A DNA stretch of 64,000 nucleotides from Microbacteriaceae bacterium (GTDB lineage: Bacteria; Actinomycetota; Actinomycetes; Actinomycetales; Microbacteriaceae). Positions 1 to 64,000 of the stretch are shown piece by piece (within the stretch, counting starts at the first letter, position 1; every line of letters begins with the position of its first letter). The position numbers and the translations under genes are program-made. The stretch is from positions 372,001 to 436,000 of the forward strand of contig JAODMT010000024.1 of assembly GCA_025464975.1 (NCBI GenBank), written 5' to 3'. The notes below the pieces were generated by a model. The model saw only the letters and a list, made by a program, of their open reading frames with translations. It was not told the DNA's origin and did not search any database.

Positions 1-926
1 AGCTCGGCTACAAGGTCGACCTCGAGTACGCGGACAACAAGATTCCGCAGCAGGTGCTTCAGGTCAGCAACATGATCACGAAGGGCGCGAAGATCCTCAT
101 CGTCGCGTCCATCGACGGAGGGTCGTTGAGCGACCAGCTCGACACCGCGGCGAAGGCCGGCATCAAGGTCATTTCCTACGACCGACTGCTCACCGGCGAC
201 AAGAACGTTGACTACTACGTCTCGTTCGACAACTACAAGGTCGGCGTGGATCAGGCGAACAGCCTGCTCACCGGCCTCGGAATTCTCGACGCCGCTGGCA
301 AACCGACCGGCAAGAAGGGACCGTTCAACGTCGAACTCTTCGCCGGAAGCGCGGACGACAACAACGCGACCTTCTTCTTCAACGGCGCGATGGACACCCT
401 GAAGAAGTACATCGACGACGGCACCATCGTCATCAAGAGTGGACAGACCGGCTTTACTCAGGTCGCGACCCAGCAGTGGGACCCGGCAACGGCCAAGGCA
501 CGCATGCAGAACCTTGTTGCGAAGTCCTACTCGGACGGATCCAACGTGAACGGCGTGCTGTCACCGTACGACGGCCTCTCGATCGGCATCATCTCGGCGC
601 TCCAGGGCGCCGGATACGGCTCGGCGACCAAGCCGCTGCCCGTCATCACCGGTCAGGACGCTGAGGCGGCTTCGGTGAAGTCGATCATCGCCGGCCAGCA
701 GTACTCCACGGTGTACAAGGACACCCGCAAGCTCGCCGACAAGGCTGCGGAGATGGCCAACGACATCCTTACCGGCAAGACGCCGCAGGTGAACGATACG
801 AAGAGCTATGACAACAAGGTGAAGGTTGTTCCGACCTTCCTCTTCCAGCCCACCGTCGTCACCAAGGACAACTACAAGACGGTTCTCCTCGACAGCGGCT
901 ACTACACCGAGGCCGACCTCAAGTAG
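1..926 (+). CDS. chvE: Multiple-monosaccharide ABC transporter substrate-binding protein (ChvE/XylF type), 5' truncated
   Basis: The reading frame is open from base 3 and its true start lies left of the window. The visible part, about 307 residues, is a type I periplasmic-binding fold for sugars (PF13407 type). It has the IVASIDGG strand-turn, a hinge-region SYDRLL segment, and a C-terminal half with [12 protein letters not shown] and [13 protein letters not shown], typical of ChvE and xylose-binding proteins. It would be a surface lipoprotein delivering monosaccharides to the ATPase and permease encoded just downstream. The signal peptide and lipobox are outside the window. A strong stem-loop separates it from the ATPase gene. 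The neighbouring xylAB genes suggest xylose or a mix of pentoses and hexoses as substrate; this is inference. Confidence 0.9.
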
Positions 927-938
927 GTTCGCCCCCCG

Positions 939-972
939 GCACTGGCGGCGGGATCATTCCCGCCGCCAGTGC
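939..972 (+). other. Perfect 15-bp stem-loop between binding-protein and ATPase genes
   Basis: Arms at 939-953 and 958-972 (GCACTGGCGGCGGGA and its exact complement) close a 4-nt TCAT loop. No T-tract follows, and the downstream gene begins 33 nt later. This fits a 3'-end stabiliser or partial attenuator that leaves the binding protein expressed above the rest of the operon. The role is inferred from position. Confidence 0.75.
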
Positions 973-1005
973 TTCATCGCTCCTCCCCGCATGGAAGAAG
1001 AAGCT

Positions 1006-2550
1006 GTGACAACAAACATTCTGGAGATGCGCGGCATCACCAAGACCTTCCCCGGCGTCAAGGCGCTGCAGGAAGTTTCCCTCGCCGTCGAGCTCGGGCA
1101 GGTTCACGCCATCTGTGGCGAGAACGGCGCTGGCAAGTCAACGCTCATGAAGGTGTTGAGCGGCGTCTATCCGCACGGAACGTACGAGGGCGACATCACC
1201 TTCGAGGGGTCCCCCGTGGCCTTCAAGAGCATTAACGATTCCGAGGCGGCCGGCGTCGTCATCATCCACCAGGAACTCGCGCTCAGCCCCTACCTGTCGA
1301 TCGCCGAAAACATCTTTCTCGGCAACGAACAGCAGAGCAACGGCTGGATCGACTGGAACAAGACCAACCTCGAGGCGGCGAAGCTCCTGAACCGGGTCGG
1401 TCTGCACGACAACCCGGTCACCAAGGTCACCGACCTCGGGGTCGGCAAGCAGCAACTCGTCGAGATCGCCAAGGCTCTCTCCAAGCGGGTGAAGCTGCTC
1501 ATCCTCGACGAACCGACCGCGGCCCTCAATGACGAAGACTCCGCCCACCTGCTCGACCTGATCAAAAGCCTCCAGGCCGAAGGAATCACCTCGATCATCA
1601 TCAGCCACAAGCTCAACGAGATCAAGGCGATCGCCGACAAGGTCACCATCATCCGGGATGGCAAGACGATCGAAACGATCGACATGCACGCCGACGAAGT
1701 CAGCGAGGCCCGGATCATCAAGGGCATGGTCGGTCGGGATCTCGAGAGTCGCTTCCCGGAGCACGCGCCGAACATCGGCGCCGAACTGCTGAGGATCGAG
1801 AACTGGACGGTGCACCACGCGCTCGACTCGTCCCGACTCGTCGTCAATTCGGCGAACCTCTCCGTGCGGGCCGGTGAGATCGTCGGCATCGCGGGACTCA
1901 TGGGTGCCGGTCGCACCGAGCTTGCAATGAGCGTGTTCGGTCACAGCTACGGCACGAACATCTCGGGCACGGTCTACAAACGTGGCGAAAGAATCGACAC
2001 CTCGTCGGTTCCCGCGGCGATCAAGAACGGTCTGGCCTACGCGACCGAAGACCGCAAACGGTACGGGCTCAACCTGCTCGACGACATCACCAGGAACATC
2101 TCGGGATCCACGCTCGGCAAGCTCGCGTCGGCGTTCGGCTTCGTCGACAGCCTCAAGGAGTCGACGGTCGCCGAGGGCTATCGCAAGAGCCTCAACATCA
2201 AGGCGCCAAGCGTGCTCGCCATCACGGGAAAGCTATCGGGCGGCAACCAGCAGAAAGTCGTCCTTTCCAAGTGGATGTACTCCGACCCCGAGGTGCTGAT
2301 CCTGGATGAGCCGACTCGCGGCATCGACGTCGGCGCCAAGTACGAGATCTACACGATCATCAACCGGCTGGCGGACGAGGGGAAGGGCGTCATCGTTATC
2401 TCCTCCGAATTGCCGGAGCTCCTCGGCATCTGCGACCGCATTTTCACCCTCGCGGAGGGCCGAATCACCTCTGAGGTTTCTCGCAAAGACGCGACAGCCG
2501 AATATCTCATGCAATTCATGACCAGGGAACAGGAAAAGACAACCAAATGA
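1006..2550 (+). CDS. mmsA: Multiple-monosaccharide ABC transporter, ATP-binding protein
   Basis: This is a tandem-domain sugar importer ATPase of the CUT2 class, about 514 residues. The first half has Walker [10 protein letters not shown] and [10 protein letters not shown]. The second half has signature [14 protein letters not shown] and [13 protein letters not shown]; its Walker A is degenerate (GLMGAGRTE), as usual in this class. GTG 1006 is chosen because GGAAGAAG lies just upstream; ATG 991 is an in-frame alternative. The stop overlaps the permease start by 4 nt (ATGA), indicating translational coupling. It energises sugar uptake at the inner face of the membrane. The symbol follows the mmsA/gguA naming of this transporter type. 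Confidence 0.92.
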
Positions 2551-3722
2551 ACGGGTTCCGCTCCGCACTCCGCTACCTGACTGGGCAGTTGCGCCAGATC
2601 GGGCTTTTCATCGCCCTCATCATCATCGTGGTGTTCTTTCAGATCGCCACTGCGGGCATCACCCTTGCGCCGATCAACGTCTCGAACCTGGTCGTGCAGA
2701 ACAGCTACATCCTCATCCTCGCGATCGGAATGGTGATGGTCATCATCGCCGGCCACATCGACCTGTCGGTCGGGTCGGTAGTGGCGTTCGTCGGAGCGAT
2801 GTCCGGGGTGATGATCACCCAGTGGCACATTCCATGGCCGGTCGCCATCGTGCTCTGCCTCGTTGTCGGGGCGCTCGTCGGCGCCTGGCAGGGATTCTGG
2901 ATTGCCTACTTCGGCATTCCCGCGTTCATCGTGACCCTCGCCGGCATGCTTGCCTTCCGCGGCGCCGCCCAGATCGCGCTGCAGAATCAGCAGATTTCCC
3001 CCTTCCCCGACTCCTTCCGCACACTCGGCTCGGGCTTCCTGCCCAGTTTCGGCACGAGCGGATACGAGCCGCTCACCCTGATCATCGGAGCCGTTGCTAT
3101 CATCGCGCTCGTCCTCACCTCGATCCGGGGGCGGCTCACGCGCCGCAAATACGAACTCGAGGATGAGCCGGTGTGGTGGTTCGTTCTCAAGCTCGCGTTC
3201 ACCGCCGGGCTCATCCTGCTCATCGCCGTCCTGCTCGCGAGCTACAACGGAACTCCGATCGTTCTCATCGTGCTCGGCGTGCTCACCGTCGTCTACACGG
3301 CGGTCATGCGCAGCTCCGTCTTTGGTCGCCACATCTATGCGATCGGTGGCAACCTGAACGCCGCGGCCCTTTCCGGAGTCAAGACCAAGCGAGTGACATT
3401 CCTGCTCTTCGTGAACATGGGAGTCATCTCCGCCATCGCCGGTCTCGTCTTCACCGCGCAGCTGAACCTGGCGAGTCCGAGCGCCGGAACTGGATTTGAG
3501 CTCGACGCGATCGCCGCCGTTTTCATCGGCGGCGCCGCCGTCACCGGCGGCATCGGTACCGTCACCGGAGCAATCGTCGGTGGTCTCATCATCGGGATCC
3601 TCAATAACGGCATGTCGATTCTCGGCGTCGGAACCGAGTACCAGTCGCTCATCAAGGGGCTCGTGTTACTAGCCGCTGTCGCCTTCGACGTCTACAACAA
3701 GCGTCGGAGCGGCGGTCGGTGA
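2547..3722 (+). CDS. mmsB: Multiple-monosaccharide ABC transporter permease
   Basis: This 391-residue membrane protein of the BPD_transp_2 (RbsC/XylH) family has roughly ten hydrophobic segments. The conserved [16 protein letters not shown] loop lies near residue 75, and [14 protein letters not shown] and [16 protein letters not shown] lie in the C-terminal half. A charged insertion around residues 190-215 ([14 protein letters not shown]) breaks the hydrophobic pattern and is typical of the GguB/MmsB subgroup compared with shorter RbsC proteins. The start overlaps the ATPase stop by 4 nt. With the two upstream genes it forms a complete importer. Confidence 0.92.
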
Positions 3723-3780
3723 CCTTGCGCCACCGACGGCTCGGAGCGGGACGATCCCGGCGAACATTAAGCTGACCATC

Positions 3781-4770
3781 GTGGCGAACATGAAGGAGGT
3801 CGCCCGTCTGGCCGGGGTGTCCCATCAGACGGTGTCGAGGGTACTCAACAACGAGAACACGGTTCGCCCTGAGACCCGGGCGAGGGTGGAAGACGCGATT
3901 CACCAGCTCCGGTACCGGCCGAGCTCGGTGGCACGGGCGCTGGCCACGCGAAAGTCCAGGACCATCGGACTGGTCAGCACGGGAAATCCGCTGTACGGAC
4001 CGGCAAGCACCGCCCTCGCCTTCAACCAGGCCGCACGGCAGGACGGGTACCAGGTGGTGACCGCGAGCATGTCCGAGTCGAGCCGGCAGGCGATCCTTGA
4101 TGCCATCGACGTGCTGCTCCGCCAGCGGGTCGAGGCCATCGTGCTTATCGCGTCCGACTACGCGTCGATCGAGGCGATCGACGGACTCGAACTCGATATT
4201 CCGCTCGTCACTGCCGATTCGAGCGGCCAGGGGGGCTTTCCAAGCGTGTCCATCGATCAGTACCGTGGCGCGTCCCTCGCCACGTCGTACCTCGCCGACC
4301 TCGGCCACCTCGATATCGTTCACCTCGCCGGGCCCGAGGGCTCGCTCGACGCGCGGGAACGTGAACGTGCCTGGCGGGACGAACTTGGCCGCCGCGGACT
4401 GCGCATCCGGCCACCGGTTTACGGCGACTGGACGGCGGACAGTGGACGGCGGTGCGGGGAGCAACTGATCAAGCTCGGCGAGCTCTCGGCAATCTTCGTC
4501 GGCAACGATCAGATGACACTGGGTCTTCTGCATGCGCTCAGCGACCACGGTCTCTCGGTGCCGGGCGACGTGAGCATCGTCGGGTTTGACGACATTCCGG
4601 AGGCTGCTCATTTCGCGCCACCGCTGACCACCGTAAGGCAGGACTTTACCGAGCTTGGACGACGCATGATGGGTGCTCTCTCCTCCGTGCTCGACGGCCG
4701 GGTGGTCACCCACCCGGTTAAGACGAGCCCGCATCTCATCGTGCGCGAGTCGGCCCGGTCGGTCGGCTAG
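3781..4770 (+). CDS. LacI-family transcriptional regulator
   Basis: The 329-residue protein has an N-terminal LacI helix-turn-helix ([20 protein letters not shown]), a hinge with [12 protein letters not shown], and a C-terminal periplasmic-binding-like sensor domain ([23 protein letters not shown]). A -10-like TAAGCT at 3768-3773 sits 7 nt before the GTG, so the transcript may be leaderless; ATG 3790 is the next start. It follows the sugar transporter and is convergent with xylB, overlapping it by 4 nt. By position it probably controls the transporter or the xylose genes, but its operator is not identified here. Confidence 0.9.
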
Positions 4771-6179
4771 GAGCCGGCGACCGCGGAGTATTGCCGACGA
4801 ATCACCGGGCGGTAGTCAACGGGTGGAGCCGAGACGAGTGCAACCGGCCAGTCCTGACGCTCGCCGGTGAGCGCCCAGGCTGCTTGCGCCGCCGCTCCCG
4901 AAGCGACATACTCCGCCGGCTCCGGCACGACCACCGGCGCCTCGAACACCTGAGTGGCAATGGCAATGACCGCCGGATTCTGGGCGGCGCCGCCGATGAG
5001 CAGGAGCCTAGAGACGAGCACGCCGTTCGCGCGCACCGCGTCGAGCCCGTCCGCGAGCCCGCAGAAGAGACCCTCGACCGCGGCTCTTGCCAGGTTGGGC
5101 CTGGTCGCGGAGGCGAGGGTGAGGCCAAGAAGCGAGGCGGTAGCGTCGGGCAGGTTCGGGGTTCGCTCGCCCTCGAAGTACGGCACGAGAACGAGACCGG
5201 CGCTGCCGGGCTCGGCCTGTAAGGCCAGGGCGGCGAGCTCGTTGTGGTCCACCCCGAGCAGCCCGGCGACTGAGTCGAGCACCCGCGCCGCGTTGAGCGT
5301 CGCCACGAGGGGCAGGAATGCGCCGGCGGCATCCGCGAATCCGGCGACGGTCCCGCTGCTGTCGGTCGCGGGGGACTCAGTGACGCCGAAGACGGTGCCG
5401 CTCGTTCCGATCGAGATCACGACGTCGCCCGGTCGAGTGTCGAGACCGAGGGCTGCCGCGGCGTTGTCGCCGGCGCCGGCCCCGACGATGAGATCGGCCG
5501 GGAAGTCGGCCGATGGCCGGACTATCGTCCGCCGATCCGACGGATTGAGCACGGTCGGCAGCACGACCCCTTCGACCGGTCGCCCGAGGGCGACCTCGAG
5601 AAGGTCCCGGTCGTATTCGTTGGTTGAGGGGTCGAAGTAGCCGGTGCCGCTCGCATCAGAACGGTCCGTGACGAGCTCGTCGAGAACCGGGTTGTCCGGC
5701 CCGAAGCCGCGCAGCCGCCAGGTGAGCCAATCGTGCGGTAGCGCGACGGCGGCGATGCGGGCGGCGTTTTGGGGTTCGTTGTCCCGCATCCAGCGCAACT
5801 TCGTGAGGGTGAACGACGCGACCGGGACCAGCCCGGTGCGCGCCGCGAGCGCATCCGCGCCCAGCTCAGCTATCAGGTCGGTCGCTGCCGACGCAGACCG
5901 GGTGTCGTTCCAGAGCAGGGCCGGGCGGATGACCCGGCCACCGTCGTCGAGCGCCACCAGGCCGTGCTGCTGTCCGCCGACCGCGATAGCCGCCACATCG
6001 TCGAGTCCCCCCGCGTCCTCGACGGCCGACCGCAGGGCGTCCCACCATGCCTCCGGGTCGACCTCGGTTCCGTCGGGATGCGGCGCACGGCCGGTCCGAA
6101 CGACGGCACCCGAGTCGAGATCACGGATCACGACCTTGCAGCTTTGAGTGGACGAGTCCACCCCGGCGACGAGCGTCAT
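4767..6179 (-). CDS. xylB: Xylulokinase
   Basis: This FGGY-family kinase of 470 residues phosphorylates D-xylulose to xylulose 5-phosphate for the pentose phosphate pathway. It opens with the phosphate-binding [15 protein letters not shown] motif, has [12 protein letters not shown] near residue 68, and shows the ATP-domain motifs [13 protein letters not shown] and ISIGTSGTV in the second half. The length is normal for XylB. It starts 2 nt after the xylA stop, so the two are surely co-transcribed as xylA-xylB. Confidence 0.94.
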
Positions 6180-6181
6180 GG

Positions 6182-7372
6182 TCAGCGCGCGCCGAGCAGG
6201 TGCTCGAGTGCGAGCTGGTTGAGCCGAACGAAGCCGAAGCCCTTTCCGCCGAAGTAGGAGTCGGCGTCGAAGTCCTCGAAGGCGCTGCGATCGGCGAGCA
6301 GGTCGTCGTACGTCTCCCCGGCTCCGAGGGTCGGCTCGTTGATCTGGGCGACACGGGAGGCGAGAAGCGCCTCCTGCACGTCCGGGTCGGCGCGGAAAGC
6401 GGCCGCGCGCTCCTTGAGCAGCAGGTAGGTGCGCATGTTGGCCGCAGCGGAGTCCCAGACCCCGGTGAAGTCTTCGGTGCGGCTCGGCTTGTAATCGAAG
6501 TGGCGCGGGCCGTCGTAAGACGGTCCACCGTTTGGCCCACCATTCTCGAGCAGATCGACAAGCGAGAACGCGTTCTGCAGGTCGCCGTGGCCGAAGACCA
6601 GGTCCTGGTCGTACTTGATGCCGCGCTGACCGTTGAGGTCGATGTGGAACAGCTTGCCCTGGTAGAGCGCCTGAGCGATTCCGGCCGTGAAGTTCAACCC
6701 GGCCATCTGCTCGTGACCCACCTCGGGGTTCACCCCGAACAGCTCGGGACGCTCGAGGGTCTCGATGAATGCGATGGCATGTCCGACCGTGGGGAGCAGG
6801 ATGTCGCCGCGAGGCTCGTTCGGCTTCGGCTCAATTGCGAAGCGAATGTCATAGCCCTTGTCGGTGACGTACTGCGCGAAGGTGTTGACAGCCTCGCGGT
6901 AGCGTTCGAGCGCGCCACGCACGTCCTTGGCCGTGTCGTATTCCGCTCCCTCGCGGCCGCCCCACATGACGAAGGTCTTCGCTCCGAGCTCAACGCCGAG
7001 TTCGAGTTGCCGCATCGCCTTGCGCATCGCGAACCGGCGAACCGCACGGTCATTGGAGGTGAAGCCGCCGTCCTTGAACACCGGGGCGCTGAACAGGTTC
7101 GTCGTCACCATGGGAACGATGAGGCCGGTGTCCGAGAGAGCCTGCTTCAGTCGGTCGATCTGCTTCTGGCGTTCGGCGTCGGTCGAGCCGAACGGAAAGA
7201 GGTCATCGTCGTGGAATGTGAGGCCATACGCACCGAGCTCGGCGAGTCGGGTAACCGCTTCCACCACATCAAGCGGCGGGCGGGTCGGGCCACCGAACGG
7301 ATCTGAGCCGCTGTAGCCAACGGTCCAGAGCCCGAAGGAGAATTTGTCGTCGCGGGAGGGTTGGGGAGTCAT
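6182..7372 (-). CDS. xylA: Xylose isomerase
   Basis: This 396-residue TIM-barrel enzyme interconverts D-xylose and D-xylulose using two divalent metals. Family motifs are clear: [12 protein letters not shown] (catalytic His and Asp), [23 protein letters not shown] (metal-binding Glu), [12 protein letters not shown] and [16 protein letters not shown]. The size fits the shorter actinobacterial XylA class. AGGAAA precedes the ATG. It is the first gene of xylA-xylB, and a 17-bp palindrome 31 nt upstream of the start is the likely control site. Confidence 0.96.
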
Positions 7373-7402
7373 GGGTTTCCTAACGGTCAGCGTCTTTGAT
7401 GA

Positions 7403-7419
7403 TTTGTTGCGGTGACAAA
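7403..7419. promoter_or_regulatory. 17-bp palindromic operator candidate upstream of xylA
   Basis: TTTGTTGCGGTGACAAA has inverted TTTGT/ACAAA arms around a 7-nt centre. On the minus strand it lies directly downstream of a -10-like TAATAT (plus-strand 7421-7426), where a bound repressor would block xylA transcription. Size and arms resemble XylR/ROK or LacI-type operators. The binding protein is not known. Confidence 0.55.
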
Positions 7420-7555
7420 CATATTAGTGTGTGACCGTGGGGGAAAACCAGAGGCTGGATGTCATCGGCAGGGGTCCAACCGGCAGGGGTGGTCAATTGC
7501 GAGAATCGGCGAGAGAGTAGGAACCGCGGCATCATCGACGAGGAAGAGGCAGTAC

Positions 7556-8737
7556 ATGGCAACTCGGCAACCAGATCTGAATATCGCCTTGATCGGGTAT
7601 GGATTCATGGGTGCTGCCCATTCGCAGGGTTGGCGAGTCGCCCCACGCTTCTTCGACCTTCCGCGCCAGCCGCATCGGTCGGTGATCGTCGGCCGGGACG
7701 CCGAGCGGGCCGCCGCCGCAGCGGACAAATACGGCTGGATCGAGGTCGAGACGGACTGGCGTCGGGTCATCGAGCGAGACGACATCGACCTGGTTGACAT
7801 CTGCTCACCGGGCAACAGCCACGCAGAGATCGCGATCGCGGCGCTCGCCGCGGGCAAGCATGTTTTGTGCGAGAAGCCGCTTGCCAACAGCGTCGAAGAG
7901 GCCGAGCTGATGGCTCGGGCGGCGGAGGAGGCCGCGAGCCGCGGAGTATTCGCCATGGTCGGATTCAGCTATCGCCGCGTGCCGGCGATCAGTTTCGCTC
8001 GGGAACTGGTCGCGCAGGGCAGAATCGGCGAAATCCGTCAGGTTCGAGCGCAATACCTCCAGGACTGGCTCGTCGACGCGCGCGGGCCGATGACGTGGCG
8101 CCTCGACAAGACTCTCGCCGGATCCGGCTCCCTCGGTGACATCGGGGCGCATGCGGTCGACTCGGTGCAATTCATCACCGGCCAAAGCATCGAATCGGTC
8201 AGCGGCATCCTGCACACCTTCGTCACCGAGCGTCCGCTGCTTGGCGAGTCGATCGGTCTCGGCGGCACGGCTTCAGACGAGTTCGGCCCGGTAACCGTGG
8301 ACGACGCGGCGCTGTTCACTGCGAAGCTGAGCGGCGGCGCGATCGGGGCGTTTGAGGCGACGCGGTACGCCACCGGGCGCAAGAATGCCCTGCGCCTCGA
8401 GTTCAGCGGCACGGAGGGCGCCATTGCGTTCGACCTCGAGCGGATGAATGAGCTCGAGTTCTACGACCGGCGGGATCCCGCGGGCGAGCAAGGCTTCCGG
8501 CGGATACTGGTGACCGAACCGGAGCATCCGTATGCCTCCGCGTGGTGGCCGACCGGGCACGGCCTCGGCTACGACCACCCGTTCGCGCACCAGGTCCGGG
8601 ATCTCGTCGTCGATATTGCGGAGCAGCGGCAGCCGAGACCGTCCTTCGCCGATGGTCTCCAGGTTCAGCGCGTTCTCGGAGCGGTCGAGCAAAGTGCCGC
8701 CGAGGGAAGCGCCTGGGTCGGAACGGAGGGGCACTAG
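7556..8737 (+). CDS. Gfo/Idh/MocA-family oxidoreductase
   Basis: The 393-residue NAD(P)-dependent sugar dehydrogenase-like protein has an N-terminal Rossmann fold (IALIGYGFMGAAH), the family EKPLANS motif near residue 105 containing the catalytic-type Lys, and a C-terminal alpha/beta substrate domain. The start is ATG 7556, with GAGGAAGAGG 6 nt upstream; upstream in-frame sequence lacks a binding site. It diverges from xylA and ends 2 nt before the convergent permease gene. Substrates in this family include inositol, glucose, xylose and derivatives; the exact one cannot be read from sequence. Confidence 0.9.
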   Translation: MATRQPDLNIALIGYGFMGAAHSQGWRVAPRFFDLPRQPHRSVIVGRDAERAAAAADKYGWIEVETDWRRVIERDDIDLVDICSPGNSHAEIAIAALAAGKHVLCEKPLANSVEEAELMARAAEEAASRGVFAMVGFSYRRVPAISFARELVAQGRIGEIRQVRAQYLQDWLVDARGPMTWRLDKTLAGSGSLGDIGAHAVDSVQFITGQSIESVSGILHTFVTERPLLGESIGLGGTASDEFGPVTVDDAALFTAKLSGGAIGAFEATRYATGRKNALRLEFSGTEGAIAFDLERMNELEFYDRRDPAGEQGFRRILVTEPEHPYASAWWPTGHGLGYDHPFAHQVRDLVVDIAEQRQPRPSFADGLQVQRVLGAVEQSAAEGSAWVGTEGH

Positions 8738-8739
8738 CC

Positions 8740-9771
8740 TCACGTGCGGTCTCGGGTGGCGAAGCGCTGCTGAAGCAACACTGCGACAACAATGATGACC
8801 CCTTTGGCGAGGGCTTGAACCGACGTCGACAGGTTGTTCTGCGTGAACACGTTGGTGAGGGTCGCGAAGATGAGCACCCCGAATACCGTGCCGGTGATGG
8901 TGCCTCGGCCTCCGACGAGGAGTGTGCCACCGACTACGACGGCCGCGATGGCATCCAACTCGTAGAGCGTGCCGTGCGTCGAGGTGCCGGCCGTGGTGCG
9001 GCCGAGCATCATGATCGCCGCGATTCCCGCCGTGAATCCGGCGAGTGCATAGAGCGCGACGGTATGTCTCTTCACCTTGAGTCCGGCAAGCCTGGAGGCC
9101 TGGCGATTGCCGCCGATGGCGACGGTGCGGCGCCCGAAGGTGGTGCGGTTCAGCACGATCCACCCGACGACAGCCACCAGCACAAAGATCCAGATCAGCA
9201 CCGGGACCCCGAGAAAGTCGGCGCGAAAGAAGTCGAGGAAGCCCCGCACCCGTACGATCTGGGTGGTGCGGTTGGACAGGATCTCGGCGAGACCACGAGC
9301 CGCGACGAGCATGGCAAGGGTTGCCATAAAGGCGACGACATTGCCGTAGGCAATCACGACCCCGTTGATGATGCCGGCCAGGAGGCCGACGCCGAGCGCA
9401 ATCAGCACCATGACGATCCAGTTGGTCTGCTCCACGAACAGTTGCACCCTCGGCAGTGTGGCAACGACCGTGGCCAGGCCAAGCACCGAACCGACCGACA
9501 GGTCGATTCCCCCGGCGATGATCACGAAGGTGACGCCGATGCTCAAGACCCCGGTGATCGACGCGAACCGCACGATGGTCAGCACGTTCTCGATGTTCGT
9601 GAACCGGTCGCCGGCGGTGACGGCCCCGACGGCGTAGAGGGCGGCGAGCGCGATGATGAGCCCGAGGTTTCGCCCGATCGGGCCGCTGAGCATCCTCGCG
9701 AGGATGGAACGACGCTCGCTGACCCGGCCGGAGAAGGCCGGAGGGGCAACCGGCAGGTTGGGCGAACTCAC
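8740..9771 (-). CDS. Ribose-type sugar ABC transporter permease
   Basis: This BPD_transp_2 (RbsC-like) permease of 343 residues has about nine or ten membrane spans. It carries [15 protein letters not shown] near residue 87, IGGNRQASRLAGLK, and VVVGGTLLVGGRGTITG near the C-terminus. The start is GTG 9771, overlapping the ATPase stop by 4 nt (GTGA), with AAAGGAAG upstream. It is the second gene of a two-gene ATPase-permease unit. The matching binding protein is probably the one encoded divergently at 11546. Confidence 0.92.
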   Translation of the reverse strand: MSSPNLPVAPPAFSGRVSERRSILARMLSGPIGRNLGLIIALAALYAVGAVTAGDRFTNIENVLTIVRFASITGVLSIGVTFVIIAGGIDLSVGSVLGLATVVATLPRVQLFVEQTNWIVMVLIALGVGLLAGIINGVVIAYGNVVAFMATLAMLVAARGLAEILSNRTTQIVRVRGFLDFFRADFLGVPVLIWIFVLVAVVGWIVLNRTTFGRRTVAIGGNRQASRLAGLKVKRHTVALYALAGFTAGIAAIMMLGRTTAGTSTHGTLYELDAIAAVVVGGTLLVGGRGTITGTVFGVLIFATLTNVFTQNNLSTSVQALAKGVIIVVAVLLQQRFATRDRT

Positions 9772-11288
9772 GGTGCGCTTCCTTTCATGACGAGGTCCAA
9801 GACTTCGTCCTCTCGAATGGATCGTGCCGGTGCGGCATGCACCACCCGTCCGTCGGCGATCACGAGCACGTCGTCGGCGAGGCCGAGTACCTCCTCGATC
9901 TCGCTCGAGACGATCACTATTGCCGTCCCGGCGGCGGCAAGTTCGCGAATCAGCGAGTAAATCTCGGCCCGGGCGCCGACGTCGACCCCGCGGGTCGGCT
10001 CATCGAGCAGAAGCACCTTCGTGCCGTGAACGAGCCAGCGGGCGAGCAGGATCTTCTGCTGGTTGCCGCCGGAGAGGGTGCGGGTTTCCCGCTCCGGATC
10101 GGCCGGGCGCAATTCGAGCGCTTCGAGCTGGCCCCGAGCCGCGTTCCGTTCTGCCCGCTCGTTGAGAAAGGCCAGCCGGGCGAAGCGCCCGAAACTGGAA
10201 AGGGTCACGTTGCGGTAGACCGGCTGGTCGAGGATGAGCCCCTGGCTCTTGCGCTCCTCCGGCGAGAGGCCGACGCCCTTGTCGACGGCATCCCGAACCG
10301 AGCCGGGTCGCAATCGTTTGCCGCCGACCGAGACCCGTCCGGAGCTGGCCTTGCGGGCGCCGTAGATGGCCTCGAGAATTTCCGACCGCCCCGCCCCCAC
10401 GAGGCCGGCAAGACCGACAATCTGCCCCGCTCGAACGGTGAAACTCACCTCGTCGAAGACGCCGTGAACGGCGAGGCCATCGACCTCGAGCAGCACGGGA
10501 GCGTCCGGCGAGATCGGAACCGCCTTCGGGAACACGTTCTCCACCGTGCGGCCGGTCATGAGCCGGATGAGGTCCGCGGTACTGGTCTCGGAGGCCGCGA
10601 GTCCGCTCGCGGTGCTTCGCCCGTCCTTGAGCACGGTGATCCGGTCACCGATCTCGCGGATCTCGGCGAGCCGATGGGAGATGTAGACGACCGAGATTCC
10701 GGATGCCGTGAGCTCGCGAACCACCCGGAACAGGTTCTTCACCTCCTCGGAGTCGAGCACGGCAGACGGCTCGTCCATGATGATGAGCTTCGTATCATGA
10801 GAGAGCGCGCGGGCCATGCTCACGATCTGCTTGCTTGCCGGGGAGAGCTGGCCGACCTCCCGACCTGGCGAGATGTCGGGGTGGCCGAGGCGTTCCAAAA
10901 GCGCACGCGCTTCGCGATTCGCGCTGCCGCGGCGCAGCATGCCGAGGGTGTCGAGCTCGTGGCCGAGGAAGATGTTCTCGGCGACGGTCAGGCCATCGAC
11001 GACATCGAGTTCCTGGTACATCGTCGCGATGCCGAGGTTGATCGCCGCGACCGGGTCGGCGATGGTGACCGGCGTGCCCTCCCAGAAAATCTCGCCGGCA
11101 TCGGGGGAATACACACCCGCAAGAGTCTTGATCAGGGTGGACTTTCCCGCGCCGTTCTGACCGAGCACGCAGTGTACTTCGCCGCGCGCGATCTCGAGGT
11201 CGACGCCGCTGAGGGCGAGCACACCGGCGAATGTCTTGGTGATTCCGCGCACCACGAGAAGTGGTGGGCCCAGATCGTCGTTGATCAT
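9768..11288 (-). CDS. Ribose-type sugar ABC transporter ATP-binding protein
   Basis: This tandem ATPase has 506 residues. The first domain has Walker [25 protein letters not shown] in place of a canonical signature, and MDEPSAVLD. The second domain has a degenerate Walker A (GLVGAGRSE), signature [14 protein letters not shown], and LLDEPTRGVDVG. This layout is standard for RbsA-like CUT2 proteins. A TAGGTT -10 (plus-strand 11295-11300) lies 6 nt before the ATG, so the transcript may be leaderless. The gene diverges from the binding protein at 11546. Confidence 0.93.
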   Translation of the reverse strand: MINDDLGPPLLVVRGITKTFAGVLALSGVDLEIARGEVHCVLGQNGAGKSTLIKTLAGVYSPDAGEIFWEGTPVTIADPVAAINLGIATMYQELDVVDGLTVAENIFLGHELDTLGMLRRGSANREARALLERLGHPDISPGREVGQLSPASKQIVSMARALSHDTKLIIMDEPSAVLDSEEVKNLFRVVRELTASGISVVYISHRLAEIREIGDRITVLKDGRSTASGLAASETSTADLIRLMTGRTVENVFPKAVPISPDAPVLLEVDGLAVHGVFDEVSFTVRAGQIVGLAGLVGAGRSEILEAIYGARKASSGRVSVGGKRLRPGSVRDAVDKGVGLSPEERKSQGLILDQPVYRNVTLSSFGRFARLAFLNERAERNAARGQLEALELRPADPERETRTLSGGNQQKILLARWLVHGTKVLLLDEPTRGVDVGARAEIYSLIRELAAAGTAIVIVSSEIEEVLGLADDVLVIADGRVVHAAPARSIREDEVLDLVMKGSAP

Positions 11289-11545
11289 GAGCGCAACCTA
11301 ACAGGTTTCCTCAGGGGATGCAGCGGGTTGCTTTGGAGGGCGAATCGCCCTGTTAGCGGGCTTCCATCACCTTTTCGCAACGATCAGCGAGCGGTTGGGT
11401 GCCCGTTACCGCCGGTCTGTTACGGTGCGTGAACGTCAACGAGGACGTGGTGACGTCGGGGCGGCCCGTGTGGCCGCCTCGATTTGCGCCGACAATCCTC
11501 CGGTTGGCGCGCATGACTTCACGTCACTAATCAAGGAGGCACGAC

Positions 11546-12595
11546 ATGCTGGCCACACGCAACGCCCGCACAAAGCTGCTCTTGGCTGTGGGGGCGACTC
11601 TCGCCGCGGCAGCCCTGCTCACTGGATGCGTCGACGGAACAACGAACGGCGCTAACGGCAACAACGACGGCAACACCGCCGGGGCCAACGAGGCAACCGG
11701 AGACACCATCAAGATCGGATTCTCGGGCCCGGCCGCCGACCACGGCTGGCTGGGAGCCATCAACGCCTCGGCGATTGCCGAGGCGAAGAAATATCCGGAC
11801 GTTGACCTTGTGGTCGCGGAGGGAACCAACGACGCGAACCTGCAAATCAGTCAAGTTGAGACGTTTATTAACGACAAGGTCGACGCGATCGTTCTGCTGC
11901 CAACCGACGGGGCCGCTCTCACCGGTGTGGCAATTCGCGCGATGGAGGCCGGCATTCCCGTGATCAATGTCGACCGCGAGTTCTCAAGCACGTTCGCCGC
12001 TCGCGTCACCATTCTCGGTGACAACTACGGCATGGGGGTTAGCGCGGGAACCTACATTTGCGACAGCCTCAAGGGCAAGAAGAATGCCCTCGTGGCGGAG
12101 ATCGCAGGGATCGATTCCCTTCCCCTGACCCAGGATCGCAGCAAGGGCTTCGCGGACGCGCTGGATGACTGCGGACTCAAGGTGTCCAACCGGGTCGCAG
12201 CCGACTTCACCGTTCAGGGTGGGGAGGCGGCCGCGTCCCAGTTGCTCTCCGCGGCGCCGAAGCTCGACGCGATTTGGAATCACGACGATGACCAGGGGGT
12301 CGGCGTGCTCGCCGCAATTCAAGCGGCCGGTCGCAAAGAGTTCTTTATGGTGGGTGGCGCCGGATCGGCCAACGTGATGCGCGAGATCAAGTCGGGAAAC
12401 TCGGTGGTCAAGGCGACTGTGATCTACCCGCACACCCAGGCGGCCGACGGAATCCGGCTCGCTCGCCTCGTCGCACAGAACAAGGCGCTGAGTGACCTCG
12501 TCGAGAACGAGGTGCCGCGGTTGGTGCGCTTGAATGCCCCGGTCGTCACGAAGCAGAATGTGGACAAGTACATCGGGGCCGCATTCGAGTCGTAG
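11546..12595 (+). CDS. Sugar ABC transporter substrate-binding lipoprotein
   Basis: This 349-residue lipoprotein has a charged N-terminus, a hydrophobic stretch and lipobox LLTGC (Cys near residue 28), followed by a Gly/Asn-rich linker. The mature part is a PF13407-type sugar-binding domain starting IKIGFSGPAADHGWLG, with VDAIVLLPTDGAAL and IPVINVDREF. An AAGGAGG site lies 7 nt before the ATG. It is divergent from the ATPase-permease pair and probably completes that transporter. A stem-loop follows the stop codon and a sugar isomerase gene comes next. The substrate is unknown. Confidence 0.92.
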   Translation: MLATRNARTKLLLAVGATLAAAALLTGCVDGTTNGANGNNDGNTAGANEATGDTIKIGFSGPAADHGWLGAINASAIAEAKKYPDVDLVVAEGTNDANLQISQVETFINDKVDAIVLLPTDGAALTGVAIRAMEAGIPVINVDREFSSTFAARVTILGDNYGMGVSAGTYICDSLKGKKNALVAEIAGIDSLPLTQDRSKGFADALDDCGLKVSNRVAADFTVQGGEAAASQLLSAAPKLDAIWNHDDDQGVGVLAAIQAAGRKEFFMVGGAGSANVMREIKSGNSVVKATVIYPHTQAADGIRLARLVAQNKALSDLVENEVPRLVRLNAPVVTKQNVDKYIGAAFES

Positions 12596-12610
12596 TCGGT
12601 AGGCGCGGCA

Positions 12611-12638
12611 GCCGTCCGCCGGCGAATCGGCGGGCGGC
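12611..12638 (+). other. 11-bp stem-loop after the second binding-protein gene
   Basis: GCCGTCCGCCG (12611-12621) pairs with CGGCGGGCGGC (12628-12638) with one G-U wobble around loop GCGAAT. No T-run follows. Its position mirrors the hairpin at 939-972, which also follows a binding-protein gene, so the same stabiliser or partial-terminator role is inferred. Confidence 0.65.
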
Positions 12639-12701
12639 TACTGCTGGCGGCGAGAGAACGCTCAACGCCGAAGGATTTTTTCGAGAAGCGGGAGAACTAC
12701 A

Positions 12702-13703
12702 GTGCCTCGACCGATAACTCTCTTCACCGGCCAGTGGGCCGACCTGCCGTTCGAGGAAGTGGCGCGACTCGCGGGGGAGTGGGGCTACGACGGACTGGAG
12801 ATCGCCTGCTGGGGCGATCACCTCGATCCGAACCGGGCGGCGACCGATGACGACTACGTCGCCGGCAGGCTCGCCATCCTCGAGAAGAACAACCTCAGGG
12901 TCTTTGCAATCTCGAACCATCTCAAGGGCCAGGCCGTGTGCGACGACCCGATCGATCAACGGCACCGCGACATCCTCCCCGACAGCGTGTGGGGAGACGG
13001 GGAGCCCGAGGGCGTTCGGCGCCGGGCGGCCGAGGAATTGAAGAACACGGCTCGCGCCGCGGCCCGGCTCGGCGCCAAGACCGTCACGGGCTTCACCGGT
13101 TCATCGATCTGGAAGTACGTCGCCATGTTCCCTCCCGCCTCGCAGGAGCTTGTCGACGCCGGCTACCGGGACTTTGCCGACCGCTGGAATCCGATTCTCG
13201 ATGTGTTCGGCGAGGTTGGCGTGCGATTCGCTCTCGAGCCGCACCCGAGCGAGATCGCCTACGACTACTGGACGACCAAGCGCACCCTCGAAGCGATCGA
13301 CTACCGGCCGGAGTTCGGACTCAACTGGGACCCGAGCCACATGGTCTGGCAGGACATCGACCCGGTGGGGTTCCTGTGGGACTTCAAGGACCACATCTTG
13401 AATGTGCACTGCAAGGACACGAAGAAGCGGCTCAACGGGCGCAACGGCCGGCTCGGCTCGCACCTGGCGTGGGCCGATCCGCGCCGCGGCTGGGACTTCA
13501 TCTCCACCGGGCACGGTGACGTGCCGTGGGAGAGCGCCTTCCGAATGCTCAGCGCGATCGGTTACACGGGGCCGTTGTCGGTCGAATGGGAAGATGCCCG
13601 GATGGATCGGCTTGTCGGCGCACCCGAGGCCCTCGCCTTCGTGCGCTCTCTCGCCTTCGACCCCCCGGCCGCGGCGTTCGACGCGGCGTTCAGCGCCCGC
13701 TGA
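12702..13703 (+). CDS. Sugar phosphate isomerase/epimerase (xylose-isomerase-like TIM barrel)
   Basis: This 333-residue AP-endonuclease-2-like barrel begins [20 protein letters not shown]. It has candidate metal and catalytic residues in [43 protein letters not shown] and [11 protein letters not shown]. Proteins of this type act as sugar or inositol isomerases, epimerases or dehydratase-like enzymes. The start is GTG 12702 behind GGGAGAA. It is probably transcribed with the upstream binding protein, so it may work on the same imported sugar. The specific reaction cannot be assigned from sequence. Confidence 0.87.
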
Positions 13704-13736
13704 ACGAGCACAAACGGCAGAGGAACGGCGGTCACC

Positions 13737-14189
13737 ATGAACCCAGTACCAGCCGATGGGCCGGACTCGGCACACTCGCGTCCGGAGGGCGTCGACGACG
13801 CGACAGTGGAAGCGCTCGGCAAGCTCTCGGAGGCGCTTGAAACTACCGAGCAGGCCCGCGGCCACCTGTTTGCCTTTCACCGGCTGACGGGCTCGGCCGA
13901 CCTTGCGCTCGGCGAGGCTGTCGCACTTCTTCGGGCGGCAGGCCACACCAATCTCGCCGACCGCATCGACACGGAACTGGTCGGACGGAATGTCGTGAAG
14001 GGACGGTGGACATTTCAGCTGATTGAGGACTACGACGACACCTATTACTCCGTGTTCACAGCCGCCGAGGCCGGAGCGCGGGAGGAACTCGTCGCGGGCA
14101 AGCGGCACCTTTTCGAGGCTGAACTGAAGGAGAAACGGCGAACCGCCGGCCTGAAGAATCACGAAGCCAGGCCACCGACGCATTGGTAG
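13737..14189 (+). CDS. Hypothetical protein, about 150 residues
   Basis: I do not recognise a named family. The N-terminal third is acidic and Pro/Ser-rich and probably disordered. Residues 22-80 look alpha-helical, with a heptad-like TVEALGKLSEALETTEQARGH stretch (first part shown). The conserved-looking core follows: VKGRWTFQLIEDYDDTYYSVF. The C-terminus is basic. There is no signal peptide or membrane span. GAGGAACGG precedes the ATG, 33 nt after the isomerase stop, so it may be the last gene of that operon. Confidence 0.75.
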   Translation: MNPVPADGPDSAHSRPEGVDDATVEALGKLSEALETTEQARGHLFAFHRLTGSADLALGEAVALLRAAGHTNLADRIDTELVGRNVVKGRWTFQLIEDYDDTYYSVFTAAEAGAREELVAGKRHLFEAELKEKRRTAGLKNHEARPPTHW

Positions 14190-14341
14190 TGGGACCGCCG
14201 GCGGAGACATTCTCCCAGCGTTCGGCAGCGAATTCTCAGCGGTTGCTCGATCCCGCAGACAATGACGCGCGTACCCTATTTGCTGTAACCCCAGACCCCG
14301 GTGACACGTCATTCGACAATAGGCAACGCCAGAGGTGGATC

Positions 14342-14530
14342 GTGGTTAAGCAAGGGCATTACTCATCGAGAATTTTCCCGCAGAGTGTCGAACGTAGAGG
14401 GGCCACTGCCGCAGCCGTACCTCGCGTGAAAGCCCTGCCTTTCCCCGAGGAATTGGTTCGCGAGATCGCCGAGTCGGCCAGTGACTTCGAGCACATCAGC
14501 TCGTTCTATCTGTTTTCCGACCCGGACTGA
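14342..14530 (+). CDS. Possible small protein, 62 residues
   Basis: This is a short frame starting at GTG 14342 behind AGGTGG (3-nt spacing). The protein is basic at its N-terminus and acidic at its C-terminus (FPEELVREIAESASDFEHI). The frame extends further upstream without a stop, so the start is uncertain. No family is recognised, and it is supported only by an open frame, a weak binding site and a plausible composition. Confidence 0.3.
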   Translation: MVKQGHYSSRIFPQSVERRGATAAAVPRVKALPFPEELVREIAESASDFEHISSFYLFSDPD

Positions 14531-14569
14531 CGCATCCCCGACCTGGACTGAGGGTTCGGATGCCGGCGA

Positions 14570-15382
14570 TCACCGAGAGCGCGACGCCCGGCCGCCCCGG
14601 CGGTGAACCGGTTTGCGGAGCCTTGCGTTGATTTTTCGACCCCAGCGCAGCCACGGAAATTGCTCGGGCCAGTGCAGGTCCAGCGTGTGAAGGGCGCGAC
14701 GGAACCGGAGCCTGATGCCGCTCGGGTGGGTGAGGGGACGCATCGAGATGCCGAGGCGAAGGAGTCGGTCGTAGCGGATGCGTCGAACCGGCCCGATATG
14801 CACGGACAGATCGATATCGTCGTGCACCATCGGGTCGAAGCGGTGCACCTCGTCCCGTACTTCCAGCCAGACCGACCGGCGGAACGCGCAATTGGACCCG
14901 AACAACGGAAAGTGGCCGAGCGCCGCGTACATGAGCAGGAAATACGAGTCGAGGTACGCGATCACGGCGAGTCCGCGCAGCGCCCGCGGGCCGTCGAAGA
15001 AGTACGCGCCACCGGTGACCGCGCTGATGTCCGGATGGAAGGCGAAACTCTCGTGGACCCGTTCGACCCAACGCGGGTGCGGAAGGCTATCGGCGTCGAG
15101 GCGTGCGATCAGGTCTCCTCGCGCGCTGTCGTAGCCCGTCGCGCTCGCCGCCGGGATGCCCGGCGTCGGTTCCGCGACGACTCGTGCACCGAATTGGCGC
15201 GCGACCTCGACGGTGTCGTCGGTAGAGCCGTTGTCGACGACGACCACCTCATCGGCCGGTAGCGCCTGCCAGGACAGCGCCTTGAGGCAGCGCCGAAGCG
15301 CGACCGCGTCGTTCCTGACCGGGATGACCACGGTGAGAGTGGGTCTGGTCGCATCGACCATCGCGGCATGATCGGACGTCAT
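14570..15382 (-). CDS. Family 2 glycosyltransferase
   Basis: This 270-residue GT-A fold transferase has TVVIPVRNDAVALRRCL at the N-terminus, VVDNGSTDDT (nucleotide-binding Asp), and LDADSLPHPRWVE (DXD-type metal motif). A hydrophobic stretch (LAVIAYLDSYFLLMYAALG) lies past the middle. Its acceptor is unknown; polysaccharide or lipid glycosylation at the membrane is likely. ATG 15382 is preferred because TACCGT (plus-strand 15390-15395) sits 7 nt upstream as a leaderless -10. ATG 15361 is an alternative. The same frame runs on upstream, antisense to the glucosidase, and that part is not coding. Confidence 0.85.
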   Translation of the reverse strand: MTSDHAAMVDATRPTLTVVIPVRNDAVALRRCLKALSWQALPADEVVVVDNGSTDDTVEVARQFGARVVAEPTPGIPAASATGYDSARGDLIARLDADSLPHPRWVERVHESFAFHPDISAVTGGAYFFDGPRALRGLAVIAYLDSYFLLMYAALGHFPLFGSNCAFRRSVWLEVRDEVHRFDPMVHDDIDLSVHIGPVRRIRYDRLLRLGISMRPLTHPSGIRLRFRRALHTLDLHWPEQFPWLRWGRKINARLRKPVHRRGGRASRSR

Positions 15383-15469
15383 GGTGACGACGGTACCCCG
15401 CAACCCGCGGCGCAGGGTGTGGCGACCTGAATCGTCCGCGGCTGCTAGTTCGACCGGTGTTCCCGTGTA

Positions 15470-15486
15470 TGTTGTGTGGGACAACA
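15470..15486. promoter_or_regulatory. 17-bp palindromic operator upstream of the beta-glucosidase
   Basis: TGTTGTGTGGGACAACA has perfect 6-bp arms (TGTTGT/ACAACA) around 5 nt. It ends 31 nt before the glucosidase ATG. The gene directly behind the glucosidase encodes a ROK repressor, making this its most likely target. The 17-bp architecture is like the site upstream of xylA. Confidence 0.65.
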
Positions 15487-15517
15487 AAGCGTGCTCTGGA
15501 GAGGTAGAGATACGGCT

Positions 15518-16939
15518 ATGAGCGTAGGCAATGAGGACTACCGGGACTCCGGTCTCATCTTCCCCAAGGACTTCGTGATCGGCTCCGCCACGGCCAGCTA
15601 CCAGATCGAAGGGGCGTGGGACGAGGACGGCCGGGGGCCGTCGATCTGGGACACCTTCAGCCACACTCCGGGACTGATCACCGACGGGTCGAACGGTGAC
15701 GTCGCCGACGACCACTACCACCGACTCGAACAGGATCTCGACCTGATGAAGGAGCTCGGACTCGAGGCGTATCGCTTCTCGATCTCCTGGTCCCGGATCA
15801 TCCCGACCGGCTCGGGCGACGTGAACCCGGCGGGCATCGACTTCTACTCCTCGCTCGTCGATGGACTGATCGCCCGCGGCATCCTGCCCATCGCGACGCT
15901 CTATCACTGGGACCTCCCGCAGCCGCTCGAGGATGCTGGCGGATGGGTCAATCGGGAGACCGCCTACCGGTTCGAGGAGTACGCCCGCGTGATCGGCGAG
16001 GCGCTCGGCGATCGGGTGCATACCTGGACGACGCTCAACGAGCCGTGGTGCGCCGCCTACCTCGGCTATGCGGCCGGCGTGCACGCGCCCGGTCGCACGA
16101 ACAACGCAGATGCGCTCACCGCCGTCCATCACCTCAACGTCGCCCACGGTCTGGCCATCAGCGCCCTCAAGACCGTGGTCACCAACGACCCGAAGTTCTC
16201 CGTCACCCTCAACGTGCACGCGCTGCGCGGCGTCGGGGAGACCGGTCCGGAGGCGGTGCGCCAGATCGATGCGCTTGCCAACCGAGCGTTCACCGGCCCG
16301 ATGCTTCGCGGCGAGTACCCGCGGGACCTGTTCGATGACACCGCGGCGATCACTGACTGGTCGTTCGTGAAGGAGGGTGACCTCGAGATCATCCACCAGC
16401 CGATCGACATACTCGGGGTCAACTACTACTCGACCACCGCCGTGCGGATCTGGGACGGGGTGAGCGCGCGGCAGGGCGCCGATGGTCACAAGCCCGCGGC
16501 CGGCACAGCGTGGCCCGGAGCCGACCGGGTCGAGTTCGTCTCGCAGGAGGGCCCGTACACCGACATGGGCTGGAACATCGCCCCCGGCGGCTTCGAGCAA
16601 CTGCTCTGGGATGTGCACACTGAGTTCCCCGAGCTGCCGCTCATGATCACCGAGAACGGCGCCGCCTTTCCCGATGCGGTGACCGACGGGACGGTGCACG
16701 ACCCCGAGCGCATCGACTACCTCCGACGCCACCTCACCGCCGTCCACCGGGCCAGGGCCCGTGGCGTCGATTTGCGCGGATACCTAGTCTGGTCGCTGCT
16801 GGACAACTTCGAGTGGGCCTACGGCTTCTCCAAGCGGTTCGGAATTGTGCGGGTCGATTATGAAACACTCGAGCGGACCGTGAAGGACAGCGGCCGTTGG
16901 TACGCCGAGCTGGTACGGACACACGTGCTTCCTGAGTAA
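15518..16939 (+). CDS. bglB: GH1 beta-glucosidase
   Basis: This cytoplasmic GH1 glycosidase of 473 residues hydrolyses beta-glucosides or related beta-glycosides by the retaining mechanism. The acid/base Glu is at about residue 175 in TLNEPWC and the nucleophile Glu at about 379 in ITENGAAFP. The N-terminal signature [20 protein letters not shown] and C-terminal [13 protein letters not shown] are present. There is no signal peptide. The start is ATG 15518 with GGAGAGG upstream. It is followed within 10 nt by the ROK regulator gene, and a palindrome lies in its leader. The symbol is generic for the family. Confidence 0.94.
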
Positions 16940-16948
16940 GTGGAGAAA

Positions 16949-18205
16949 ATGACAGAGCCAACCGGGCGGGGAAACAGCAATGATCACGTGCGGCGGCACA
17001 ACCTGTCGGTCATTCTGGAGCTTGTGCATCACAACCGCGGCCTGTCACGCTCCCAACTGACCAGGCAGACCGCGCTCAACCGGTCCACCGTCGCGGCGCT
17101 TGTCGCCGAACTGGTCGAACGGGAGCTCGTAGTCGAGGTCGATCCGGACTCGAGCAACCAGGTCGGCAGGCCGAGCCCGGTGGTGCTTCCCAATCCGCGC
17201 ATCGTCGGGATCGCCATCAACCCGGAGATCGATGCCGTCACCGTCGGGGTGATCGGGCTCGGCGGTACGGTGTTCAAGCGAGTCCGGCACGCCACCGACC
17301 ATCCGCCCTCGGTCGTCGAAGCGGTAGAGATCAGCGCGACGGTGATCGACGGCATGCGGCCGGAGCTGGACGCCCTCTATCGCACCGTCGGCATTGGCGT
17401 AGCCATCCCCGGGCTCGTGCGAACCGGCGACGGCCTGGTGCGCCTTGCCCCGCATCTCAACTGGATTGAGGAGCCGTTCACCGCACTGCTCGCGGAGGTC
17501 ACCGGATACCCGGTGCGCTCCGCTAACGACGCCCACCTCGGCACGATGGCGGAGAGCACCTTTGGCGCCGGACGGGATGTCACCGAGCTGATCTACCTCA
17601 ACGGCGGCGCGAGCGGAATTGGCGGGGGAATCATTGCCGGCGGAACGGCGCTCGGCGGCGCGGCGGGATACGCGGGAGAACTCGGCCACACGCTCGTCAA
17701 CAGCAGCGGGGTCGTCTGCCACTGCGGCGCCCGGGGCTGCCTCGAGACGGAGGTGCGACGCGAGCGGCTGCTCACCCTGTTGGGCCTTGCGGATGCGGAT
17801 GCGGATGACCTCGAGTCCGCGCTGGTCGCCTCGACCGATTCCGCGGTTCTGGCGGAGGTCCACCGCCAACTTGACTTCCTCGGGGTCGCTCTGCGAAACG
17901 CGACCAACACCTTTAACCCGCAATTGATCGTGCTCGGCGGGTTTCTCGGTGCCCTGTACGAGGTCGCGCCCGAACACCTCGACGGGCTTCTCGCCGAGCA
18001 GCCGCTCAAGGCGTCGCGGGAAGGGGTACGGATCAGCCGCGCGGAACTCGGCTCCGACCTGCTCATGATCGGGGCCGGGGAACTGGCCTTCGCGCCGCTG
18101 CTCGCCGACCCGGCCGGTTACCCGTTGAGGGCGGCTACGGGGCCGCACGCGGAGGCTCCCGTCAGTCGGTTGCCCCCGTCAGTTGCTCGCCCCGTCAGTC
18201 GCTAA
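16949..18205 (+). CDS. ROK-family transcriptional repressor
   Basis: The protein has about 418 residues. The N-terminal winged helix covers residues 10-70 (LVHHNRGLSRSQLTRQ, LNRSTVAALVAELVE). It is followed by a ROK sugar-kinase-like domain with GVAIPGLV, the EXGH-type GYAGELGHT, and zinc motif CHCGARGCLE. Sugar-responsive repressors of this class often control glycosidase and transporter genes. ATG 16949 has GGAG close upstream; GTG 16940, directly after the glucosidase stop, is an alternative. It is co-transcribed with the glucosidase and probably autoregulated through the palindrome at 15470-15486. Confidence 0.9.
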   Translation: MTEPTGRGNSNDHVRRHNLSVILELVHHNRGLSRSQLTRQTALNRSTVAALVAELVERELVVEVDPDSSNQVGRPSPVVLPNPRIVGIAINPEIDAVTVGVIGLGGTVFKRVRHATDHPPSVVEAVEISATVIDGMRPELDALYRTVGIGVAIPGLVRTGDGLVRLAPHLNWIEEPFTALLAEVTGYPVRSANDAHLGTMAESTFGAGRDVTELIYLNGGASGIGGGIIAGGTALGGAAGYAGELGHTLVNSSGVVCHCGARGCLETEVRRERLLTLLGLADADADDLESALVASTDSAVLAEVHRQLDFLGVALRNATNTFNPQLIVLGGFLGALYEVAPEHLDGLLAEQPLKASREGVRISRAELGSDLLMIGAGELAFAPLLADPAGYPLRAATGPHAEAPVSRLPPSVARPVSR

Positions 18206-18317
18206 CATTGAGACGACACTCTTCCACGAGTCGTTCCGTCCCCTCAGACACCTCCCAAGCGAAATCCTTCCCGGGGAGAGCTCTGCCGCCACGCGCTCGC
18301 AAGGAGTAGTACTCACC

Positions 18318-19547
18318 GTGACCACGACCGTTCACCCCGGCGACTCGCTCAGTTCACGTCAGCGGTTGGTCTACATCATTGTGCTCGGGGCGCTGACCGC
18401 GCTCGGACCATTCACCATCGACCTGTACCTTCCGGCCTTCCCCGCGCTGCAGCGCGACTTCATGGTGAACCCGGAGATCATCCAGCTCACCCTCACGGCG
18501 ACGACCATCGGCTTCGGTGTTGGCCAGCTCCTCGTCGGTCCGTGGAGCGACAAGATCGGTCGCCGCACGCCGCTCATCCTCGCGAGTCTGCTGCACGTCG
18601 GCGCGAGCCTCGGCGCGACCCTCGCCCCCGACGTGTTCTGGCTCGGGGTCTTTCGCGTGCTGCAGGGCATGGGCGCCGCCGCCGGTGGTGTGGTGGCGAT
18701 GGCGCTGGTTCGGGATCTATTCGGCGGAATCCCACTGGTCCGGATGCTGTCTCGGCTCGCTCTCGTGAGCGGGCTCGCGCCGGTACTCGCGCCGGTGATC
18801 GGCTCCCAACTGCTTCGCTTCGTCGACTGGCGGGGAATTTTCGTCTTCCTCACCGCGTACGGGGTGATTGTGGTGCTCGCGGCCGTGTTCTTCATCGTCG
18901 AGACGCTGCCGCCGGCCAGACGCGCCGACCGTGGCCACAGCAACGTGCGGGAACGGTACACGGCGATCTTCCGCGACCGGGTCTTCGTCGGGGTGGCGAT
19001 CATCGGCGGTATGAGCTTCTCCGGACTGTTCTCCTACCTCTCCTCGTCGTCGTTCCTGTTTCAGGAGGTCTACGGATTCAACGCCCAGGAGTTCGGGCTG
19101 CTGTTCGCGATCAACTCGCTCGGCATCGTCACCGGCGTGCAGGTCAGCTCGCGCCTGGCGAGAGTGGTCGGGCCGCAGTGGATCCTCGCTTTCGCGACCG
19201 CGGTTCTGCTCGTCGCATCGCTTACCATCGTCGTTCTCGACTCGCTTCACGTAGGGCTGCTCGGGATTCTCATCCCGCTCTGGTTCTTCATCGCGGCGTG
19301 CGGATTCACCTTTCCGCTGGTTCAGGTTCTCGGACTCGTCAACCATGCCGGCGAGGCCGCGACGGCGGCCTCCGTGCTCGGCGCGGTGAACTTTGGCCTG
19401 GCCGGGATCATCTCGCCCATCGTCGGGCTGTTCGGCATTCAGGATGCGGTTCCCATGGGATCGGTGATGGCCTGCACGTCGATCGTGTCGGTGCTCGCCT
19501 TGTGGTTCGTCGTTCGGCCAAAGTCGGTGCTCGCTCTGGCGCCCTGA
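18318..19547 (+). CDS. MFS drug/metabolite exporter, Bcr/CflA-like
   Basis: This 12-helix major facilitator of about 409 residues has TIDLYLPAFPALQRDF in the first loop (Bcr/CflA hallmark), the A-motif-like GPWSDKIGRRTPL between helices 2 and 3, and FRVLQGMGAAAGGVV in helix 4-5. It probably exports drugs, bicyclomycin-like compounds or metabolites by proton antiport. GTG 18318 is chosen because AAGGAG occurs 11 nt upstream and the hydrophobic core begins shortly after. The longer frame upstream overlaps the ROK gene and is not expected to be translated. Confidence 0.88.
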   Translation: MTTTVHPGDSLSSRQRLVYIIVLGALTALGPFTIDLYLPAFPALQRDFMVNPEIIQLTLTATTIGFGVGQLLVGPWSDKIGRRTPLILASLLHVGASLGATLAPDVFWLGVFRVLQGMGAAAGGVVAMALVRDLFGGIPLVRMLSRLALVSGLAPVLAPVIGSQLLRFVDWRGIFVFLTAYGVIVVLAAVFFIVETLPPARRADRGHSNVRERYTAIFRDRVFVGVAIIGGMSFSGLFSYLSSSSFLFQEVYGFNAQEFGLLFAINSLGIVTGVQVSSRLARVVGPQWILAFATAVLLVASLTIVVLDSLHVGLLGILIPLWFFIAACGFTFPLVQVLGLVNHAGEAATAASVLGAVNFGLAGIISPIVGLFGIQDAVPMGSVMACTSIVSVLALWFVVRPKSVLALAP

Positions 19548-19636
19548 CCCACCCACCCGCGGGTCGAGTGCGCGACCTACTTGACGCGCAAAGAATCGCC
19601 GGACCGCTTCGGTCGTCGAGCCGCTAGCGTTGACCA

Positions 19637-20932
19637 ATGAGAATCCTTCTGGTGGGCGCTGGTGGAGTCGGGGATGCGATAGCCAAGATCGCCGCGCGAC
19701 ACGCCTTCTTCGAGCTCTGTGTCGTGAGCGACTTCGACCTTGCTCGAGCCGAACGCACCGTCGAGTGGGTCGAGGGTCGCACCGCCAGCGCACCGGCAGC
19801 GCCGGGAGTCGAGAACGGGCGATTCGTGGCCGCCCAAATCGACGCCTCCGACCCGGACAGCGTCGCAGCCCTCGCCCTCGAGCACGGCATCACGCACGTT
19901 CTCAACGCGGTCGAGCCGAAATTCGTGCCGACAGTCTTCGCCGGGGCCCTCGCCGCGGGAGCCGACTACCTCGATATGGCCATGAGTCTCTCCGAGCCGC
20001 ATCCGACCGACCCGCACTCGAGCACCGGGATCAAGCTCGGCGACGACCAGTTCGCCCAGGCGCCGGATTGGGAGACGGCCGGCCGGCTTGCGCTAGTCGG
20101 GATGGGGGTCGAGCCCGGCCTCAGCGACGTATTCGCGCGGTACGCATCCGACCACCTGTTCTCCGAGATTACCGAGCTCGGCGTGCGGGATGGCGCGAAT
20201 CTCGTGGTCCGCGACGAGGCCGGCAACGAAATTTTCGCGCCATCCTTCAGCATTTGGACCACGATCGAGGAGTGCCTCAACCCGCCGGTGATTTGGGAGA
20301 AGGACCGCGGCTGGTACACGACGGAGCCATTCAGCGAGCCGGAGCTGTTCGAATTCCCAGAGGGCATCGGGTCCGTCGAGTGCGTCAACGTCGAGCACGA
20401 GGAGGTGTTGCTCATGCCGCGCTGGATCGACGCAAAGAAGGTGACGTTCAAGTATGGCCTCGGCAACGAATTCATCGGCATCCTGAAGACTCTGCACCAG
20501 CTGGGGCTCGACCAGACCACTCCGCTTCGGGTGCGGTCAAGCAACGGTCCGGTCGAGGTGGCGCCTCGCGATGTCGTCGCGGCCGCGCTGCCCGATCCCG
20601 CGACCATCGGACCCCGGATGACCGGAAAGACCTGCGCGGGAGTCTATGTCACCGGAACCGGGCAGGACGGCGCGCCCCGGGCGGTGTACCTGTACCACGT
20701 CGCGGACAACGAGTGGACGATGGCGGAATACGAGAGCCAGTGCGTCGTCTGGCAGACCGCCCTCAACCCCGTGATCGCGCTCGAACTGCTCGCCACGGGA
20801 GTCTGGGCCGGTCGCGGCGTGCTTGGCCCGGAGGCATTCGACGCTGGGCCGTTTCTCGAACTCATGGCGAGGCCGGAGGCCGACGGCGGCTACGGCCAGA
20901 GCTGGGGCCTCGAGGAACGCGCCACGGCCTGA
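19637..20932 (+). CDS. Saccharopine dehydrogenase-family protein
   Basis: This 431-residue NADP-binding protein has an N-terminal Rossmann GAGGVGDAIAKIA, followed by ALALEHGITHVLNAVEP and GADYLDMAMS. The catalytic-type C-terminal domain has GVEPGLSDVFARYA. Relatives reduce or condense lysine-related or polyamine intermediates (saccharopine reductase, lysine 6-dehydrogenase, carboxynorspermidine synthase); which applies is open. A TAGCGT -10 at 19625-19630 lies 6 nt before the ATG, suggesting a leaderless transcript. No lysine-degradation partner gene is adjacent. Confidence 0.85.
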   Translation: MRILLVGAGGVGDAIAKIAARHAFFELCVVSDFDLARAERTVEWVEGRTASAPAAPGVENGRFVAAQIDASDPDSVAALALEHGITHVLNAVEPKFVPTVFAGALAAGADYLDMAMSLSEPHPTDPHSSTGIKLGDDQFAQAPDWETAGRLALVGMGVEPGLSDVFARYASDHLFSEITELGVRDGANLVVRDEAGNEIFAPSFSIWTTIEECLNPPVIWEKDRGWYTTEPFSEPELFEFPEGIGSVECVNVEHEEVLLMPRWIDAKKVTFKYGLGNEFIGILKTLHQLGLDQTTPLRVRSSNGPVEVAPRDVVAAALPDPATIGPRMTGKTCAGVYVTGTGQDGAPRAVYLYHVADNEWTMAEYESQCVVWQTALNPVIALELLATGVWAGRGVLGPEAFDAGPFLELMARPEADGGYGQSWGLEERATA

Positions 20933-20971
20933 GATTGGGCCACCGCTGGCGAAGATGCACGGAGAGCCGAG

Positions 20972-21610
20972 CTAGTCGACATCGATCGGAAGGCCGAGAA
21001 GCCGCATGAGTCCGAGCACGAAGGCGACGCAACCGGCGAGAATGATCACAATGCCGCCGATCGCGAGCACCGGTCGATTCTCGAACCAGTACGCACCTCC
21101 GGAGTAGCGGTCGAAGAACTGCGCGGAGGTGATCGGCTCCGGAGCGTGAGTGAGCGGGATGCCGACCGCGGCGGCGACCTCCTGCATCGACGCCTCCGTC
21201 CAGAACAGGCCGCGAAGACGAAGGATGCGCCTGTCGCTCGCGTTCCGGATCAACAGTTGCGGCAGGACCTCGCTCGAGGACCCGCTGTACGTGAAGGCCA
21301 ACACCACGGAGTGCACGTCCGGAAGAGGAGTGTGCGTCGTCTTTCCGAGGAAGCCGCGTTCGCTGACGTGGGTAGCGCTAACCGCCACCCAGATGGACCT
21401 GAATAGCCACCAGAAAATGACCGCGGCGAGCACGCACAGCACTTCGCCGTAGGCGGCGGTCGGCCACGATCCATCCGAGACTCCGAGGCCGATGAGTGTT
21501 CCGAGGATCGGTAGCGGCACGACAAGAGCCACGATCAATCCGCTGAACAAGACGGCGCGACGCGGTCTGACCCGCACTTCCGCGGACTGTGCCCCAACGA
21601 CTGTTGGCAT
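20972..21610 (-). CDS. Hypothetical membrane protein, three predicted spans
   Basis: This 212-residue protein of no recognised family has two membrane spans at about residues 18-43 and 55-80, a cytoplasmic-looking beta-rich middle (VHSVVLAFTYSGSS, LIRNASDRRILRLRG) that resembles small PH-like membrane proteins, and a third span near the C-terminus (GGIVIILAGCVAFVLGL). The start is ATG 21610 with GGGAG 7 nt upstream. It stands alone next to tRNA-Ser. The PH-like idea is weak and rests on pattern only. Confidence 0.75.
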   Translation of the reverse strand: MPTVVGAQSAEVRVRPRRAVLFSGLIVALVVPLPILGTLIGLGVSDGSWPTAAYGEVLCVLAAVIFWWLFRSIWVAVSATHVSERGFLGKTTHTPLPDVHSVVLAFTYSGSSSEVLPQLLIRNASDRRILRLRGLFWTEASMQEVAAAVGIPLTHAPEPITSAQFFDRYSGGAYWFENRPVLAIGGIVIILAGCVAFVLGLMRLLGLPIDVD

Positions 21611-21722
21611 GCGATCTCCCCGAGCGCCGAACACCGGACGCGATGGCGTCACAGTCTGATGGCACGCCCCCAGTGGCGCCATCCTGCTGCCTGGCTTTTC
21701 AGCCGGCATGACTGTTACTGCG

Positions 21723-21807
21723 CGGAGAATGGGGGATTCGAACCCCCGAGGGCTTTCACCCAACACGCTTTCCAAGCGTGCGCCATAGGCCACTAGGCGA
21801 ATTCTCC
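21723..21807 (-). tRNA. serT: tRNA-Ser (anticodon GGA)
   Basis: The minus strand folds as a class II tRNA of 85 nt. The acceptor is GGAGAAT/ATTCTCC with discriminator G. The anticodon stem CACGC/GCGTG encloses loop TTGGAAA (anticodon GGA). There is a long variable arm and a T-arm GGGGGTTCGAATCCCCC. CCA is not encoded. It decodes UCC and UCU. The symbol is provisional. Confidence 0.96.
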
Positions 21808-21887
21808 TGGCGGACCGACGCCGGTTTGTGGCGACGGCCATGAAGCATCTTACGGGATGGAGCGGGCCCGGTGGTCATCGCGGGAAT

Positions 21888-21915
21888 TTGGGAACGGCAG
21901 CGCGCGCGGTAAACT
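21888..21915 (+). promoter_or_regulatory. Promoter of the SRP RNA gene
   Basis: TTGGGA at 21888-21893 and TAAACT at 21910-21915 are separated by 16 nt. The expected start falls about 7 nt downstream, exactly where the SRP RNA terminal stem begins (21922). The match of position and structure supports it. Confidence 0.6.
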
Positions 21916-21921
21916 CATGTC

Positions 21922-22010
21922 GGCTCCTCGCGTGGCGCCATCCAGGCCAACTCCCCCAGGACGGAAACGTAGCAAGGGTAACCGGGCTCTGGCGGGTGCG
22001 CGAGGGGTCT
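21922..22010 (+). ncRNA. ffs: Small bacterial signal recognition particle RNA (4.5S type)
   Basis: This RNA of about 89 nt has the universal SRP domain IV core CAGGACGGAAACGTAGCAAG (with GGTAACC following) inside a long hairpin. The terminal arms 21922-21932 and 21999-22009 pair fully, with two or three G-U pairs. A TTTT run follows at 22010-22013. It binds Ffh and targets membrane proteins co-translationally. The small form without an Alu domain fits actinobacteria. Confidence 0.95.
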
Positions 22011-22052
22011 TTTACATGAGCCGATCAAGGACCGGCGGCCTAGGCTGGCGAT

Positions 22053-24167
22053 GTGGCTAAAAGCATCTACATCACCTCGATCGAAGGGCACGCCGGCAAG
22101 TCGACGATCGCGCTCGGGGTGCTTGACACGCTGAGCCACGAGACCGAGCGGGTCGGGGTGTTCCGTCCGGTCGCGCGGTCGAGCGACGAGCGCGACTACG
22201 TGCTGGAGATGCTGCTCGCCCACGACGGCGTCGAGCTCGACTACGAGCAGTGCGTCGGCGTCGGCTATGACGACGTGCACGCCAACCCGGAGGCGGCGCT
22301 CAGCGAGATCGTGTCGCGCTTCAAGGCCGTCGAGCGGCAGTGCGATGCGGTCGTCATCCTCGGTTCGGACTACACGGATGTCGGCAGCCCGACCGAACTC
22401 GGATTCAACGCGACCATCGCCGCCAATCTCGGCGCCCCGGTGCTTCTCGTTCTCGGAGGGCAACAGTCGGACGGGCGCGGAAGTCGCTCGCCGGAGGATC
22501 TCCGCCAGATTCTCGGTCTCGCGCGGCAGGAGCTGGACAATGCGCACGCCGGCGTGCTGGGGGTTGTCGTCAATCGCGCCGACCCTGAGCGGCTCGACCA
22601 GACCATCGCGGCGGTCGCCGCAGAGGCGGGAGCCGTGCCGGTATGGGCGATCCCGGAGGACCGTTTCCTCATCGCCCCGAGCATTCGTTCCCTCATGGAG
22701 GCCGTCGACGGCACCTTCCTCAGCGGCGACCCCGCCCTCCTCGACCGCGAGGCCCTCGGCGTGGTGGTCGCCGCGATGTCAATGGAAAACGTGCTCACCC
22801 GACTCATCGAGGGAGGTGTCGTGGTCGTCCCGGGCGACCGTTCCGACGTTCTACTGGCCGTGCTCATGGCCGACGCGGCCGAGACCTTCCCCTCCGTCTC
22901 CGCGATCATCCTTAATGGCGGATTTGAGCTGCCTCCCCAGGTTGAGCTGCTCATCGACGGACTCGACAGCACCCTCCCGATCATCCGGACCTCGCTCGGC
23001 ACCTACGACACCGCGCTGCGCATCACGCAGACCCGCGGGCGCCTCGCCGCCGACTCACAACGCAAGTACGACACGGCCCTCGCGCTGTTCGAGCAGCACG
23101 TCGACGCCGAGGTTTTGCTTCGGTCGCTCGATGTGAGCCGCTCCGACGTCGTGACCCCGCTCATGTTCGAGTACGACCTTCTCGACCGCGCGCGCTCGGC
23201 GCAACGACACATCGTGTTGCCGGAGGGTGACGACGATCGCATCCTCCGTGCGGCGAGCACGCTGCTGCGTCGCGGTGTCGCTCGCCTCACAATTCTCGGC
23301 GACGAGAGCGACATCCGCGCTCGCGCCATCGACCTCGGCCTCGATATTGCGAACGCCGCGGTGGTCAGCCCGCGCGACCCGGAGCTGAGGGAACGCTTCG
23401 CGGTGGAGTACGCCAAGCTGCGCGCCGATAAGGGGGTGCGACTCGAGGATGCGCGGGAGATTGTTTCGGATGTCTCGTACTTCGGCACCATGATGGTGCA
23501 CCTCGGGCTCTCCGACGGCATGGTCTCGGGAGCCACGCACACGACGGCGCACACGATTCGACCGGCATTCGAGATCATCAGGACCAACCCGGGGGTCTCC
23601 GTCGTGTCGAGCGTCTTTCTTATGTGCCTCGAAGACCGAGTGCTGGTCTACGGAGACTGCGCAATCAACCCCGACCCGAACGCGGAACAGCTCGCCGACA
23701 TCGCGATCTCCTCCGCCACCACAGCGCAGCAGTTTGAGATCGAACCCAGAGTGGCGATGCTGTCGTATTCGACCGGCGAGTCCGGTGCCGGAGCGGATGT
23801 GGACAAGGTGCGGGACGCGACCGAGATCGTGCGCTCACGCCGCCCGGACCTGCTAGTGGAGGGACCCATCCAGTACGACGCAGCGGTCGACGCCGCGGTC
23901 GGACGCTCGAAAATGCCGGGGTCCGAGGTCGCCGGCCGGGCGACCGTGTTCATCTTCCCCGACCTCAATACCGGCAACAACACCTACAAGGCGGTGCAGC
24001 GCAGTGCGGGAGCGGTCGCGATCGGTCCCGTGTTGCAGGGGCTGCGCAAACCGATCAACGACCTATCGAGAGGGGCTCTCGTGCAAGACATCGTCAACAC
24101 CGTGGCGATCACGGCAATCCAGGCTCACACCATCGATCTCGCCGTGACGCGTGCGAACGCCTCATGA
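22053..24167 (+). CDS. pta: Phosphate acetyltransferase
   Basis: This long-form Pta of 704 residues interconverts acetyl-CoA and acetyl phosphate. Residues 1-220 are a BioD-like P-loop domain (ITSIEGHAGKSTIALG). A DRTGG-type middle domain follows, and the catalytic PTA/PTB domain covers about 375-700 (IVLPEGDDDRIL, DGMVSGATHTTAHTIRP, MLSYSTGESGAGADV, FIFPDLNTGNNTYK). GTG 22053 lies 6 nt after a TAGGCT -10 (22041-22046), suggesting leaderless translation. The stop overlaps the ackA start by 4 nt, giving a coupled acetate pathway. Confidence 0.97.
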   Translation: MAKSIYITSIEGHAGKSTIALGVLDTLSHETERVGVFRPVARSSDERDYVLEMLLAHDGVELDYEQCVGVGYDDVHANPEAALSEIVSRFKAVERQCDAVVILGSDYTDVGSPTELGFNATIAANLGAPVLLVLGGQQSDGRGSRSPEDLRQILGLARQELDNAHAGVLGVVVNRADPERLDQTIAAVAAEAGAVPVWAIPEDRFLIAPSIRSLMEAVDGTFLSGDPALLDREALGVVVAAMSMENVLTRLIEGGVVVVPGDRSDVLLAVLMADAAETFPSVSAIILNGGFELPPQVELLIDGLDSTLPIIRTSLGTYDTALRITQTRGRLAADSQRKYDTALALFEQHVDAEVLLRSLDVSRSDVVTPLMFEYDLLDRARSAQRHIVLPEGDDDRILRAASTLLRRGVARLTILGDESDIRARAIDLGLDIANAAVVSPRDPELRERFAVEYAKLRADKGVRLEDAREIVSDVSYFGTMMVHLGLSDGMVSGATHTTAHTIRPAFEIIRTNPGVSVVSSVFLMCLEDRVLVYGDCAINPDPNAEQLADIAISSATTAQQFEIEPRVAMLSYSTGESGAGADVDKVRDATEIVRSRRPDLLVEGPIQYDAAVDAAVGRSKMPGSEVAGRATVFIFPDLNTGNNTYKAVQRSAGAVAIGPVLQGLRKPINDLSRGALVQDIVNTVAITAIQAHTIDLAVTRANAS

Positions 24168-25288
24168 CCGAGATCTTCGTCGTCAATTCCGGCTCGTCAT
24201 CCATCAAGTACCAGCTGCTCGACATCGAGTCGGAGCGTGTCACCCTCGACGGGATCGTCGAGCGGATCGGCGAGGCCGGCTCCGACGTGCCGGATCACGA
24301 GACGGGAATGCGGCAGGTCCTGGACAAACTCGGCTCGGCGCACAACATCGCCGCCGTCGGTCATCGGGTGGTGCACGGTGGCTCGCTGTTCGACCGGGCG
24401 GCCCTGATCACGCCGGAGGTGGAGAAGCAGATTGATGACCTCTCGGCTCTCGCTCCGCTGCATAACCCGGCCAACCTGCTCGGCATTCGAGCGGCACAGG
24501 CGGCGCTGCCTGGCGTACCGCAGGTTGCCGTCTTCGACACGGCCTTCCACCAGACCCTGCCTGCCGCGGCGTACACCTACGCGATCGACGCGGAACTCGC
24601 CAAGCGACACAGCGTACGCCGATACGGATTCCATGGCACGTCGCACAAGTACGTCTCCGAGCAAGCGGCACAGTTCTTGAACCGACCGCTCGGAGAGTTG
24701 AAGACGATAGTGCTCCACCTCGGCAACGGGGCATCCGTCGCCGCGATCGACGGGGGAGTGTCGATCGAGACAAGCATGGGGATGACGCCGCTCGAGGGGC
24801 TCGTGATGGGAACCCGCTCCGGCGACATCGACGCCGCGGTGCTCATCCACCTTCACCGGACGGCCGGATTGGGCTTCGATGAGCTCGACACGCTACTCAA
24901 CCGACAGAGCGGCCTGCTGGGCCTCAGCGGCAACGGTGACATGCGAAACGTGCAGGAGGCTGCCTCCGGCGGAGACGACGTGGCAGAGGCGGCGCTCGCC
25001 GTCTACCGGCACCGCGTGCGACGGTACATCGGCGCCTACCTCGCGCACCTCGGCGGGCTCGACGCCCTCGTCTTCACGGCCGGGGTCGGCGAGAACAATT
25101 CGCTGCTTCGACGACGGACCCTCGCGGGACTCGAGTTTCTCGGCATCTCGGTCGACCACGATCGCAACGAACTGCAGTCGAAGAACGCTCGGTACATTTC
25201 CCCGGATGGGTCGCCGGTCGCCGTGCTGGTGATTCCGACCAACGAGGAGCTCGAGATCGCGCGCCAAACCCTCGCCCTCGTCGGCTAG
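24164..25288 (+). CDS. ackA: Acetate kinase
   Basis: This 374-residue enzyme of the ASKHA fold makes ATP and acetate from acetyl phosphate, or the reverse. Motifs are FVVNSGSSSIKYQLLD at the N-terminus, YGFHGTSHKYVSEQA, LHLGNGASVAAI, MGMTPLEGLVMGTRSGD and VFTAGVGENN. It is slightly shorter than the usual 395-400 residues, with less sequence in the N-terminal domain; no catalytic motif is missing. It overlaps pta by 4 nt (ATGA). Confidence 0.97.
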   Translation: MTEIFVVNSGSSSIKYQLLDIESERVTLDGIVERIGEAGSDVPDHETGMRQVLDKLGSAHNIAAVGHRVVHGGSLFDRAALITPEVEKQIDDLSALAPLHNPANLLGIRAAQAALPGVPQVAVFDTAFHQTLPAAAYTYAIDAELAKRHSVRRYGFHGTSHKYVSEQAAQFLNRPLGELKTIVLHLGNGASVAAIDGGVSIETSMGMTPLEGLVMGTRSGDIDAAVLIHLHRTAGLGFDELDTLLNRQSGLLGLSGNGDMRNVQEAASGGDDVAEAALAVYRHRVRRYIGAYLAHLGGLDALVFTAGVGENNSLLRRRTLAGLEFLGISVDHDRNELQSKNARYISPDGSPVAVLVIPTNEELEIARQTLALVG

Positions 25289-25308
25289 CGCCCCGCTCAA
25301 GGGGAGGC

Positions 25309-25956
25309 TCAGACCGAAAGCACGGCCTCCGCGATCGGCGTGTCACCCGAGACCACCTCGAACTGCCTGTGGATGGCGCCGTTCTCCGCGATCAGCAGAG
25401 CGACGAGGGCGGCGACATCGGCGCGTGGGATGCGGCCACTGTCAACCGTCTCCCCGATGCTGACCAGACCGGTCGGGGCGTCGTTGGTGAGGGCACCGGG
25501 GCGCACGATCGTCCAGTCGAGGTCCCGGCCACGCAGCACCGCATCCGCTTCGCTTTTCGCCCGGAGGTAAACCTGAAACACGTCGTCGGACTCCGCGTGG
25601 AAGTCATCCGCCCCGGTCGCAGAGATGAGGATCAGCCGTCGCACCCCGGCCTCCCCGGCCGCATCGGCGAGGAGGATCGCTCCGTCGCGATCAACGGTGA
25701 GCTTGCGTTCGGCACTGCTGCCCGGCCCGGCACCGGCGGCGAAGACCACGGCGTCGACATCGCCGAGCAGGCCGGCGACCTCTCCGACGTCGCTTTGCTC
25801 GAGGTCGAGCACCACGGGCGTCGCCCCGACGGCCAATAGGTCGTCCGCGTGCTCCGGATTGCGGATGAGCCCAATCGGCTCGTGCCCCGCCTCGGCGAGG
25901 AGCCGGGAAAGCAGCATGGCGATCTTGCCGTGGCCGCCGGCGATGACGATTCTCAT
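25309..25956 (-). CDS. NAD(P)-binding SDR-like protein (YwnB/NmrA type)
   Basis: This 215-residue atypical short-chain dehydrogenase fold has the N-terminal RIVIAGGHGKIAMLLSRLL nucleotide-binding motif (GxxGxI), VDAVVFAAGAGPGSS, and ILISATGADD in the region of the usual active site. No full YxxxK pair is evident, so it may be a nucleotide-dependent sensor or reductase of unknown substrate. A TACCCT -10 (plus-strand 25963-25968) lies 6 nt upstream of the ATG, consistent with a leaderless transcript. It is convergent with ackA. Confidence 0.85.
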   Translation of the reverse strand: MRIVIAGGHGKIAMLLSRLLAEAGHEPIGLIRNPEHADDLLAVGATPVVLDLEQSDVGEVAGLLGDVDAVVFAAGAGPGSSAERKLTVDRDGAILLADAAGEAGVRRLILISATGADDFHAESDDVFQVYLRAKSEADAVLRGRDLDWTIVRPGALTNDAPTGLVSIGETVDSGRIPRADVAALVALLIAENGAIHRQFEVVSGDTPIAEAVLSV

Positions 25957-26039
25957 GCGACAAGGGTACGGCGACCGACCGCCTCGGGCGGTGTCCTCTT
26001 AGACTTATCCCACCCCCGCGGCAACTGTGGAGCACCGAC

Positions 26040-27245
26040 ATGACTGAGCCGACAGTGGAAACCGAGCCAACGGCTGCGCGCTCCTTCGCCCTGAGGACGC
26101 GGGCGAGTGTGGATGTCTTCACGCGCATCCTCACCCACGGTCCGATCGGGCGAATCGGTATCGGTCGCGCGGTTGGCCTGTCGCAAGCGGCGGTCACGAA
26201 GGCGGTAGCCCCTCTCATCCGGGACGGCTTCGTTCACGAGGACATCGCGACCCAGCGCGGCCTTGCTCCGGGACGTCCGGTGTACCCGCTCAGCGTGGTT
26301 CCGATGTCGCTGCTGGTGATCGGCGTCAAGGTGAACCCGGGCGAGGTCATCGGGGTCGCCACCACCATGACGGCCGACGTACTGCACACGGCACATCGTG
26401 CCGTCGTCGACAATTCAGTCGCCGCGGTCGTCGAGGCTGTGGCCGCGTTGACCGTCGAGTTGCAGGTCGCTCTTGGCACCCAGGCGGACAGAGTCGCGGG
26501 AATCGGGGTGTCGGTGTCGGGCGACGTCGACTCGGCGAACGGAGTCGTGCGTGATTCTCCGCTCCTTGGTTGGGAAGGTGTGCGCCTTCGGGCGCTCCTC
26601 GAGGACCGCATCGATCTGCCGATCCTCATTGACAACGATGTGCGGGCACTCACTATCGCGGAGCAGTGGTTCGGGGTCGGGGTGGACGTTGATTCCTTCG
26701 CGATAGCGACAATCGGATCCGGGATCGGCAGCGGGATCTACCTCAACGGCGACGTCGTGGCAGGTTCGCACGGGGTGGCGGGCGAGATCGGCCATCTTCC
26801 CCTCGCCTCCGAAGACCTGATCTGCACCTGTGGCCGTCGCGGGTGTGTTGAGGCCGAGGCGTCTTCGGGCGCAATTCTCGCCGCGGTGCGGCGGGACACC
26901 GGCCTACCGGATCTGACGATGCAGCAAGCGGTGGACCTCGCCCACGGGGGCGATCCGGCTGCCACGCGGGCGTTCGACCGGGCGGGAACCGTCATCGGGT
27001 CTGCAATCGCCGCGCTTGCGAATTTGGTCGGTCCGGCGATTATTCTCGTCACCGGGGAAGGGGTCGTGGACTACGACCTGTTCGAGCGGCGGATTCGCGA
27101 GGCATTCGCGGCGCACGCGTTCGGCGCCGCGGCCCGCTGTCTCATCGTGACCAGGGCACACACCTTCGACGACTGGGCTCGCGGCGCGGCCGCGTCGGTG
27201 ATCCGCGCCGTCGTGCGGCAGGCTGTTCCCGTTCGCAACCGCTGA
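26040..27245 (+). CDS. ROK-family transcriptional regulator
   Basis: This 401-residue protein has an N-terminal winged helix at about residues 20-75 (ILTHGPIGRIGIGRAVGLSQ, AAVTKAVAPLI) and a ROK domain with GIGVSVSGDV, GVAGEIGHLPL and zinc motif CTCGRRGCVEAEA. GTGGAG precedes the ATG. It lies just upstream of the secreted alpha-galactosidase, so control of that gene or of galactoside use is the simplest inference. It shares the ROK layout of the protein at 16949 but is clearly divergent from it. Confidence 0.9.
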   Translation: MTEPTVETEPTAARSFALRTRASVDVFTRILTHGPIGRIGIGRAVGLSQAAVTKAVAPLIRDGFVHEDIATQRGLAPGRPVYPLSVVPMSLLVIGVKVNPGEVIGVATTMTADVLHTAHRAVVDNSVAAVVEAVAALTVELQVALGTQADRVAGIGVSVSGDVDSANGVVRDSPLLGWEGVRLRALLEDRIDLPILIDNDVRALTIAEQWFGVGVDVDSFAIATIGSGIGSGIYLNGDVVAGSHGVAGEIGHLPLASEDLICTCGRRGCVEAEASSGAILAAVRRDTGLPDLTMQQAVDLAHGGDPAATRAFDRAGTVIGSAIAALANLVGPAIILVTGEGVVDYDLFERRIREAFAAHAFGAAARCLIVTRAHTFDDWARGAAASVIRAVVRQAVPVRNR

Positions 27246-27335
27246 CCGAAGCCGCCTCACGGCCGCCGTCCGGGGAACCCCGGACGCGATCTACAGCGCG
27301 CCGCCGGATCGCACACCGTCGCGGCAGCGAATTAC

Positions 27336-27364
27336 TTGACGAAACTAATTAATTCTGGGAGGCT
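27336..27364 (+). promoter_or_regulatory. Promoter candidate for the alpha-galactosidase
   Basis: TTGACG at 27336-27341 is a good -35. GAGGCT at 27359-27364, 17 nt downstream, is a weak -10. An AATTAATT palindrome (27347-27354) sits in the spacer and is a possible repressor site. The AT-rich patch stands out from its surroundings. Confidence 0.4.
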
Positions 27365-27447
27365 CACCGGACGGCGACACTTCGCGTACTCCCGGAGCGC
27401 GAATCGACGTCGCCAATTCATTGGTCGATGACGACGGAGGAATAGAC

Positions 27448-29547
27448 ATGTCACCATCCACGAGGGTCACTCGTGCCGGGAGATCATTCATGGGGGTGAA
27501 GAGCCGCATCGCAGGAGTGACTGTCGCTGCGCTGCTCGCCTCCGCTGCGCTGATCGCGCCGACTACCGCTCGCGCGGCCGAGCCCGCGGTTTCAGCCCGC
27601 CAGTTCGCTCCGGCAAGCGATGCCGCTCCGGCACCGATCGCTGCGACGCCCTACCTTGGCTGGAGCAGCTGGAGCCTGCAATCCACCAATTATCCCGGCG
27701 TAAACGTTGACGGGCCAGGCAGCTGGATCAGCGCGCAACACATCATGGAGCAAGCGGACGCCATGGCCGCGAAACTCAAGTCCTCTGGCTACGAGTATGT
27801 GAACATCGATGCCCTCTGGTCGAACGGAGCAGACCAATACGGTCGCCCGCTCGCGAACGTCACGCGGTTCCCGAACGGCATCGCGCCCGTCGCCGACCAC
27901 GTGCACGGTCTTGGCCTAAAGCTCGGAATTTACGCCGTGGTCGGGCTGGAGATGGACGCCTACCGCAATGGCACAACGCCGATCTATGGAGCGCCCGGTT
28001 GCACGACGAAGGACATTGTCTACCCGGACCTGCGCACCACCAACGGCTGGGACATGTCGTACAAGATCGACTACTCAAACCCCTGCTCCCAACAGTATGC
28101 GAACTCGATCGCAAGTCTGTTCGCCAGTTGGGGCGTCGACTTCGTCAAGATGGACGGTGTTGGGCCCGGCTCATTCAAGGGCGGCCCAAACTATGACAAC
28201 ACCGCGGACATCAAAGCGTGGTCGGGGGCGCTCAAGGCAACCGGGCGCCCCATCCAGTACGTCGTCTCGTGGGCGCTCAGCCACCGGCAGGCCGACGTGT
28301 GGAAGGCCAACACGAACGGGTGGCGCATCGACACCGACGTGGAGTGCTACTGCGGAACGCTCGTGAAATGGGACCAGTCAGTGCGACAGCGCTGGAACGA
28401 CGTGGTGCAGTGGACCGGTGATGCTGCTCCCGGTCACTGGAACAATCTGGACGCTCTTGACGTGGGCAACGGCGCGATGGATGGGCTTACCGATGCCGAA
28501 CGACAAAGCTATGCCACGTTCTGGGCGATCGAAAAGGCGCCGTTGTTTTCGGGCGACGACCTCACCAAGCTCGACGCGTACGGGCTTTCCCTGCTGACCA
28601 ATAGAGACGTCATTGCGATTGACCAGGCCGGGGTGCCGGCGAAGCCGGTCAGCCAGAAGAGCCTGCAGCAGGTGTGGCACACGCCCAATGCCGACGGCTC
28701 GGTGACCGTTGCGTTGTTCAACCTGGGGGACGCACCGGCGCGGGTCACGGCAACACTGTCTGACGTGGGCATTTCGGGTCGCGCCTCGGTGCGGGATGTC
28801 TGGCGCGGCGTTGACACCGGAACGGTTTCTGACACGGTAGGCGCGACGCTCCCAGCGCACGGGTCCCAGCTGCTGACGATAACCCCGGCTAAAGCGAAGG
28901 TCGCGGCGACGCCGACTGACGTGAGAGCGACGGCGGTGACATCCACCTCGGTCGACCTCGCATGGAGCCCATCGACCAGCGCCGGCTCGACCGAATACCG
29001 CGTTTCGGTGAATCACCGAGAGGTCGCTCGCACCACCGGAACCACCGCTACCGTAGGCGGACTTACCGCCGGGAAGCCGTACGAACTAACGGTGACCGCA
29101 GTCGTCGACGGGTCGAAGCAATCCGGCGCGAGCACCCCGCTCTCGCTGACAACCCCGCAGGCCGGACGCGTGCTTTACGAGGCCGAGGCACCAACGAATA
29201 CCCTCGTTGGCACGGCAAGCATCGTTGATTGCGCGAGCTGCTCCGGGGGCAAAAAGGTTGGAAACCTCGGTGGTGACAGTTCGATGACGTTCACGTCGGT
29301 TACTGCTCCGGCGGAGGGGAACTACCTCATGACCATTGCCTACATCGACGGTGACGCGAGCCGCCAGGGGACGTTCACGGTCAACGGAATTCCGCAGTTC
29401 GGGGTGAATTTCTCCGGCTCCAACGACAATGACTGGGGCACTCCGCAGGCTCAAAACATCATGGTTCACCTGAAGGCCGGTGTGAATTCGATCACGATCG
29501 GTCAGCCGAACGAGAGCGTTTCAGACATCGATTCGATCACGGTCTAA
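27448..29547 (+). CDS. Secreted GH27 alpha-galactosidase with fibronectin III and CBM35-like modules
   Basis: This 699-residue exported enzyme has a long signal peptide (about residues 1-44, ending near TTARAAEP). A GH27 barrel spans about 65-350 (YLGWSSWSLQ, YEYVNIDALW). The nucleophile Asp is at about 236 in FVKMDG and the acid/base Asp at about 297 in WRIDTDVE. A Greek-key C-domain, a fibronectin III module (about 488-570, VRATAVTSTSVDLAWSPS) and a C-terminal CBM35-like domain (YEAEAPTN to DIDSITV) follow. It removes alpha-galactosyl or beta-arabinopyranosyl ends from plant glycans. The start is ATG 27448 with GGAGGA upstream. Confidence 0.92.
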   Translation: MSPSTRVTRAGRSFMGVKSRIAGVTVAALLASAALIAPTTARAAEPAVSARQFAPASDAAPAPIAATPYLGWSSWSLQSTNYPGVNVDGPGSWISAQHIMEQADAMAAKLKSSGYEYVNIDALWSNGADQYGRPLANVTRFPNGIAPVADHVHGLGLKLGIYAVVGLEMDAYRNGTTPIYGAPGCTTKDIVYPDLRTTNGWDMSYKIDYSNPCSQQYANSIASLFASWGVDFVKMDGVGPGSFKGGPNYDNTADIKAWSGALKATGRPIQYVVSWALSHRQADVWKANTNGWRIDTDVECYCGTLVKWDQSVRQRWNDVVQWTGDAAPGHWNNLDALDVGNGAMDGLTDAERQSYATFWAIEKAPLFSGDDLTKLDAYGLSLLTNRDVIAIDQAGVPAKPVSQKSLQQVWHTPNADGSVTVALFNLGDAPARVTATLSDVGISGRASVRDVWRGVDTGTVSDTVGATLPAHGSQLLTITPAKAKVAATPTDVRATAVTSTSVDLAWSPSTSAGSTEYRVSVNHREVARTTGTTATVGGLTAGKPYELTVTAVVDGSKQSGASTPLSLTTPQAGRVLYEAEAPTNTLVGTASIVDCASCSGGKKVGNLGGDSSMTFTSVTAPAEGNYLMTIAYIDGDASRQGTFTVNGIPQFGVNFSGSNDNDWGTPQAQNIMVHLKAGVNSITIGQPNESVSDIDSITV

Positions 29548-29571
29548 GAGACCGCTTGAAGCATTGTCGGC

Positions 29572-29616
29572 CCGGGAGGTGGCGGCTCGCGATTGTCGCG
29601 GGGCGGCACCTCCCGG
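29572..29616 (+). terminator. Long stem-loop after the alpha-galactosidase gene
   Basis: CCGGGAGGTG (29572-29581) pairs with its exact complement ending at 29616, and the inner arms continue with few mismatches to a TTG loop. There is no T-tract. It lies in the gap before dnaX and probably separates the two transcripts, in the manner of T-less actinobacterial terminators. Confidence 0.55.
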
Positions 29617-29676
29617 TGCTGGCAGCCTGTGGCGAACACCCCGGGTGACGTCGGTGGCTCCGGGTAGTCTTGGTCC

Positions 29677-31764
29677 GTGGTCACAGCCCTGTATCGCCGT
29701 TACCGGCCAGAGACGTTCGCCGAACTCATCGGACAGTCTCAGGTGACGGATCCGTTGCGCACCGCCCTGCGCAACGATCGGGTCAATCACGCCTACCTGT
29801 TCAGCGGGCCGCGCGGGTGCGGCAAGACCACCTCGGCTCGCATCCTCGCCCGCTGCCTCAACTGCGTCGAGGGCCCGACGGACACCCCGTGTGGCGTGTG
29901 CCCGAGTTGTGTCGAACTCAGCCGGGACGGCGGCGGCTCGATGGATGTCGTGGAGATCGACGCCGCGAGCCACAACGGCGTCGACGACGCTCGCGATATC
30001 CGGGAACGAGCGGTGTTCGCGCCGGCACGGGACCGCTACAAGATCTTCATCCTCGACGAGGCGCACATGGTCACCGCGCAGGGCTTCAACGCGCTGCTCA
30101 AGATCGTGGAGGAGCCGCCGGAGCACGTGAAGTTCATCTTCGCCACGACCGAACCCGAGAAGGTCATCGGCACGATCCGGTCTCGCACCCACCACTATCC
30201 CTTCCGGCTGGTTCCGCCGGCTCAGATGCTCGAATACGTGCAGTCGCTGTGCGCCTCCGAGGGCGTCGAGGTGGAGGCCGGGGTACTTCCGCTCGTCGTT
30301 CGCGCCGGCGGCGGTTCGGTTCGTGACACCCTCTCGCTGCTCGACCAGCTGATCGCCGGCTCCGACGGGCCGTCCGTGCAATACGAACGCGCTGTAGCGC
30401 TGCTCGGCTATACCCATGGCGCGCTGCTCAGCGAGGTCGTCGACGCGCTCGGCGCCCGTGATGCCGCCGCCGCATTCGCTGCCGTCGACCGGGTCATCCA
30501 GACCGGCCAGGATCCCCGTCGTTTCGTCGAAGACCTTCTCGAGCGATTGCGCGATCTCATCATTGTCAGCGCCACCGCGGACGGCGCGGCCGCTGTGCTG
30601 CGTGGTGTGCAGCAGGAGGAACTCGACCGCATGGCCGTGCAGGCCGCCCAGTTCGGTACAGCCGAGCTGTCGCGAGCCGCGGATGTCGCGAACGCGGCAC
30701 TCACGGAGATGACCGGTGCGACCTCTCCCCGGCTGCATCTCGAGTTGATGATCGCCCGGGTGCTGATTCCGGCAAGTGACGAGTCCAACCGCGGCGCCCT
30801 CGCCAGGGTGGAGCGGCTGGAGCGCCGGATCGGGGTAGCGGAGCCGTCGGGTCTCGATACGAGCGCCAGCGAGCAGTCTGTGGGTCGAGTAGCGAGCGCC
30901 AGCGAGCGGTCTGTGGGTCGAGTAGCGAGCGCCAGCGAGCGTATCGAGACCACGCCTGCGGAATCCGCGGGTCTCGATACGCGTCCTCGCGCCATTCAAA
31001 CTGCAGAGCCCTCGGACGCTACTCGACCAGCAGGGCCTTCGGACGCTACTCGACCAGCAGAACCTGTGGGTCGAGTAGCGAGCGCCAGCGAGCAGTCTGT
31101 GGGTCGAGTAGCGAGCGCCAGCGAGCGTATCGAGACCGCACCCGCGGTAGTAACCCTCCAGCAGGTGAAAGACGCCTGGCCGGAGATCCTCGAGGCGGTC
31201 GAGAAGGCCAAGCGCACCGCGTGGATGGTCGTCTTCACCGCCAAGCCGCTCGACCTGCGCGAGGGCACCATCCTCGATTTGTCTTTCGCGAGCCAGGGCG
31301 ACGTCGACGCACTCAAGCAGCGCACCACTCCGGGTGAGGGTGTCGCCGACTACCTCAAACAGGCCGTGTTCGACGTGCTCGGGTTCCGTCCGTTGCTCAC
31401 CGCGCGCGCCGAGAGCGCCCGCCCGGTGCAGCCGGCGGTGCAGCAGGAACGCGTGCAGCAGGAGCCCCCGGAGCCGACCGAGCCCGACATCGAACCCCCC
31501 GTGCCATCCGGAATCACCTGGGAGACGGCGGTCGTCACCGACTCGGAGCCGCAAACGAAGCCGGCACCCGAGGCGCCAAAGGTCGTGGCCCGGAAGGCGG
31601 CGGTCGTACAGCCGGTGGAGCCTCCGGCACCAAAACGCGCTCCGCCCGTCGCGATGGCGAACGGCAAGCAGCGCTACGGCGAGTCCGTGGTGCGGGAAAT
31701 TCTCGGGGCTAGTTTCATCGAGGAGCAGGACGTCGCGCCTCGCGTCGCACCGAGGGAGCTGTAA
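29677..31764 (+). CDS. dnaX: DNA polymerase III subunits gamma and tau
   Basis: This 695-residue clamp-loader ATPase has Walker [10 protein letters not shown] at residues 44-52, a zinc site from Cys60/63/72/75/78, Walker B ILDEAHM and sensor motif [11 protein letters not shown]. The C-terminal tau part contains [19 protein letters not shown]. Between them, residues about 392-487 are an unusual Ser/Glu/Arg-rich linker encoded by repeat elements ([10 protein letters not shown] units). GTG 29677 lies 6 nt after TAGTCT (29665-29670), so it is probably leaderless. No slippery frameshift site was noticed. It is followed 2 nt later by recR. Confidence 0.96.
30851..31136 (+). repeat. Inverted/direct repeat cluster translated inside dnaX
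   Basis: Four copies of a 28-bp unit (GTGGGTCGAGTAGCGAGCGC plus CAGCGAGC) start at 30880, 30913, 31066 and 31099. Within each pair the spacing is 33 bp, and between pairs it is 153 bp, all multiples of three. GTCTCGATAC at 30851 and 30971 is matched by inverted GTATCGAGAC at 30941 and 31127. Two copies of GGACGCTACTCGACCAG (31014 and 31041) are partial units in the opposite orientation. The whole array is open in the dnaX frame. Confidence 0.93.
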
Positions 31765-31766
31765 CC

Positions 31767-32366
31767 ATGTACGACGGAATAGTTCAGGAACTGATCGACG
31801 AGCTCGGTCGTTTGCCCGGCATCGGGCCGAAGTCTGCCCAGCGCATCGCGTTCCACATTCTGCAGACCGAGACCTTCGACGTCACGCACCTCGCCGAGGT
31901 GCTCATGACCGTGAAGGAGAAGGTGCGCTTTTGCGACATCTGCGGCAACGTCACCGAGCAGGAGCTGTGCAGCATCTGCCGTGACCCGCGCAGGTCGCAG
32001 GCCTCAATCTGCGTCGTCGAAGAGGCGAAGGAGGTCGTGGCGATCGAGCGCACCCGCGAGTTCAAGGGCCTCTACCACGTGCTCGGTGGTGCGATCAGCC
32101 CGATCGACGGCATCGGACCGGACGACCTGCGCATCCGGTCGCTCATGCAGCGACTCTCCGACGGTGTCGTGACCGAACTGATCATCGCCACCGATCCCAA
32201 CGTCGAGGGTGAGGCAACGGCAACGTACCTCTCCCGGCTGCTCATGCACCTCGACCTTCGGGTCACGCGACTGGCCTCCGGTCTCCCGGTCGGCGGCGAC
32301 CTCGAGTATGCCGACGAGGTCACTCTCGGACGGGCATTCGAGGGTCGCCGGCTCGTCGAGCACTAG
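31767..32366 (+). CDS. recR: Recombination protein RecR
   Basis: This 199-residue protein acts with RecF/RecO to load RecA at gaps. It has an N-terminal helix-hairpin-helix ([20 protein letters not shown]), a four-Cys zinc finger ([16 protein letters not shown]), and a Toprim domain ([29 protein letters not shown]). The length is standard. The dnaX stop is 2 nt upstream. The YbaB/EbfC gene that often lies between dnaX and recR is absent here. Confidence 0.97.
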
Positions 32367-32470
32367 CGTCATACGGCGAAGCGGTCCCCGTTCAATCGGT
32401 AGAATCAGAAATTCGGCCGGGAGAAGTGCCGACCACAGGCCGCAGGCCACATCAGTCCCAGGAGAGTTTC

Positions 32471-34818
<2,348 letters not shown>

Positions 34819-34858
34819 ATGGGAAAAACGCCCGGATGAGCCACCGTAAACTGGAATC

Positions 34859-36340
34859 GTGACCGTACCAGGCAAACCCATCGACGTCGCCCTGATCGGC
34901 GGGGGCATCATGAGCGCCACCCTCGGGGCCTTCATCAAGCAACTCCAGCCCGACTGGAGCATCCAGATCTTCGAACGGCTGGCGGATGTCGCCCTCGAGA
35001 GCTCGAACCCCTGGAACAACGCAGGAACGGGCCACTCGGCCCTGTGCGAGCTGAATTACACCCCGGAGAAGTCGGACGGCACGATCGACATCTCCAGCGC
35101 GGTCAAGGTGAACGAACAGTTCCAGGTGTCCCGCCAGTTCTGGTCGTACCTCGTTGCCAAGGACCTGCTTCCCGACCCGCAGGCCTTCATCAATCCGGTG
35201 CCACACATGAGCTTCGTGTGGGGCGAGGAGAACGTCGCCTACCTGCGTAAGCGGCAGGAGGCGCTCAAGGACCACCCGCTGTTTACCGGCATGGAGTTCA
35301 CGGATGACCCGAAGGTCATCCGCTCCTGGGCCCCCGTGATGATCCCCGGACGGGCGAAGAGCCAGCCGATCGCCGCCACCCGAATCGACGTCGGAACGGA
35401 CGTCGATTTTGGGGCGCTCACCCGAGGCCTGCTCGACTACCTCACCGCAAACGGCGCCAGCCTGCTCACCGAACACCGGGTGACCAACCTCACCAGGCAG
35501 AAGGATGGCCTGTGGCGGTTGCACGTCGTGCACGACGTTGGTAGCACGCCGATGGACGTTCGGGCACGGTTCGTGTTCGTCGGTGCCGGCGGCGGCGCCC
35601 TCACCCTGCTGCAGAAGTCGGGAATCAAGGAGGCCAAGGGCTTCGGCGGATTTCCGGTGAGCGGTGAGTTCTTGCGTACCGACAATCCGGAGGTCGTCGC
35701 GCGCCACCGTGCGAAGGTATACGGCAAGGCGTCCGTCGGCTCCCCTCCCATGTCGGTTCCGCACCTCGACACCCGAATCGTCGACGGGCAGTCCAGCCTG
35801 ATGTTCGGTCCGTACGCCGGGTTCAACACCAAGTTCCTCAAGAACGGTTCGTGGTTTGACCTGTTCGCCACCATCCGACTGCACAATCTCGTGCCGATGC
35901 TCGCGGCCGGGGCATCCAACCTGTCACTCGTCAAGTACCTCATCGGGCAGCTCGTCGCAAGCAAGTCGACCAAGTTCGACGCGCTTCGCGAGTTCATGCC
36001 GAACGCGAATCCCAAGGACTGGTACCGCATCACGGCCGGCCAGCGGGTTCAGGTAATCAAGAAGGACAAGGCAAAGGGCGGGGTGCTTCAGTTCGGAACC
36101 GAGGTCGTCGCCGCGGCCGACGGTAGCATCGCGGGGCTGCTCGGGGCCTCCCCGGGGGCCTCCACGGCCGTGCCGATCATGCTTGATGTGCTCGAGCGTT
36201 GCTTCCCGGAGCAGATGGATGCCTGGACGCCGAAGCTTCGCGAAATGGTGCCGTCCTTCGGGAAGAGGCTCAGCGACGACCCGAAACTCGCCGTCCGGAC
36301 CCTCAAGTCGACGCTGAAGGCGCTCGAGATCGCGAAGTAG
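34859..36340 (+). CDS. mqo: Malate:quinone oxidoreductase
   Basis: This 493-residue FAD enzyme oxidises malate to oxaloacetate and passes electrons to membrane quinones, a membrane-linked alternative to NAD-malate dehydrogenase. It has N-terminal FAD-binding [17 protein letters not shown], the family segments [20 protein letters not shown] and [14 protein letters not shown], and C-terminal [23 protein letters not shown] 34859 lies 6 nt after TAAACT (34847-34852), consistent with leaderless translation. It ends 3 nt before the convergent CHAD gene. Confidence 0.96.
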
Positions 36341-36343
36341 CGC

Positions 36344-37939
36344 TCACAGGTTCCTGAACGAGCGGCCGATCTTGCCAATCGCGGTGGAAATGCGCTCGAC
36401 CGCGAGGTTTGCGTCGCGCCCGGACTTGTCGTAGAGCGCGCCGTAGACGAACGTCTTCTCGCCGGCGGCGTGCGCCCTGTTCGACTCGAACATGAGGTGT
36501 TCGGCGAAGAGGATGCCGTCGCGGTGCTCGCCGAGCATGTCCTGCACCCGCTCGGCCCGCCGCGCGAGCCGTCGAACGCTCGACCCGGTCTCCCGCGGAT
36601 TCGCCTCCAGAAGTGCCTCGGCGGTGTAGCGCAGCCGCCGTGCCGCCTTGCGAACCTCGTGGAACTCGGTGAGGTAGTCGCCGGCATCCGCGGTTTTCGG
36701 AAGGTTCTCCGCCCGCTTGACGGTGCGCTTGCTTGCCGTGCGCAGCGCGCGCCGCGCGAGTCGTTCGGAAGGTTCGCCCGCCCGCTTCTCTACCGCCGGT
36801 TCCTGGCTGCGGGGGGCCGTAACAAAGTCATCGAGAGCGTCGAGCAGCCGATAGTACGGCGAACTCGAAAGGTAGGCGATCGCCCGATCCCGAGCCTCGC
36901 CGAAAGCGACGCGGTCGCCCTCGACCAGGCGAGCCGTCGACTCGTCATCGCGCAGTTCCGGCGGAATGCTTTCGAGCTCGTGCTCTGCCGCGGCTGTGCG
37001 CACCTCGAGGTCACGGGCCTCGCCGAGCACCGATCCGAGTCGGCGCAGCCGCTGGCGCAAGTCACCAACGACGGGGCGATCGAATACGTCGGCGAAGGAC
37101 GCGAGCACGCTGCGCAGTCGGCGCACGATTGTGCGCATCGCGTGGATGCTGTCGGGCTCGTCCGCCCGCATCGCGCCGTCTGCGCGTCCCAGCGCCATCA
37201 CGAGCGATCGAACAATCGCGATGGCGAGCCCGAACGCGTCGGGCGCGGCGTCCGAGCGTTCGTCGGGGTCGCTCGGCAGCTCCGCGTTCGTTTGCTCTGG
37301 GTTTCCGAGCGAGTCCCGACCGAGGGTTCGAGCCAGCTTCGACCGGCTCGACGACGCGCTGGCGCCGGCACCGAACAGCCGCTCGTCCACGCGCTCGAGC
37401 AGTCGCATCCGCTGCTCGAAGTTGTCGTCGGTCACCCCGAGCAGTTCGGCTTCCCACTCGCGCCACACCCGCGCGATGCCGGACCGCAGGTCTGTCGCCG
37501 ACACGTCGTCGTCGGCAATCTCCACCGCCGGTTCGTCCTCGTCGTCGAGAAGGGTGCGGATGGTGCGCCGCGTGCGAATGCGCGCAACCGGGCTCAGTTC
37601 GCGGTCGCGCACCTTCGACCGCACCGGGTCGAGCAGTTCGTTCGGCACCGCGCCGATCTGATCCTCGGAGCCCTGCGCGTCCGCGATCGGTGCATGAACC
37701 TCCATGCGTTCGGTCCCGGATGGCAGCTTGAGGTGCCAGCCGGCGTCCTTTCCGCCGGTGCGGCGACGCAGGGTGATGCGTTCCCGCGCGAGATCGTTCG
37801 TGGCGGTATCGAAATAAATTGCCTCGAGCTCCACGGTGTGCGGGCCGTCGACCGTCCCAATTCCGGAGAGGTCCGGCAGCGCGGTGCTCGGCTCCACGTC
37901 GTACTTTCGTTCAATTTCGGTCTGCCTTGTCGGCGTCAT
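36344..37939 (-). CDS. CYTH and CHAD domain protein
   Basis: This 531-residue protein has a CYTH triphosphate-tunnel domain at residues 1-200 (QTEIERKYDV is the EXEXK-like signature; charged beta-strands follow) and a helical CHAD domain at about 250-525, with histidines in IHAMRTIVRRLRS and FHEVRKAARRLRYTAEALL. CHAD domains bind polyphosphate and CYTH domains bind or hydrolyse triphosphates, so a role in polyphosphate metabolism or granule association is inferred. The start is ATG 37939 with GAGGAGGGG upstream. It stands alone. Confidence 0.92.
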   Translation of the reverse strand: MTPTRQTEIERKYDVEPSTALPDLSGIGTVDGPHTVELEAIYFDTATNDLARERITLRRRTGGKDAGWHLKLPSGTERMEVHAPIADAQGSEDQIGAVPNELLDPVRSKVRDRELSPVARIRTRRTIRTLLDDEDEPAVEIADDDVSATDLRSGIARVWREWEAELLGVTDDNFEQRMRLLERVDERLFGAGASASSSRSKLARTLGRDSLGNPEQTNAELPSDPDERSDAAPDAFGLAIAIVRSLVMALGRADGAMRADEPDSIHAMRTIVRRLRSVLASFADVFDRPVVGDLRQRLRRLGSVLGEARDLEVRTAAAEHELESIPPELRDDESTARLVEGDRVAFGEARDRAIAYLSSSPYYRLLDALDDFVTAPRSQEPAVEKRAGEPSERLARRALRTASKRTVKRAENLPKTADAGDYLTEFHEVRKAARRLRYTAEALLEANPRETGSSVRRLARRAERVQDMLGEHRDGILFAEHLMFESNRAHAAGEKTFVYGALYDKSGRDANLAVERISTAIGKIGRSFRNL

Positions 37940-38057
37940 CCGTCCCCTCCTCGGTGGCACGTGGTAGTCCAGCTATAAGTGAAGGCCGGATGGGCCTTTC
38001 GTCGCTAGGGGTTGACCCGATTCCGCCGGCGCAACGCGCACGCCGGTTGACAGACTG

Positions 38058-38073
38058 TCGAACATATGTTCGA
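38058..38073. promoter_or_regulatory. LexA (SOS) box
   Basis: TCGAACATATGTTCGA is a perfect 16-bp palindrome matching the actinobacterial SOS box TCGAAC-N4-GTTCGA. It lies 7 nt upstream of the radical SAM start codon, overlaps a -10-like TATGTT (38065-38070), and follows TTGACA at 38047-38052. LexA bound here would block transcription until DNA damage. Confidence 0.9.
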
Positions 38074-38080
38074 CTAAAGC

Positions 38081-39184
38081 ATGCGGTGGAGCGGCCAGGA
38101 GCTGAAAACGGAGCAGCCCTCGGCGCTGCCCGGTCTCGTAAAGCTCTCCAACCTGGTGCGCAGCGTGCAGACGCCGGAGTTCGCCGGAATCACCTTCCAC
38201 GAGGTTATGGCCAAGAGCGCGCTCAACCACATTCCCGGCCCGAAGACGGCGTTGCCGTTTGGCTGGACGATCAATCCGTACCGGGGATGCAGCCACGCGT
38301 GCGTGTACTGCTTTGCTCGACGCACTCACGAGTACCTCGATCTGGACGCCGGGCGGGACTTCGACAGCCAGATCGTCGTCAAGGTCAATGTCGCCGAGGT
38401 GTTGGCGCGGGAACTGGCGAAGCCGAGCTGGGAACACCAGCCCGTCGCTCTCGGAACCAACACCGACCCGTACCAGCGCGCCGAGGGCCGTTACCGGCTG
38501 ATGCCCGGCATCATCACGGCGCTCGCCGACTCGGGAACTCCGTTCAGCATCCTCACCAAGGGGACACTGTTGCGGCGCGACCTGCCGCTCCTAGCCGAGG
38601 CCAGTCACGCGGTCCCGGTGGATCTCGCCATGTCCATCGCCGTCTTCGATAATGAGCTTCAGCAGTCTGTCGAACCCGGAACTCCCTCCACGGCGGCGCG
38701 ACTCGCGACCGTCGCGGCTGCGATCGAGCATGGGCTGTCTTGTTCGGTGTTCATGATGCCGATTCTGCCGTTCCTCACCGACACGCGTTCCCACCTTGAG
38801 TCGGCGCTCGGCCAGATCAAGGCGTCCGGCGCGACGACGGTGATCTACACCGCCCTGCACCTGCGGCCCGGCGTGAAGGAATGGTTCATGTCGTGGCTCG
38901 AGGCGGAGCATCCCGAGCTTGTGCCGCGGTATCGGCAGATGTATTCGAACGGTGCATCGGCGCCGAAGGACTATCGGCGCTGGCTAGCGGCGAAAATCGA
39001 GCCGCTGATCCGGGCGCACGGCTTGCAGCGGGGGAAAGAGGATGCCGCCACCGGCGCGATCCGCTCCACCGCTCTCGGGCGGGTGGCGGGTCCACCCGCA
39101 ACGGGTCCAACCAACCCCGTTCTGGCCAGCACGGTTCTGGCCAGCACGGTTGCTCCTCGGCAAGATCCGCCCACGCTGTTCTGA
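38081..39184 (+). CDS. Rv2578c-family radical SAM protein, SOS-regulated
   Basis: This 367-residue protein has the radical SAM cluster Cys70/Cys74/Cys77 in YRGCSHACVYCFARR, then TNTDPYQRAEG and ILTKGTLLRRDLPLL, features shared with the SplB-like Rv2578c group. The substrate is unknown; similarity to spore photoproduct lyase suggests nucleic acid repair. A perfect LexA palindrome directly upstream places it in the SOS response. The ATG is within a few nt of the predicted transcription start. The C-terminal tail contains a duplicated 15-bp segment giving VLASTVLASTV. Confidence 0.92.
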   Translation: MRWSGQELKTEQPSALPGLVKLSNLVRSVQTPEFAGITFHEVMAKSALNHIPGPKTALPFGWTINPYRGCSHACVYCFARRTHEYLDLDAGRDFDSQIVVKVNVAEVLARELAKPSWEHQPVALGTNTDPYQRAEGRYRLMPGIITALADSGTPFSILTKGTLLRRDLPLLAEASHAVPVDLAMSIAVFDNELQQSVEPGTPSTAARLATVAAAIEHGLSCSVFMMPILPFLTDTRSHLESALGQIKASGATTVIYTALHLRPGVKEWFMSWLEAEHPELVPRYRQMYSNGASAPKDYRRWLAAKIEPLIRAHGLQRGKEDAATGAIRSTALGRVAGPPATGPTNPVLASTVLASTVAPRQDPPTLF

Positions 39185-39214
39185 CTGCGCAGAGTGCCGC
39201 AGGCACCCGCGAAA

Positions 39215-39252
39215 GTGTGACCGTTCACACCGGCGCGGCCCCCTTATGGGGG
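39215..39252. promoter_or_regulatory. Palindrome and hairpin upstream of the kinase-like gene
   Basis: GTGTGACCGTTCACAC (39215-39230) is an inverted repeat with 6-bp arms and a 4-nt centre. It is followed by CCCCC-TTAT-GGGGG (39239-39252). Either could end the radical SAM transcript or bind a regulator of the downstream trio. The first resembles a CRP-type site but its spacing is 2 nt too short. Confidence 0.35.
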
Positions 39253-39376
39253 TAAACGGGCGCAACTTTGCGCGAAACGGCTGCAATTTCGCACGATTAC
39301 GGCGTCATTAGGGGGCACAACTGCCGTGTTTCCAGTGCGATACTGAGTTTCTGGCCGCGGGTTAAGGGGAATGCGC

Positions 39377-40594
39377 ATGTCCGTCTCACTGTCATCAGGG
39401 GCGGAACCTCTTGTTGTGAGTCGCGCGTTTGCTCAATCCGCCCACGCGGTCGGATACACCTGCCTCGGGTCGACATTGCTCACCACCCTCGGGTTTCAGG
39501 CGGCGAGGCCGCATGACAACGTCGCCCCGGTACTGCTCACCCTAACGGCCATGATCGGGCTGCTTTTCCTGAGCGCACGACGGCCGAGCATCCTCCTGTC
39601 CGTGGTCTATCTCGTCGCCGGAGCGGCCGGTACTTTCTGGATCGTGGTCTCCCTCTACCAAACCGATCCGAGTGTTCCACAGAGCAGCGCCTTTCCGCTG
39701 TCGTTTCTGGCGATTGCGCTCGTGATGGTCGGCGGCCCGGCCTGCGGACTGATTTTCCGCGTGGTCTGGAGCACCGCGGGCTGCATCGCCGGCGAAGTTG
39801 CGCTTGCCGGGGCGCAGTACGTGAGTCGGCATCCGGTGCGACCGGATCTGGGCGCTCTGGCGGCATACGGCACCACCGTCGCCATCCTTGTGCTGGTGAC
39901 CCTGAGTCACCGCAACGCGTGGCGCTCCCAGCCGATGCTGCACCGCGCCGCGCTCGATGAGCAGCTCGCGGCCATGCGGTACCGCATCGAGGTGAAGGCT
40001 GCCGCCCTCATGCACGACTCCGTGCTCAGCCATCTCGCGGCGATAGCCGGGTCGAGCGAGCCGAAATTGGATTCCACGCTGCGAATCCAGATCCACCGGG
40101 ATCTCGAATTCCTAGCCGGGGAGGAGTGGCTCATCGATCAGGCGCCCGAGGCGTCGACGAAACCCGACCTGGCCTTTCGGAAGAGCCCGTTGTATGCGGC
40201 GATCAGGGAGACTCGATTGAACGGGCTCGAGGTCGAGTGCACCGGTGACCTCAACGCCGTGTGCGCCCTCAGCCCGGATTGCTCGGTTGCGCTGGGTCTC
40301 GCTGTCAGGCAATGTCTCGTCAACGTGCTTCGCCATTCCGGTGTGAACAAGGCCGAGGTTGCCGTCTTCGGGTCCGGCTCCGAGGTCTCGGTGATGGTCA
40401 TCGACGCCGGTTGCGGCTTCTCCGAATCCGACACAAGCGCCGATCGGCTCGGCCTCAAGCAGTCCGTGCGCGCGCGCATGGAAACCGTCGGCGGCTCCGT
40501 CCAGGTGTGGTCGACCCCCGGCCGCGGCACTTCCATCATGATTCGGGTTCCGACGCACGAGTCCCTGGCCGCGACACGCTCGGAAATCGACTAG
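39377..40594 (+). CDS. Membrane sensor histidine kinase (NarL-partner type)
   Basis: This protein of about 405 residues has roughly five membrane spans in residues 20-185, then a dimerisation helix with the likely phospho-acceptor His213 in ALMHDSVLSHLAAIA. A C-terminal HATPase domain follows, with N-box LAVRQCLVNVLRHS, G1 DAGCGF and G2-like GRGTSIMIRVP. It probably phosphorylates the LuxR-type regulator two genes downstream. ATG 39377 has AAGGGGA 6-7 nt upstream; ATG 39371 would be too close to it. Its stop overlaps the next start by 1 nt. Confidence 0.87.
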   Translation: MSVSLSSGAEPLVVSRAFAQSAHAVGYTCLGSTLLTTLGFQAARPHDNVAPVLLTLTAMIGLLFLSARRPSILLSVVYLVAGAAGTFWIVVSLYQTDPSVPQSSAFPLSFLAIALVMVGGPACGLIFRVVWSTAGCIAGEVALAGAQYVSRHPVRPDLGALAAYGTTVAILVLVTLSHRNAWRSQPMLHRAALDEQLAAMRYRIEVKAAALMHDSVLSHLAAIAGSSEPKLDSTLRIQIHRDLEFLAGEEWLIDQAPEASTKPDLAFRKSPLYAAIRETRLNGLEVECTGDLNAVCALSPDCSVALGLAVRQCLVNVLRHSGVNKAEVAVFGSGSEVSVMVIDAGCGFSESDTSADRLGLKQSVRARMETVGGSVQVWSTPGRGTSIMIRVPTHESLAATRSEID

Positions 40595-41751
40595 TGGAGC
40601 CAGAGCGCACCCGACAACAGTTGGATCCCGCGGGGACGACCGGGGTATGGCCGGTCACAATCACGATATGTGGCGGCGCGTTCGGATATGCCTTCCTCGT
40701 CACGGTGCTGAACCTGGACGGAACCTCGAACCGTGCCTACGCCGTCGTGGCCCTCCTTGCGCTCGGGATGGCCGGCTTCATCGTGATATGGACTTCCAAA
40801 CCTTCGCGTGCTCCGCTGACCGGCCGTTCCCATCTCGTTGCCCACTCGCTCGGATTCGCCGCCATCGCCCTGGAGGCCGTCAGCCACTGGGGGGTGGACG
40901 CGCACCTCCAGGACGACTGGGGTCCGATTGCGCTCGGGTTCGTTCTCGTGGCACTCTCGCCCTACCGTCCGGCGACGGAACTTGCGTCATCCGGCATCCT
41001 GTCGTCAATCGGCGTTGGTTTTCTCACGCTGCTTCAGATTCGGTCGTTTAGCACGGAGGCCCCCGCGAGCGCCTTCATCGTCGTTGCCGTGACGCCGATG
41101 CTTGCGCTGTGTCTGTCCGCGGCCACGTTTTCTTACGGCACGGTCGTCGCCGTCGAGCGCTGGAGGAAGCGATCGATGGAGGCCTCGGCCACTCTGGTGC
41201 GTGACTTCCAAGGCGGCATTGCTCGATCGGTGCGTAAGGACAGGGTGACGATTCTCGATCGTGACGTTCTCCCGTTCTTTGCCGAGGTGCTGGCCAAGCG
41301 CGAGCTCAGCCCGGAGGATCGGGAGCGGGCCCGCGACATCGCGGACGCCATCCGGCGAGTGATGGTCGAAGAGGTGGATCGCAGCTGGATCGAGACGATC
41401 ATCGAGCTCACCCAGCGCGACGATCCGCGACCCGGCTCGATCAGGGATGTGGTCAGCGACCCGGATCACGTCGCCTCGGCCATGTCGATGGACCAGCGCA
41501 CCGCCATCCGCGCGCTGCTCGTGGCGCTTCTCGAACAGCCCGGGTTCGATTGGGCAGACCTTCGCATCGTGTTCGTCGCGGTCGACGATCGCTGTCATTC
41601 GCTCATCAGCGCCACAGTGAGGCTGCCCAAACGATCCATGCGCACGCGATTCGCGCCGTATGTCGCCATCATCAGAGCGCTCTTCTCCAACCTTGAGGTC
41701 GATTTCACTCAGCAGATGCTCGCACTAAGGTTCTCCTATGAGCTCTATTAG
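40594..41751 (+). CDS. Membrane protein, possible degenerate histidine kinase partner
   Basis: This 385-residue protein of no recognised family has six or so hydrophobic segments in residues 14-180. A helical region follows (about 190-270: SMEASATLVRDFQGGIARSV, VLPFFAEVLAKRELSPEDRE), laid out like the dimerisation part of actinobacterial sensor kinases. The C-terminal part (MDQRTAIRALLVALLEQPGF, LRIVFVAVDD) sits where an ATPase domain would, but has no N-box Asn or GXGX motifs. GTG 40594 overlaps the kinase stop (TAGTG). It overlaps the response regulator by 14 nt. I infer a pseudokinase or co-sensor. Confidence 0.75.
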   Translation: MEPERTRQQLDPAGTTGVWPVTITICGGAFGYAFLVTVLNLDGTSNRAYAVVALLALGMAGFIVIWTSKPSRAPLTGRSHLVAHSLGFAAIALEAVSHWGVDAHLQDDWGPIALGFVLVALSPYRPATELASSGILSSIGVGFLTLLQIRSFSTEAPASAFIVVAVTPMLALCLSAATFSYGTVVAVERWRKRSMEASATLVRDFQGGIARSVRKDRVTILDRDVLPFFAEVLAKRELSPEDRERARDIADAIRRVMVEEVDRSWIETIIELTQRDDPRPGSIRDVVSDPDHVASAMSMDQRTAIRALLVALLEQPGFDWADLRIVFVAVDDRCHSLISATVRLPKRSMRTRFAPYVAIIRALFSNLEVDFTQQMLALRFSYELY

Positions 41752-42415
41752 CCCGGGCGGCGCCAAGGCCGGGCGTCCGGTGCGGCTCGCCATCCTCGAC
41801 GATCACGAGATTCTGCTCGACAGCCTCGGAAGCTGGATCGGAACCAACGCGCCCGATTTCGACCTTGTTCTTAGCGCCAACACCTGGTTGCAACTCGTGC
41901 ACAGCGCGAATTTCCCGACCGAACTGGTGTTCATCGACTTCCAGCTCAAGGAATCGATCTCTATCGAGGCCAGGGTGCGCACCTGCCGTGCTGCTGGCGC
42001 CAAGGTGATCGTGATCTCAAGCCTCGACACCCGCGAGGCGCGGGAGCGGGCGCTTGATGCCGGGGCGGCCGCCTTTGTCCCCAAGTCGATGCCGATGCGT
42101 GAGGTGATGGAGATCGCCAGGAAGGTCGTGGGAGCGCAGCCCGGCGGACACCTGCAAAGGGATTGGCGACCACTCCCGCTGGGCGCTACGGCTAAGCAGT
42201 CCCGGCCCAAGCTGAGTGCGGGCGAGGGCGAGGCGCTTAAACTGTATGTCTCCGGCTGTAGCACGGCCGAGGTAGCGCAGAACATGAACGTGCAATACGA
42301 AACCGCGAAGACCTACCTGCGTCGAGTGCGCGAGAAGTACGCAAAAGCAAACAGACCGGCGAGCAAGAAGGCGGATCTCATCCGCAGGGCCGCCGAGGAC
42401 GGATACCTCCGGTAG
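41738..42415 (+). CDS. Response regulator, LuxR/NarL-like
   Basis: The 225-residue protein has a receiver domain with acidic pair Asp21/Asp22 (ILDDHEILLDSLGSW), phospho-acceptor Asp67 in FIDFQL and Lys116 in FVPKSMP. A C-terminal helix-turn-helix follows (KLSAGEGEALKLYVSGCSTA, NVQYETAKTYLRRVREKYAK). The output region is slightly atypical for LuxR but aligns in layout. It is translationally coupled to the membrane protein upstream (14-nt overlap) and to tdk downstream (TAGTG). It would regulate transcription on a signal sensed by the trio. Confidence 0.9.
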   Translation: MSSISPGGAKAGRPVRLAILDDHEILLDSLGSWIGTNAPDFDLVLSANTWLQLVHSANFPTELVFIDFQLKESISIEARVRTCRAAGAKVIVISSLDTREARERALDAGAAAFVPKSMPMREVMEIARKVVGAQPGGHLQRDWRPLPLGATAKQSRPKLSAGEGEALKLYVSGCSTAEVAQNMNVQYETAKTYLRRVREKYAKANRPASKKADLIRRAAEDGYLR

Positions 42416-43092
42416 TGGCAAAGCTCTATTTTCGCTATGGCGCCATGAACAGTGGCAAGAGCACCGCGATGCTCCAGGCCGCGTACAACTACGAGGAGCG
42501 CGGTCAGCAGGTGTTGCTCGCGAAGCCGAGCATCGACACGAGGGGCGATGGCGGCATCGTCTCCCGCCTCGGCGTCACGCGCGACGTCGACTTCGTCGTC
42601 GCCCCCGAGGACGACGTGTACTCCACGTTCGAGCGGGAACGCGAACGGGTGAGGCAATCGACCGGGCTCGACGTGAGCTGCCTGCTCGTCGACGAAGCCC
42701 AGTTTCTCACCGAGTCGCAGGTGGATGACCTGTTGCGAATCGCCATCATCGAGGGCGTCCCGGTGCTGGCCTACGGCATCCGGACGGATTTCCAGACTGT
42801 CGCCTTCCCGGGCAGCCGTCGTCTGCTCGAAATCGCGCACTCGCTGGAGGAGCTCAAGACCATCTGCCGGTGCGGGCGAAAGGCCGTGTTCAACGCCCGC
42901 AAGATCGACGGGGAATTCGTCTTTGACGGGGACCAGGTCGCCATCGACGGGGCGGAGGTCACCTATGAGTCGCTGTGCGGGGCGTGCTACCTCGACGAGA
43001 GTGGCGGCGTGCTGAACAGCGGCCGGAATCGCGTGCTTGCGACCCCGGCCGAGGTCGCCTACGGCTCCGGTCCCGACGCCGACTTCGCATAA
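42415..43092 (+). CDS. tdk: Thymidine kinase
   Basis: This 225-residue type II thymidine kinase phosphorylates thymidine for nucleotide salvage. Motifs are P-loop YGAMNSGKSTAML, Walker B-like LLVDEAQFL, YGIRTDFQTVAFPGS, and zinc-binding cysteines in ICRCGRKA and CGACY. Translation starts at GTG 42415, overlapping the response-regulator stop (TAGTG). It is probably transcribed with the regulatory trio by read-through, not by shared function. Confidence 0.96.
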   Translation: MAKLYFRYGAMNSGKSTAMLQAAYNYEERGQQVLLAKPSIDTRGDGGIVSRLGVTRDVDFVVAPEDDVYSTFERERERVRQSTGLDVSCLLVDEAQFLTESQVDDLLRIAIIEGVPVLAYGIRTDFQTVAFPGSRRLLEIAHSLEELKTICRCGRKAVFNARKIDGEFVFDGDQVAIDGAEVTYESLCGACYLDESGGVLNSGRNRVLATPAEVAYGSGPDADFA

Positions 43093-43107
43093 GCGACCCA
43101 TGCGGGC

Positions 43108-44670
43108 CTACTTACCCGCGACCTGCTGGATCTGCTGTTCGGTGAGCGGAACCCAGGGCGAGCCGTCGGGATTGGATGACGCGGCATCCGGACTGTCTTG
43201 CTGATTCCACCACTTGGCCTGGAATGGCACTCCGTCGAAGAGCACACGATCGCCCTTCTCGTAGACGGCGGCACCGGACCAGTCCGGGTAGGTTCCCGCG
43301 GGGAGGGTGGGCACCGGAATCGGCGTCTCGCCGGGAAGCACCGGACCCACCAGCGTCCACGGCGTCTCCCAGGAATTGAGCACCGGGTTGTCGGGAAGGT
43401 CTCCGCTCGTCCACCACTTAGCGACGTATACGTTGTGGTGCCAGACGATCTTTGTCCCCTGCAGGTACGAGGCATCCTGCGCCCAGATCGGGTACGGACT
43501 CGTCGCGGGGTCGTCCTTGAGCGCCTTGGCGTCGATCGGCTCCTTGGTCGTGACAGTGGCGGCGGATGTCGACGGGCGCGACTTGAGGTTCGTTGACAGC
43601 ACGTCGGCGAAGCGAATCTTGCTCTGCACGACGCCGCTGCACGAGTCGGACACGACCTTCACGTCAACGTAGTTCGACCCGCAGGTGCGGTCCCGGTTGA
43701 GCGACCACATCGATGCGCGCCCGAGCTTGTGCTCGGCGATGAAAGCGCTGAGGCCCTTGGCCGCGTCGAGGGAGAACACCTCGTCCCTGGTGTCGTTCTG
43801 GCCGATCATCGGGGTGACGCCGATCTTTGACCAGAGCGTCGCGTCGCTCAGCGTCGTCCCGGCCTGCCGGTAGAGAACACCGAGCTGACGCTGTGTCTCG
43901 GTGAGGGCGCTCGTCGTTGCATCGAGCATCGACTGCCCGACTCCCTTGGAGCTCCCGTAGTCCATCGTCATCGCGTTGACACCGGCGAGGTCGACTCCGT
44001 GGCTGAGCGCCGTTCTCACGGCGTTCTGTCCGTCCACGGCGAGACCGGTGGGCGCCACCGGGAGCGTCAACCACACGGCGAGGTTCTTTCCGGCGGCACG
44101 CTGTGCCTTCTGCACCGCGGCGATCGCAGTCGCTCGACGATTCGCGGCGGCCGCATCCGAGAGGCTGTCGCCCTCGAGGTCGAGGTCGATGGTCGTGAGG
44201 TTGTACCTGTCGATCACGCTCGTGTAGGCGGCCTCCAGCTTCGAAACGCTCGTGCAGTCTTTCGCGAGCTCGTCGTTGCGCTGGCCGCCGAACGACACCG
44301 AGACGTCGCCGCCGAGCTGCTCCAAGCGCGCGACGCGTCGGTCGAGATCGAGGCTCGCCGAAGCCTGATCCATCGAGTATGCGCCGCCCCAGCTTGGCGT
44401 GCAGGCGTTGGTGGGATCCGAGACGATGAACGACAGCACAACGTTCTTGCCTGAGTTCGCCGTGGGGGACTCGAACGCGTAGTTGGGGGTGGCGGTCACG
44501 TCAACGTAGGCGGCGAACCAGCCGCCACGGGGAGTGGCGCTTGCGGAGTTGGACACCCACAACTGGTAGCCGAAGCCCGCGCCGGCGACGATGGCCGCGG
44601 TCGCCACGAGGGCGACGAAGAGTCGGACGATGGACAGCCGGCGCGCGCCGGTAGATTCTGAGCTTGGCAT
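43108..44670 (-). CDS. Membrane-anchored GH18-like chitinase protein with two CBM5/12 modules
   Basis: The 520-residue protein has an N-terminal anchor at residues 14-36. A GH18 barrel spans about 50-340, with the catalytic DXDXE motif intact as IDLDLEG (Asp162, Asp164, Glu166) and INAMTMDYGS-type strand VNAMTMDYGSS. Two C-terminal chitin-binding (CBM5/12) modules start at YPIWAQDASYLQGTKIVW and YPDWSGAAVYEKGDRVLF, each with a WW pair. It acts outside the cell on chitin-like or GlcNAc polymers. It starts 8 nt after the GT2 synthase stop, so the two form an operon. Confidence 0.9.
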   Translation of the reverse strand: MPSSESTGARRLSIVRLFVALVATAAIVAGAGFGYQLWVSNSASATPRGGWFAAYVDVTATPNYAFESPTANSGKNVVLSFIVSDPTNACTPSWGGAYSMDQASASLDLDRRVARLEQLGGDVSVSFGGQRNDELAKDCTSVSKLEAAYTSVIDRYNLTTIDLDLEGDSLSDAAAANRRATAIAAVQKAQRAAGKNLAVWLTLPVAPTGLAVDGQNAVRTALSHGVDLAGVNAMTMDYGSSKGVGQSMLDATTSALTETQRQLGVLYRQAGTTLSDATLWSKIGVTPMIGQNDTRDEVFSLDAAKGLSAFIAEHKLGRASMWSLNRDRTCGSNYVDVKVVSDSCSGVVQSKIRFADVLSTNLKSRPSTSAATVTTKEPIDAKALKDDPATSPYPIWAQDASYLQGTKIVWHHNVYVAKWWTSGDLPDNPVLNSWETPWTLVGPVLPGETPIPVPTLPAGTYPDWSGAAVYEKGDRVLFDGVPFQAKWWNQQDSPDAASSNPDGSPWVPLTEQQIQQVAGK

Positions 44671-44678
44671 CGTCTTTC

Positions 44679-46967
44679 TTACGCTGCTTTCCGGGTCTCG
44701 CTGGTCTGAATCGGCTGCGAAGCCCTGACGGGGAGGGTGGCGACCTGGCCGTGATACAGCACGGATCGCCAGTCGAGTGCGGTCTCGGGCTGCTGCACGC
44801 CCACCGCGTTCGGTCGCGTCTTCTTCTCCACCATGAGCCAGCCGGTCAGGCCGACCCAGAGGTCGACCAGGGAGTTGCCGATCCCAATGTAGGTGAAGAC
44901 GGCCCAGGTCCCGCAGACCGCGTTGAAGGCAGCGAAGGCTGCATTCCCCCAGTTTTGGTCAACGACATCACGCCACAGGGTCAGACCGGAGAACGCCACG
45001 ATCGCGTACGGCGCGAGCACGTACAGCACGGGAGCCGCGGTGCGGTTCTTCACCTTTGGCGTGCGAACGAACGGAATCTTCTTGCCAGTGATCGCCTGCT
45101 GAAGGGACTTGAGAACTCCGGCCAGATTGACCGGGAGCAGGATGAGGTTGAATCCGTAGATGCGAAAGACGTCGGACCGACGGTAGCCGGTTGACTTGAG
45201 GTCGCTGGCCATGGCCAGGAAGTAGGGCAGCGCCGCGAGCAACACCAGCGGGCTGAGGAGCCGGGAGTCGTACGGGTAGACGAGCAGGAATACGAGTCCG
45301 AAGCTCGCCCACGCGATGGAGCTCATGTAGTTCAGGCGAAGCATGAATTCGATGCGGGAGATGCGATTTCCGGCGCGGCGCCGTTCGGTCATCTGCCGCC
45401 ACAACTTCGGCAGGATGAGGAGCCCGCCGTTGGCCCAGCGCCGACGCTGCACGATCAGCGAGCCGAAGTCCGGGGGAGTCGCACTGTAGCTGAGTCGCTC
45501 CGGGTAATTCACGAGCGTCCAGCCGTGGGTCCCGAGGTCGATGCTCGACTCGGTATCCTCGATGACCGTGCGGTCTTGAACGTAGCGCCGCACCTCGTTG
45601 TTGCCCTCTCGTGAGACCTCGACGATGTCTTCGAGTGCACGCTTGCGGATTACCGCATTCGCGCCGACCCAAAACGCCGCGCCAAGGTGCGACATTCCCT
45701 GGTGCAGGATGTGCTGCAGGTCAGTCGTGGCGCCCGCAAGACGCTCGATGCGCGTGGATGCCCCGCGGAACGACGAATAGGGGGTCTGCGTGACTGCCAC
45801 CCGCGAGTTGTCCGGCTGTTCCATCAGATGCACGAGGCGAAGGCAGTATTCGCGCAGAAGCAGAGAGTCGGCGTCAAGGGTGAGCAAGTATTCGCTGTCC
45901 GGAACGATGAGGTCGGCCTCTTCCGCACTGAACACCGGGCGGAGCATCTCCCCATCGGGCGTCTCCTCGGTTCGGTACGCGCCGCCCATCAGTCCGATGT
46001 ACGCGTTAAGGTTCATGGCCTTGTTGGCCTCGTGCGAGAGGGAGGCGTAGCGCTTGCGCTCAAAGGTCAGCAGCTCAGCGTCGAACGTCCAGACGAGGCG
46101 CCGGTGAAGCTGCCGCATCCGGTCGAGCGTCGGAGTCTCGGACTCGTCCAACGCGGCCATGAGGGCATCGGCGAGGAGGATGAAGTCATCGGCGAGGCCG
46201 ATGAGAATCTGGCGGGAGAAGAACTCGTCGACGTGGTCGGTGTGCTCCTCCTCGGCGGCCATCTTCTGCAGCCAGTGTGACGCCCAAGCGTAGTGGGCCG
46301 CGAGCTCCCTTGCCTGCTCATCAGATACCGTTCCATCGCTCGAGTCGGCGTCGAAGCGAGCGGATGCCGAGCGGAATCGGTCTCGCGGCTCGCTGAGCGC
46401 GGCGGTGATCCCATCGGCGAGCTTGCGAGTGCGGTCGAGGCGATCGATGACCGCGGGAGCGGTGGGGAATGGCGGGTCGTCGAGCAAGAGCACGACGCGA
46501 ACGGACGGATATTCCTGCAGCGCGGCTGACCACAACGTGGCGCGCACGACCTGCGGTTCCTCGGCGTAGCTCGGAACGAGCACTGTGATGGACGACTTGT
46601 GGGTGCTGAAGTGAGAGTCCAGTTCCGCCCGGGGAACCCGGGAATGCGACCGAAAGCGTTCGAGTGCGCCTTGCCGTGCGATGAGATACATCAGCGCGGA
46701 GAAGGTGAGAAAGGTCACCACGATCAGGTAGGAGGCCGCCTCCATGGTGAAGCGGAAGCTGCCTCCCTGGTCGATGAACTGGCGGATGATCGTGGACAGC
46801 AGATACGCCACCCACGCGACGATGGTCGCGATGATCGCGAGGCGGCCGAGAACGAGTTTGCGGTCGCTCGGGCGTTCGTGAACTGTTGGGAGCGGAAGGG
46901 TTCTGCGTTCAGATCCCCACTGCCGCTTTCGGGCGGGCGCGACAGTATTCTTCTTTTGCATGTGCAT
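44679..46967 (-). CDS. Processive GT2 polysaccharide synthase, membrane-bound
   Basis: This protein of about 762 residues has two N-terminal membrane spans (41-65, 77-97). Its GT-A domain has Asp163/164 (LLLDDPP), DAD at 365-367, TVIEDTE at 468-474 and QRRRW at 507-511, the processive beta-glycan synthase signature. At least five C-terminal spans follow. Unusually, about 185 mostly helical charged residues (170-355) separate the first and second Asp motifs. The product is probably a beta-linked polymer such as a chitin-, hyaluronan- or cellulose-like glycan. The start is ATG 46967 with GAGGA upstream. It leads an operon with the GH18 gene. Confidence 0.9.
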   Translation of the reverse strand: MHMQKKNTVAPARKRQWGSERRTLPLPTVHERPSDRKLVLGRLAIIATIVAWVAYLLSTIIRQFIDQGGSFRFTMEAASYLIVVTFLTFSALMYLIARQGALERFRSHSRVPRAELDSHFSTHKSSITVLVPSYAEEPQVVRATLWSAALQEYPSVRVVLLLDDPPFPTAPAVIDRLDRTRKLADGITAALSEPRDRFRSASARFDADSSDGTVSDEQARELAAHYAWASHWLQKMAAEEEHTDHVDEFFSRQILIGLADDFILLADALMAALDESETPTLDRMRQLHRRLVWTFDAELLTFERKRYASLSHEANKAMNLNAYIGLMGGAYRTEETPDGEMLRPVFSAEEADLIVPDSEYLLTLDADSLLLREYCLRLVHLMEQPDNSRVAVTQTPYSSFRGASTRIERLAGATTDLQHILHQGMSHLGAAFWVGANAVIRKRALEDIVEVSREGNNEVRRYVQDRTVIEDTESSIDLGTHGWTLVNYPERLSYSATPPDFGSLIVQRRRWANGGLLILPKLWRQMTERRRAGNRISRIEFMLRLNYMSSIAWASFGLVFLLVYPYDSRLLSPLVLLAALPYFLAMASDLKSTGYRRSDVFRIYGFNLILLPVNLAGVLKSLQQAITGKKIPFVRTPKVKNRTAAPVLYVLAPYAIVAFSGLTLWRDVVDQNWGNAAFAAFNAVCGTWAVFTYIGIGNSLVDLWVGLTGWLMVEKKTRPNAVGVQQPETALDWRSVLYHGQVATLPVRASQPIQTSETRKAA

Positions 46968-47108
46968 TCGGGTCCTCAAGAGGGGCCAGCGTGTGGGTCA
47001 CGCTTCGGGATTAGCCCCGCCATCGACGCTAGGGCACGGCGGCGGACCGGGAGTAGTCCCCAATAAGGGGGACTAGGGGGTACAGCCCGGCTGTCGACAC
47101 CGGTAATC

Positions 47109-47138
47109 AAAAAACGCCCTCCCGAAGGAAGGCGTTTT
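47109..47138 (-). terminator. Rho-independent terminator of tRNA-Pro
   Basis: On the minus strand, AACGCCTTCC-TTCG-GGAGGGCGTT forms a hairpin with a stable TTCG tetraloop and runs into TTTTTT (plus-strand 47109-47114). It lies 12 nt after the tRNA 3' end. It is the clearest intrinsic terminator in the window. Confidence 0.9.
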
Positions 47139-47149
47139 ATGAACCACTG

Positions 47150-47223
<74 letters not shown>

Positions 47224-47254
47224 ATTGCCTCGCGCTTATTTCACGTGAGCCTCA

Positions 47255-48217
47255 TCAAGAATAGCTGAAATCTTTGGCCACGAGTGTCACCAGTGTCGCT
47301 TCGGGCGGGCAGGCAAATCTCACGGGAGCGTAAATGGAGGTTCCGAGGCCCGCCGAGACGTTCAGATACGCGGTTCGACGGGCATGCTCCCACAGGCTCA
47401 GCCCCTTGACCTTGTCCCGCGGGATGTCGCAATTGGTCACGAGTGCCCCGTGTCCGGGCACGCACACCTGGCCACCGTGAGTGTGTCCGGCGAAGATGAG
47501 CTCGGCACCCTGATTGACGAGCGCGTTGAGTACGCGCTGGTACGGCGAGTGCGTGAGACCGATCGTGACGGGATTGGGTCCGCCCGTCTCATCCTGCCAG
47601 CCGACGTTTTCGCGCATCTCCTCGACCGCACCAGGCAGCTTGTCCAGTCGATCCCAGCCGATGTGAGCGTCGTTGACCCCCAAGAACTCGAGCCTCGAGC
47701 CCTTGATGCTCATTGCCCGGGCGGTGTTGTTGAGATCGAGCCAACCGAGACCCTCGAAAAACGAATTGAGGGCCCGGGTGTCGAGGTTGGGCTTGTGATG
47801 CCTCACCTTCGACGGCGCGGTGAAGTAGGCGAGCGGGTTCTTGGCAATCGGCCCGTGATAGTCGTTCGATCCGTGGACGAACACGCCGGGAGTGCCGCGG
47901 AACGGCTCTAACGCATACTCGACTCCCTCGAGGCCATCCAGGTGCCCGAGGTTGTCACCGGTGTCGACGATCAGGTCCGGCTCGTAGACCGCGAGGCCGC
48001 GAATCCACTCCTGCTTCGCACGTTGCCAGGGGGCCATGTGGAAGTCGGACAGGTGCAACACCGTCAGCGGGCGAGCGCCGGCCTGGAGCACGGGCACCGT
48101 GTGGGTGCGCAGGGTAAACCGGTTGCGTTCGACAAGCGTGCCCCACGCCAGCGTGCCGAGGCCGATGGCGCCGAGTGCAATGGCCGCGTTAGCGGACCCG
48201 CGAGACGTGGCGGCCAT
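47255..48217 (-). CDS. Metallophosphoesterase
   Basis: This calcineurin-like phosphoesterase of 320 residues has an N-terminal hydrophobic segment (about residues 8-25, possible anchor). Metal motifs are VLHLSDFHM, VDTGDNLGH, VHGSNDYHG and FAGHTHGGQVCVP. It may cleave nucleotide, lipid or cell-wall phosphoesters such as UDP-diacylglucosamine. It starts at ATG 48217, overlapping the penicillin-binding-protein stop by 1 nt (TGATG). That PBP-phosphoesterase pairing is common in actinobacteria and suggests an envelope role. Confidence 0.92.
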   Translation of the reverse strand: MAATSRGSANAAIALGAIGLGTLAWGTLVERNRFTLRTHTVPVLQAGARPLTVLHLSDFHMAPWQRAKQEWIRGLAVYEPDLIVDTGDNLGHLDGLEGVEYALEPFRGTPGVFVHGSNDYHGPIAKNPLAYFTAPSKVRHHKPNLDTRALNSFFEGLGWLDLNNTARAMSIKGSRLEFLGVNDAHIGWDRLDKLPGAVEEMRENVGWQDETGGPNPVTIGLTHSPYQRVLNALVNQGAELIFAGHTHGGQVCVPGHGALVTNCDIPRDKVKGLSLWEHARRTAYLNVSAGLGTSIYAPVRFACPPEATLVTLVAKDFSYS

Positions 48218-50901
48218 CAGTTGGGACACTGTCCCGGCGGGGGTGCACTTCCGTCCGGTTTGCCGTAAACCGTGAGGGTCACCGCAGCCGTTTTGGCGAC
48301 CGATGCCCCGGCAGCTGGGTTGGAGCTTGCCACGATGCACACGCTGTCGCTCTGACCGGGCTGCGCGTTTCCGGGCACCCAGTTGTAGGCGATTTTGTTC
48401 GGATCGAATCCGTTGGAGGCGACCGTTGCATTCGCCACTTGTCGCGTGAGGCCGACTACGTTCGGCATCGTCGTCGCGAGGCTTCCGTCACTCGTGTAGA
48501 CCGTGACGTCGCTGCCGGTTGCGACCTTCGAGCCGGTGGCCGGATCCGTTCTGGTCACGCGACCGGCGGGCAGTGCGGATGGTTCGGACCCGCCGTTTGT
48601 GTACTGAAACTTGAGGCTCGTCAACACCGTCTGCGCCTGAGTGGCCGTCTGACCGACCACATTCGGCACAGTGGCGGACGATCCGGCGAGCATCGAGGCT
48701 GGAGCCACGGGGAAGGCCTTTGCCCCTCCGTAGGTGGCGTTCGCCTGCTTCTGTATTCCCCTGAGGATGTTGAACCGAGACGTCGAGTAATAGTTCCCGC
48801 GGGTAATCGGGTTGGTGTACTTGATCAGCGGGATGGTGCCCTGCACGTTTCCGGTCCAGACGGCGGTCGCGGTCTTGGTCGTCGTGCCCATCACCCAGTC
48901 CTGGTCGGTGTTGGGGGAGGTTCCGGTCTTGCCGGCGATGGCGATTCCGTCGCGAGGGTTTGCGGCCGTGCTTGTTCCGCCGGTCATGCTTCCGACCATG
49001 GCGTTCGCGTCACCGGCGGCAACCTCGGGGGAGATCGCCTGGTTGCAGGTCTTCGCCTGCCCGGCGAGTTTCTGGCCGGTCGGGCCGACGATGCTGTCGA
49101 TGATCGTCGCGTCGCAGTGCAGGCCGCCGGCGCCGACCGTCGCGGCGACCCCGGCCATAGTGAGCGGGGCGACTGCATTCACGCCGAGGATCATGGTCGG
49201 GACCATGCTGATCGGGTTGGTTTGAGGCGTCTTCAGCTTGGGGTTCGGGTCCACCATCTTCGCGAGGTGAACGCCCATGGCGACCGCGGTGTCCCTGATG
49301 CCACACATGTCTTGCTTCTCGGCCATGTTCATGAACGCGTTGTTCACCGAGTTGATGAGCGCGTTCTTCACCGTCATGGAGCCCCCGCCTGAGCCACCGT
49401 CGTTGTTCATCGTGAACGGGGCGCTGGTCTCCATCTGCGGGGCGCAGGACCAGGTGAAGTTGGAGTTCTTGTAGTTCTGCGGGCCCTTGCCGTTAACCAC
49501 GTCGTTAAGGCCGTGGCCGGTCGCGAGCCAATTGGAGAGGTCGATCACCTTGAAGGTGGATCCGGTGGGGAATCCGGTCGAGCTACCGTAGGGCTGATCG
49601 GTGCTGTAGTTGACCGCGGTCTTAGTGATGTCGACGGGTTGTCCCGGCGCAACCCCCGCATCATCAAACTGTTTGTTTTGGGCCATGGCGAGGATGCGAC
49701 CGGTGCCGACCTCGACCGTGTCGGCTGCCGCTCCGAGCGCGAAGCGAGCCTCGCTTGGCGGGGCCTGCTGGTTGAGCAGGGTTTGAGCGGTGGCCTCCAG
49801 ATCGAGATCGATGCTCGTCTGCACCTTGTACCCGCCATGGTTCCAGTTGGCGATCCGTTGAGCCGGGGTCGAGCCAAGCGACGCGACGATTGGCGCCGCG
49901 CCGCTCACGTTTGACAGGTCCGGAGCGGTGATGACCTTGATGGCGTAGTCGCACGCGAAACCAGCAAGCGCGGCATTCGGCGCGGTGCGGCATCCGTTGT
50001 TCGCGGGCGTGAGATGCACGTAGGAGGCGATCGGAGTCGCGACGGCGTCGGTGTACTGCTTCTGGGTGATGTTCTTGGCCGAGAGCATCCCGGCGAGAAT
50101 CTCATCCCGGCGCACCTTGTTCGCGGCGTAGTACTTGGGGTCGGACAGATTCTGGGTTACCGGCTGTTGCACGATCGCGATGAGGCTTGCCGCCTCGGGG
50201 AGGGTCACGTCCTTGGCGTGCACACCGAAGTACTGCATCGCCGCCGATTCGACGCCGTAGGTCTGACCGCCCATGCCGACGATGTTGAGATAGCCGAGCA
50301 GAATCTGATTCTTCGTGTATTTCTTGTCGAGGCCGATCGCGAGCTTCATCTCCTTGAGCTTGCGGTCGATGGTGGCACCGTTGGCGGCGGCGATGGCCGC
50401 CGTCTGAGCCTTGCCCGTCAGAGTGGTGAACGCATTCTGAACCAGGATGTTCTTGACGAGCTGCATGTCGAGGGTGGAGCTTCCGCTCTGGCCCGACGAC
50501 GATTGCGTCGTGTTGCGAACGAGCGCGCGAGCGATCGAGGGAACATCCACGCCGCCGTGCTGGTAGAACCGGCGGTCCTCACCGTCGACGGCTGCCTGCT
50601 TAAGGAACGGTGACACGTTGGCGTCGTCGACCACGATGCGGTTCTGCTGGTAGACCGTCGCGATCAGAGTCGGGACCCCGCCGCGGTAGCCGAGAATCTG
50701 GTTCTGCTGGGACGGCTCGCCGATCTTGATCGTGTCCGGCAGGTTCTCGAAAACGTTGATTGAACCCTGTGCGGTTGCGCTCGTAACGGCGATCGCCGGG
50801 GTGACCATAGCGGTCACCAAGACCCCCGCGAGCACACTGAAACCCACGAGGCCGATGAGGCCTCCGAGCACGCGGGAGGGCTTCAATTTTTGGGCAGACA
50901 T
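48217..50901 (-). CDS. ponA: Class A penicillin-binding protein with two PASTA domains
   Basis: This bifunctional peptidoglycan synthase has 894 residues: a membrane anchor (11-38), a GT51 transglycosylase with catalytic Glu108 in DGEDRRFYQHGGVD, and a transpeptidase with STFK (Ser near 447), SVNNAF (SXN) and AGKTGTS. Two C-terminal PASTA repeats (VPNVVGQTATQAQTVL; MPNVVGLTRQVANATV) bind peptidoglycan. A TACCCT -10 (plus-strand 50908-50913) lies 6 nt before the ATG, indicating a leaderless transcript. It is the first gene of an operon with the phosphoesterase. The symbol is by family. Confidence 0.95.
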   Translation of the reverse strand: MSAQKLKPSRVLGGLIGLVGFSVLAGVLVTAMVTPAIAVTSATAQGSINVFENLPDTIKIGEPSQQNQILGYRGGVPTLIATVYQQNRIVVDDANVSPFLKQAAVDGEDRRFYQHGGVDVPSIARALVRNTTQSSSGQSGSSTLDMQLVKNILVQNAFTTLTGKAQTAAIAAANGATIDRKLKEMKLAIGLDKKYTKNQILLGYLNIVGMGGQTYGVESAAMQYFGVHAKDVTLPEAASLIAIVQQPVTQNLSDPKYYAANKVRRDEILAGMLSAKNITQKQYTDAVATPIASYVHLTPANNGCRTAPNAALAGFACDYAIKVITAPDLSNVSGAAPIVASLGSTPAQRIANWNHGGYKVQTSIDLDLEATAQTLLNQQAPPSEARFALGAAADTVEVGTGRILAMAQNKQFDDAGVAPGQPVDITKTAVNYSTDQPYGSSTGFPTGSTFKVIDLSNWLATGHGLNDVVNGKGPQNYKNSNFTWSCAPQMETSAPFTMNNDGGSGGGSMTVKNALINSVNNAFMNMAEKQDMCGIRDTAVAMGVHLAKMVDPNPKLKTPQTNPISMVPTMILGVNAVAPLTMAGVAATVGAGGLHCDATIIDSIVGPTGQKLAGQAKTCNQAISPEVAAGDANAMVGSMTGGTSTAANPRDGIAIAGKTGTSPNTDQDWVMGTTTKTATAVWTGNVQGTIPLIKYTNPITRGNYYSTSRFNILRGIQKQANATYGGAKAFPVAPASMLAGSSATVPNVVGQTATQAQTVLTSLKFQYTNGGSEPSALPAGRVTRTDPATGSKVATGSDVTVYTSDGSLATTMPNVVGLTRQVANATVASNGFDPNKIAYNWVPGNAQPGQSDSVCIVASSNPAAGASVAKTAAVTLTVYGKPDGSAPPPGQCPN

Positions 50902-50951
50902 AGAATCAGGGTAAGGGATGTTCGCCCTTGGGAACCTGAAGGGACGCCGGA

Positions 50952-51113
50952 ATGACCCGTTGGGAATACGTGACCACTCCGCTCATCGTGCACAACACCG
51001 CAGCGATACTCAACAATTGGGGATCGGATGGTTGGGAGCTGGTGCAGGTCGTCAGCGGTCCAGAGGGTGGCCTTGTCGCCTACTTGAAGCGCGAGATTGA
51101 GGATGAGAACTGA
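50952..51113 (+). CDS. DUF4177-like mini-protein, 53 residues
   Basis: This small protein starts MTRWEYVTTPLIVHNTAAIL and ends LKREIEDEN, with the WGSDGWELVQVV core typical of DUF4177 proteins. In actinobacteria a protein of this kind is often encoded just before RidA. Its stop overlaps the RidA start by 1 nt (TGATG), so translation is coupled. Its function is unknown. It is too short for many gene finders, but composition, motif and coupling support it. Confidence 0.82.
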   Translation: MTRWEYVTTPLIVHNTAAILNNWGSDGWELVQVVSGPEGGLVAYLKREIEDEN

Positions 51114-51574
51114 TGTCGGTAATTGAGGCGCGACTCGCAGAACTCGGACTCGTTCTCCCGGAGATTGCCGCACCGGCCGGGGCGTATATCCCCGCCGTCG
51201 TGAGTGGCAACCTGGTCTTCACCGCCGGCCAACTGCCGTTCATCGGCGGCGCGCTGCCCGCAACAGGCAAGGTAGGCGCCGCGGTGTCTGCCGAAGACGC
51301 GAAGACCTACGCGGCAACCAGCGCGCTCAACGCCCTCGCCGCGGTCAAGGGCGTCATCGGCTCGCTCGACCGAGTGACGCGGGTGGTCAAGGTTGTCGGG
51401 TTCGTGGCATCCGACCCCGACTTCAGCGGGCAGCCGGGAGTGATCAACGGAGCCTCCGAACTTCTGGGGCAGGTCTTCGGCGACCTGGGTGTGCATTCTC
51501 GCAGCGCTGTGGGTGTGGCGGTTCTTCCGCTTGACTCGCCCGTCGAGGTGGAGCTCATCGTAGAGTTCGCCTGA
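51113..51574 (+). CDS. RidA/YjgF-family protein
   Basis: This 153-residue member of the RidA superfamily forms trimers and typically hydrolyses reactive enamine/imine intermediates. It has GNLVFTAGQLPFIGG, LAAVKGVIGSLDRVTRVVKV and SAVGVAVLPLDSPVEVELIVEF. The usual Arg of deaminating RidA (in the RXXV-type C-terminal motif) is not obvious, so it may belong to a Rid subfamily of other function. It is coupled to the mini-protein upstream. Confidence 0.92.
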   Translation: MSVIEARLAELGLVLPEIAAPAGAYIPAVVSGNLVFTAGQLPFIGGALPATGKVGAAVSAEDAKTYAATSALNALAAVKGVIGSLDRVTRVVKVVGFVASDPDFSGQPGVINGASELLGQVFGDLGVHSRSAVGVAVLPLDSPVEVELIVEFA

Positions 51575-51645
51575 CCGGCGCTGCTTTTCCCTCCGCGCGT
51601 GCTCCGGTCGAGCTGTATCTTCCTTCGGGTGTCGCAGGCCGTGTT

Positions 51646-51780
51646 TGTGTTGCAGTCAGTGCTGCGTCGTCCGCGTGAATTACTCGCTTCTCCGGAGGTT
51701 TCTGCCCCTGGCTGTGGAGTAGCCCCTTTCTCGGAATGATTTCGCCCAGATTGGGCTCAGACCTCCGGAGAAGCGCGGTG
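51646..51780. repeat. Inverted-repeat element, copy A
   Basis: The core 51687-51773 is bounded by perfect inverted ends CTTCTCCGGAGG and CCTCCGGAGAAG. Homology to copy B also covers the 40 bp to the left (GTGTTGCA to CGTCGTCCGCGTGA). No coding capacity was seen. It is MITE- or REP-like in form. It lies in the 605-bp gap 51575-52179, which holds no gene I can support. Confidence 0.75.
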
Positions 51781-51835
51781 GGAATGGTGCCGGCGATCAG
51801 AACTCACCGGCGCTTCCCTCCGTATTTCGCGGCTC

Positions 51836-51928
51836 GTGAGTTATTTCGCGGGCGTGAGTTGTGTCGCGGGTCATGAGTTGTTCGCACGTCGTGAGTTGTT
51901 CGCACCTCGTGAGTTGTGTTGCACTCCC
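51836..51928. repeat. 18-bp tandem repeat, five units
   Basis: Units starting RTGAGTTGTTCGCACGTC occur at 51836, 51854, 51873, 51891 and 51909, with lengths of 18 to 20 bp and mismatches mainly in the outer copies. They are directly adjacent, with no spacers. The tract lies between inverted-repeat copies A and B. Confidence 0.85.
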
Positions 51929-52049
51929 GTGTTACGTCGTCCGCGTGAGTTGTCTTGTTTCTCCGGAGGTTTCTGATTTCAGGCGTGACTTGCCCCCTTA
52001 TCGACGCGATTTAGCGCAAATTGGGTTAATCCTCCGGAGAAGCGCGACT
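51915..52049. repeat. Inverted-repeat element, copy B
   Basis: The core 51959-52042 is bounded by TTCTCCGGAGG and CCTCCGGAGAA. It is about 270 bp from copy A and similar over the left flank (CGTCGTCCGCGTGAGTT), the ends and parts of the centre (GCCCC, ATTGGG). The divergence between copies suggests an old duplication. Confidence 0.75.
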
Positions 52050-52120
52050 AAACGGTGCTGGCAGGCAGATGGCCAGGCGCGGACCGGGCAGCACAGCAAG
52101 GCACCCAGAGCAAGGCAGGA

Positions 52121-52204
52121 AGACGGCGCCGGAAGGCACAGCAAGGCACTCAGACGGTGCCGGAAGGCAGAGCAAGGCACTAAGACGGTGCCGGCAGGCA
52201 AGGC
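52121..52204. repeat. 31-bp tandem repeat, two and a half units
   Basis: Units starting AGACGGTGCCGGAAGGCA occur at 52121, 52152 and 52183 (the last partial). Shorter GCAAGGCA echoes lie just to the left. The third unit overlaps the 3' end of the DUF559-type gene, so repeat growth has shaped that protein's C-terminal tail. Confidence 0.85.
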
Positions 52205-53190
52205 GGGGACAGCGCGAGCGCGCACCGAGTCAGTGCGCAGAACCGGGCCGGCTGCGGGTACGGACCCTGGCGGACGCCCTTGGGGCACTGCGCCACGGGG
52301 TCGAGATGGCGTCCGCGAGCGAGTTGCTCCCGGATCACCCGTTCCACCAGCCCGAACTTGAACATCACCATTCGATAGCTCAGTCGAACGACGGTGTAGC
52401 CAAGAGCCTGCAGCTCAGCGGTGCGAATTCGATCGCTGTTGAACCGCGCATCATCGGAATGATAGTCGCCGCCATCCGTCTCGATAATCAGAGAAGAGCC
52501 GACCAGGAGGTCGACATAGTGGCGGCCGATTTTCACCTGGGTTCGCACCTGTAGTCCAATCGACCTCAGCCATAGCCGAAGGATGGTCTCGAGACCCGAG
52601 TCAGCCCGTCCATCGACAAGGTGCTCGTAGGCGCTCAGCCGATAGGGCAGATGTGCAAACAGGATGTGGAGTTCGGCGGCACTGAGCAGCCCCTTATTCA
52701 CCGCCGAGTCGCACGAAGCGATGGCGGTGACCGTATCCGAGTAGAGGAAAATCTGGGAGAGGAACTGCACAACGGACTCTCGCCAGAGGTCGGGAGAATC
52801 GCTAGCCTCACCCTCGTTCCAGTGCGAAACGATGCGGCCGCTGCCGGCGGTGGAATCGGCATCTGGGAAGCCGAATTGCGTCCGTCCCGGCTTAGCTACA
52901 TTGCCGTGCGGATTCCAGCTGACGTGAAGGTCCTGGTCCATGCCTCGCCACATCGCATGGCTTCCCGCCGCGGAAAACGCACCAAGTCGCCCTCCCAGCT
53001 TGACGGCGTCGACGCGATCCGGCTCGGCTGACGGCACGGCAAACCACGCCCTTCGCACTCGAATGAGCACGCCCGCTCGAATCGCGCAGGCAATCGAGTT
53101 GGGGCTTTCACCCGCCTCACGCAACTGCTGTCGCGTCGCGATGCCACCCAATCGGATCACCAGTGCCGCAACCGCATCGAATCCTCGCAT
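52180..53190 (-). CDS. AbiEi-like antitoxin-domain and DUF559 (Vsr-like nuclease) protein
   Basis: This 336-residue protein has an N-terminal helix-turn-helix at about residues 5-50 (ALVIRLGGIATRQQLREAGE), like the AbiEi antitoxin domain. The C-terminal DUF559 fold related to very-short-patch endonucleases covers about 215-300, with SGLETILRLWL, YVDLLVGSSLIIETDGG (Asp and Glu candidates) and ALGYTVVRLSY. No toxin partner (AbiEii) is adjacent. The tail from about 310 is low-complexity and repeat-derived. The start is ATG 53190; longer starts are possible. Repeat elements lie on both sides. A role in defence or DNA repair is a guess. Confidence 0.8.
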   Translation of the reverse strand: MRGFDAVAALVIRLGGIATRQQLREAGESPNSIACAIRAGVLIRVRRAWFAVPSAEPDRVDAVKLGGRLGAFSAAGSHAMWRGMDQDLHVSWNPHGNVAKPGRTQFGFPDADSTAGSGRIVSHWNEGEASDSPDLWRESVVQFLSQIFLYSDTVTAIASCDSAVNKGLLSAAELHILFAHLPYRLSAYEHLVDGRADSGLETILRLWLRSIGLQVRTQVKIGRHYVDLLVGSSLIIETDGGDYHSDDARFNSDRIRTAELQALGYTVVRLSYRMVMFKFGLVERVIREQLARGRHLDPVAQCPKGVRQGPYPQPARFCALTRCALALSPPCLPAPS

Positions 53191-53302
53191 ACCCCGCAGC
53201 CTGCGCGTCCCGACACCGCCTCGTCGGGTCGGCGGGCACCCGGTGCACAGCCCGCACAATTCTCGGACTGTTGGGGGATGGATGCCGCGCCGCCGCAGTC
53301 AC

Positions 53303-53402
53303 GTTTTTCCGGAGCATTTGCCCCGGCGCGTTCGACCGCCCAATCATTACGTGGCGCGCTGGCGCTGACGTAGGCGGTTTCGCTTAATCCTCCGGAGAAA
53401 CG
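53303..53402. repeat. Inverted-repeat element, divergent copy C
   Basis: The left end TTTTTCCGGAG and right end TTAATCCTCCGGAGAAACG (53384-53402) resemble copies A and B; the right end matches copy B over the TTAATCCTCCGGAGAA segment. The centre is largely different. It lies upstream of the DUF559-type gene, so that gene is bracketed by copies. Confidence 0.55.
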
Positions 53403-53475
53403 ATGGGGAGCAACCCGGAATCCGGTAGCGAAGGGGGCGAAACGGCCTCAACGCGACGGCGGGGGAGAAACCGAC

Positions 53476-55464
53476 TCAACTCGCTGGCGGCGTCAACCCG
53501 TCGCTGATCAGCTGCATCACCGACGCGTCCGAGAGGGTGGTCGTGTCCCCGATCGCACGTCCCTCCGCCACATCCTGCAGCAGCCGCCGCATGATCTTTC
53601 CGGAGCGGGTCTTCGGCAGCTCGGCCACCACGACCACGCGCTTGGGCCTCGCGATCGCGCCAATCTCTCCGGCTACATGAGCGCGAAGAAGCGCGCTTGC
53701 CTCCACCGGCGTGTGCTTGTCCGCCTGGTCGGCCCGCAGGATCACGAACGCAACGATGGCCTGGCCGGTCGTCTCATCGGCGGCACCGACGACGGCAGCC
53801 TCGGCAACTATCGGGTGTGACACGAGCGCGGACTCGATTTCCGCCGTCGACAATCGGTGGCCCGACACGTTCATTACGTCGTCCACCCGGCCGAGCAGCC
53901 AGATGTCCTTGTCCTCGTCGAGGCGCGCGCCGTCCCCGGCGAAGTACTTCGGGCCTCCGGGCACGTCCGCGAACTTGCTCCAATAGGTGTCAACGAAACG
54001 TTCCGGGTCGCCCCAGATACCCCGCAACATCGCCGGCCACGGCTCGGTCACGACGAGGAATCCGCCACCGCCAGGCGGCACCGGATGGCCCGCCTCGTCG
54101 AGCACGTCGATGGAGATTCCGGGCAGCGGTACCTGCGCGGACCCCGGCTTCAAAATCGTCACTCCGGGGAGCGCGGCGACCATCATCGCCCCGGTTTCGG
54201 TCTGCCACCAGGTGTCGACAATCGGCGCAGTTCCGGCGCCGATCACGTCGCGGTACCAGATCCAGGCCTCCGGGTTGATCGGTTCGCCCACGCTGCCGAG
54301 GACGCGGATGCTCGACAGGTCGAAGGCATCCGGAATCTCACGTCCGAGCTTCATGAACGAGCGGATGGCGGTGGGAGCCGTGTAGAAGAGGGAGACGCCG
54401 TACTTCTGGATGATCTCCCACCAGCGCCCCGGGTGGGGGGAGTCGGGCGTGCCCTCGTAGATCACCGAGGTCGCCCCGTTGGCCAGCGGACCGTAAATCG
54501 AGTAGCTGTGCCCCGTGATCCAGCCGACATCGGCGGTGCACCAGTAGACGTCCGTCTCGGGATGCAGGTCGAAGACGTTCTTGTGCGTGAAGGCGACCTG
54601 GGTGAGATACCCGCCGCTCGAGTGCAGGATGCCCTTCGGCTTGCCGGTGGTTCCCGAGGTGTAGAGAAGGAACAGAGGATGCTCCGCCTCGAAGGCCACG
54701 GCCTCATGCTCGAAACTCACGCCCTCGAGCTGCTCGTGCCACCACAGGTCGCGTCCGTCAACCCAATCGACGTCATTCTCGCCGCGGCGCAAGACAAGGA
54801 CGTTCCGCACCGAGTGCGGGAAGTCTTTCTCGAGGGCGAGGGCCTCATCCACGACCGGCTTGAGCGCGCTCACCTTGCCCTTGCGCCACCCGCCGTCCGC
54901 GGTGATCACGAGTTTCGCCCCAGCGTCATCGATCCGGGAACGGAGGCTCTCCGCGCTGAACCCACCGAAGACAACGGAATGGATGGCGCCGATGCGGGCA
55001 ACCGCGAGCATGGCCACGGCGGCCTCGGGCACGTTCGGGAGGTAGATGGCGACGGTGTCGCCGGCGACGATGCCGAGACCGGTGAGCAGATTGGCGGCCT
55101 GTTTCACCTCGGCGGTCAGCTCCGCGTAGCTGATCGACCGACTGTCGCCCGGCTCGCCCTCCCAGTGGATGGCGATCCGGTCGCCGTTGCCGTCGAGCAC
55201 GTGGCGATCCAGACAGTTGTATGCCACGTTGAGCTCGCCGTCCGCGAACCACCTGGCGAACGGCGGGTTCGACCAGTCGAGGGTTTGCGTAAAGGGCTTG
55301 TGCCAGTGCAGCAGCTCGCGGGATGTCTTCGCCCAGAAGGCCAGCCGATCGGCCTTGGCCTCCTCGTACAGTCCCGCCGTCGCTATCGCGTTCTGCGAGA
55401 ACGTCTTGGTCGGCGGGAACCGTCGTTCCTCGTGCATCAGGTTGTCTATTGATGGGTTTGACAT
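53476..55464 (-). CDS. acs: Acetyl-CoA synthetase
   Basis: This AMP-forming enzyme of 662 residues activates acetate to acetyl-CoA. It has the adenylation P-loop LLYTSGTTGKPKGILHSSGG (20 residues), VYWCTADVGWITGHSYSIYG, DTWWQTETGAMM, and C-terminal Lys in KTRSGKIMRRLL, the site of acetyl regulation in this family. AAAGGAC precedes ATG 55464. A -10-like TACAAT (plus-strand 55521-55526) lies about 57 nt upstream. With pta-ackA the window holds both the high- and low-affinity acetate routes. Confidence 0.97.
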   Translation of the reverse strand: MSNPSIDNLMHEERRFPPTKTFSQNAIATAGLYEEAKADRLAFWAKTSRELLHWHKPFTQTLDWSNPPFARWFADGELNVAYNCLDRHVLDGNGDRIAIHWEGEPGDSRSISYAELTAEVKQAANLLTGLGIVAGDTVAIYLPNVPEAAVAMLAVARIGAIHSVVFGGFSAESLRSRIDDAGAKLVITADGGWRKGKVSALKPVVDEALALEKDFPHSVRNVLVLRRGENDVDWVDGRDLWWHEQLEGVSFEHEAVAFEAEHPLFLLYTSGTTGKPKGILHSSGGYLTQVAFTHKNVFDLHPETDVYWCTADVGWITGHSYSIYGPLANGATSVIYEGTPDSPHPGRWWEIIQKYGVSLFYTAPTAIRSFMKLGREIPDAFDLSSIRVLGSVGEPINPEAWIWYRDVIGAGTAPIVDTWWQTETGAMMVAALPGVTILKPGSAQVPLPGISIDVLDEAGHPVPPGGGGFLVVTEPWPAMLRGIWGDPERFVDTYWSKFADVPGGPKYFAGDGARLDEDKDIWLLGRVDDVMNVSGHRLSTAEIESALVSHPIVAEAAVVGAADETTGQAIVAFVILRADQADKHTPVEASALLRAHVAGEIGAIARPKRVVVVAELPKTRSGKIMRRLLQDVAEGRAIGDTTTLSDASVMQLISDGLTPPAS

Positions 55465-55592
55465 GCGTGTCCTTTTGCCCGACGCGGGCACACCGCACCC
55501 CGCGTGAAATCGTGGTTCCGATTGTAGACTGCGGGCCACGGCGGCAATTTCTCGTGACCCTGTGAGTCAGGCGAGATCGGTGCACTCACCTC

Positions 55593-55620
55593 TTGCGCGA
55601 CAGGGTCGCCGGAGTAAACT
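55593..55620 (+). promoter_or_regulatory. Promoter candidate for the 6C small RNA
   Basis: TTGCGC at 55593-55598 and TAAACT at 55615-55620 are spaced 16 nt, predicting a start near 55627. That is just ahead of the first hairpin of the RNA. The same TAAACT -10 is used upstream of the SRP RNA gene. Confidence 0.5.
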
Positions 55621-55626
55621 GGACGC

Positions 55627-55720
55627 GTCGGATGCAAATCCGGTAAGCAACGCATAGTGATTCCCCCCAATCCAGCGTTGCTGTGGCGGCGCCGGTTCCC
55701 CCCAACAGGCGCCGCCCCTC
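55627..55720 (+). ncRNA. 6C small RNA (actinobacterial, B11-like)
   Basis: Two adjacent hairpins each present TTCCCCCCAA in the loop. The first has stem AGCAACGC/GCGTTGCT (55646-55653, 55675-55682). The second has stem GGCGGCGCC/GGCGCCGCC (55685-55693, 55708-55716). Loops with six cytosines in two consecutive stems define the 6C motif of actinobacteria (B11 in mycobacteria), which is known to lie near pilus-assembly and partition genes, as here. The ends are approximate. The rest of the 55465-55843 gap shows only promoter-like hexamers. Confidence 0.88.
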
Positions 55721-55843
55721 TACGTTTAGCGGACTTCAGTTTTGCCAGCCACTACTTCTCCTCCCCAGTCAGCGACCTGCTGGGCAGCACGCCACTAGTC
55801 CGCCGAGGCTCGGCTGGCCGCGGCCCCGCGTTACGGTCGTGCG

Positions 55844-56881
55844 ATGTCGCTCACCGATTCAGCGCGCGAACCGTTCGATGAGGAGCGGTTCGTGCCCCGG
55901 CGTCCCGGAACGTCCGCCCGGCCAGTCGCCTCACCACGAACCGGGCTCCCCGACTTCGGGCCGCTCGCACCCTACGTTGCAGACGCGGCGGTGACGGATG
56001 TCTTCGTAAACGGCGCATCCGAGGTCTGGGTCGATCGCGGCGGCGGAGCCGTTCGTCAACAGGGGGTGCTCTTCGACGCCGGGCAGCTCAGGGAACTCGC
56101 GGTCCGGCTCATCGCCCTCGGCGGTCGGCACATCGACGAGACGAGCCCGTGTGTGGACGTTCGGCTGCACGAGGGAATCCGGGTGCACGCCGTGCTTCCG
56201 CCGATCTCCACCGGAGGAACGCTCCTCTCTATACGGTTGCCGCGCGTCGAGCGACTGAGCCTCACGGATTTGGACGCCCGCGGCTTCTTTTCCACGGGTC
56301 GGCTCGACGTCGTGTCGGCGCTCGTGGCCGAGCGCAAGAACCTGCTCATCACCGGGGCCGGTGGCAGCGGAAAGACGACCCTTCTCGCCGCACTGCTCTC
56401 GAGCGCGGCGATTGGAGACCGCATCATCGCGATCGAAGACGTCGCGGAGCTTCGCGTTTCGCATCCCCACTTCATCGCCCTGGAGGCTCGCCAGGCCAAC
56501 CTGGAGGGGACGGGCCAGCTGGGACTCGAACGGCTCGTTCGTGAGGCGCTGCGGATGCGCCCGGATCGGCTCGTACTCGGCGAATGTCGCGGGGCGGAGA
56601 TCCGCGAGCTGCTTGCCGCGCTAAACACGGGCCACGACGGTGGGGCGGGCACCCTGCATGCCAACTCGCTCGGCGATGTTCCGGCGCGGATCGAGGCTCT
56701 CGGCGCTCTCGCCGGCATGAGCCCGACGGCCATCGCCCGGCAGACGGTGAGCGCTATCGACACTGTGCTGCACCTCGAGCGCAACCGCGATACTCGACGG
56801 CTCGCCCAGATCGGGCGATTCGAACTCGATTCGCGCAATCGGCTGCGGATGGTCGAAGACGTGGTGGACGCCGGTGGCTAG
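55844..56881 (+). CDS. tadA: TadA/CpaF-type secretion ATPase
   Basis: This 345-residue type II/IV secretion ATPase powers Flp-type pilin assembly or a related export machine. It has Walker A GAGGSGKTTLLAALL near residue 170, an Asp box (IIAIEDVAELRV), LVREALRMRPDRLVLGECRG (Walker B-like) and a His box (GTLHANS). It is shorter at the N-terminus than many CpaF proteins. The ATG lies 6 nt after TACGGT (55832-55837), consistent with leaderless initiation. It heads a run of five Tad genes. Confidence 0.93.
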   Translation: MSLTDSAREPFDEERFVPRRPGTSARPVASPRTGLPDFGPLAPYVADAAVTDVFVNGASEVWVDRGGGAVRQQGVLFDAGQLRELAVRLIALGGRHIDETSPCVDVRLHEGIRVHAVLPPISTGGTLLSIRLPRVERLSLTDLDARGFFSTGRLDVVSALVAERKNLLITGAGGSGKTTLLAALLSSAAIGDRIIAIEDVAELRVSHPHFIALEARQANLEGTGQLGLERLVREALRMRPDRLVLGECRGAEIRELLAALNTGHDGGAGTLHANSLGDVPARIEALGALAGMSPTAIARQTVSAIDTVLHLERNRDTRRLAQIGRFELDSRNRLRMVEDVVDAGG

Positions 56882-57809
56882 GAGTTGCCCGGTTGAGGAT
56901 CTCGAACCGCTCGCTTCGCTGGTTCAGCGCCTCGGTGTGCTGCTCGCGGCGGGTGTCGCGCCGGCTTCGGCGTGGCACTATCTTGCCGACGCGGCTACCG
57001 GACCGATGGCCGAGCGCGTTCGTTCGGTCGCCGGGGCGGCGGACGGGGGAGCGGCGGTCGCGGACGCACTGGTTGCGGTCGCGGCATCCGGCGGTCGGAA
57101 CGACCCGGCCTGGCGTGGACTGGCCGCCGCCTGGCTCGTCGCGACCGAGGCGGGGGCGCCGCTCGCTCCCACGCTCGGATCGCTCGCGGCATCCCTTCGC
57201 TCTCTCGCGAAGAACGCCCGCGACCTGACCACCGCCCGCGCGGGACCCGTCGCGACGGCTCGAATGGTGATGGTCCTTCCGGCGGTCGGGATGCTGTTCG
57301 CCCTTGCGCTCGGCTTCGATTCGCTCGGCGCCCTCGTCACGACCGCCCCAGGGCTGGTCTGTCTTGGCAGTGGCCTCGTGCTCATGGTGCTCGCACGCCT
57401 GTGGAACCGGCGACTCGTCACCGCCGCGACACCGACGAACCACACCCCGGGACTTGGCCTCGACCTGATGGCGATTGCAGTTTCCGGAGGGACCTCCCTC
57501 ACGCGCGCCCGGCAGGTGGTGGTTCAGGCGAGGGAGCGCTGCGGTCTTGCGCCTGACGGCACGGATGCGGCAATTGACGACGTGCTCGAACTTTCCAGCC
57601 GGGCCGGGGTCCCCGCCGCGGCACTGCTGCGGAGCGAAGCCATCGAGGCGCGGCGGATCGCCAGGAGCGACGGTGAACGGAAGGCGGCGACGCTCGGTGT
57701 GCTGCTCATGCTTCCGCTTGGGCTGTGCATCCTTCCGGCCTTCATGCTTCTTGCTGTTGCTCCCTTGCTCATCGCGGTCATCTCGTCCACAGTCGGGTCG
57801 CTCGGCTGA
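56874..57809 (+). CDS. Type II secretion F-family protein, TadB/TadC-like fusion
   Basis: The 311-residue inner-membrane platform protein appears to hold two F-type domains: residues about 12-115 (VQRLGVLLAAGVAPASAWHY) followed by two spans (about 122-178), and residues about 185-265 (LDLMAIAVSGGTSLTRARQV) followed by a C-terminal span pair. Most actinobacterial loci encode these halves as separate TadB and TadC. GTG 56874 overlaps the tadA stop by 8 nt. The fusion reading rests on domain repetition and the absence of a second F-family gene. Confidence 0.85.
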   Translation: MARSCPVEDLEPLASLVQRLGVLLAAGVAPASAWHYLADAATGPMAERVRSVAGAADGGAAVADALVAVAASGGRNDPAWRGLAAAWLVATEAGAPLAPTLGSLAASLRSLAKNARDLTTARAGPVATARMVMVLPAVGMLFALALGFDSLGALVTTAPGLVCLGSGLVLMVLARLWNRRLVTAATPTNHTPGLGLDLMAIAVSGGTSLTRARQVVVQARERCGLAPDGTDAAIDDVLELSSRAGVPAAALLRSEAIEARRIARSDGERKAATLGVLLMLPLGLCILPAFMLLAVAPLLIAVISSTVGSLG

Positions 57810-57929
57810 CGGTGCACCGATCGGATCGCGCGGGTCGTTCCGCGGCTACCGGGGCCGACTATTGGTGCAGTTCGGGGCTTCGCCGAGTTCCCCGAGAACA
57901 GCTGGACTAACCGTGAATCGAGACAGATC

Positions 57930-58019
57930 GTGAATCGACACAGCACGAATCGACACAGCACGAATCAACACAGCACGAATCAACACGGCGCGAATCGACA
58001 CAGCGTGAATCGATACCGA
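57930..58019 (+). repeat. 15-bp tandem repeat, six units
   Basis: Units like GTGAATCGACACAGC repeat at 57930, 57945, 57960, 57975, 57990 and 58005. A further related copy lies at 57913. Units differ by one to four bases. All are in frame with the pilin gene and carry GTG or ACG/GCG at their first codon, so copy number changes would move or add start codons. Confidence 0.92.
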
Positions 58020-58205
58020 GGGCGGAGCGGTCGGAACGCACAGGGTTGGATCGGCGAGGAGGAAGGCGCCGCCACCGCCGAATACGCCATCGCGACGATG
58101 GCGGCCGTCGGCTTTGCCGGACTCCTCGTGGCCATCCTGCGCAGCGACGAGGTTCGCGGAATGCTCGTCGATCTCGTGCATCGTGCACTCACCTTCGGCG
58201 GGTAG
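57930..58205 (+). CDS. Flp/DUF4244-type pilin with repetitive leader
   Basis: This protein of up to 91 residues has a class III pilin-like core: GEEEGAATAEYAIATMAAVG, then FAGLLVAILRS and a short amphipathic tail. The Glu-Tyr pair after the acidic stretch suits prepilin processing. The N-terminus before it is six NRHST-like pentapeptides encoded by 15-bp tandem repeats. The start could be GTG 57930 or, beyond the repeats, GTG 58005, which leaves a more normal leader. It is the likely structural subunit of the Tad apparatus. Confidence 0.8.
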   Translation: MNRHSTNRHSTNQHSTNQHGANRHSVNRYRGRSGRNAQGWIGEEEGAATAEYAIATMAAVGFAGLLVAILRSDEVRGMLVDLVHRALTFGG

Positions 58206-58536
58206 CGGCCGGCGGGGCGAGGCGGGCAGCGTCACGGCGGAGTTCGCAACCGTTCTGCCGGCGGTAGTGGTCGTGCTCGCGTGTTGCCTCACGGGAATAC
58301 AACTCGCGGCTCAACAGGTGCGCCTGCAGGATGCGGCTGCCGCAGCGGCCCGCAGCGTGGCACGCGGTGACTCCCTCGATGCCGCGGCGGGTCTCGTGCC
58401 GCACTCCATATTGCGCGTCGAGCAACACGGCGACATCGTCTGCGTCACGGCCTCGGCCCCCGGCTCCGCGCTCGTTGGGGTGTTGCGTGGCATTACCGTC
58501 CGCGCCTCCAGTTGCGCTCTCGGTGGTGGGCGGTGA
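58183..58536 (+). CDS. TadE-like pseudopilin
   Basis: This protein of about 117 residues has the TadE signature GSVTAEFATVLPAVVVVLACCL near the N-terminus (first 20 of the segment), a single hydrophobic helix with Glu at the +5-like position. An Ala-rich helix follows (LQDAAAAAARSVARGDSL), and a Cys-containing beta region ends the protein. GTG 58183 is chosen as the in-frame start, overlapping the pilin gene by 23 nt; the exact start is uncertain. It is a likely minor pilin. Confidence 0.8.
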   Translation: MHSPSAGSGRRGEAGSVTAEFATVLPAVVVVLACCLTGIQLAAQQVRLQDAAAAAARSVARGDSLDAAAGLVPHSILRVEQHGDIVCVTASAPGSALVGVLRGITVRASSCALGGGR

Positions 58537-58546
58537 GCGCCGGGCG

Positions 58547-58891
58547 ATGAGAGGCGACCGAGGTGCCGGCTCGATTCTCGCGGTCGCGATCATCGGGGCG
58601 CTAGCCGCCATGCTCACGCTCCTCTTCCCACTGTGCGCCGTGCTCGCCGTGAAGCAGAAGGTCGCCGGAGCGGCGGATGCGGCGGCCGTCGCTGCGGCGG
58701 ACGTTACCGTCGGCACTCTGCCCGGTCTGCCGTGCGCGGCAGCGGCAATAGTCGCCGAGGCAAACGGCGCCGTTCTGCGATCCTGCACTGTGAGTGTGAC
58801 CAGCGCTACCGTACGCACCCAGATCCGACTGCTCGGGTTTTCCGTGACCGCCACGGCCACCGCGGGCCAGCGCGAGGAGGGGGTTCCGTGA
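58547..58891 (+). CDS. Rv3654c-family TadE-like protein
   Basis: This protein of about 114 residues has a short basic N-terminus, then GAGSILAVAIIGALAAML as the hydrophobic helix and an Ala-rich AVKQKVAGAADAAAVAAADV segment (20 residues), followed by a small Cys-containing domain. It matches the helicase/secretion-neighbourhood TadE-like family that closes actinobacterial Tad loci. ATG 58547 is preferred; GTG 58523 or 58526 are alternatives overlapping the previous gene. Confidence 0.8.
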   Translation: MRGDRGAGSILAVAIIGALAAMLTLLFPLCAVLAVKQKVAGAADAAAVAAADVTVGTLPGLPCAAAAIVAEANGAVLRSCTVSVTSATVRTQIRLLGFSVTATATAGQREEGVP

Positions 58892-59134
58892 GCAGTCGGG
58901 AAGGGAATGGCGTGGTTTGGGCGTCCTGTGTGTATGGTGTGCGTGTCACCACCACGCCCATCATCGCCGGTGGGCTGTGCGTAGCATCACCGAAGCGACC
59001 CTAGGCTGGGCGAGGTTGATTTGTGAACAGAGCAATCTGAACAACGCACAGCCAGACGCAGCGCGATCGAAGTACCGTGCATGCCAACAGAATCATTTAT
59101 GTATGCGGCGAGAGCCGCTGACGCAAGGAGTCAG

Positions 59135-62074
59135 GTGCCAGGCACGAAGAAGCTGGTCATAGTCGAATCGCCGGCAAAGGCGAAGACGATCGCCCAGTAT
59201 CTGGGCGATGGATACGAGGTATTGGCCTCGGTTGGACATATCCGCGACCTCATCGAGCCGAAAAACCTTCCCGCTGAGCTCAAAAAGGGCTCACTTGGCA
59301 AATTCTCCATCGATGTGGAGAACGGTTTCGCACCGTATTACGTCGTCTCCGACCAGAAGAAAAAGACCGTCGCGGATCTCAAGCGTGCCCTCAAGGGTGC
59401 CGACGAGCTCTACCTCGCAACTGATGAGGACCGCGAGGGCGAGGCGATCGCGTGGCACCTGCTCGAGGAGCTCAAGCCAAAGGTTCCGGTCAAGCGGATG
59501 GTGTTCCACGAGATCACAAAGGAAGCGATCCAGCGCGCGCGGGACAACACCCGCGACATCGACTCGGCTCTCGTCGACGCCCAGGAGACCCGACGGATCC
59601 TTGACCGGCTATACGGCTACGAGGTTTCGCCGGTGCTGTGGCGCAAGATCGGCCCGGGCCTGAGCGCGGGGCGTGTGCAGTCCGCCGCGACTCGCCTCGT
59701 TGTGGACCGTGAGCGGGAGCGTCTCGCGTTTATCGCCGCCGAGTACTGGGACCTGTCCGCAGTGCTCTCCGCGATCACCGAATCCACCTCCTTCGAGGCT
59801 CGCCTCGCTCGCCTGGGTGGCGTGCGTGTGGCGACCGGTCGGGACTTTGACGACAAGGGCAGGCTCAAGGCATCGACCAACGGCAAGCCGGATGCCGTCG
59901 CGCTCGACGAGCAAGCGGCCACCGCGCTCGCCGACGCGCTCCGCGACCCGTCGGTCTCCGTTCTCGTTTCCGCGGTTGACTCCAAGCCGTACACCCGTCG
60001 GCCGGCGGCCCCATTCAGCACCTCGACCCTGCAGCAGGAGGCCGCGCGCAAGCTCCGGTTCTCGGCACGGCAGACCATGAGCGTCGCCCAGGGACTGTAC
60101 GAAAACGGATACATCACCTACATGCGAACCGATTCGCTCAACCTCTCGCAGCAGGCCATGTCGGCCGCTCGAGCGCAGGCGAGTTCTCTCTATGGCCCCG
60201 AAAGCGTCTCTGAGAAGCCGCGCACCTACGCAAGCAAGAGCAAGAACGCGCAAGAGGCCCATGAGGCCATCAGGCCGGCCGGAGACACGTTCCGCACGCC
60301 CGGCGAACTCGAAGGCGTGCTTCGCGGAAACGACTGGAAGCTCTACGACCTCATCTGGAAGCGCACGGTCGCCTCGCAGATGGCGGATGCGAAGGGCTCA
60401 ACCGCCTCCGTGGTCATCACCGCCGGACCGGTGCAGGATGGCACGATGGCCGAGTTTGCTGCGAGCGGAACGGTCATCACCTTCCGCGGCTTCCTCCAGG
60501 CCTACGAGGAAAGCCGGGACGAGGATCGTAACGACGTTGCTGAGCCGGCCGAGGCGAAGCTCCCACCGCTCACCGTCGGCCAAAAGCTCGCCGTTGCGGA
60601 TGTCGAGGCGAAGGGTCACGAGACCAGCGCGCCTCCGCGCTACACCGAGGCCAGCCTCGTCAAGACTCTTGAAGAGTTGGGGATCGGGCGCCCGTCGACC
60701 TACGCGTCGATCATCTCGACGATCATCGACCGCGGCTACGTCACCCCGCGCGGCACCGCTCTCGTGCCCAACTGGATCGCGTTCTCGGTGGTGCGGCTGC
60801 TCGAGGAGTTCTTCGCCGACCTCGTCGAGTATGACTTCACGGCCGGAATGGAAGACGACCTCGACCGCATTGCCGGCGGCGAGCAGGACCGGGTCGACTG
60901 GCTCACCAGCTTCTACTTCGGCAGCGCGAAGCACCGCGGCCTTCGCAACGTCATCGACAACATGGGCGAGATCGACGCCAAGACGATCAACTCCATCCGG
61001 CTCGACGACGAGATCACCCTCCGGATCGGCAAGTACGGCCCGTACCTCGAGGTCGGTGATCCCGAGGCGGCGCCGGAGACGACACCGCGCCGGGTCAACA
61101 TTCCGCCGGACCTCGCGCCCGACGAACTCACCGTCGCCAAGGCGCACGAGCTCGTGGATGCCCCGGTGGTCGTCGACCGCATCATCGGTGTGAACCCGAC
61201 CAATGGCAAGAACATCGTCGCGAAAGACGGCCGGTTCGGCCCGTATGTCACCGAGGTCGACCCGGAACCTGCGGCGGCGGAGGTCGCAGCGTCGGCCGAG
61301 GAAGTCGTTGAGACGGTCGACCCGGCGACCGGTGAGGTTGCCCCGGTGAAGCCAAAGCGCAAGCCTGCGGCGAAGAAGGTCGCCGTCGTCAAGCCGAGGA
61401 CGGCATCCATCTTCAAGTCCATGGATCTGGCGACTATCGATCTCGACACCGCACTTCGCCTTCTCGACCTGCCCCGGGTCGTTGGGCAGGACCCGGAGAC
61501 CGGCGAAGAGATTACGGCGCAGAACGGCAAGTTCGGCCCGTACCTCAAGAAGGGTGCGGACACCCGCTCGCTCACCGACGAGGACCAGATCTTCGAGGTT
61601 GACCTCGCCGGCGCGATCGAGCTCTATGCGCAACCGAAGTACGGTGCCCGCCGGGCATCGAGTGCGCTCAAGGAATTTGACGCGGATCCGGAGAGCGGAA
61701 AGCCGATTCGCATCAAGGACGGCCGGTTCGGCGCCTACGTGACCGATGGGGTGACGAACGTGACGATCCCGCGCGGGGAGACGATCGAGGAGATCGACTT
61801 CGAGCGGGCGGTGCAGATGCTCGCCGACAAGCGGGCGAAGGGTCCGGCCACGCCGAGGGCGAAGGCGCCGGCTAAGAAACCGGCGGCCAAGAAGCCTGCC
61901 GCGAAGAAACCCGTCGCGAAGAAGCCGGCCGCGAAGAAACCCGCCGTGAAGAAGCCGGTCGCGACGAAGCCGGCGGCGACGGCCACGGCCAGCGCATCCA
62001 CGACAGCCAAGAAAACTGCGGCGAAGCCCGCGGCGACGAAGCCGGCGCCTGCCGAGCCGACCCTGGCGCAGTAA
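59135..62074 (+). CDS. topA: DNA topoisomerase I
   Basis: This type IA topoisomerase of 979 residues relaxes negative supercoils. It has the Toprim domain KKLVIVESPAKAKTIAQYLG with DEDREGEAIAWHL, active-site Tyr329 in GYITYMRTDS, and actinobacterial C-terminal repeat domains in place of zinc fingers (GRFGPYV, GKFGPYLKKG and GRFGAYV motifs). A long Lys/Ala/Pro tail (AKKPAAKKP units, about residues 908-975) follows, which in mycobacterial TopA aids DNA binding. GTG 59135 has AAGGAG upstream; a longer start at 59081 lacks one. An 8-bp inverted repeat (58909-58916/58951-58958) lies in its leader. Confidence 0.97.
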   Translation: MPGTKKLVIVESPAKAKTIAQYLGDGYEVLASVGHIRDLIEPKNLPAELKKGSLGKFSIDVENGFAPYYVVSDQKKKTVADLKRALKGADELYLATDEDREGEAIAWHLLEELKPKVPVKRMVFHEITKEAIQRARDNTRDIDSALVDAQETRRILDRLYGYEVSPVLWRKIGPGLSAGRVQSAATRLVVDRERERLAFIAAEYWDLSAVLSAITESTSFEARLARLGGVRVATGRDFDDKGRLKASTNGKPDAVALDEQAATALADALRDPSVSVLVSAVDSKPYTRRPAAPFSTSTLQQEAARKLRFSARQTMSVAQGLYENGYITYMRTDSLNLSQQAMSAARAQASSLYGPESVSEKPRTYASKSKNAQEAHEAIRPAGDTFRTPGELEGVLRGNDWKLYDLIWKRTVASQMADAKGSTASVVITAGPVQDGTMAEFAASGTVITFRGFLQAYEESRDEDRNDVAEPAEAKLPPLTVGQKLAVADVEAKGHETSAPPRYTEASLVKTLEELGIGRPSTYASIISTIIDRGYVTPRGTALVPNWIAFSVVRLLEEFFADLVEYDFTAGMEDDLDRIAGGEQDRVDWLTSFYFGSAKHRGLRNVIDNMGEIDAKTINSIRLDDEITLRIGKYGPYLEVGDPEAAPETTPRRVNIPPDLAPDELTVAKAHELVDAPVVVDRIIGVNPTNGKNIVAKDGRFGPYVTEVDPEPAAAEVAASAEEVVETVDPATGEVAPVKPKRKPAAKKVAVVKPRTASIFKSMDLATIDLDTALRLLDLPRVVGQDPETGEEITAQNGKFGPYLKKGADTRSLTDEDQIFEVDLAGAIELYAQPKYGARRASSALKEFDADPESGKPIRIKDGRFGAYVTDGVTNVTIPRGETIEEIDFERAVQMLADKRAKGPATPRAKAPAKKPAAKKPAAKKPVAKKPAAKKPAVKKPVATKPAATATASASTTAKKTAAKPAATKPAPAEPTLAQ

Positions 62075-62091
62075 CAGTTGCAGTCGCAATC

Positions 62092-62712
62092 GTGACCGGG
62101 CTGTTCATCACCTTCGAGGGCGGTGACGGATCGGGGAAGACAACCCAGGCCGAACTGCTCTCCCAGTGGCTCGCGGATGCGGGACACACCGTCGTGCGTT
62201 CACGCGAGCCCGGGGGGACCGAACTCGGGCTCGAACTCCGGGAGATCGTTCTGCACAGGCGCGGTCACATCGCCCCGCGGGCCGAGGCGCTCATCTACGC
62301 CGCCGACCGTGCGCACAACATCGCCACCAAGGTGCGACCAGCGGTCGAGCGCGGCGACATCGTGATTCAGGACCGGTACCTCGACTCCTCCGTCGCCTAC
62401 CAGGGCGCCGGGCGGGTGCTCGATCCGATCGAGGTCCGGGACATCTCCCTGTGGGCGGCCGAGGGGTTCATGCCCGACCTCACGATCCTGCTCGATCTTG
62501 ACGAATCGATCGGCCGCGAGCGACTGGATGAGGCGCGCAGCAAGTACGACAGGTTGGAGGCCGAGGAGTCGGACTTCCACTCCCGGGTGCGCGCCGCGTT
62601 CCTGCGGCTCGCCGACGAGGAACCGCGGCGGTTCCTCGTATTGCCGGCCACCGACTCGATCGAGCGCATCGCCGAGGCCATCCGGTTCCGGGTCGGGTCG
62701 CTGCTGGTCTAA
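62092..62712 (+). CDS. tmk: Thymidylate kinase
   Basis: This 206-residue dTMP kinase has P-loop FEGGDGSGKTTQAELL, the DR motif (QDRYLDSSVAYQGAGR) and LID-region Arg residues (SIGRERLDEARSKYD). Translation begins at GTG 62092, 17 nt after topA, so the two are likely co-transcribed. In many actinobacteria holB follows directly; here a convergent LysR gene follows instead. Confidence 0.96.
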   Translation: MTGLFITFEGGDGSGKTTQAELLSQWLADAGHTVVRSREPGGTELGLELREIVLHRRGHIAPRAEALIYAADRAHNIATKVRPAVERGDIVIQDRYLDSSVAYQGAGRVLDPIEVRDISLWAAEGFMPDLTILLDLDESIGRERLDEARSKYDRLEAEESDFHSRVRAAFLRLADEEPRRFLVLPATDSIERIAEAIRFRVGSLLV

Positions 62713-62737
62713 CGATCGCTTGACCGACGCGGTCGCT

Positions 62738-63721
62738 TCAGGACTTCATGGCATTGCGTTTTGTCGAGGCGCGCCGTGACAGGGTGCCGGGAGCTTTCGG
62801 CAGGTTGACTCGCAGCGCAGCGTCGCCCAGGAGCGCAATCATTGAGGCGATGGACGGGACCCGGGCCAGGTCGGGCCAATACTCCATTTGCACGAGCCTG
62901 CTCGGAAAATCCTCAACCAACCGGGGGACAACCCGCGGGTTTTGGTGGGCGGCAAGCCCCAGTCCCGGAATGACGGCTACTCCCAGTCGGCGGGCGACGA
63001 GCGCCTGCACGGTCACGTAGTCGTCGGGGGCGAGCGAGATGTGGGGCGTGGTCGATTGGGTCGCGGCCAGATTGCGCACGAAGGCGTCGAACCGCGGGCT
63101 CGCGAGATGCCAGGTTTCATCCTTCAGCTCCTCAAACCGCACCCGGGGATGTTTCGCGGCCGGGTGCCCGGACGGCAGTGCGACCCACAGGTCGTCCCGC
63201 AACAGGTGATCGTGATGCAGGGTGCCCTCGGCGGCCGAGGCCGCCTCCGGCTCCATGAACGGCGATGGATCAAACTTGTAGGTGACGGCGATATCGGCTT
63301 CGCCCCTTCGGACCAAGCGTCTCGCGTCGCTCGGCTCGGCCTGCACGTGAGTGATGGTGACGCTCGGCATCAGGGCGGTGGCCGCCGCGATGGCATCGGC
63401 CACGAGCGTGGCTGACGCCGACGGGAATGACGCGATTCTCACTTCGCCGACGTCGCGGCCGGCGAACAGTCCCATTTCCTCCTCGGCCGCACGAAGGGTG
63501 GCAAGCACCCGTTCCGCTTGGGCGACAAGAGCGACTCCCGCCGCGGTGAGGCTCATCAGCCGGCCTCGCCGAACGGCGAGCGCTGTGCCGACCTGTTGCT
63601 CAAGCCTTCGCATCTGGTAGCTGATTGCCGGTTGCGTCAGGCCAAGCTCTCGGCCGGCCGCCGAATACGATCCGGTCGACGCGACGGTCTGAATCAACAA
63701 CAGCTGTCGTGTCTCGATCAT
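62738..63721 (-). CDS. LysR-family transcriptional regulator
   Basis: The 327-residue protein has an N-terminal winged helix at residues 1-60 (TGSYSAAGRELGLTQPAISY) and a periplasmic-binding-like effector domain starting EVRIASFPSASATLVADAI. TATGCT (plus-strand 63728-63733) lies 6 nt before the ATG, so it is likely leaderless. It diverges from an amino-acid transporter ATPase 81 nt away across an inverted repeat, so it probably regulates that transporter and itself. Confidence 0.93.
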   Translation of the reverse strand: MIETRQLLLIQTVASTGSYSAAGRELGLTQPAISYQMRRLEQQVGTALAVRRGRLMSLTAAGVALVAQAERVLATLRAAEEEMGLFAGRDVGEVRIASFPSASATLVADAIAAATALMPSVTITHVQAEPSDARRLVRRGEADIAVTYKFDPSPFMEPEAASAAEGTLHHDHLLRDDLWVALPSGHPAAKHPRVRFEELKDETWHLASPRFDAFVRNLAATQSTTPHISLAPDDYVTVQALVARRLGVAVIPGLGLAAHQNPRVVPRLVEDFPSRLVQMEYWPDLARVPSIASMIALLGDAALRVNLPKAPGTLSRRASTKRNAMKS

Positions 63722-63757
63722 GTTTCAAGCATAAAGAGAGTTGATGGATCTGAAACA
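63721..63757. promoter_or_regulatory. Inverted repeat between lysR and the transporter gene
   Basis: TGTTTCA (63721-63727) and TGAAACA (63751-63757) are exact inverted copies 23 nt apart. One covers the LysR start codon, and the other lies 9 nt before the -35 of the transporter promoter. This fits a LysR activation/autorepression site. Confidence 0.6.
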
Positions 63758-63765
63758 AGGGTCTA

Positions 63766-63795
63766 TTGGCTTTTCGAGTCCGGCATTTCTAGGCT
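63766..63795 (+). promoter_or_regulatory. Promoter of the amino-acid transporter gene
   Basis: TTGGCT (63766-63771) and TAGGCT (63790-63795) are 18 nt apart. The ATG follows the -10 by 7 nt, so transcription would start at the first codon. Confidence 0.6.
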
Positions 63796-63802
63796 TGCGT
63801 TC

Positions 63803-64000
63803 ATGCCCCCAGTTGCAGTGCCATTGCTCCGCGTAGACCGCGTGACCAAATCGTTTGGGGCGGTAGTCGCGGTGTCTGACGTGTCGCTGGATGTCGCGGC
63901 CGGCGAAGTCGTCGTCATCGTCGGTGCTTCCGGATCCGGAAAGTCGACGCTGTGCCGGTGCATTAACCGCATGGAGAAGCACGAAGCGGGCACGATCACA
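63803..64000 (+). CDS. Polar amino-acid ABC transporter ATP-binding protein, 3' truncated
   Basis: The first 66 residues of an ABC ATPase run off the window end. Visible features are LLRVDRVTKSFGAVVAVSDV and Walker A VGASGSGKSTLCRCINRME, the latter with the CRCIN sequence typical of GlnQ/GluA polar amino-acid importers. It is transcribed divergently from the LysR regulator. The substrate (glutamate, glutamine or a related amino acid) is not decided by this fragment. Confidence 0.9.
   Translation, partial: MPPVAVPLLRVDRVTKSFGAVVAVSDVSLDVAAGEVVVIVGASGSGKSTLCRCINRMEKHEAGTIT

Follow-up and report, generated by a model that had tools for sequence, protein, structure and literature searches.

Why should an RNA with loops of cytosine stand at the head of a set of Tad genes, and does it act on the genes that it precedes? 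This question is raised by one interval of the window, meaning the whole stretch of DNA that was analysed (64,000 nucleotides, from a Microbacteriaceae bacterium). The 6C kind of RNA and its plan of three stem-loops are already known, and why 6C adjoins Tad is an old curiosity that has now become an experimentally answerable question. The features of the interval and its surroundings are as follows.

53476–55464, minus strand: acs, acetyl-CoA synthetase, the divergent upstream neighbour (Pfam; start picked by eye)
55593–55598, plus strand: -35-like TTGCGC, 16 nt ahead of the -10, read in the sequence
55615–55620, plus strand: TAAACT, the -10 element of the 6C RNA, conserved in relatives
55627–55728, plus strand: predicted 6C RNA of about 100 nt, with predicted ends, matched by R1 (a covariance-type model built in this analysis from 15 sequences) and by RF01066 (Rfam 6C)
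55629–55642, plus strand: 5′ mini-hairpin CGGAU-GCAA-AUCCG, beyond the Rfam model, with covariation in relatives
55646–55682, plus strand: hairpin 2, an 8-bp stem with inner GAUU/AAUC and a CCCCCC loop at 55663–55668
55685–55716, plus strand: hairpin 3, terminator-like, a 9-bp stem with inner GUU/AAC and a CCCCCC loop at 55698–55703
55717–55728, plus strand: 3′ tail CCTCTACGTTTA, its U tract interrupted in the source genome
55832–55837, plus strand: -10-like TACGGT, separated from the tadA ATG by exactly 6 nt, a predicted leaderless promoter
55844–56881, plus strand: tadA, Tad secretion ATPase (Pfam T2SSE 2.7e-45; TIGR03819 400 bits, above the cut-off of 373.15)
56874–57809, plus strand: tadB/tadC-like membrane protein (Pfam T2SSF 2.1e-16)
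57930–58205, plus strand: DUF4244 small protein (Pfam 1.5e-20), perhaps pilin-like, to judge by its position
58114–58536, plus strand: TadE-like protein, start uncertain (Pfam TadE 1.4e-5)

Exact copies of TTCCCCCCAA occur only twice in the 64-kb window, at 55661–55670 and 55696–55705 of the plus strand with a spacing of 35 nt; dinucleotide shuffles contain 0.08 copies on average, and two copies in 0 of 100. An earlier note on this DNA, made from the sequence alone, had described perfect stems of 8 and 9 bp separated by 2 nt, and both are present, the outer stem of hairpin 2 pairing 55646–55653 with 55675–55682 and that of hairpin 3 pairing 55685–55693 with 55708–55716, with a gap of 2 nt between the hairpins. 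It had also stated that the repeated motif is exposed in both loops, which is right in that each hairpin holds one of the two exact sites but too broad in extent: because the flanking TT and AA are largely paired (as GAUU/AAUC in hairpin 2 and GUU/AAC in hairpin 3), what is left exposed is the CCCCCC hexamer. When 55625–55725 is folded as this strand, it reaches -43.9 kcal/mol (z -4.40), a stability equalled by 0 of 200 shuffles. The mini-hairpin at 55629–55642 falls within the same previously described interval and had gone unmentioned.

The covariance check with the Rfam 6C model, proposed at the same time, gives a match at 55644–55720 that is aligned over the full length of the model (1–75 of 75), with an E value of 0.0036 when 601 bases are searched and of 0.12 when 20 kb are searched. 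The score of 36.5 bits lies under the Rfam gathering score of 47, for which reason the window RNA is not claimed as a member of RF01066 under Rfam's rule, and an Rfam search of the window at the cut-off gave no 6C call. In 19 family loci tested, RF01066 reached its cut-off once, and among 25 family genomes it produced matches with E ≤0.001 in four, none above the cut-off, all four places being found by R1 as well. Homology to accepted 6C members is established through intermediates, since in six genomes (G013, G016, G018, G024, G104 and G128, the last at L107) RF01066 scores 41.2–47.8 bits at the very places that R1 matches, two of them passing the cut-off with 47.5 and 47.8 bits. Moreover, tandem hairpins with loops of about six C, a feature of 6C, are seen in the window and kept in relatives, and the host is an actinomycete. 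Judged by sequence, the window RNA is a 6C homolog belonging to a Microbacteriaceae branch that the Rfam threshold mostly misses; the earlier recognition of a 6C motif holds by way of the RF01066 alignment, the intermediates and the conserved C6 loops.

This branch is widespread. Within the genus, R1 matches 12 of 13 genomes, the sole miss being a 64% complete assembly, and within Microbacteriaceae it matches 93 of 120, 6 of these 93 having supplied training sequences. The remaining 27 family genomes had no R1 match, 22 of them with TadA among the matches listed; a search of 20 of these 22 TadA-bearing loci gave weak matches (E ≤0.013), on the same strand and upstream of tadA, in four. The 6C RNA is thereby extended to most sampled Microbacteriaceae, where the Rfam threshold hides it. 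The R1 match in the source genome (G000:C3:427626–427727, window 55626–55727) is itself a training sequence, and a second one outside the window (G000:C17:48068–48156; 24.4 bits, E 0.097) may be due to chance. Another double-C6 site, in genome G006 (L020), was un-6C-like in appearance and was excluded from the alignment. Elsewhere in the window, a tRNA gene (21723–21807, minus strand) near a small SRP RNA gene (21919–22015, plus strand) is ordinary. Across 196 genomes of the class, RF01066 gave 110 matches in 109 genomes, and the class analyses used 90 of these 110 places, the septum-site gene being located in 87. Among the matches listed in open-licence PMC, as far as those texts were available, the Microbacteriaceae branch of 6C, its conserved promoter and a leaderless tadA were not found, and a term search of Weinberg 2010 found 6C RNA and pilus not named.

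The structure is well conserved. In the 93-sequence alignment, 97.1% of cells are paired, and 25 of 28 base pairs have changes on both sides, a count favoured by an alignment that was fitted to the structure; cells with both-side changes number 291, compared with 57.8 in shuffles and at most 45 when partners are slid. All five pairs of the 5′ mini-hairpin show both-side changes, with 90.3% of cells paired, in this structure-fitted alignment, and an unfitted alignment of 15 sequences has both-side changes in 10 of 28 pairs, including 3 of 5 in the 5′ hairpin. For the 5′ leader folded alone (mean z -1.95), the minimum free energy is no higher than -2 in 83 of 93 sequences, and the leader beats 95% of its own shuffles (p ≤0.05) in just 43 of 93. 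The CCCCCC loop is retained by hairpin 2 in 77 and by hairpin 3 in 80 of the 93, and the C6 loops are thus mostly retained while the stems covary.

Elsewhere in the class, beyond Microbacteriaceae, 44 of 89 loci have a 26-nt leader that folds more stably than 95% of its shuffles. There, the loop of the 5′ hairpin, lying just 5′ of the RF01066 match, is C-rich in families f33 (11 of 11, for example L358 and L364), f45 (2 of 2, L265 and L271) and f22 (1 of 1, L334), and in none of 75 other class loci or of the 93 Microbacteriaceae. The hairpin at the 3′ side in f33 carries a broken C run, CCCACCC, in 12 of 12 among the matches listed. Because the 5′ loop is C-rich and the 3′ C run is broken, the C loops of 6C in f33 seem, on the sequence, to have shifted position.

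The -10 element pointed out earlier upstream of the hairpins, TAAACT at 55615–55620, is conserved, though generic sigma-70 promoter and terminator scans of the window called neither. Of 93 family loci, 89 have TANNNT among the last 16 nt ahead of the model start (8.85 on average in shuffles), most commonly as TACACT (48), and CTCTTGCGC or near forms repeat, by eye, at the -35 place in relatives of the genus. At the other end, nt 3–14 beyond hairpin 3 hold at least 5 T in 76 of 93 loci (5.8 on average); the window tail has 5 T there, its U tract being interrupted. TANNNT stands at the expected place in few class loci outside the family, where both promoter and 5′ hairpin are weakly supported. 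In Microbacteriaceae, the conserved -10 of its own, the small 5′ hairpin and the terminator-like 3′ hairpin suggest a self-contained RNA of about 100 nt, with a predicted promoter and terminator. Its transcription in the window, including both ends, is predicted.

The RNA opens the Tad locus, on the same strand as tadA, where the earlier note had placed it, with 127 nt between the end of the second C-loop stem and the tadA start. In the family, tblastn with the window proteins recovers the gene order acs (divergent, 82 of 93), 6C, tadA (90 of 93) and tadB (86 of 93), and TIGR03819 finds TadA downstream of 6C and in the same orientation in 89 of 93; the distance to the match (median 283 nt) is no more than 1 kb in 82 and is 1.2–6.3 kb in 7 of the 89. 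Three family genomes (L071/L290, L096/L291 and L097/L292) have 3.7–6.3 kb from 6C to the TadA match, so adjacency of 6C and tadA is not required. In the class, acs lies upstream of 6C in only 3 of 90 loci, for which shorter flanks were examined. As these gene orders read, the link of 6C with Tad is wide and that with acs is not. The T2SSF protein at 56874–57809 is a single product of 311 aa in which Pfam reports one domain; mycobacteria have separate TadB and TadC, to go by the gene names in the available part of PMC9531140, and by this comparison the window protein may be a TadB/TadC fusion.

The septum-site/TadZ gene, said earlier to be missing from this locus, is indeed absent, yet the absence is not specific to the locus: none of the 120 family genomes has a TIGR03815 match above the cut-off, while weaker matches occurred in 120 of 120 and equally in 14 of 14 control genomes. 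In the class, it is found downstream and on the same strand for 95 of 110 RF01066 matches, 90 of them within 1 kb, which agrees with the earlier statement that a septum-site gene follows the RNA in mycobacteria; the Mycobacterium gene Rv3660c is named tadZ in the text seen of PMC9531140. With 0 of 120 in the family against 95 of 110 class matches, the absence is a family trait, and 6C has stayed beside the Tad genes even where the septum-site gene is lacking. One class genome, G189 (L280), has 6C with neither septum-site gene nor TadA at the thresholds used, a possible case of 6C without Tad as far as sequence matches go.

Direct action on tadA, which the earlier note had thought possible, does not fit the anatomy of that gene. 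Of 85 loci, 64, that of the window among them, have TANNNT 5–8 nt (4–8 searched) before an in-frame ATG or GTG of tadA (shuffles: mean 5.3, maximum 12), at exactly 6 nt in 44 loci and at 7 nt in 17; it was not seen in 21 of 85. Owing to this -10 just ahead of the start codon, the tadA mRNA looks leaderless from its sequence. When one start per locus is considered, an SD-like motif precedes tadA in 1 of 85 loci, with 6.2 expected; a looser test admitting any candidate start gives 13 of 85. Runs of at least five G within 25 nt upstream of tadA are present in 1 of 85 (3.2 expected), and in the whole interval between the RNA and tadA they occur less often than chance predicts (23 of 85, 40.75 expected), the controls for G runs and tadA starts being mononucleotide shuffles. 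As SD-like motifs and G runs are rare there, the C loop has little to bind at tadA; direct 6C action on this gene is not supported and was rejected on the leaderless anatomy and the scarce G runs. Structure, covariation, promoter, terminator, position and the separate tadA promoter are all supported by computation.

In other members of the class, the septum-site gene is built differently, with an SD-like motif in 34 of 86 (10.4 expected, one start per locus) or, by the generous count near any candidate start, in 71 of 87, and with a leaderless -10 at its start, placed by homology, in 0 of 87 (5.4 expected). As a class-wide target of 6C, it was rejected: runs of at least five G number 7 in 86, with 7.1 expected. 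Since neither gene shows an excess of G runs, pairing with the neighbour accounts for the synteny in neither group, and the simplest reason for the link between 6C and Tad, an excess of pairing sites at the next gene, is removed.

With a probability of about 0.8, the Microbacteriaceae 6C is read here as a free-standing small RNA with its own promoter that acts in trans, probably not on tadA. The trans mode is one that we infer by analogy with mycobacterial 6C/B11, and the same mode as in B11 is the best guess because the window RNA has the same anatomy. Pairing of either C loop with a G tract close to the ribosome-binding site of a distant mRNA would block translation of that mRNA or destabilise it. 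A search for such targets through G runs before ATG, in the source genome and in the genus, gave a weak excess and no convincing gene. GGGGGG lies 3–18 nt before ATG 81 times in the source genome, compared with 46 occurrences of the reversed pattern (in a count that overlapping runs enter more than once), and translation of 27 of the 81 sites revealed no convincing gene start, the longer frames continuing upstream of the ATG; in the genus, TTGGGGGG precedes ATG 20 times against 10 reversed, some of these being the antisense of the 6C RNA itself.

Other readings of the locus have been weighed. Since 6C stays despite the loss of the septum-site gene, tadA looks leaderless and target sites are not in excess at the next gene, 6C may be an ancient companion of Tad that influences the locus without base pairing, for instance through transcripts that start at the 6C promoter and run towards tadA; the idea is tentative and, on the whole, unlikely. 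A cis-acting tad leader or attenuator, in which hairpin 3 would terminate conditionally and tadA would be transcribed by readthrough from the 6C promoter, draws on the 89 of 93 copies that precede tadA in the same orientation, the filing of RF01066 under Cis-reg in Rfam, the interrupted U tract of the source genome and the 21 of 85 loci in which no leaderless -10 is seen at tadA. It is made improbable by the separate, leaderless-spaced -10 of tadA in 64 of 85 loci, by the T-rich stretch (at least 5 T in nt 3–14) after hairpin 3 in 76 of 93, by the 7 of 89 cases in which the TadA match is 1.2–6.3 kb away, and by mycobacterial work that, in the portions available, treats B11 as a trans-acting sRNA (PMC10470900, PMC12395582). 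Highly improbable is a control by 6C of the adjoining acs or Tad genes through C-loop pairing in trans: the synteny that invites it is tight (acs in 82 and tadA in 90 of 93), but G runs of at least five within 25 nt are found before tadA in 1 of 85 loci, below the 3.2 expected, and before the class septum-site gene in 7 of 86, against 7.1. A terminator or other DNA or RNA element that makes no regulatory RNA product, its C runs being incidental, is scarcely credible, for although hairpin 3 is terminator-like and transcription of the window 6C is only predicted, a promoter -10 is present in 89 of 93, the C6 loops are mostly kept while the stems covary, and a Corynebacterium homolog is expressed, at about 100 nt by Northern, according to the text seen of PMC4046766.

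The trans-acting small RNA favoured here can be set beside the known members of its kind. It shares with Rfam 6C (RF01066) the adjacent hairpins with six-C loops, the occurrence in Actinomycetes and the position in front of the Tad genes, and differs in that each of its C loops is a short hexaloop closed by AU-rich pairs and that its 5′ hairpin falls beyond the Rfam model. Class 6C is usually followed by the septum-site gene (95 of 110), which is absent beside the window RNA. The available sections of the mycobacterial papers describe B11 of M. marinum, by lead probing, as three stem-loops, two of them C-rich and the last both terminator and seed (PMC12395582), and M. mucogenicum 6C is drawn with three helices and two C-rich loops (PMC6582537). 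The same plan, with the last two of three stem-loops C-rich and the third a terminator, is common to the window RNA, in which the U tract is interrupted and the generic scan gave no terminator; loop 3 of M. marinum B11 has nine C, as against six. In M. abscessus, B11 represses via a six-G tract that either loop can engage, as shown by compensatory mutations (PMC10470900, as far as available). The targets of B11 have been measured, whereas any targets of the window RNA are presumed. The 6C RNA of C. glutamicum (cgb_03605) has runs of eight C instead of six, and in the control genome of this species RF01066 likewise scores below its cut-off. In the part of PMC4046766 consulted, it measures about 100 nt by Northern and extends 27 nt 5′ of the Rfam prediction, a size and a 5′ extension like those predicted for the window RNA.
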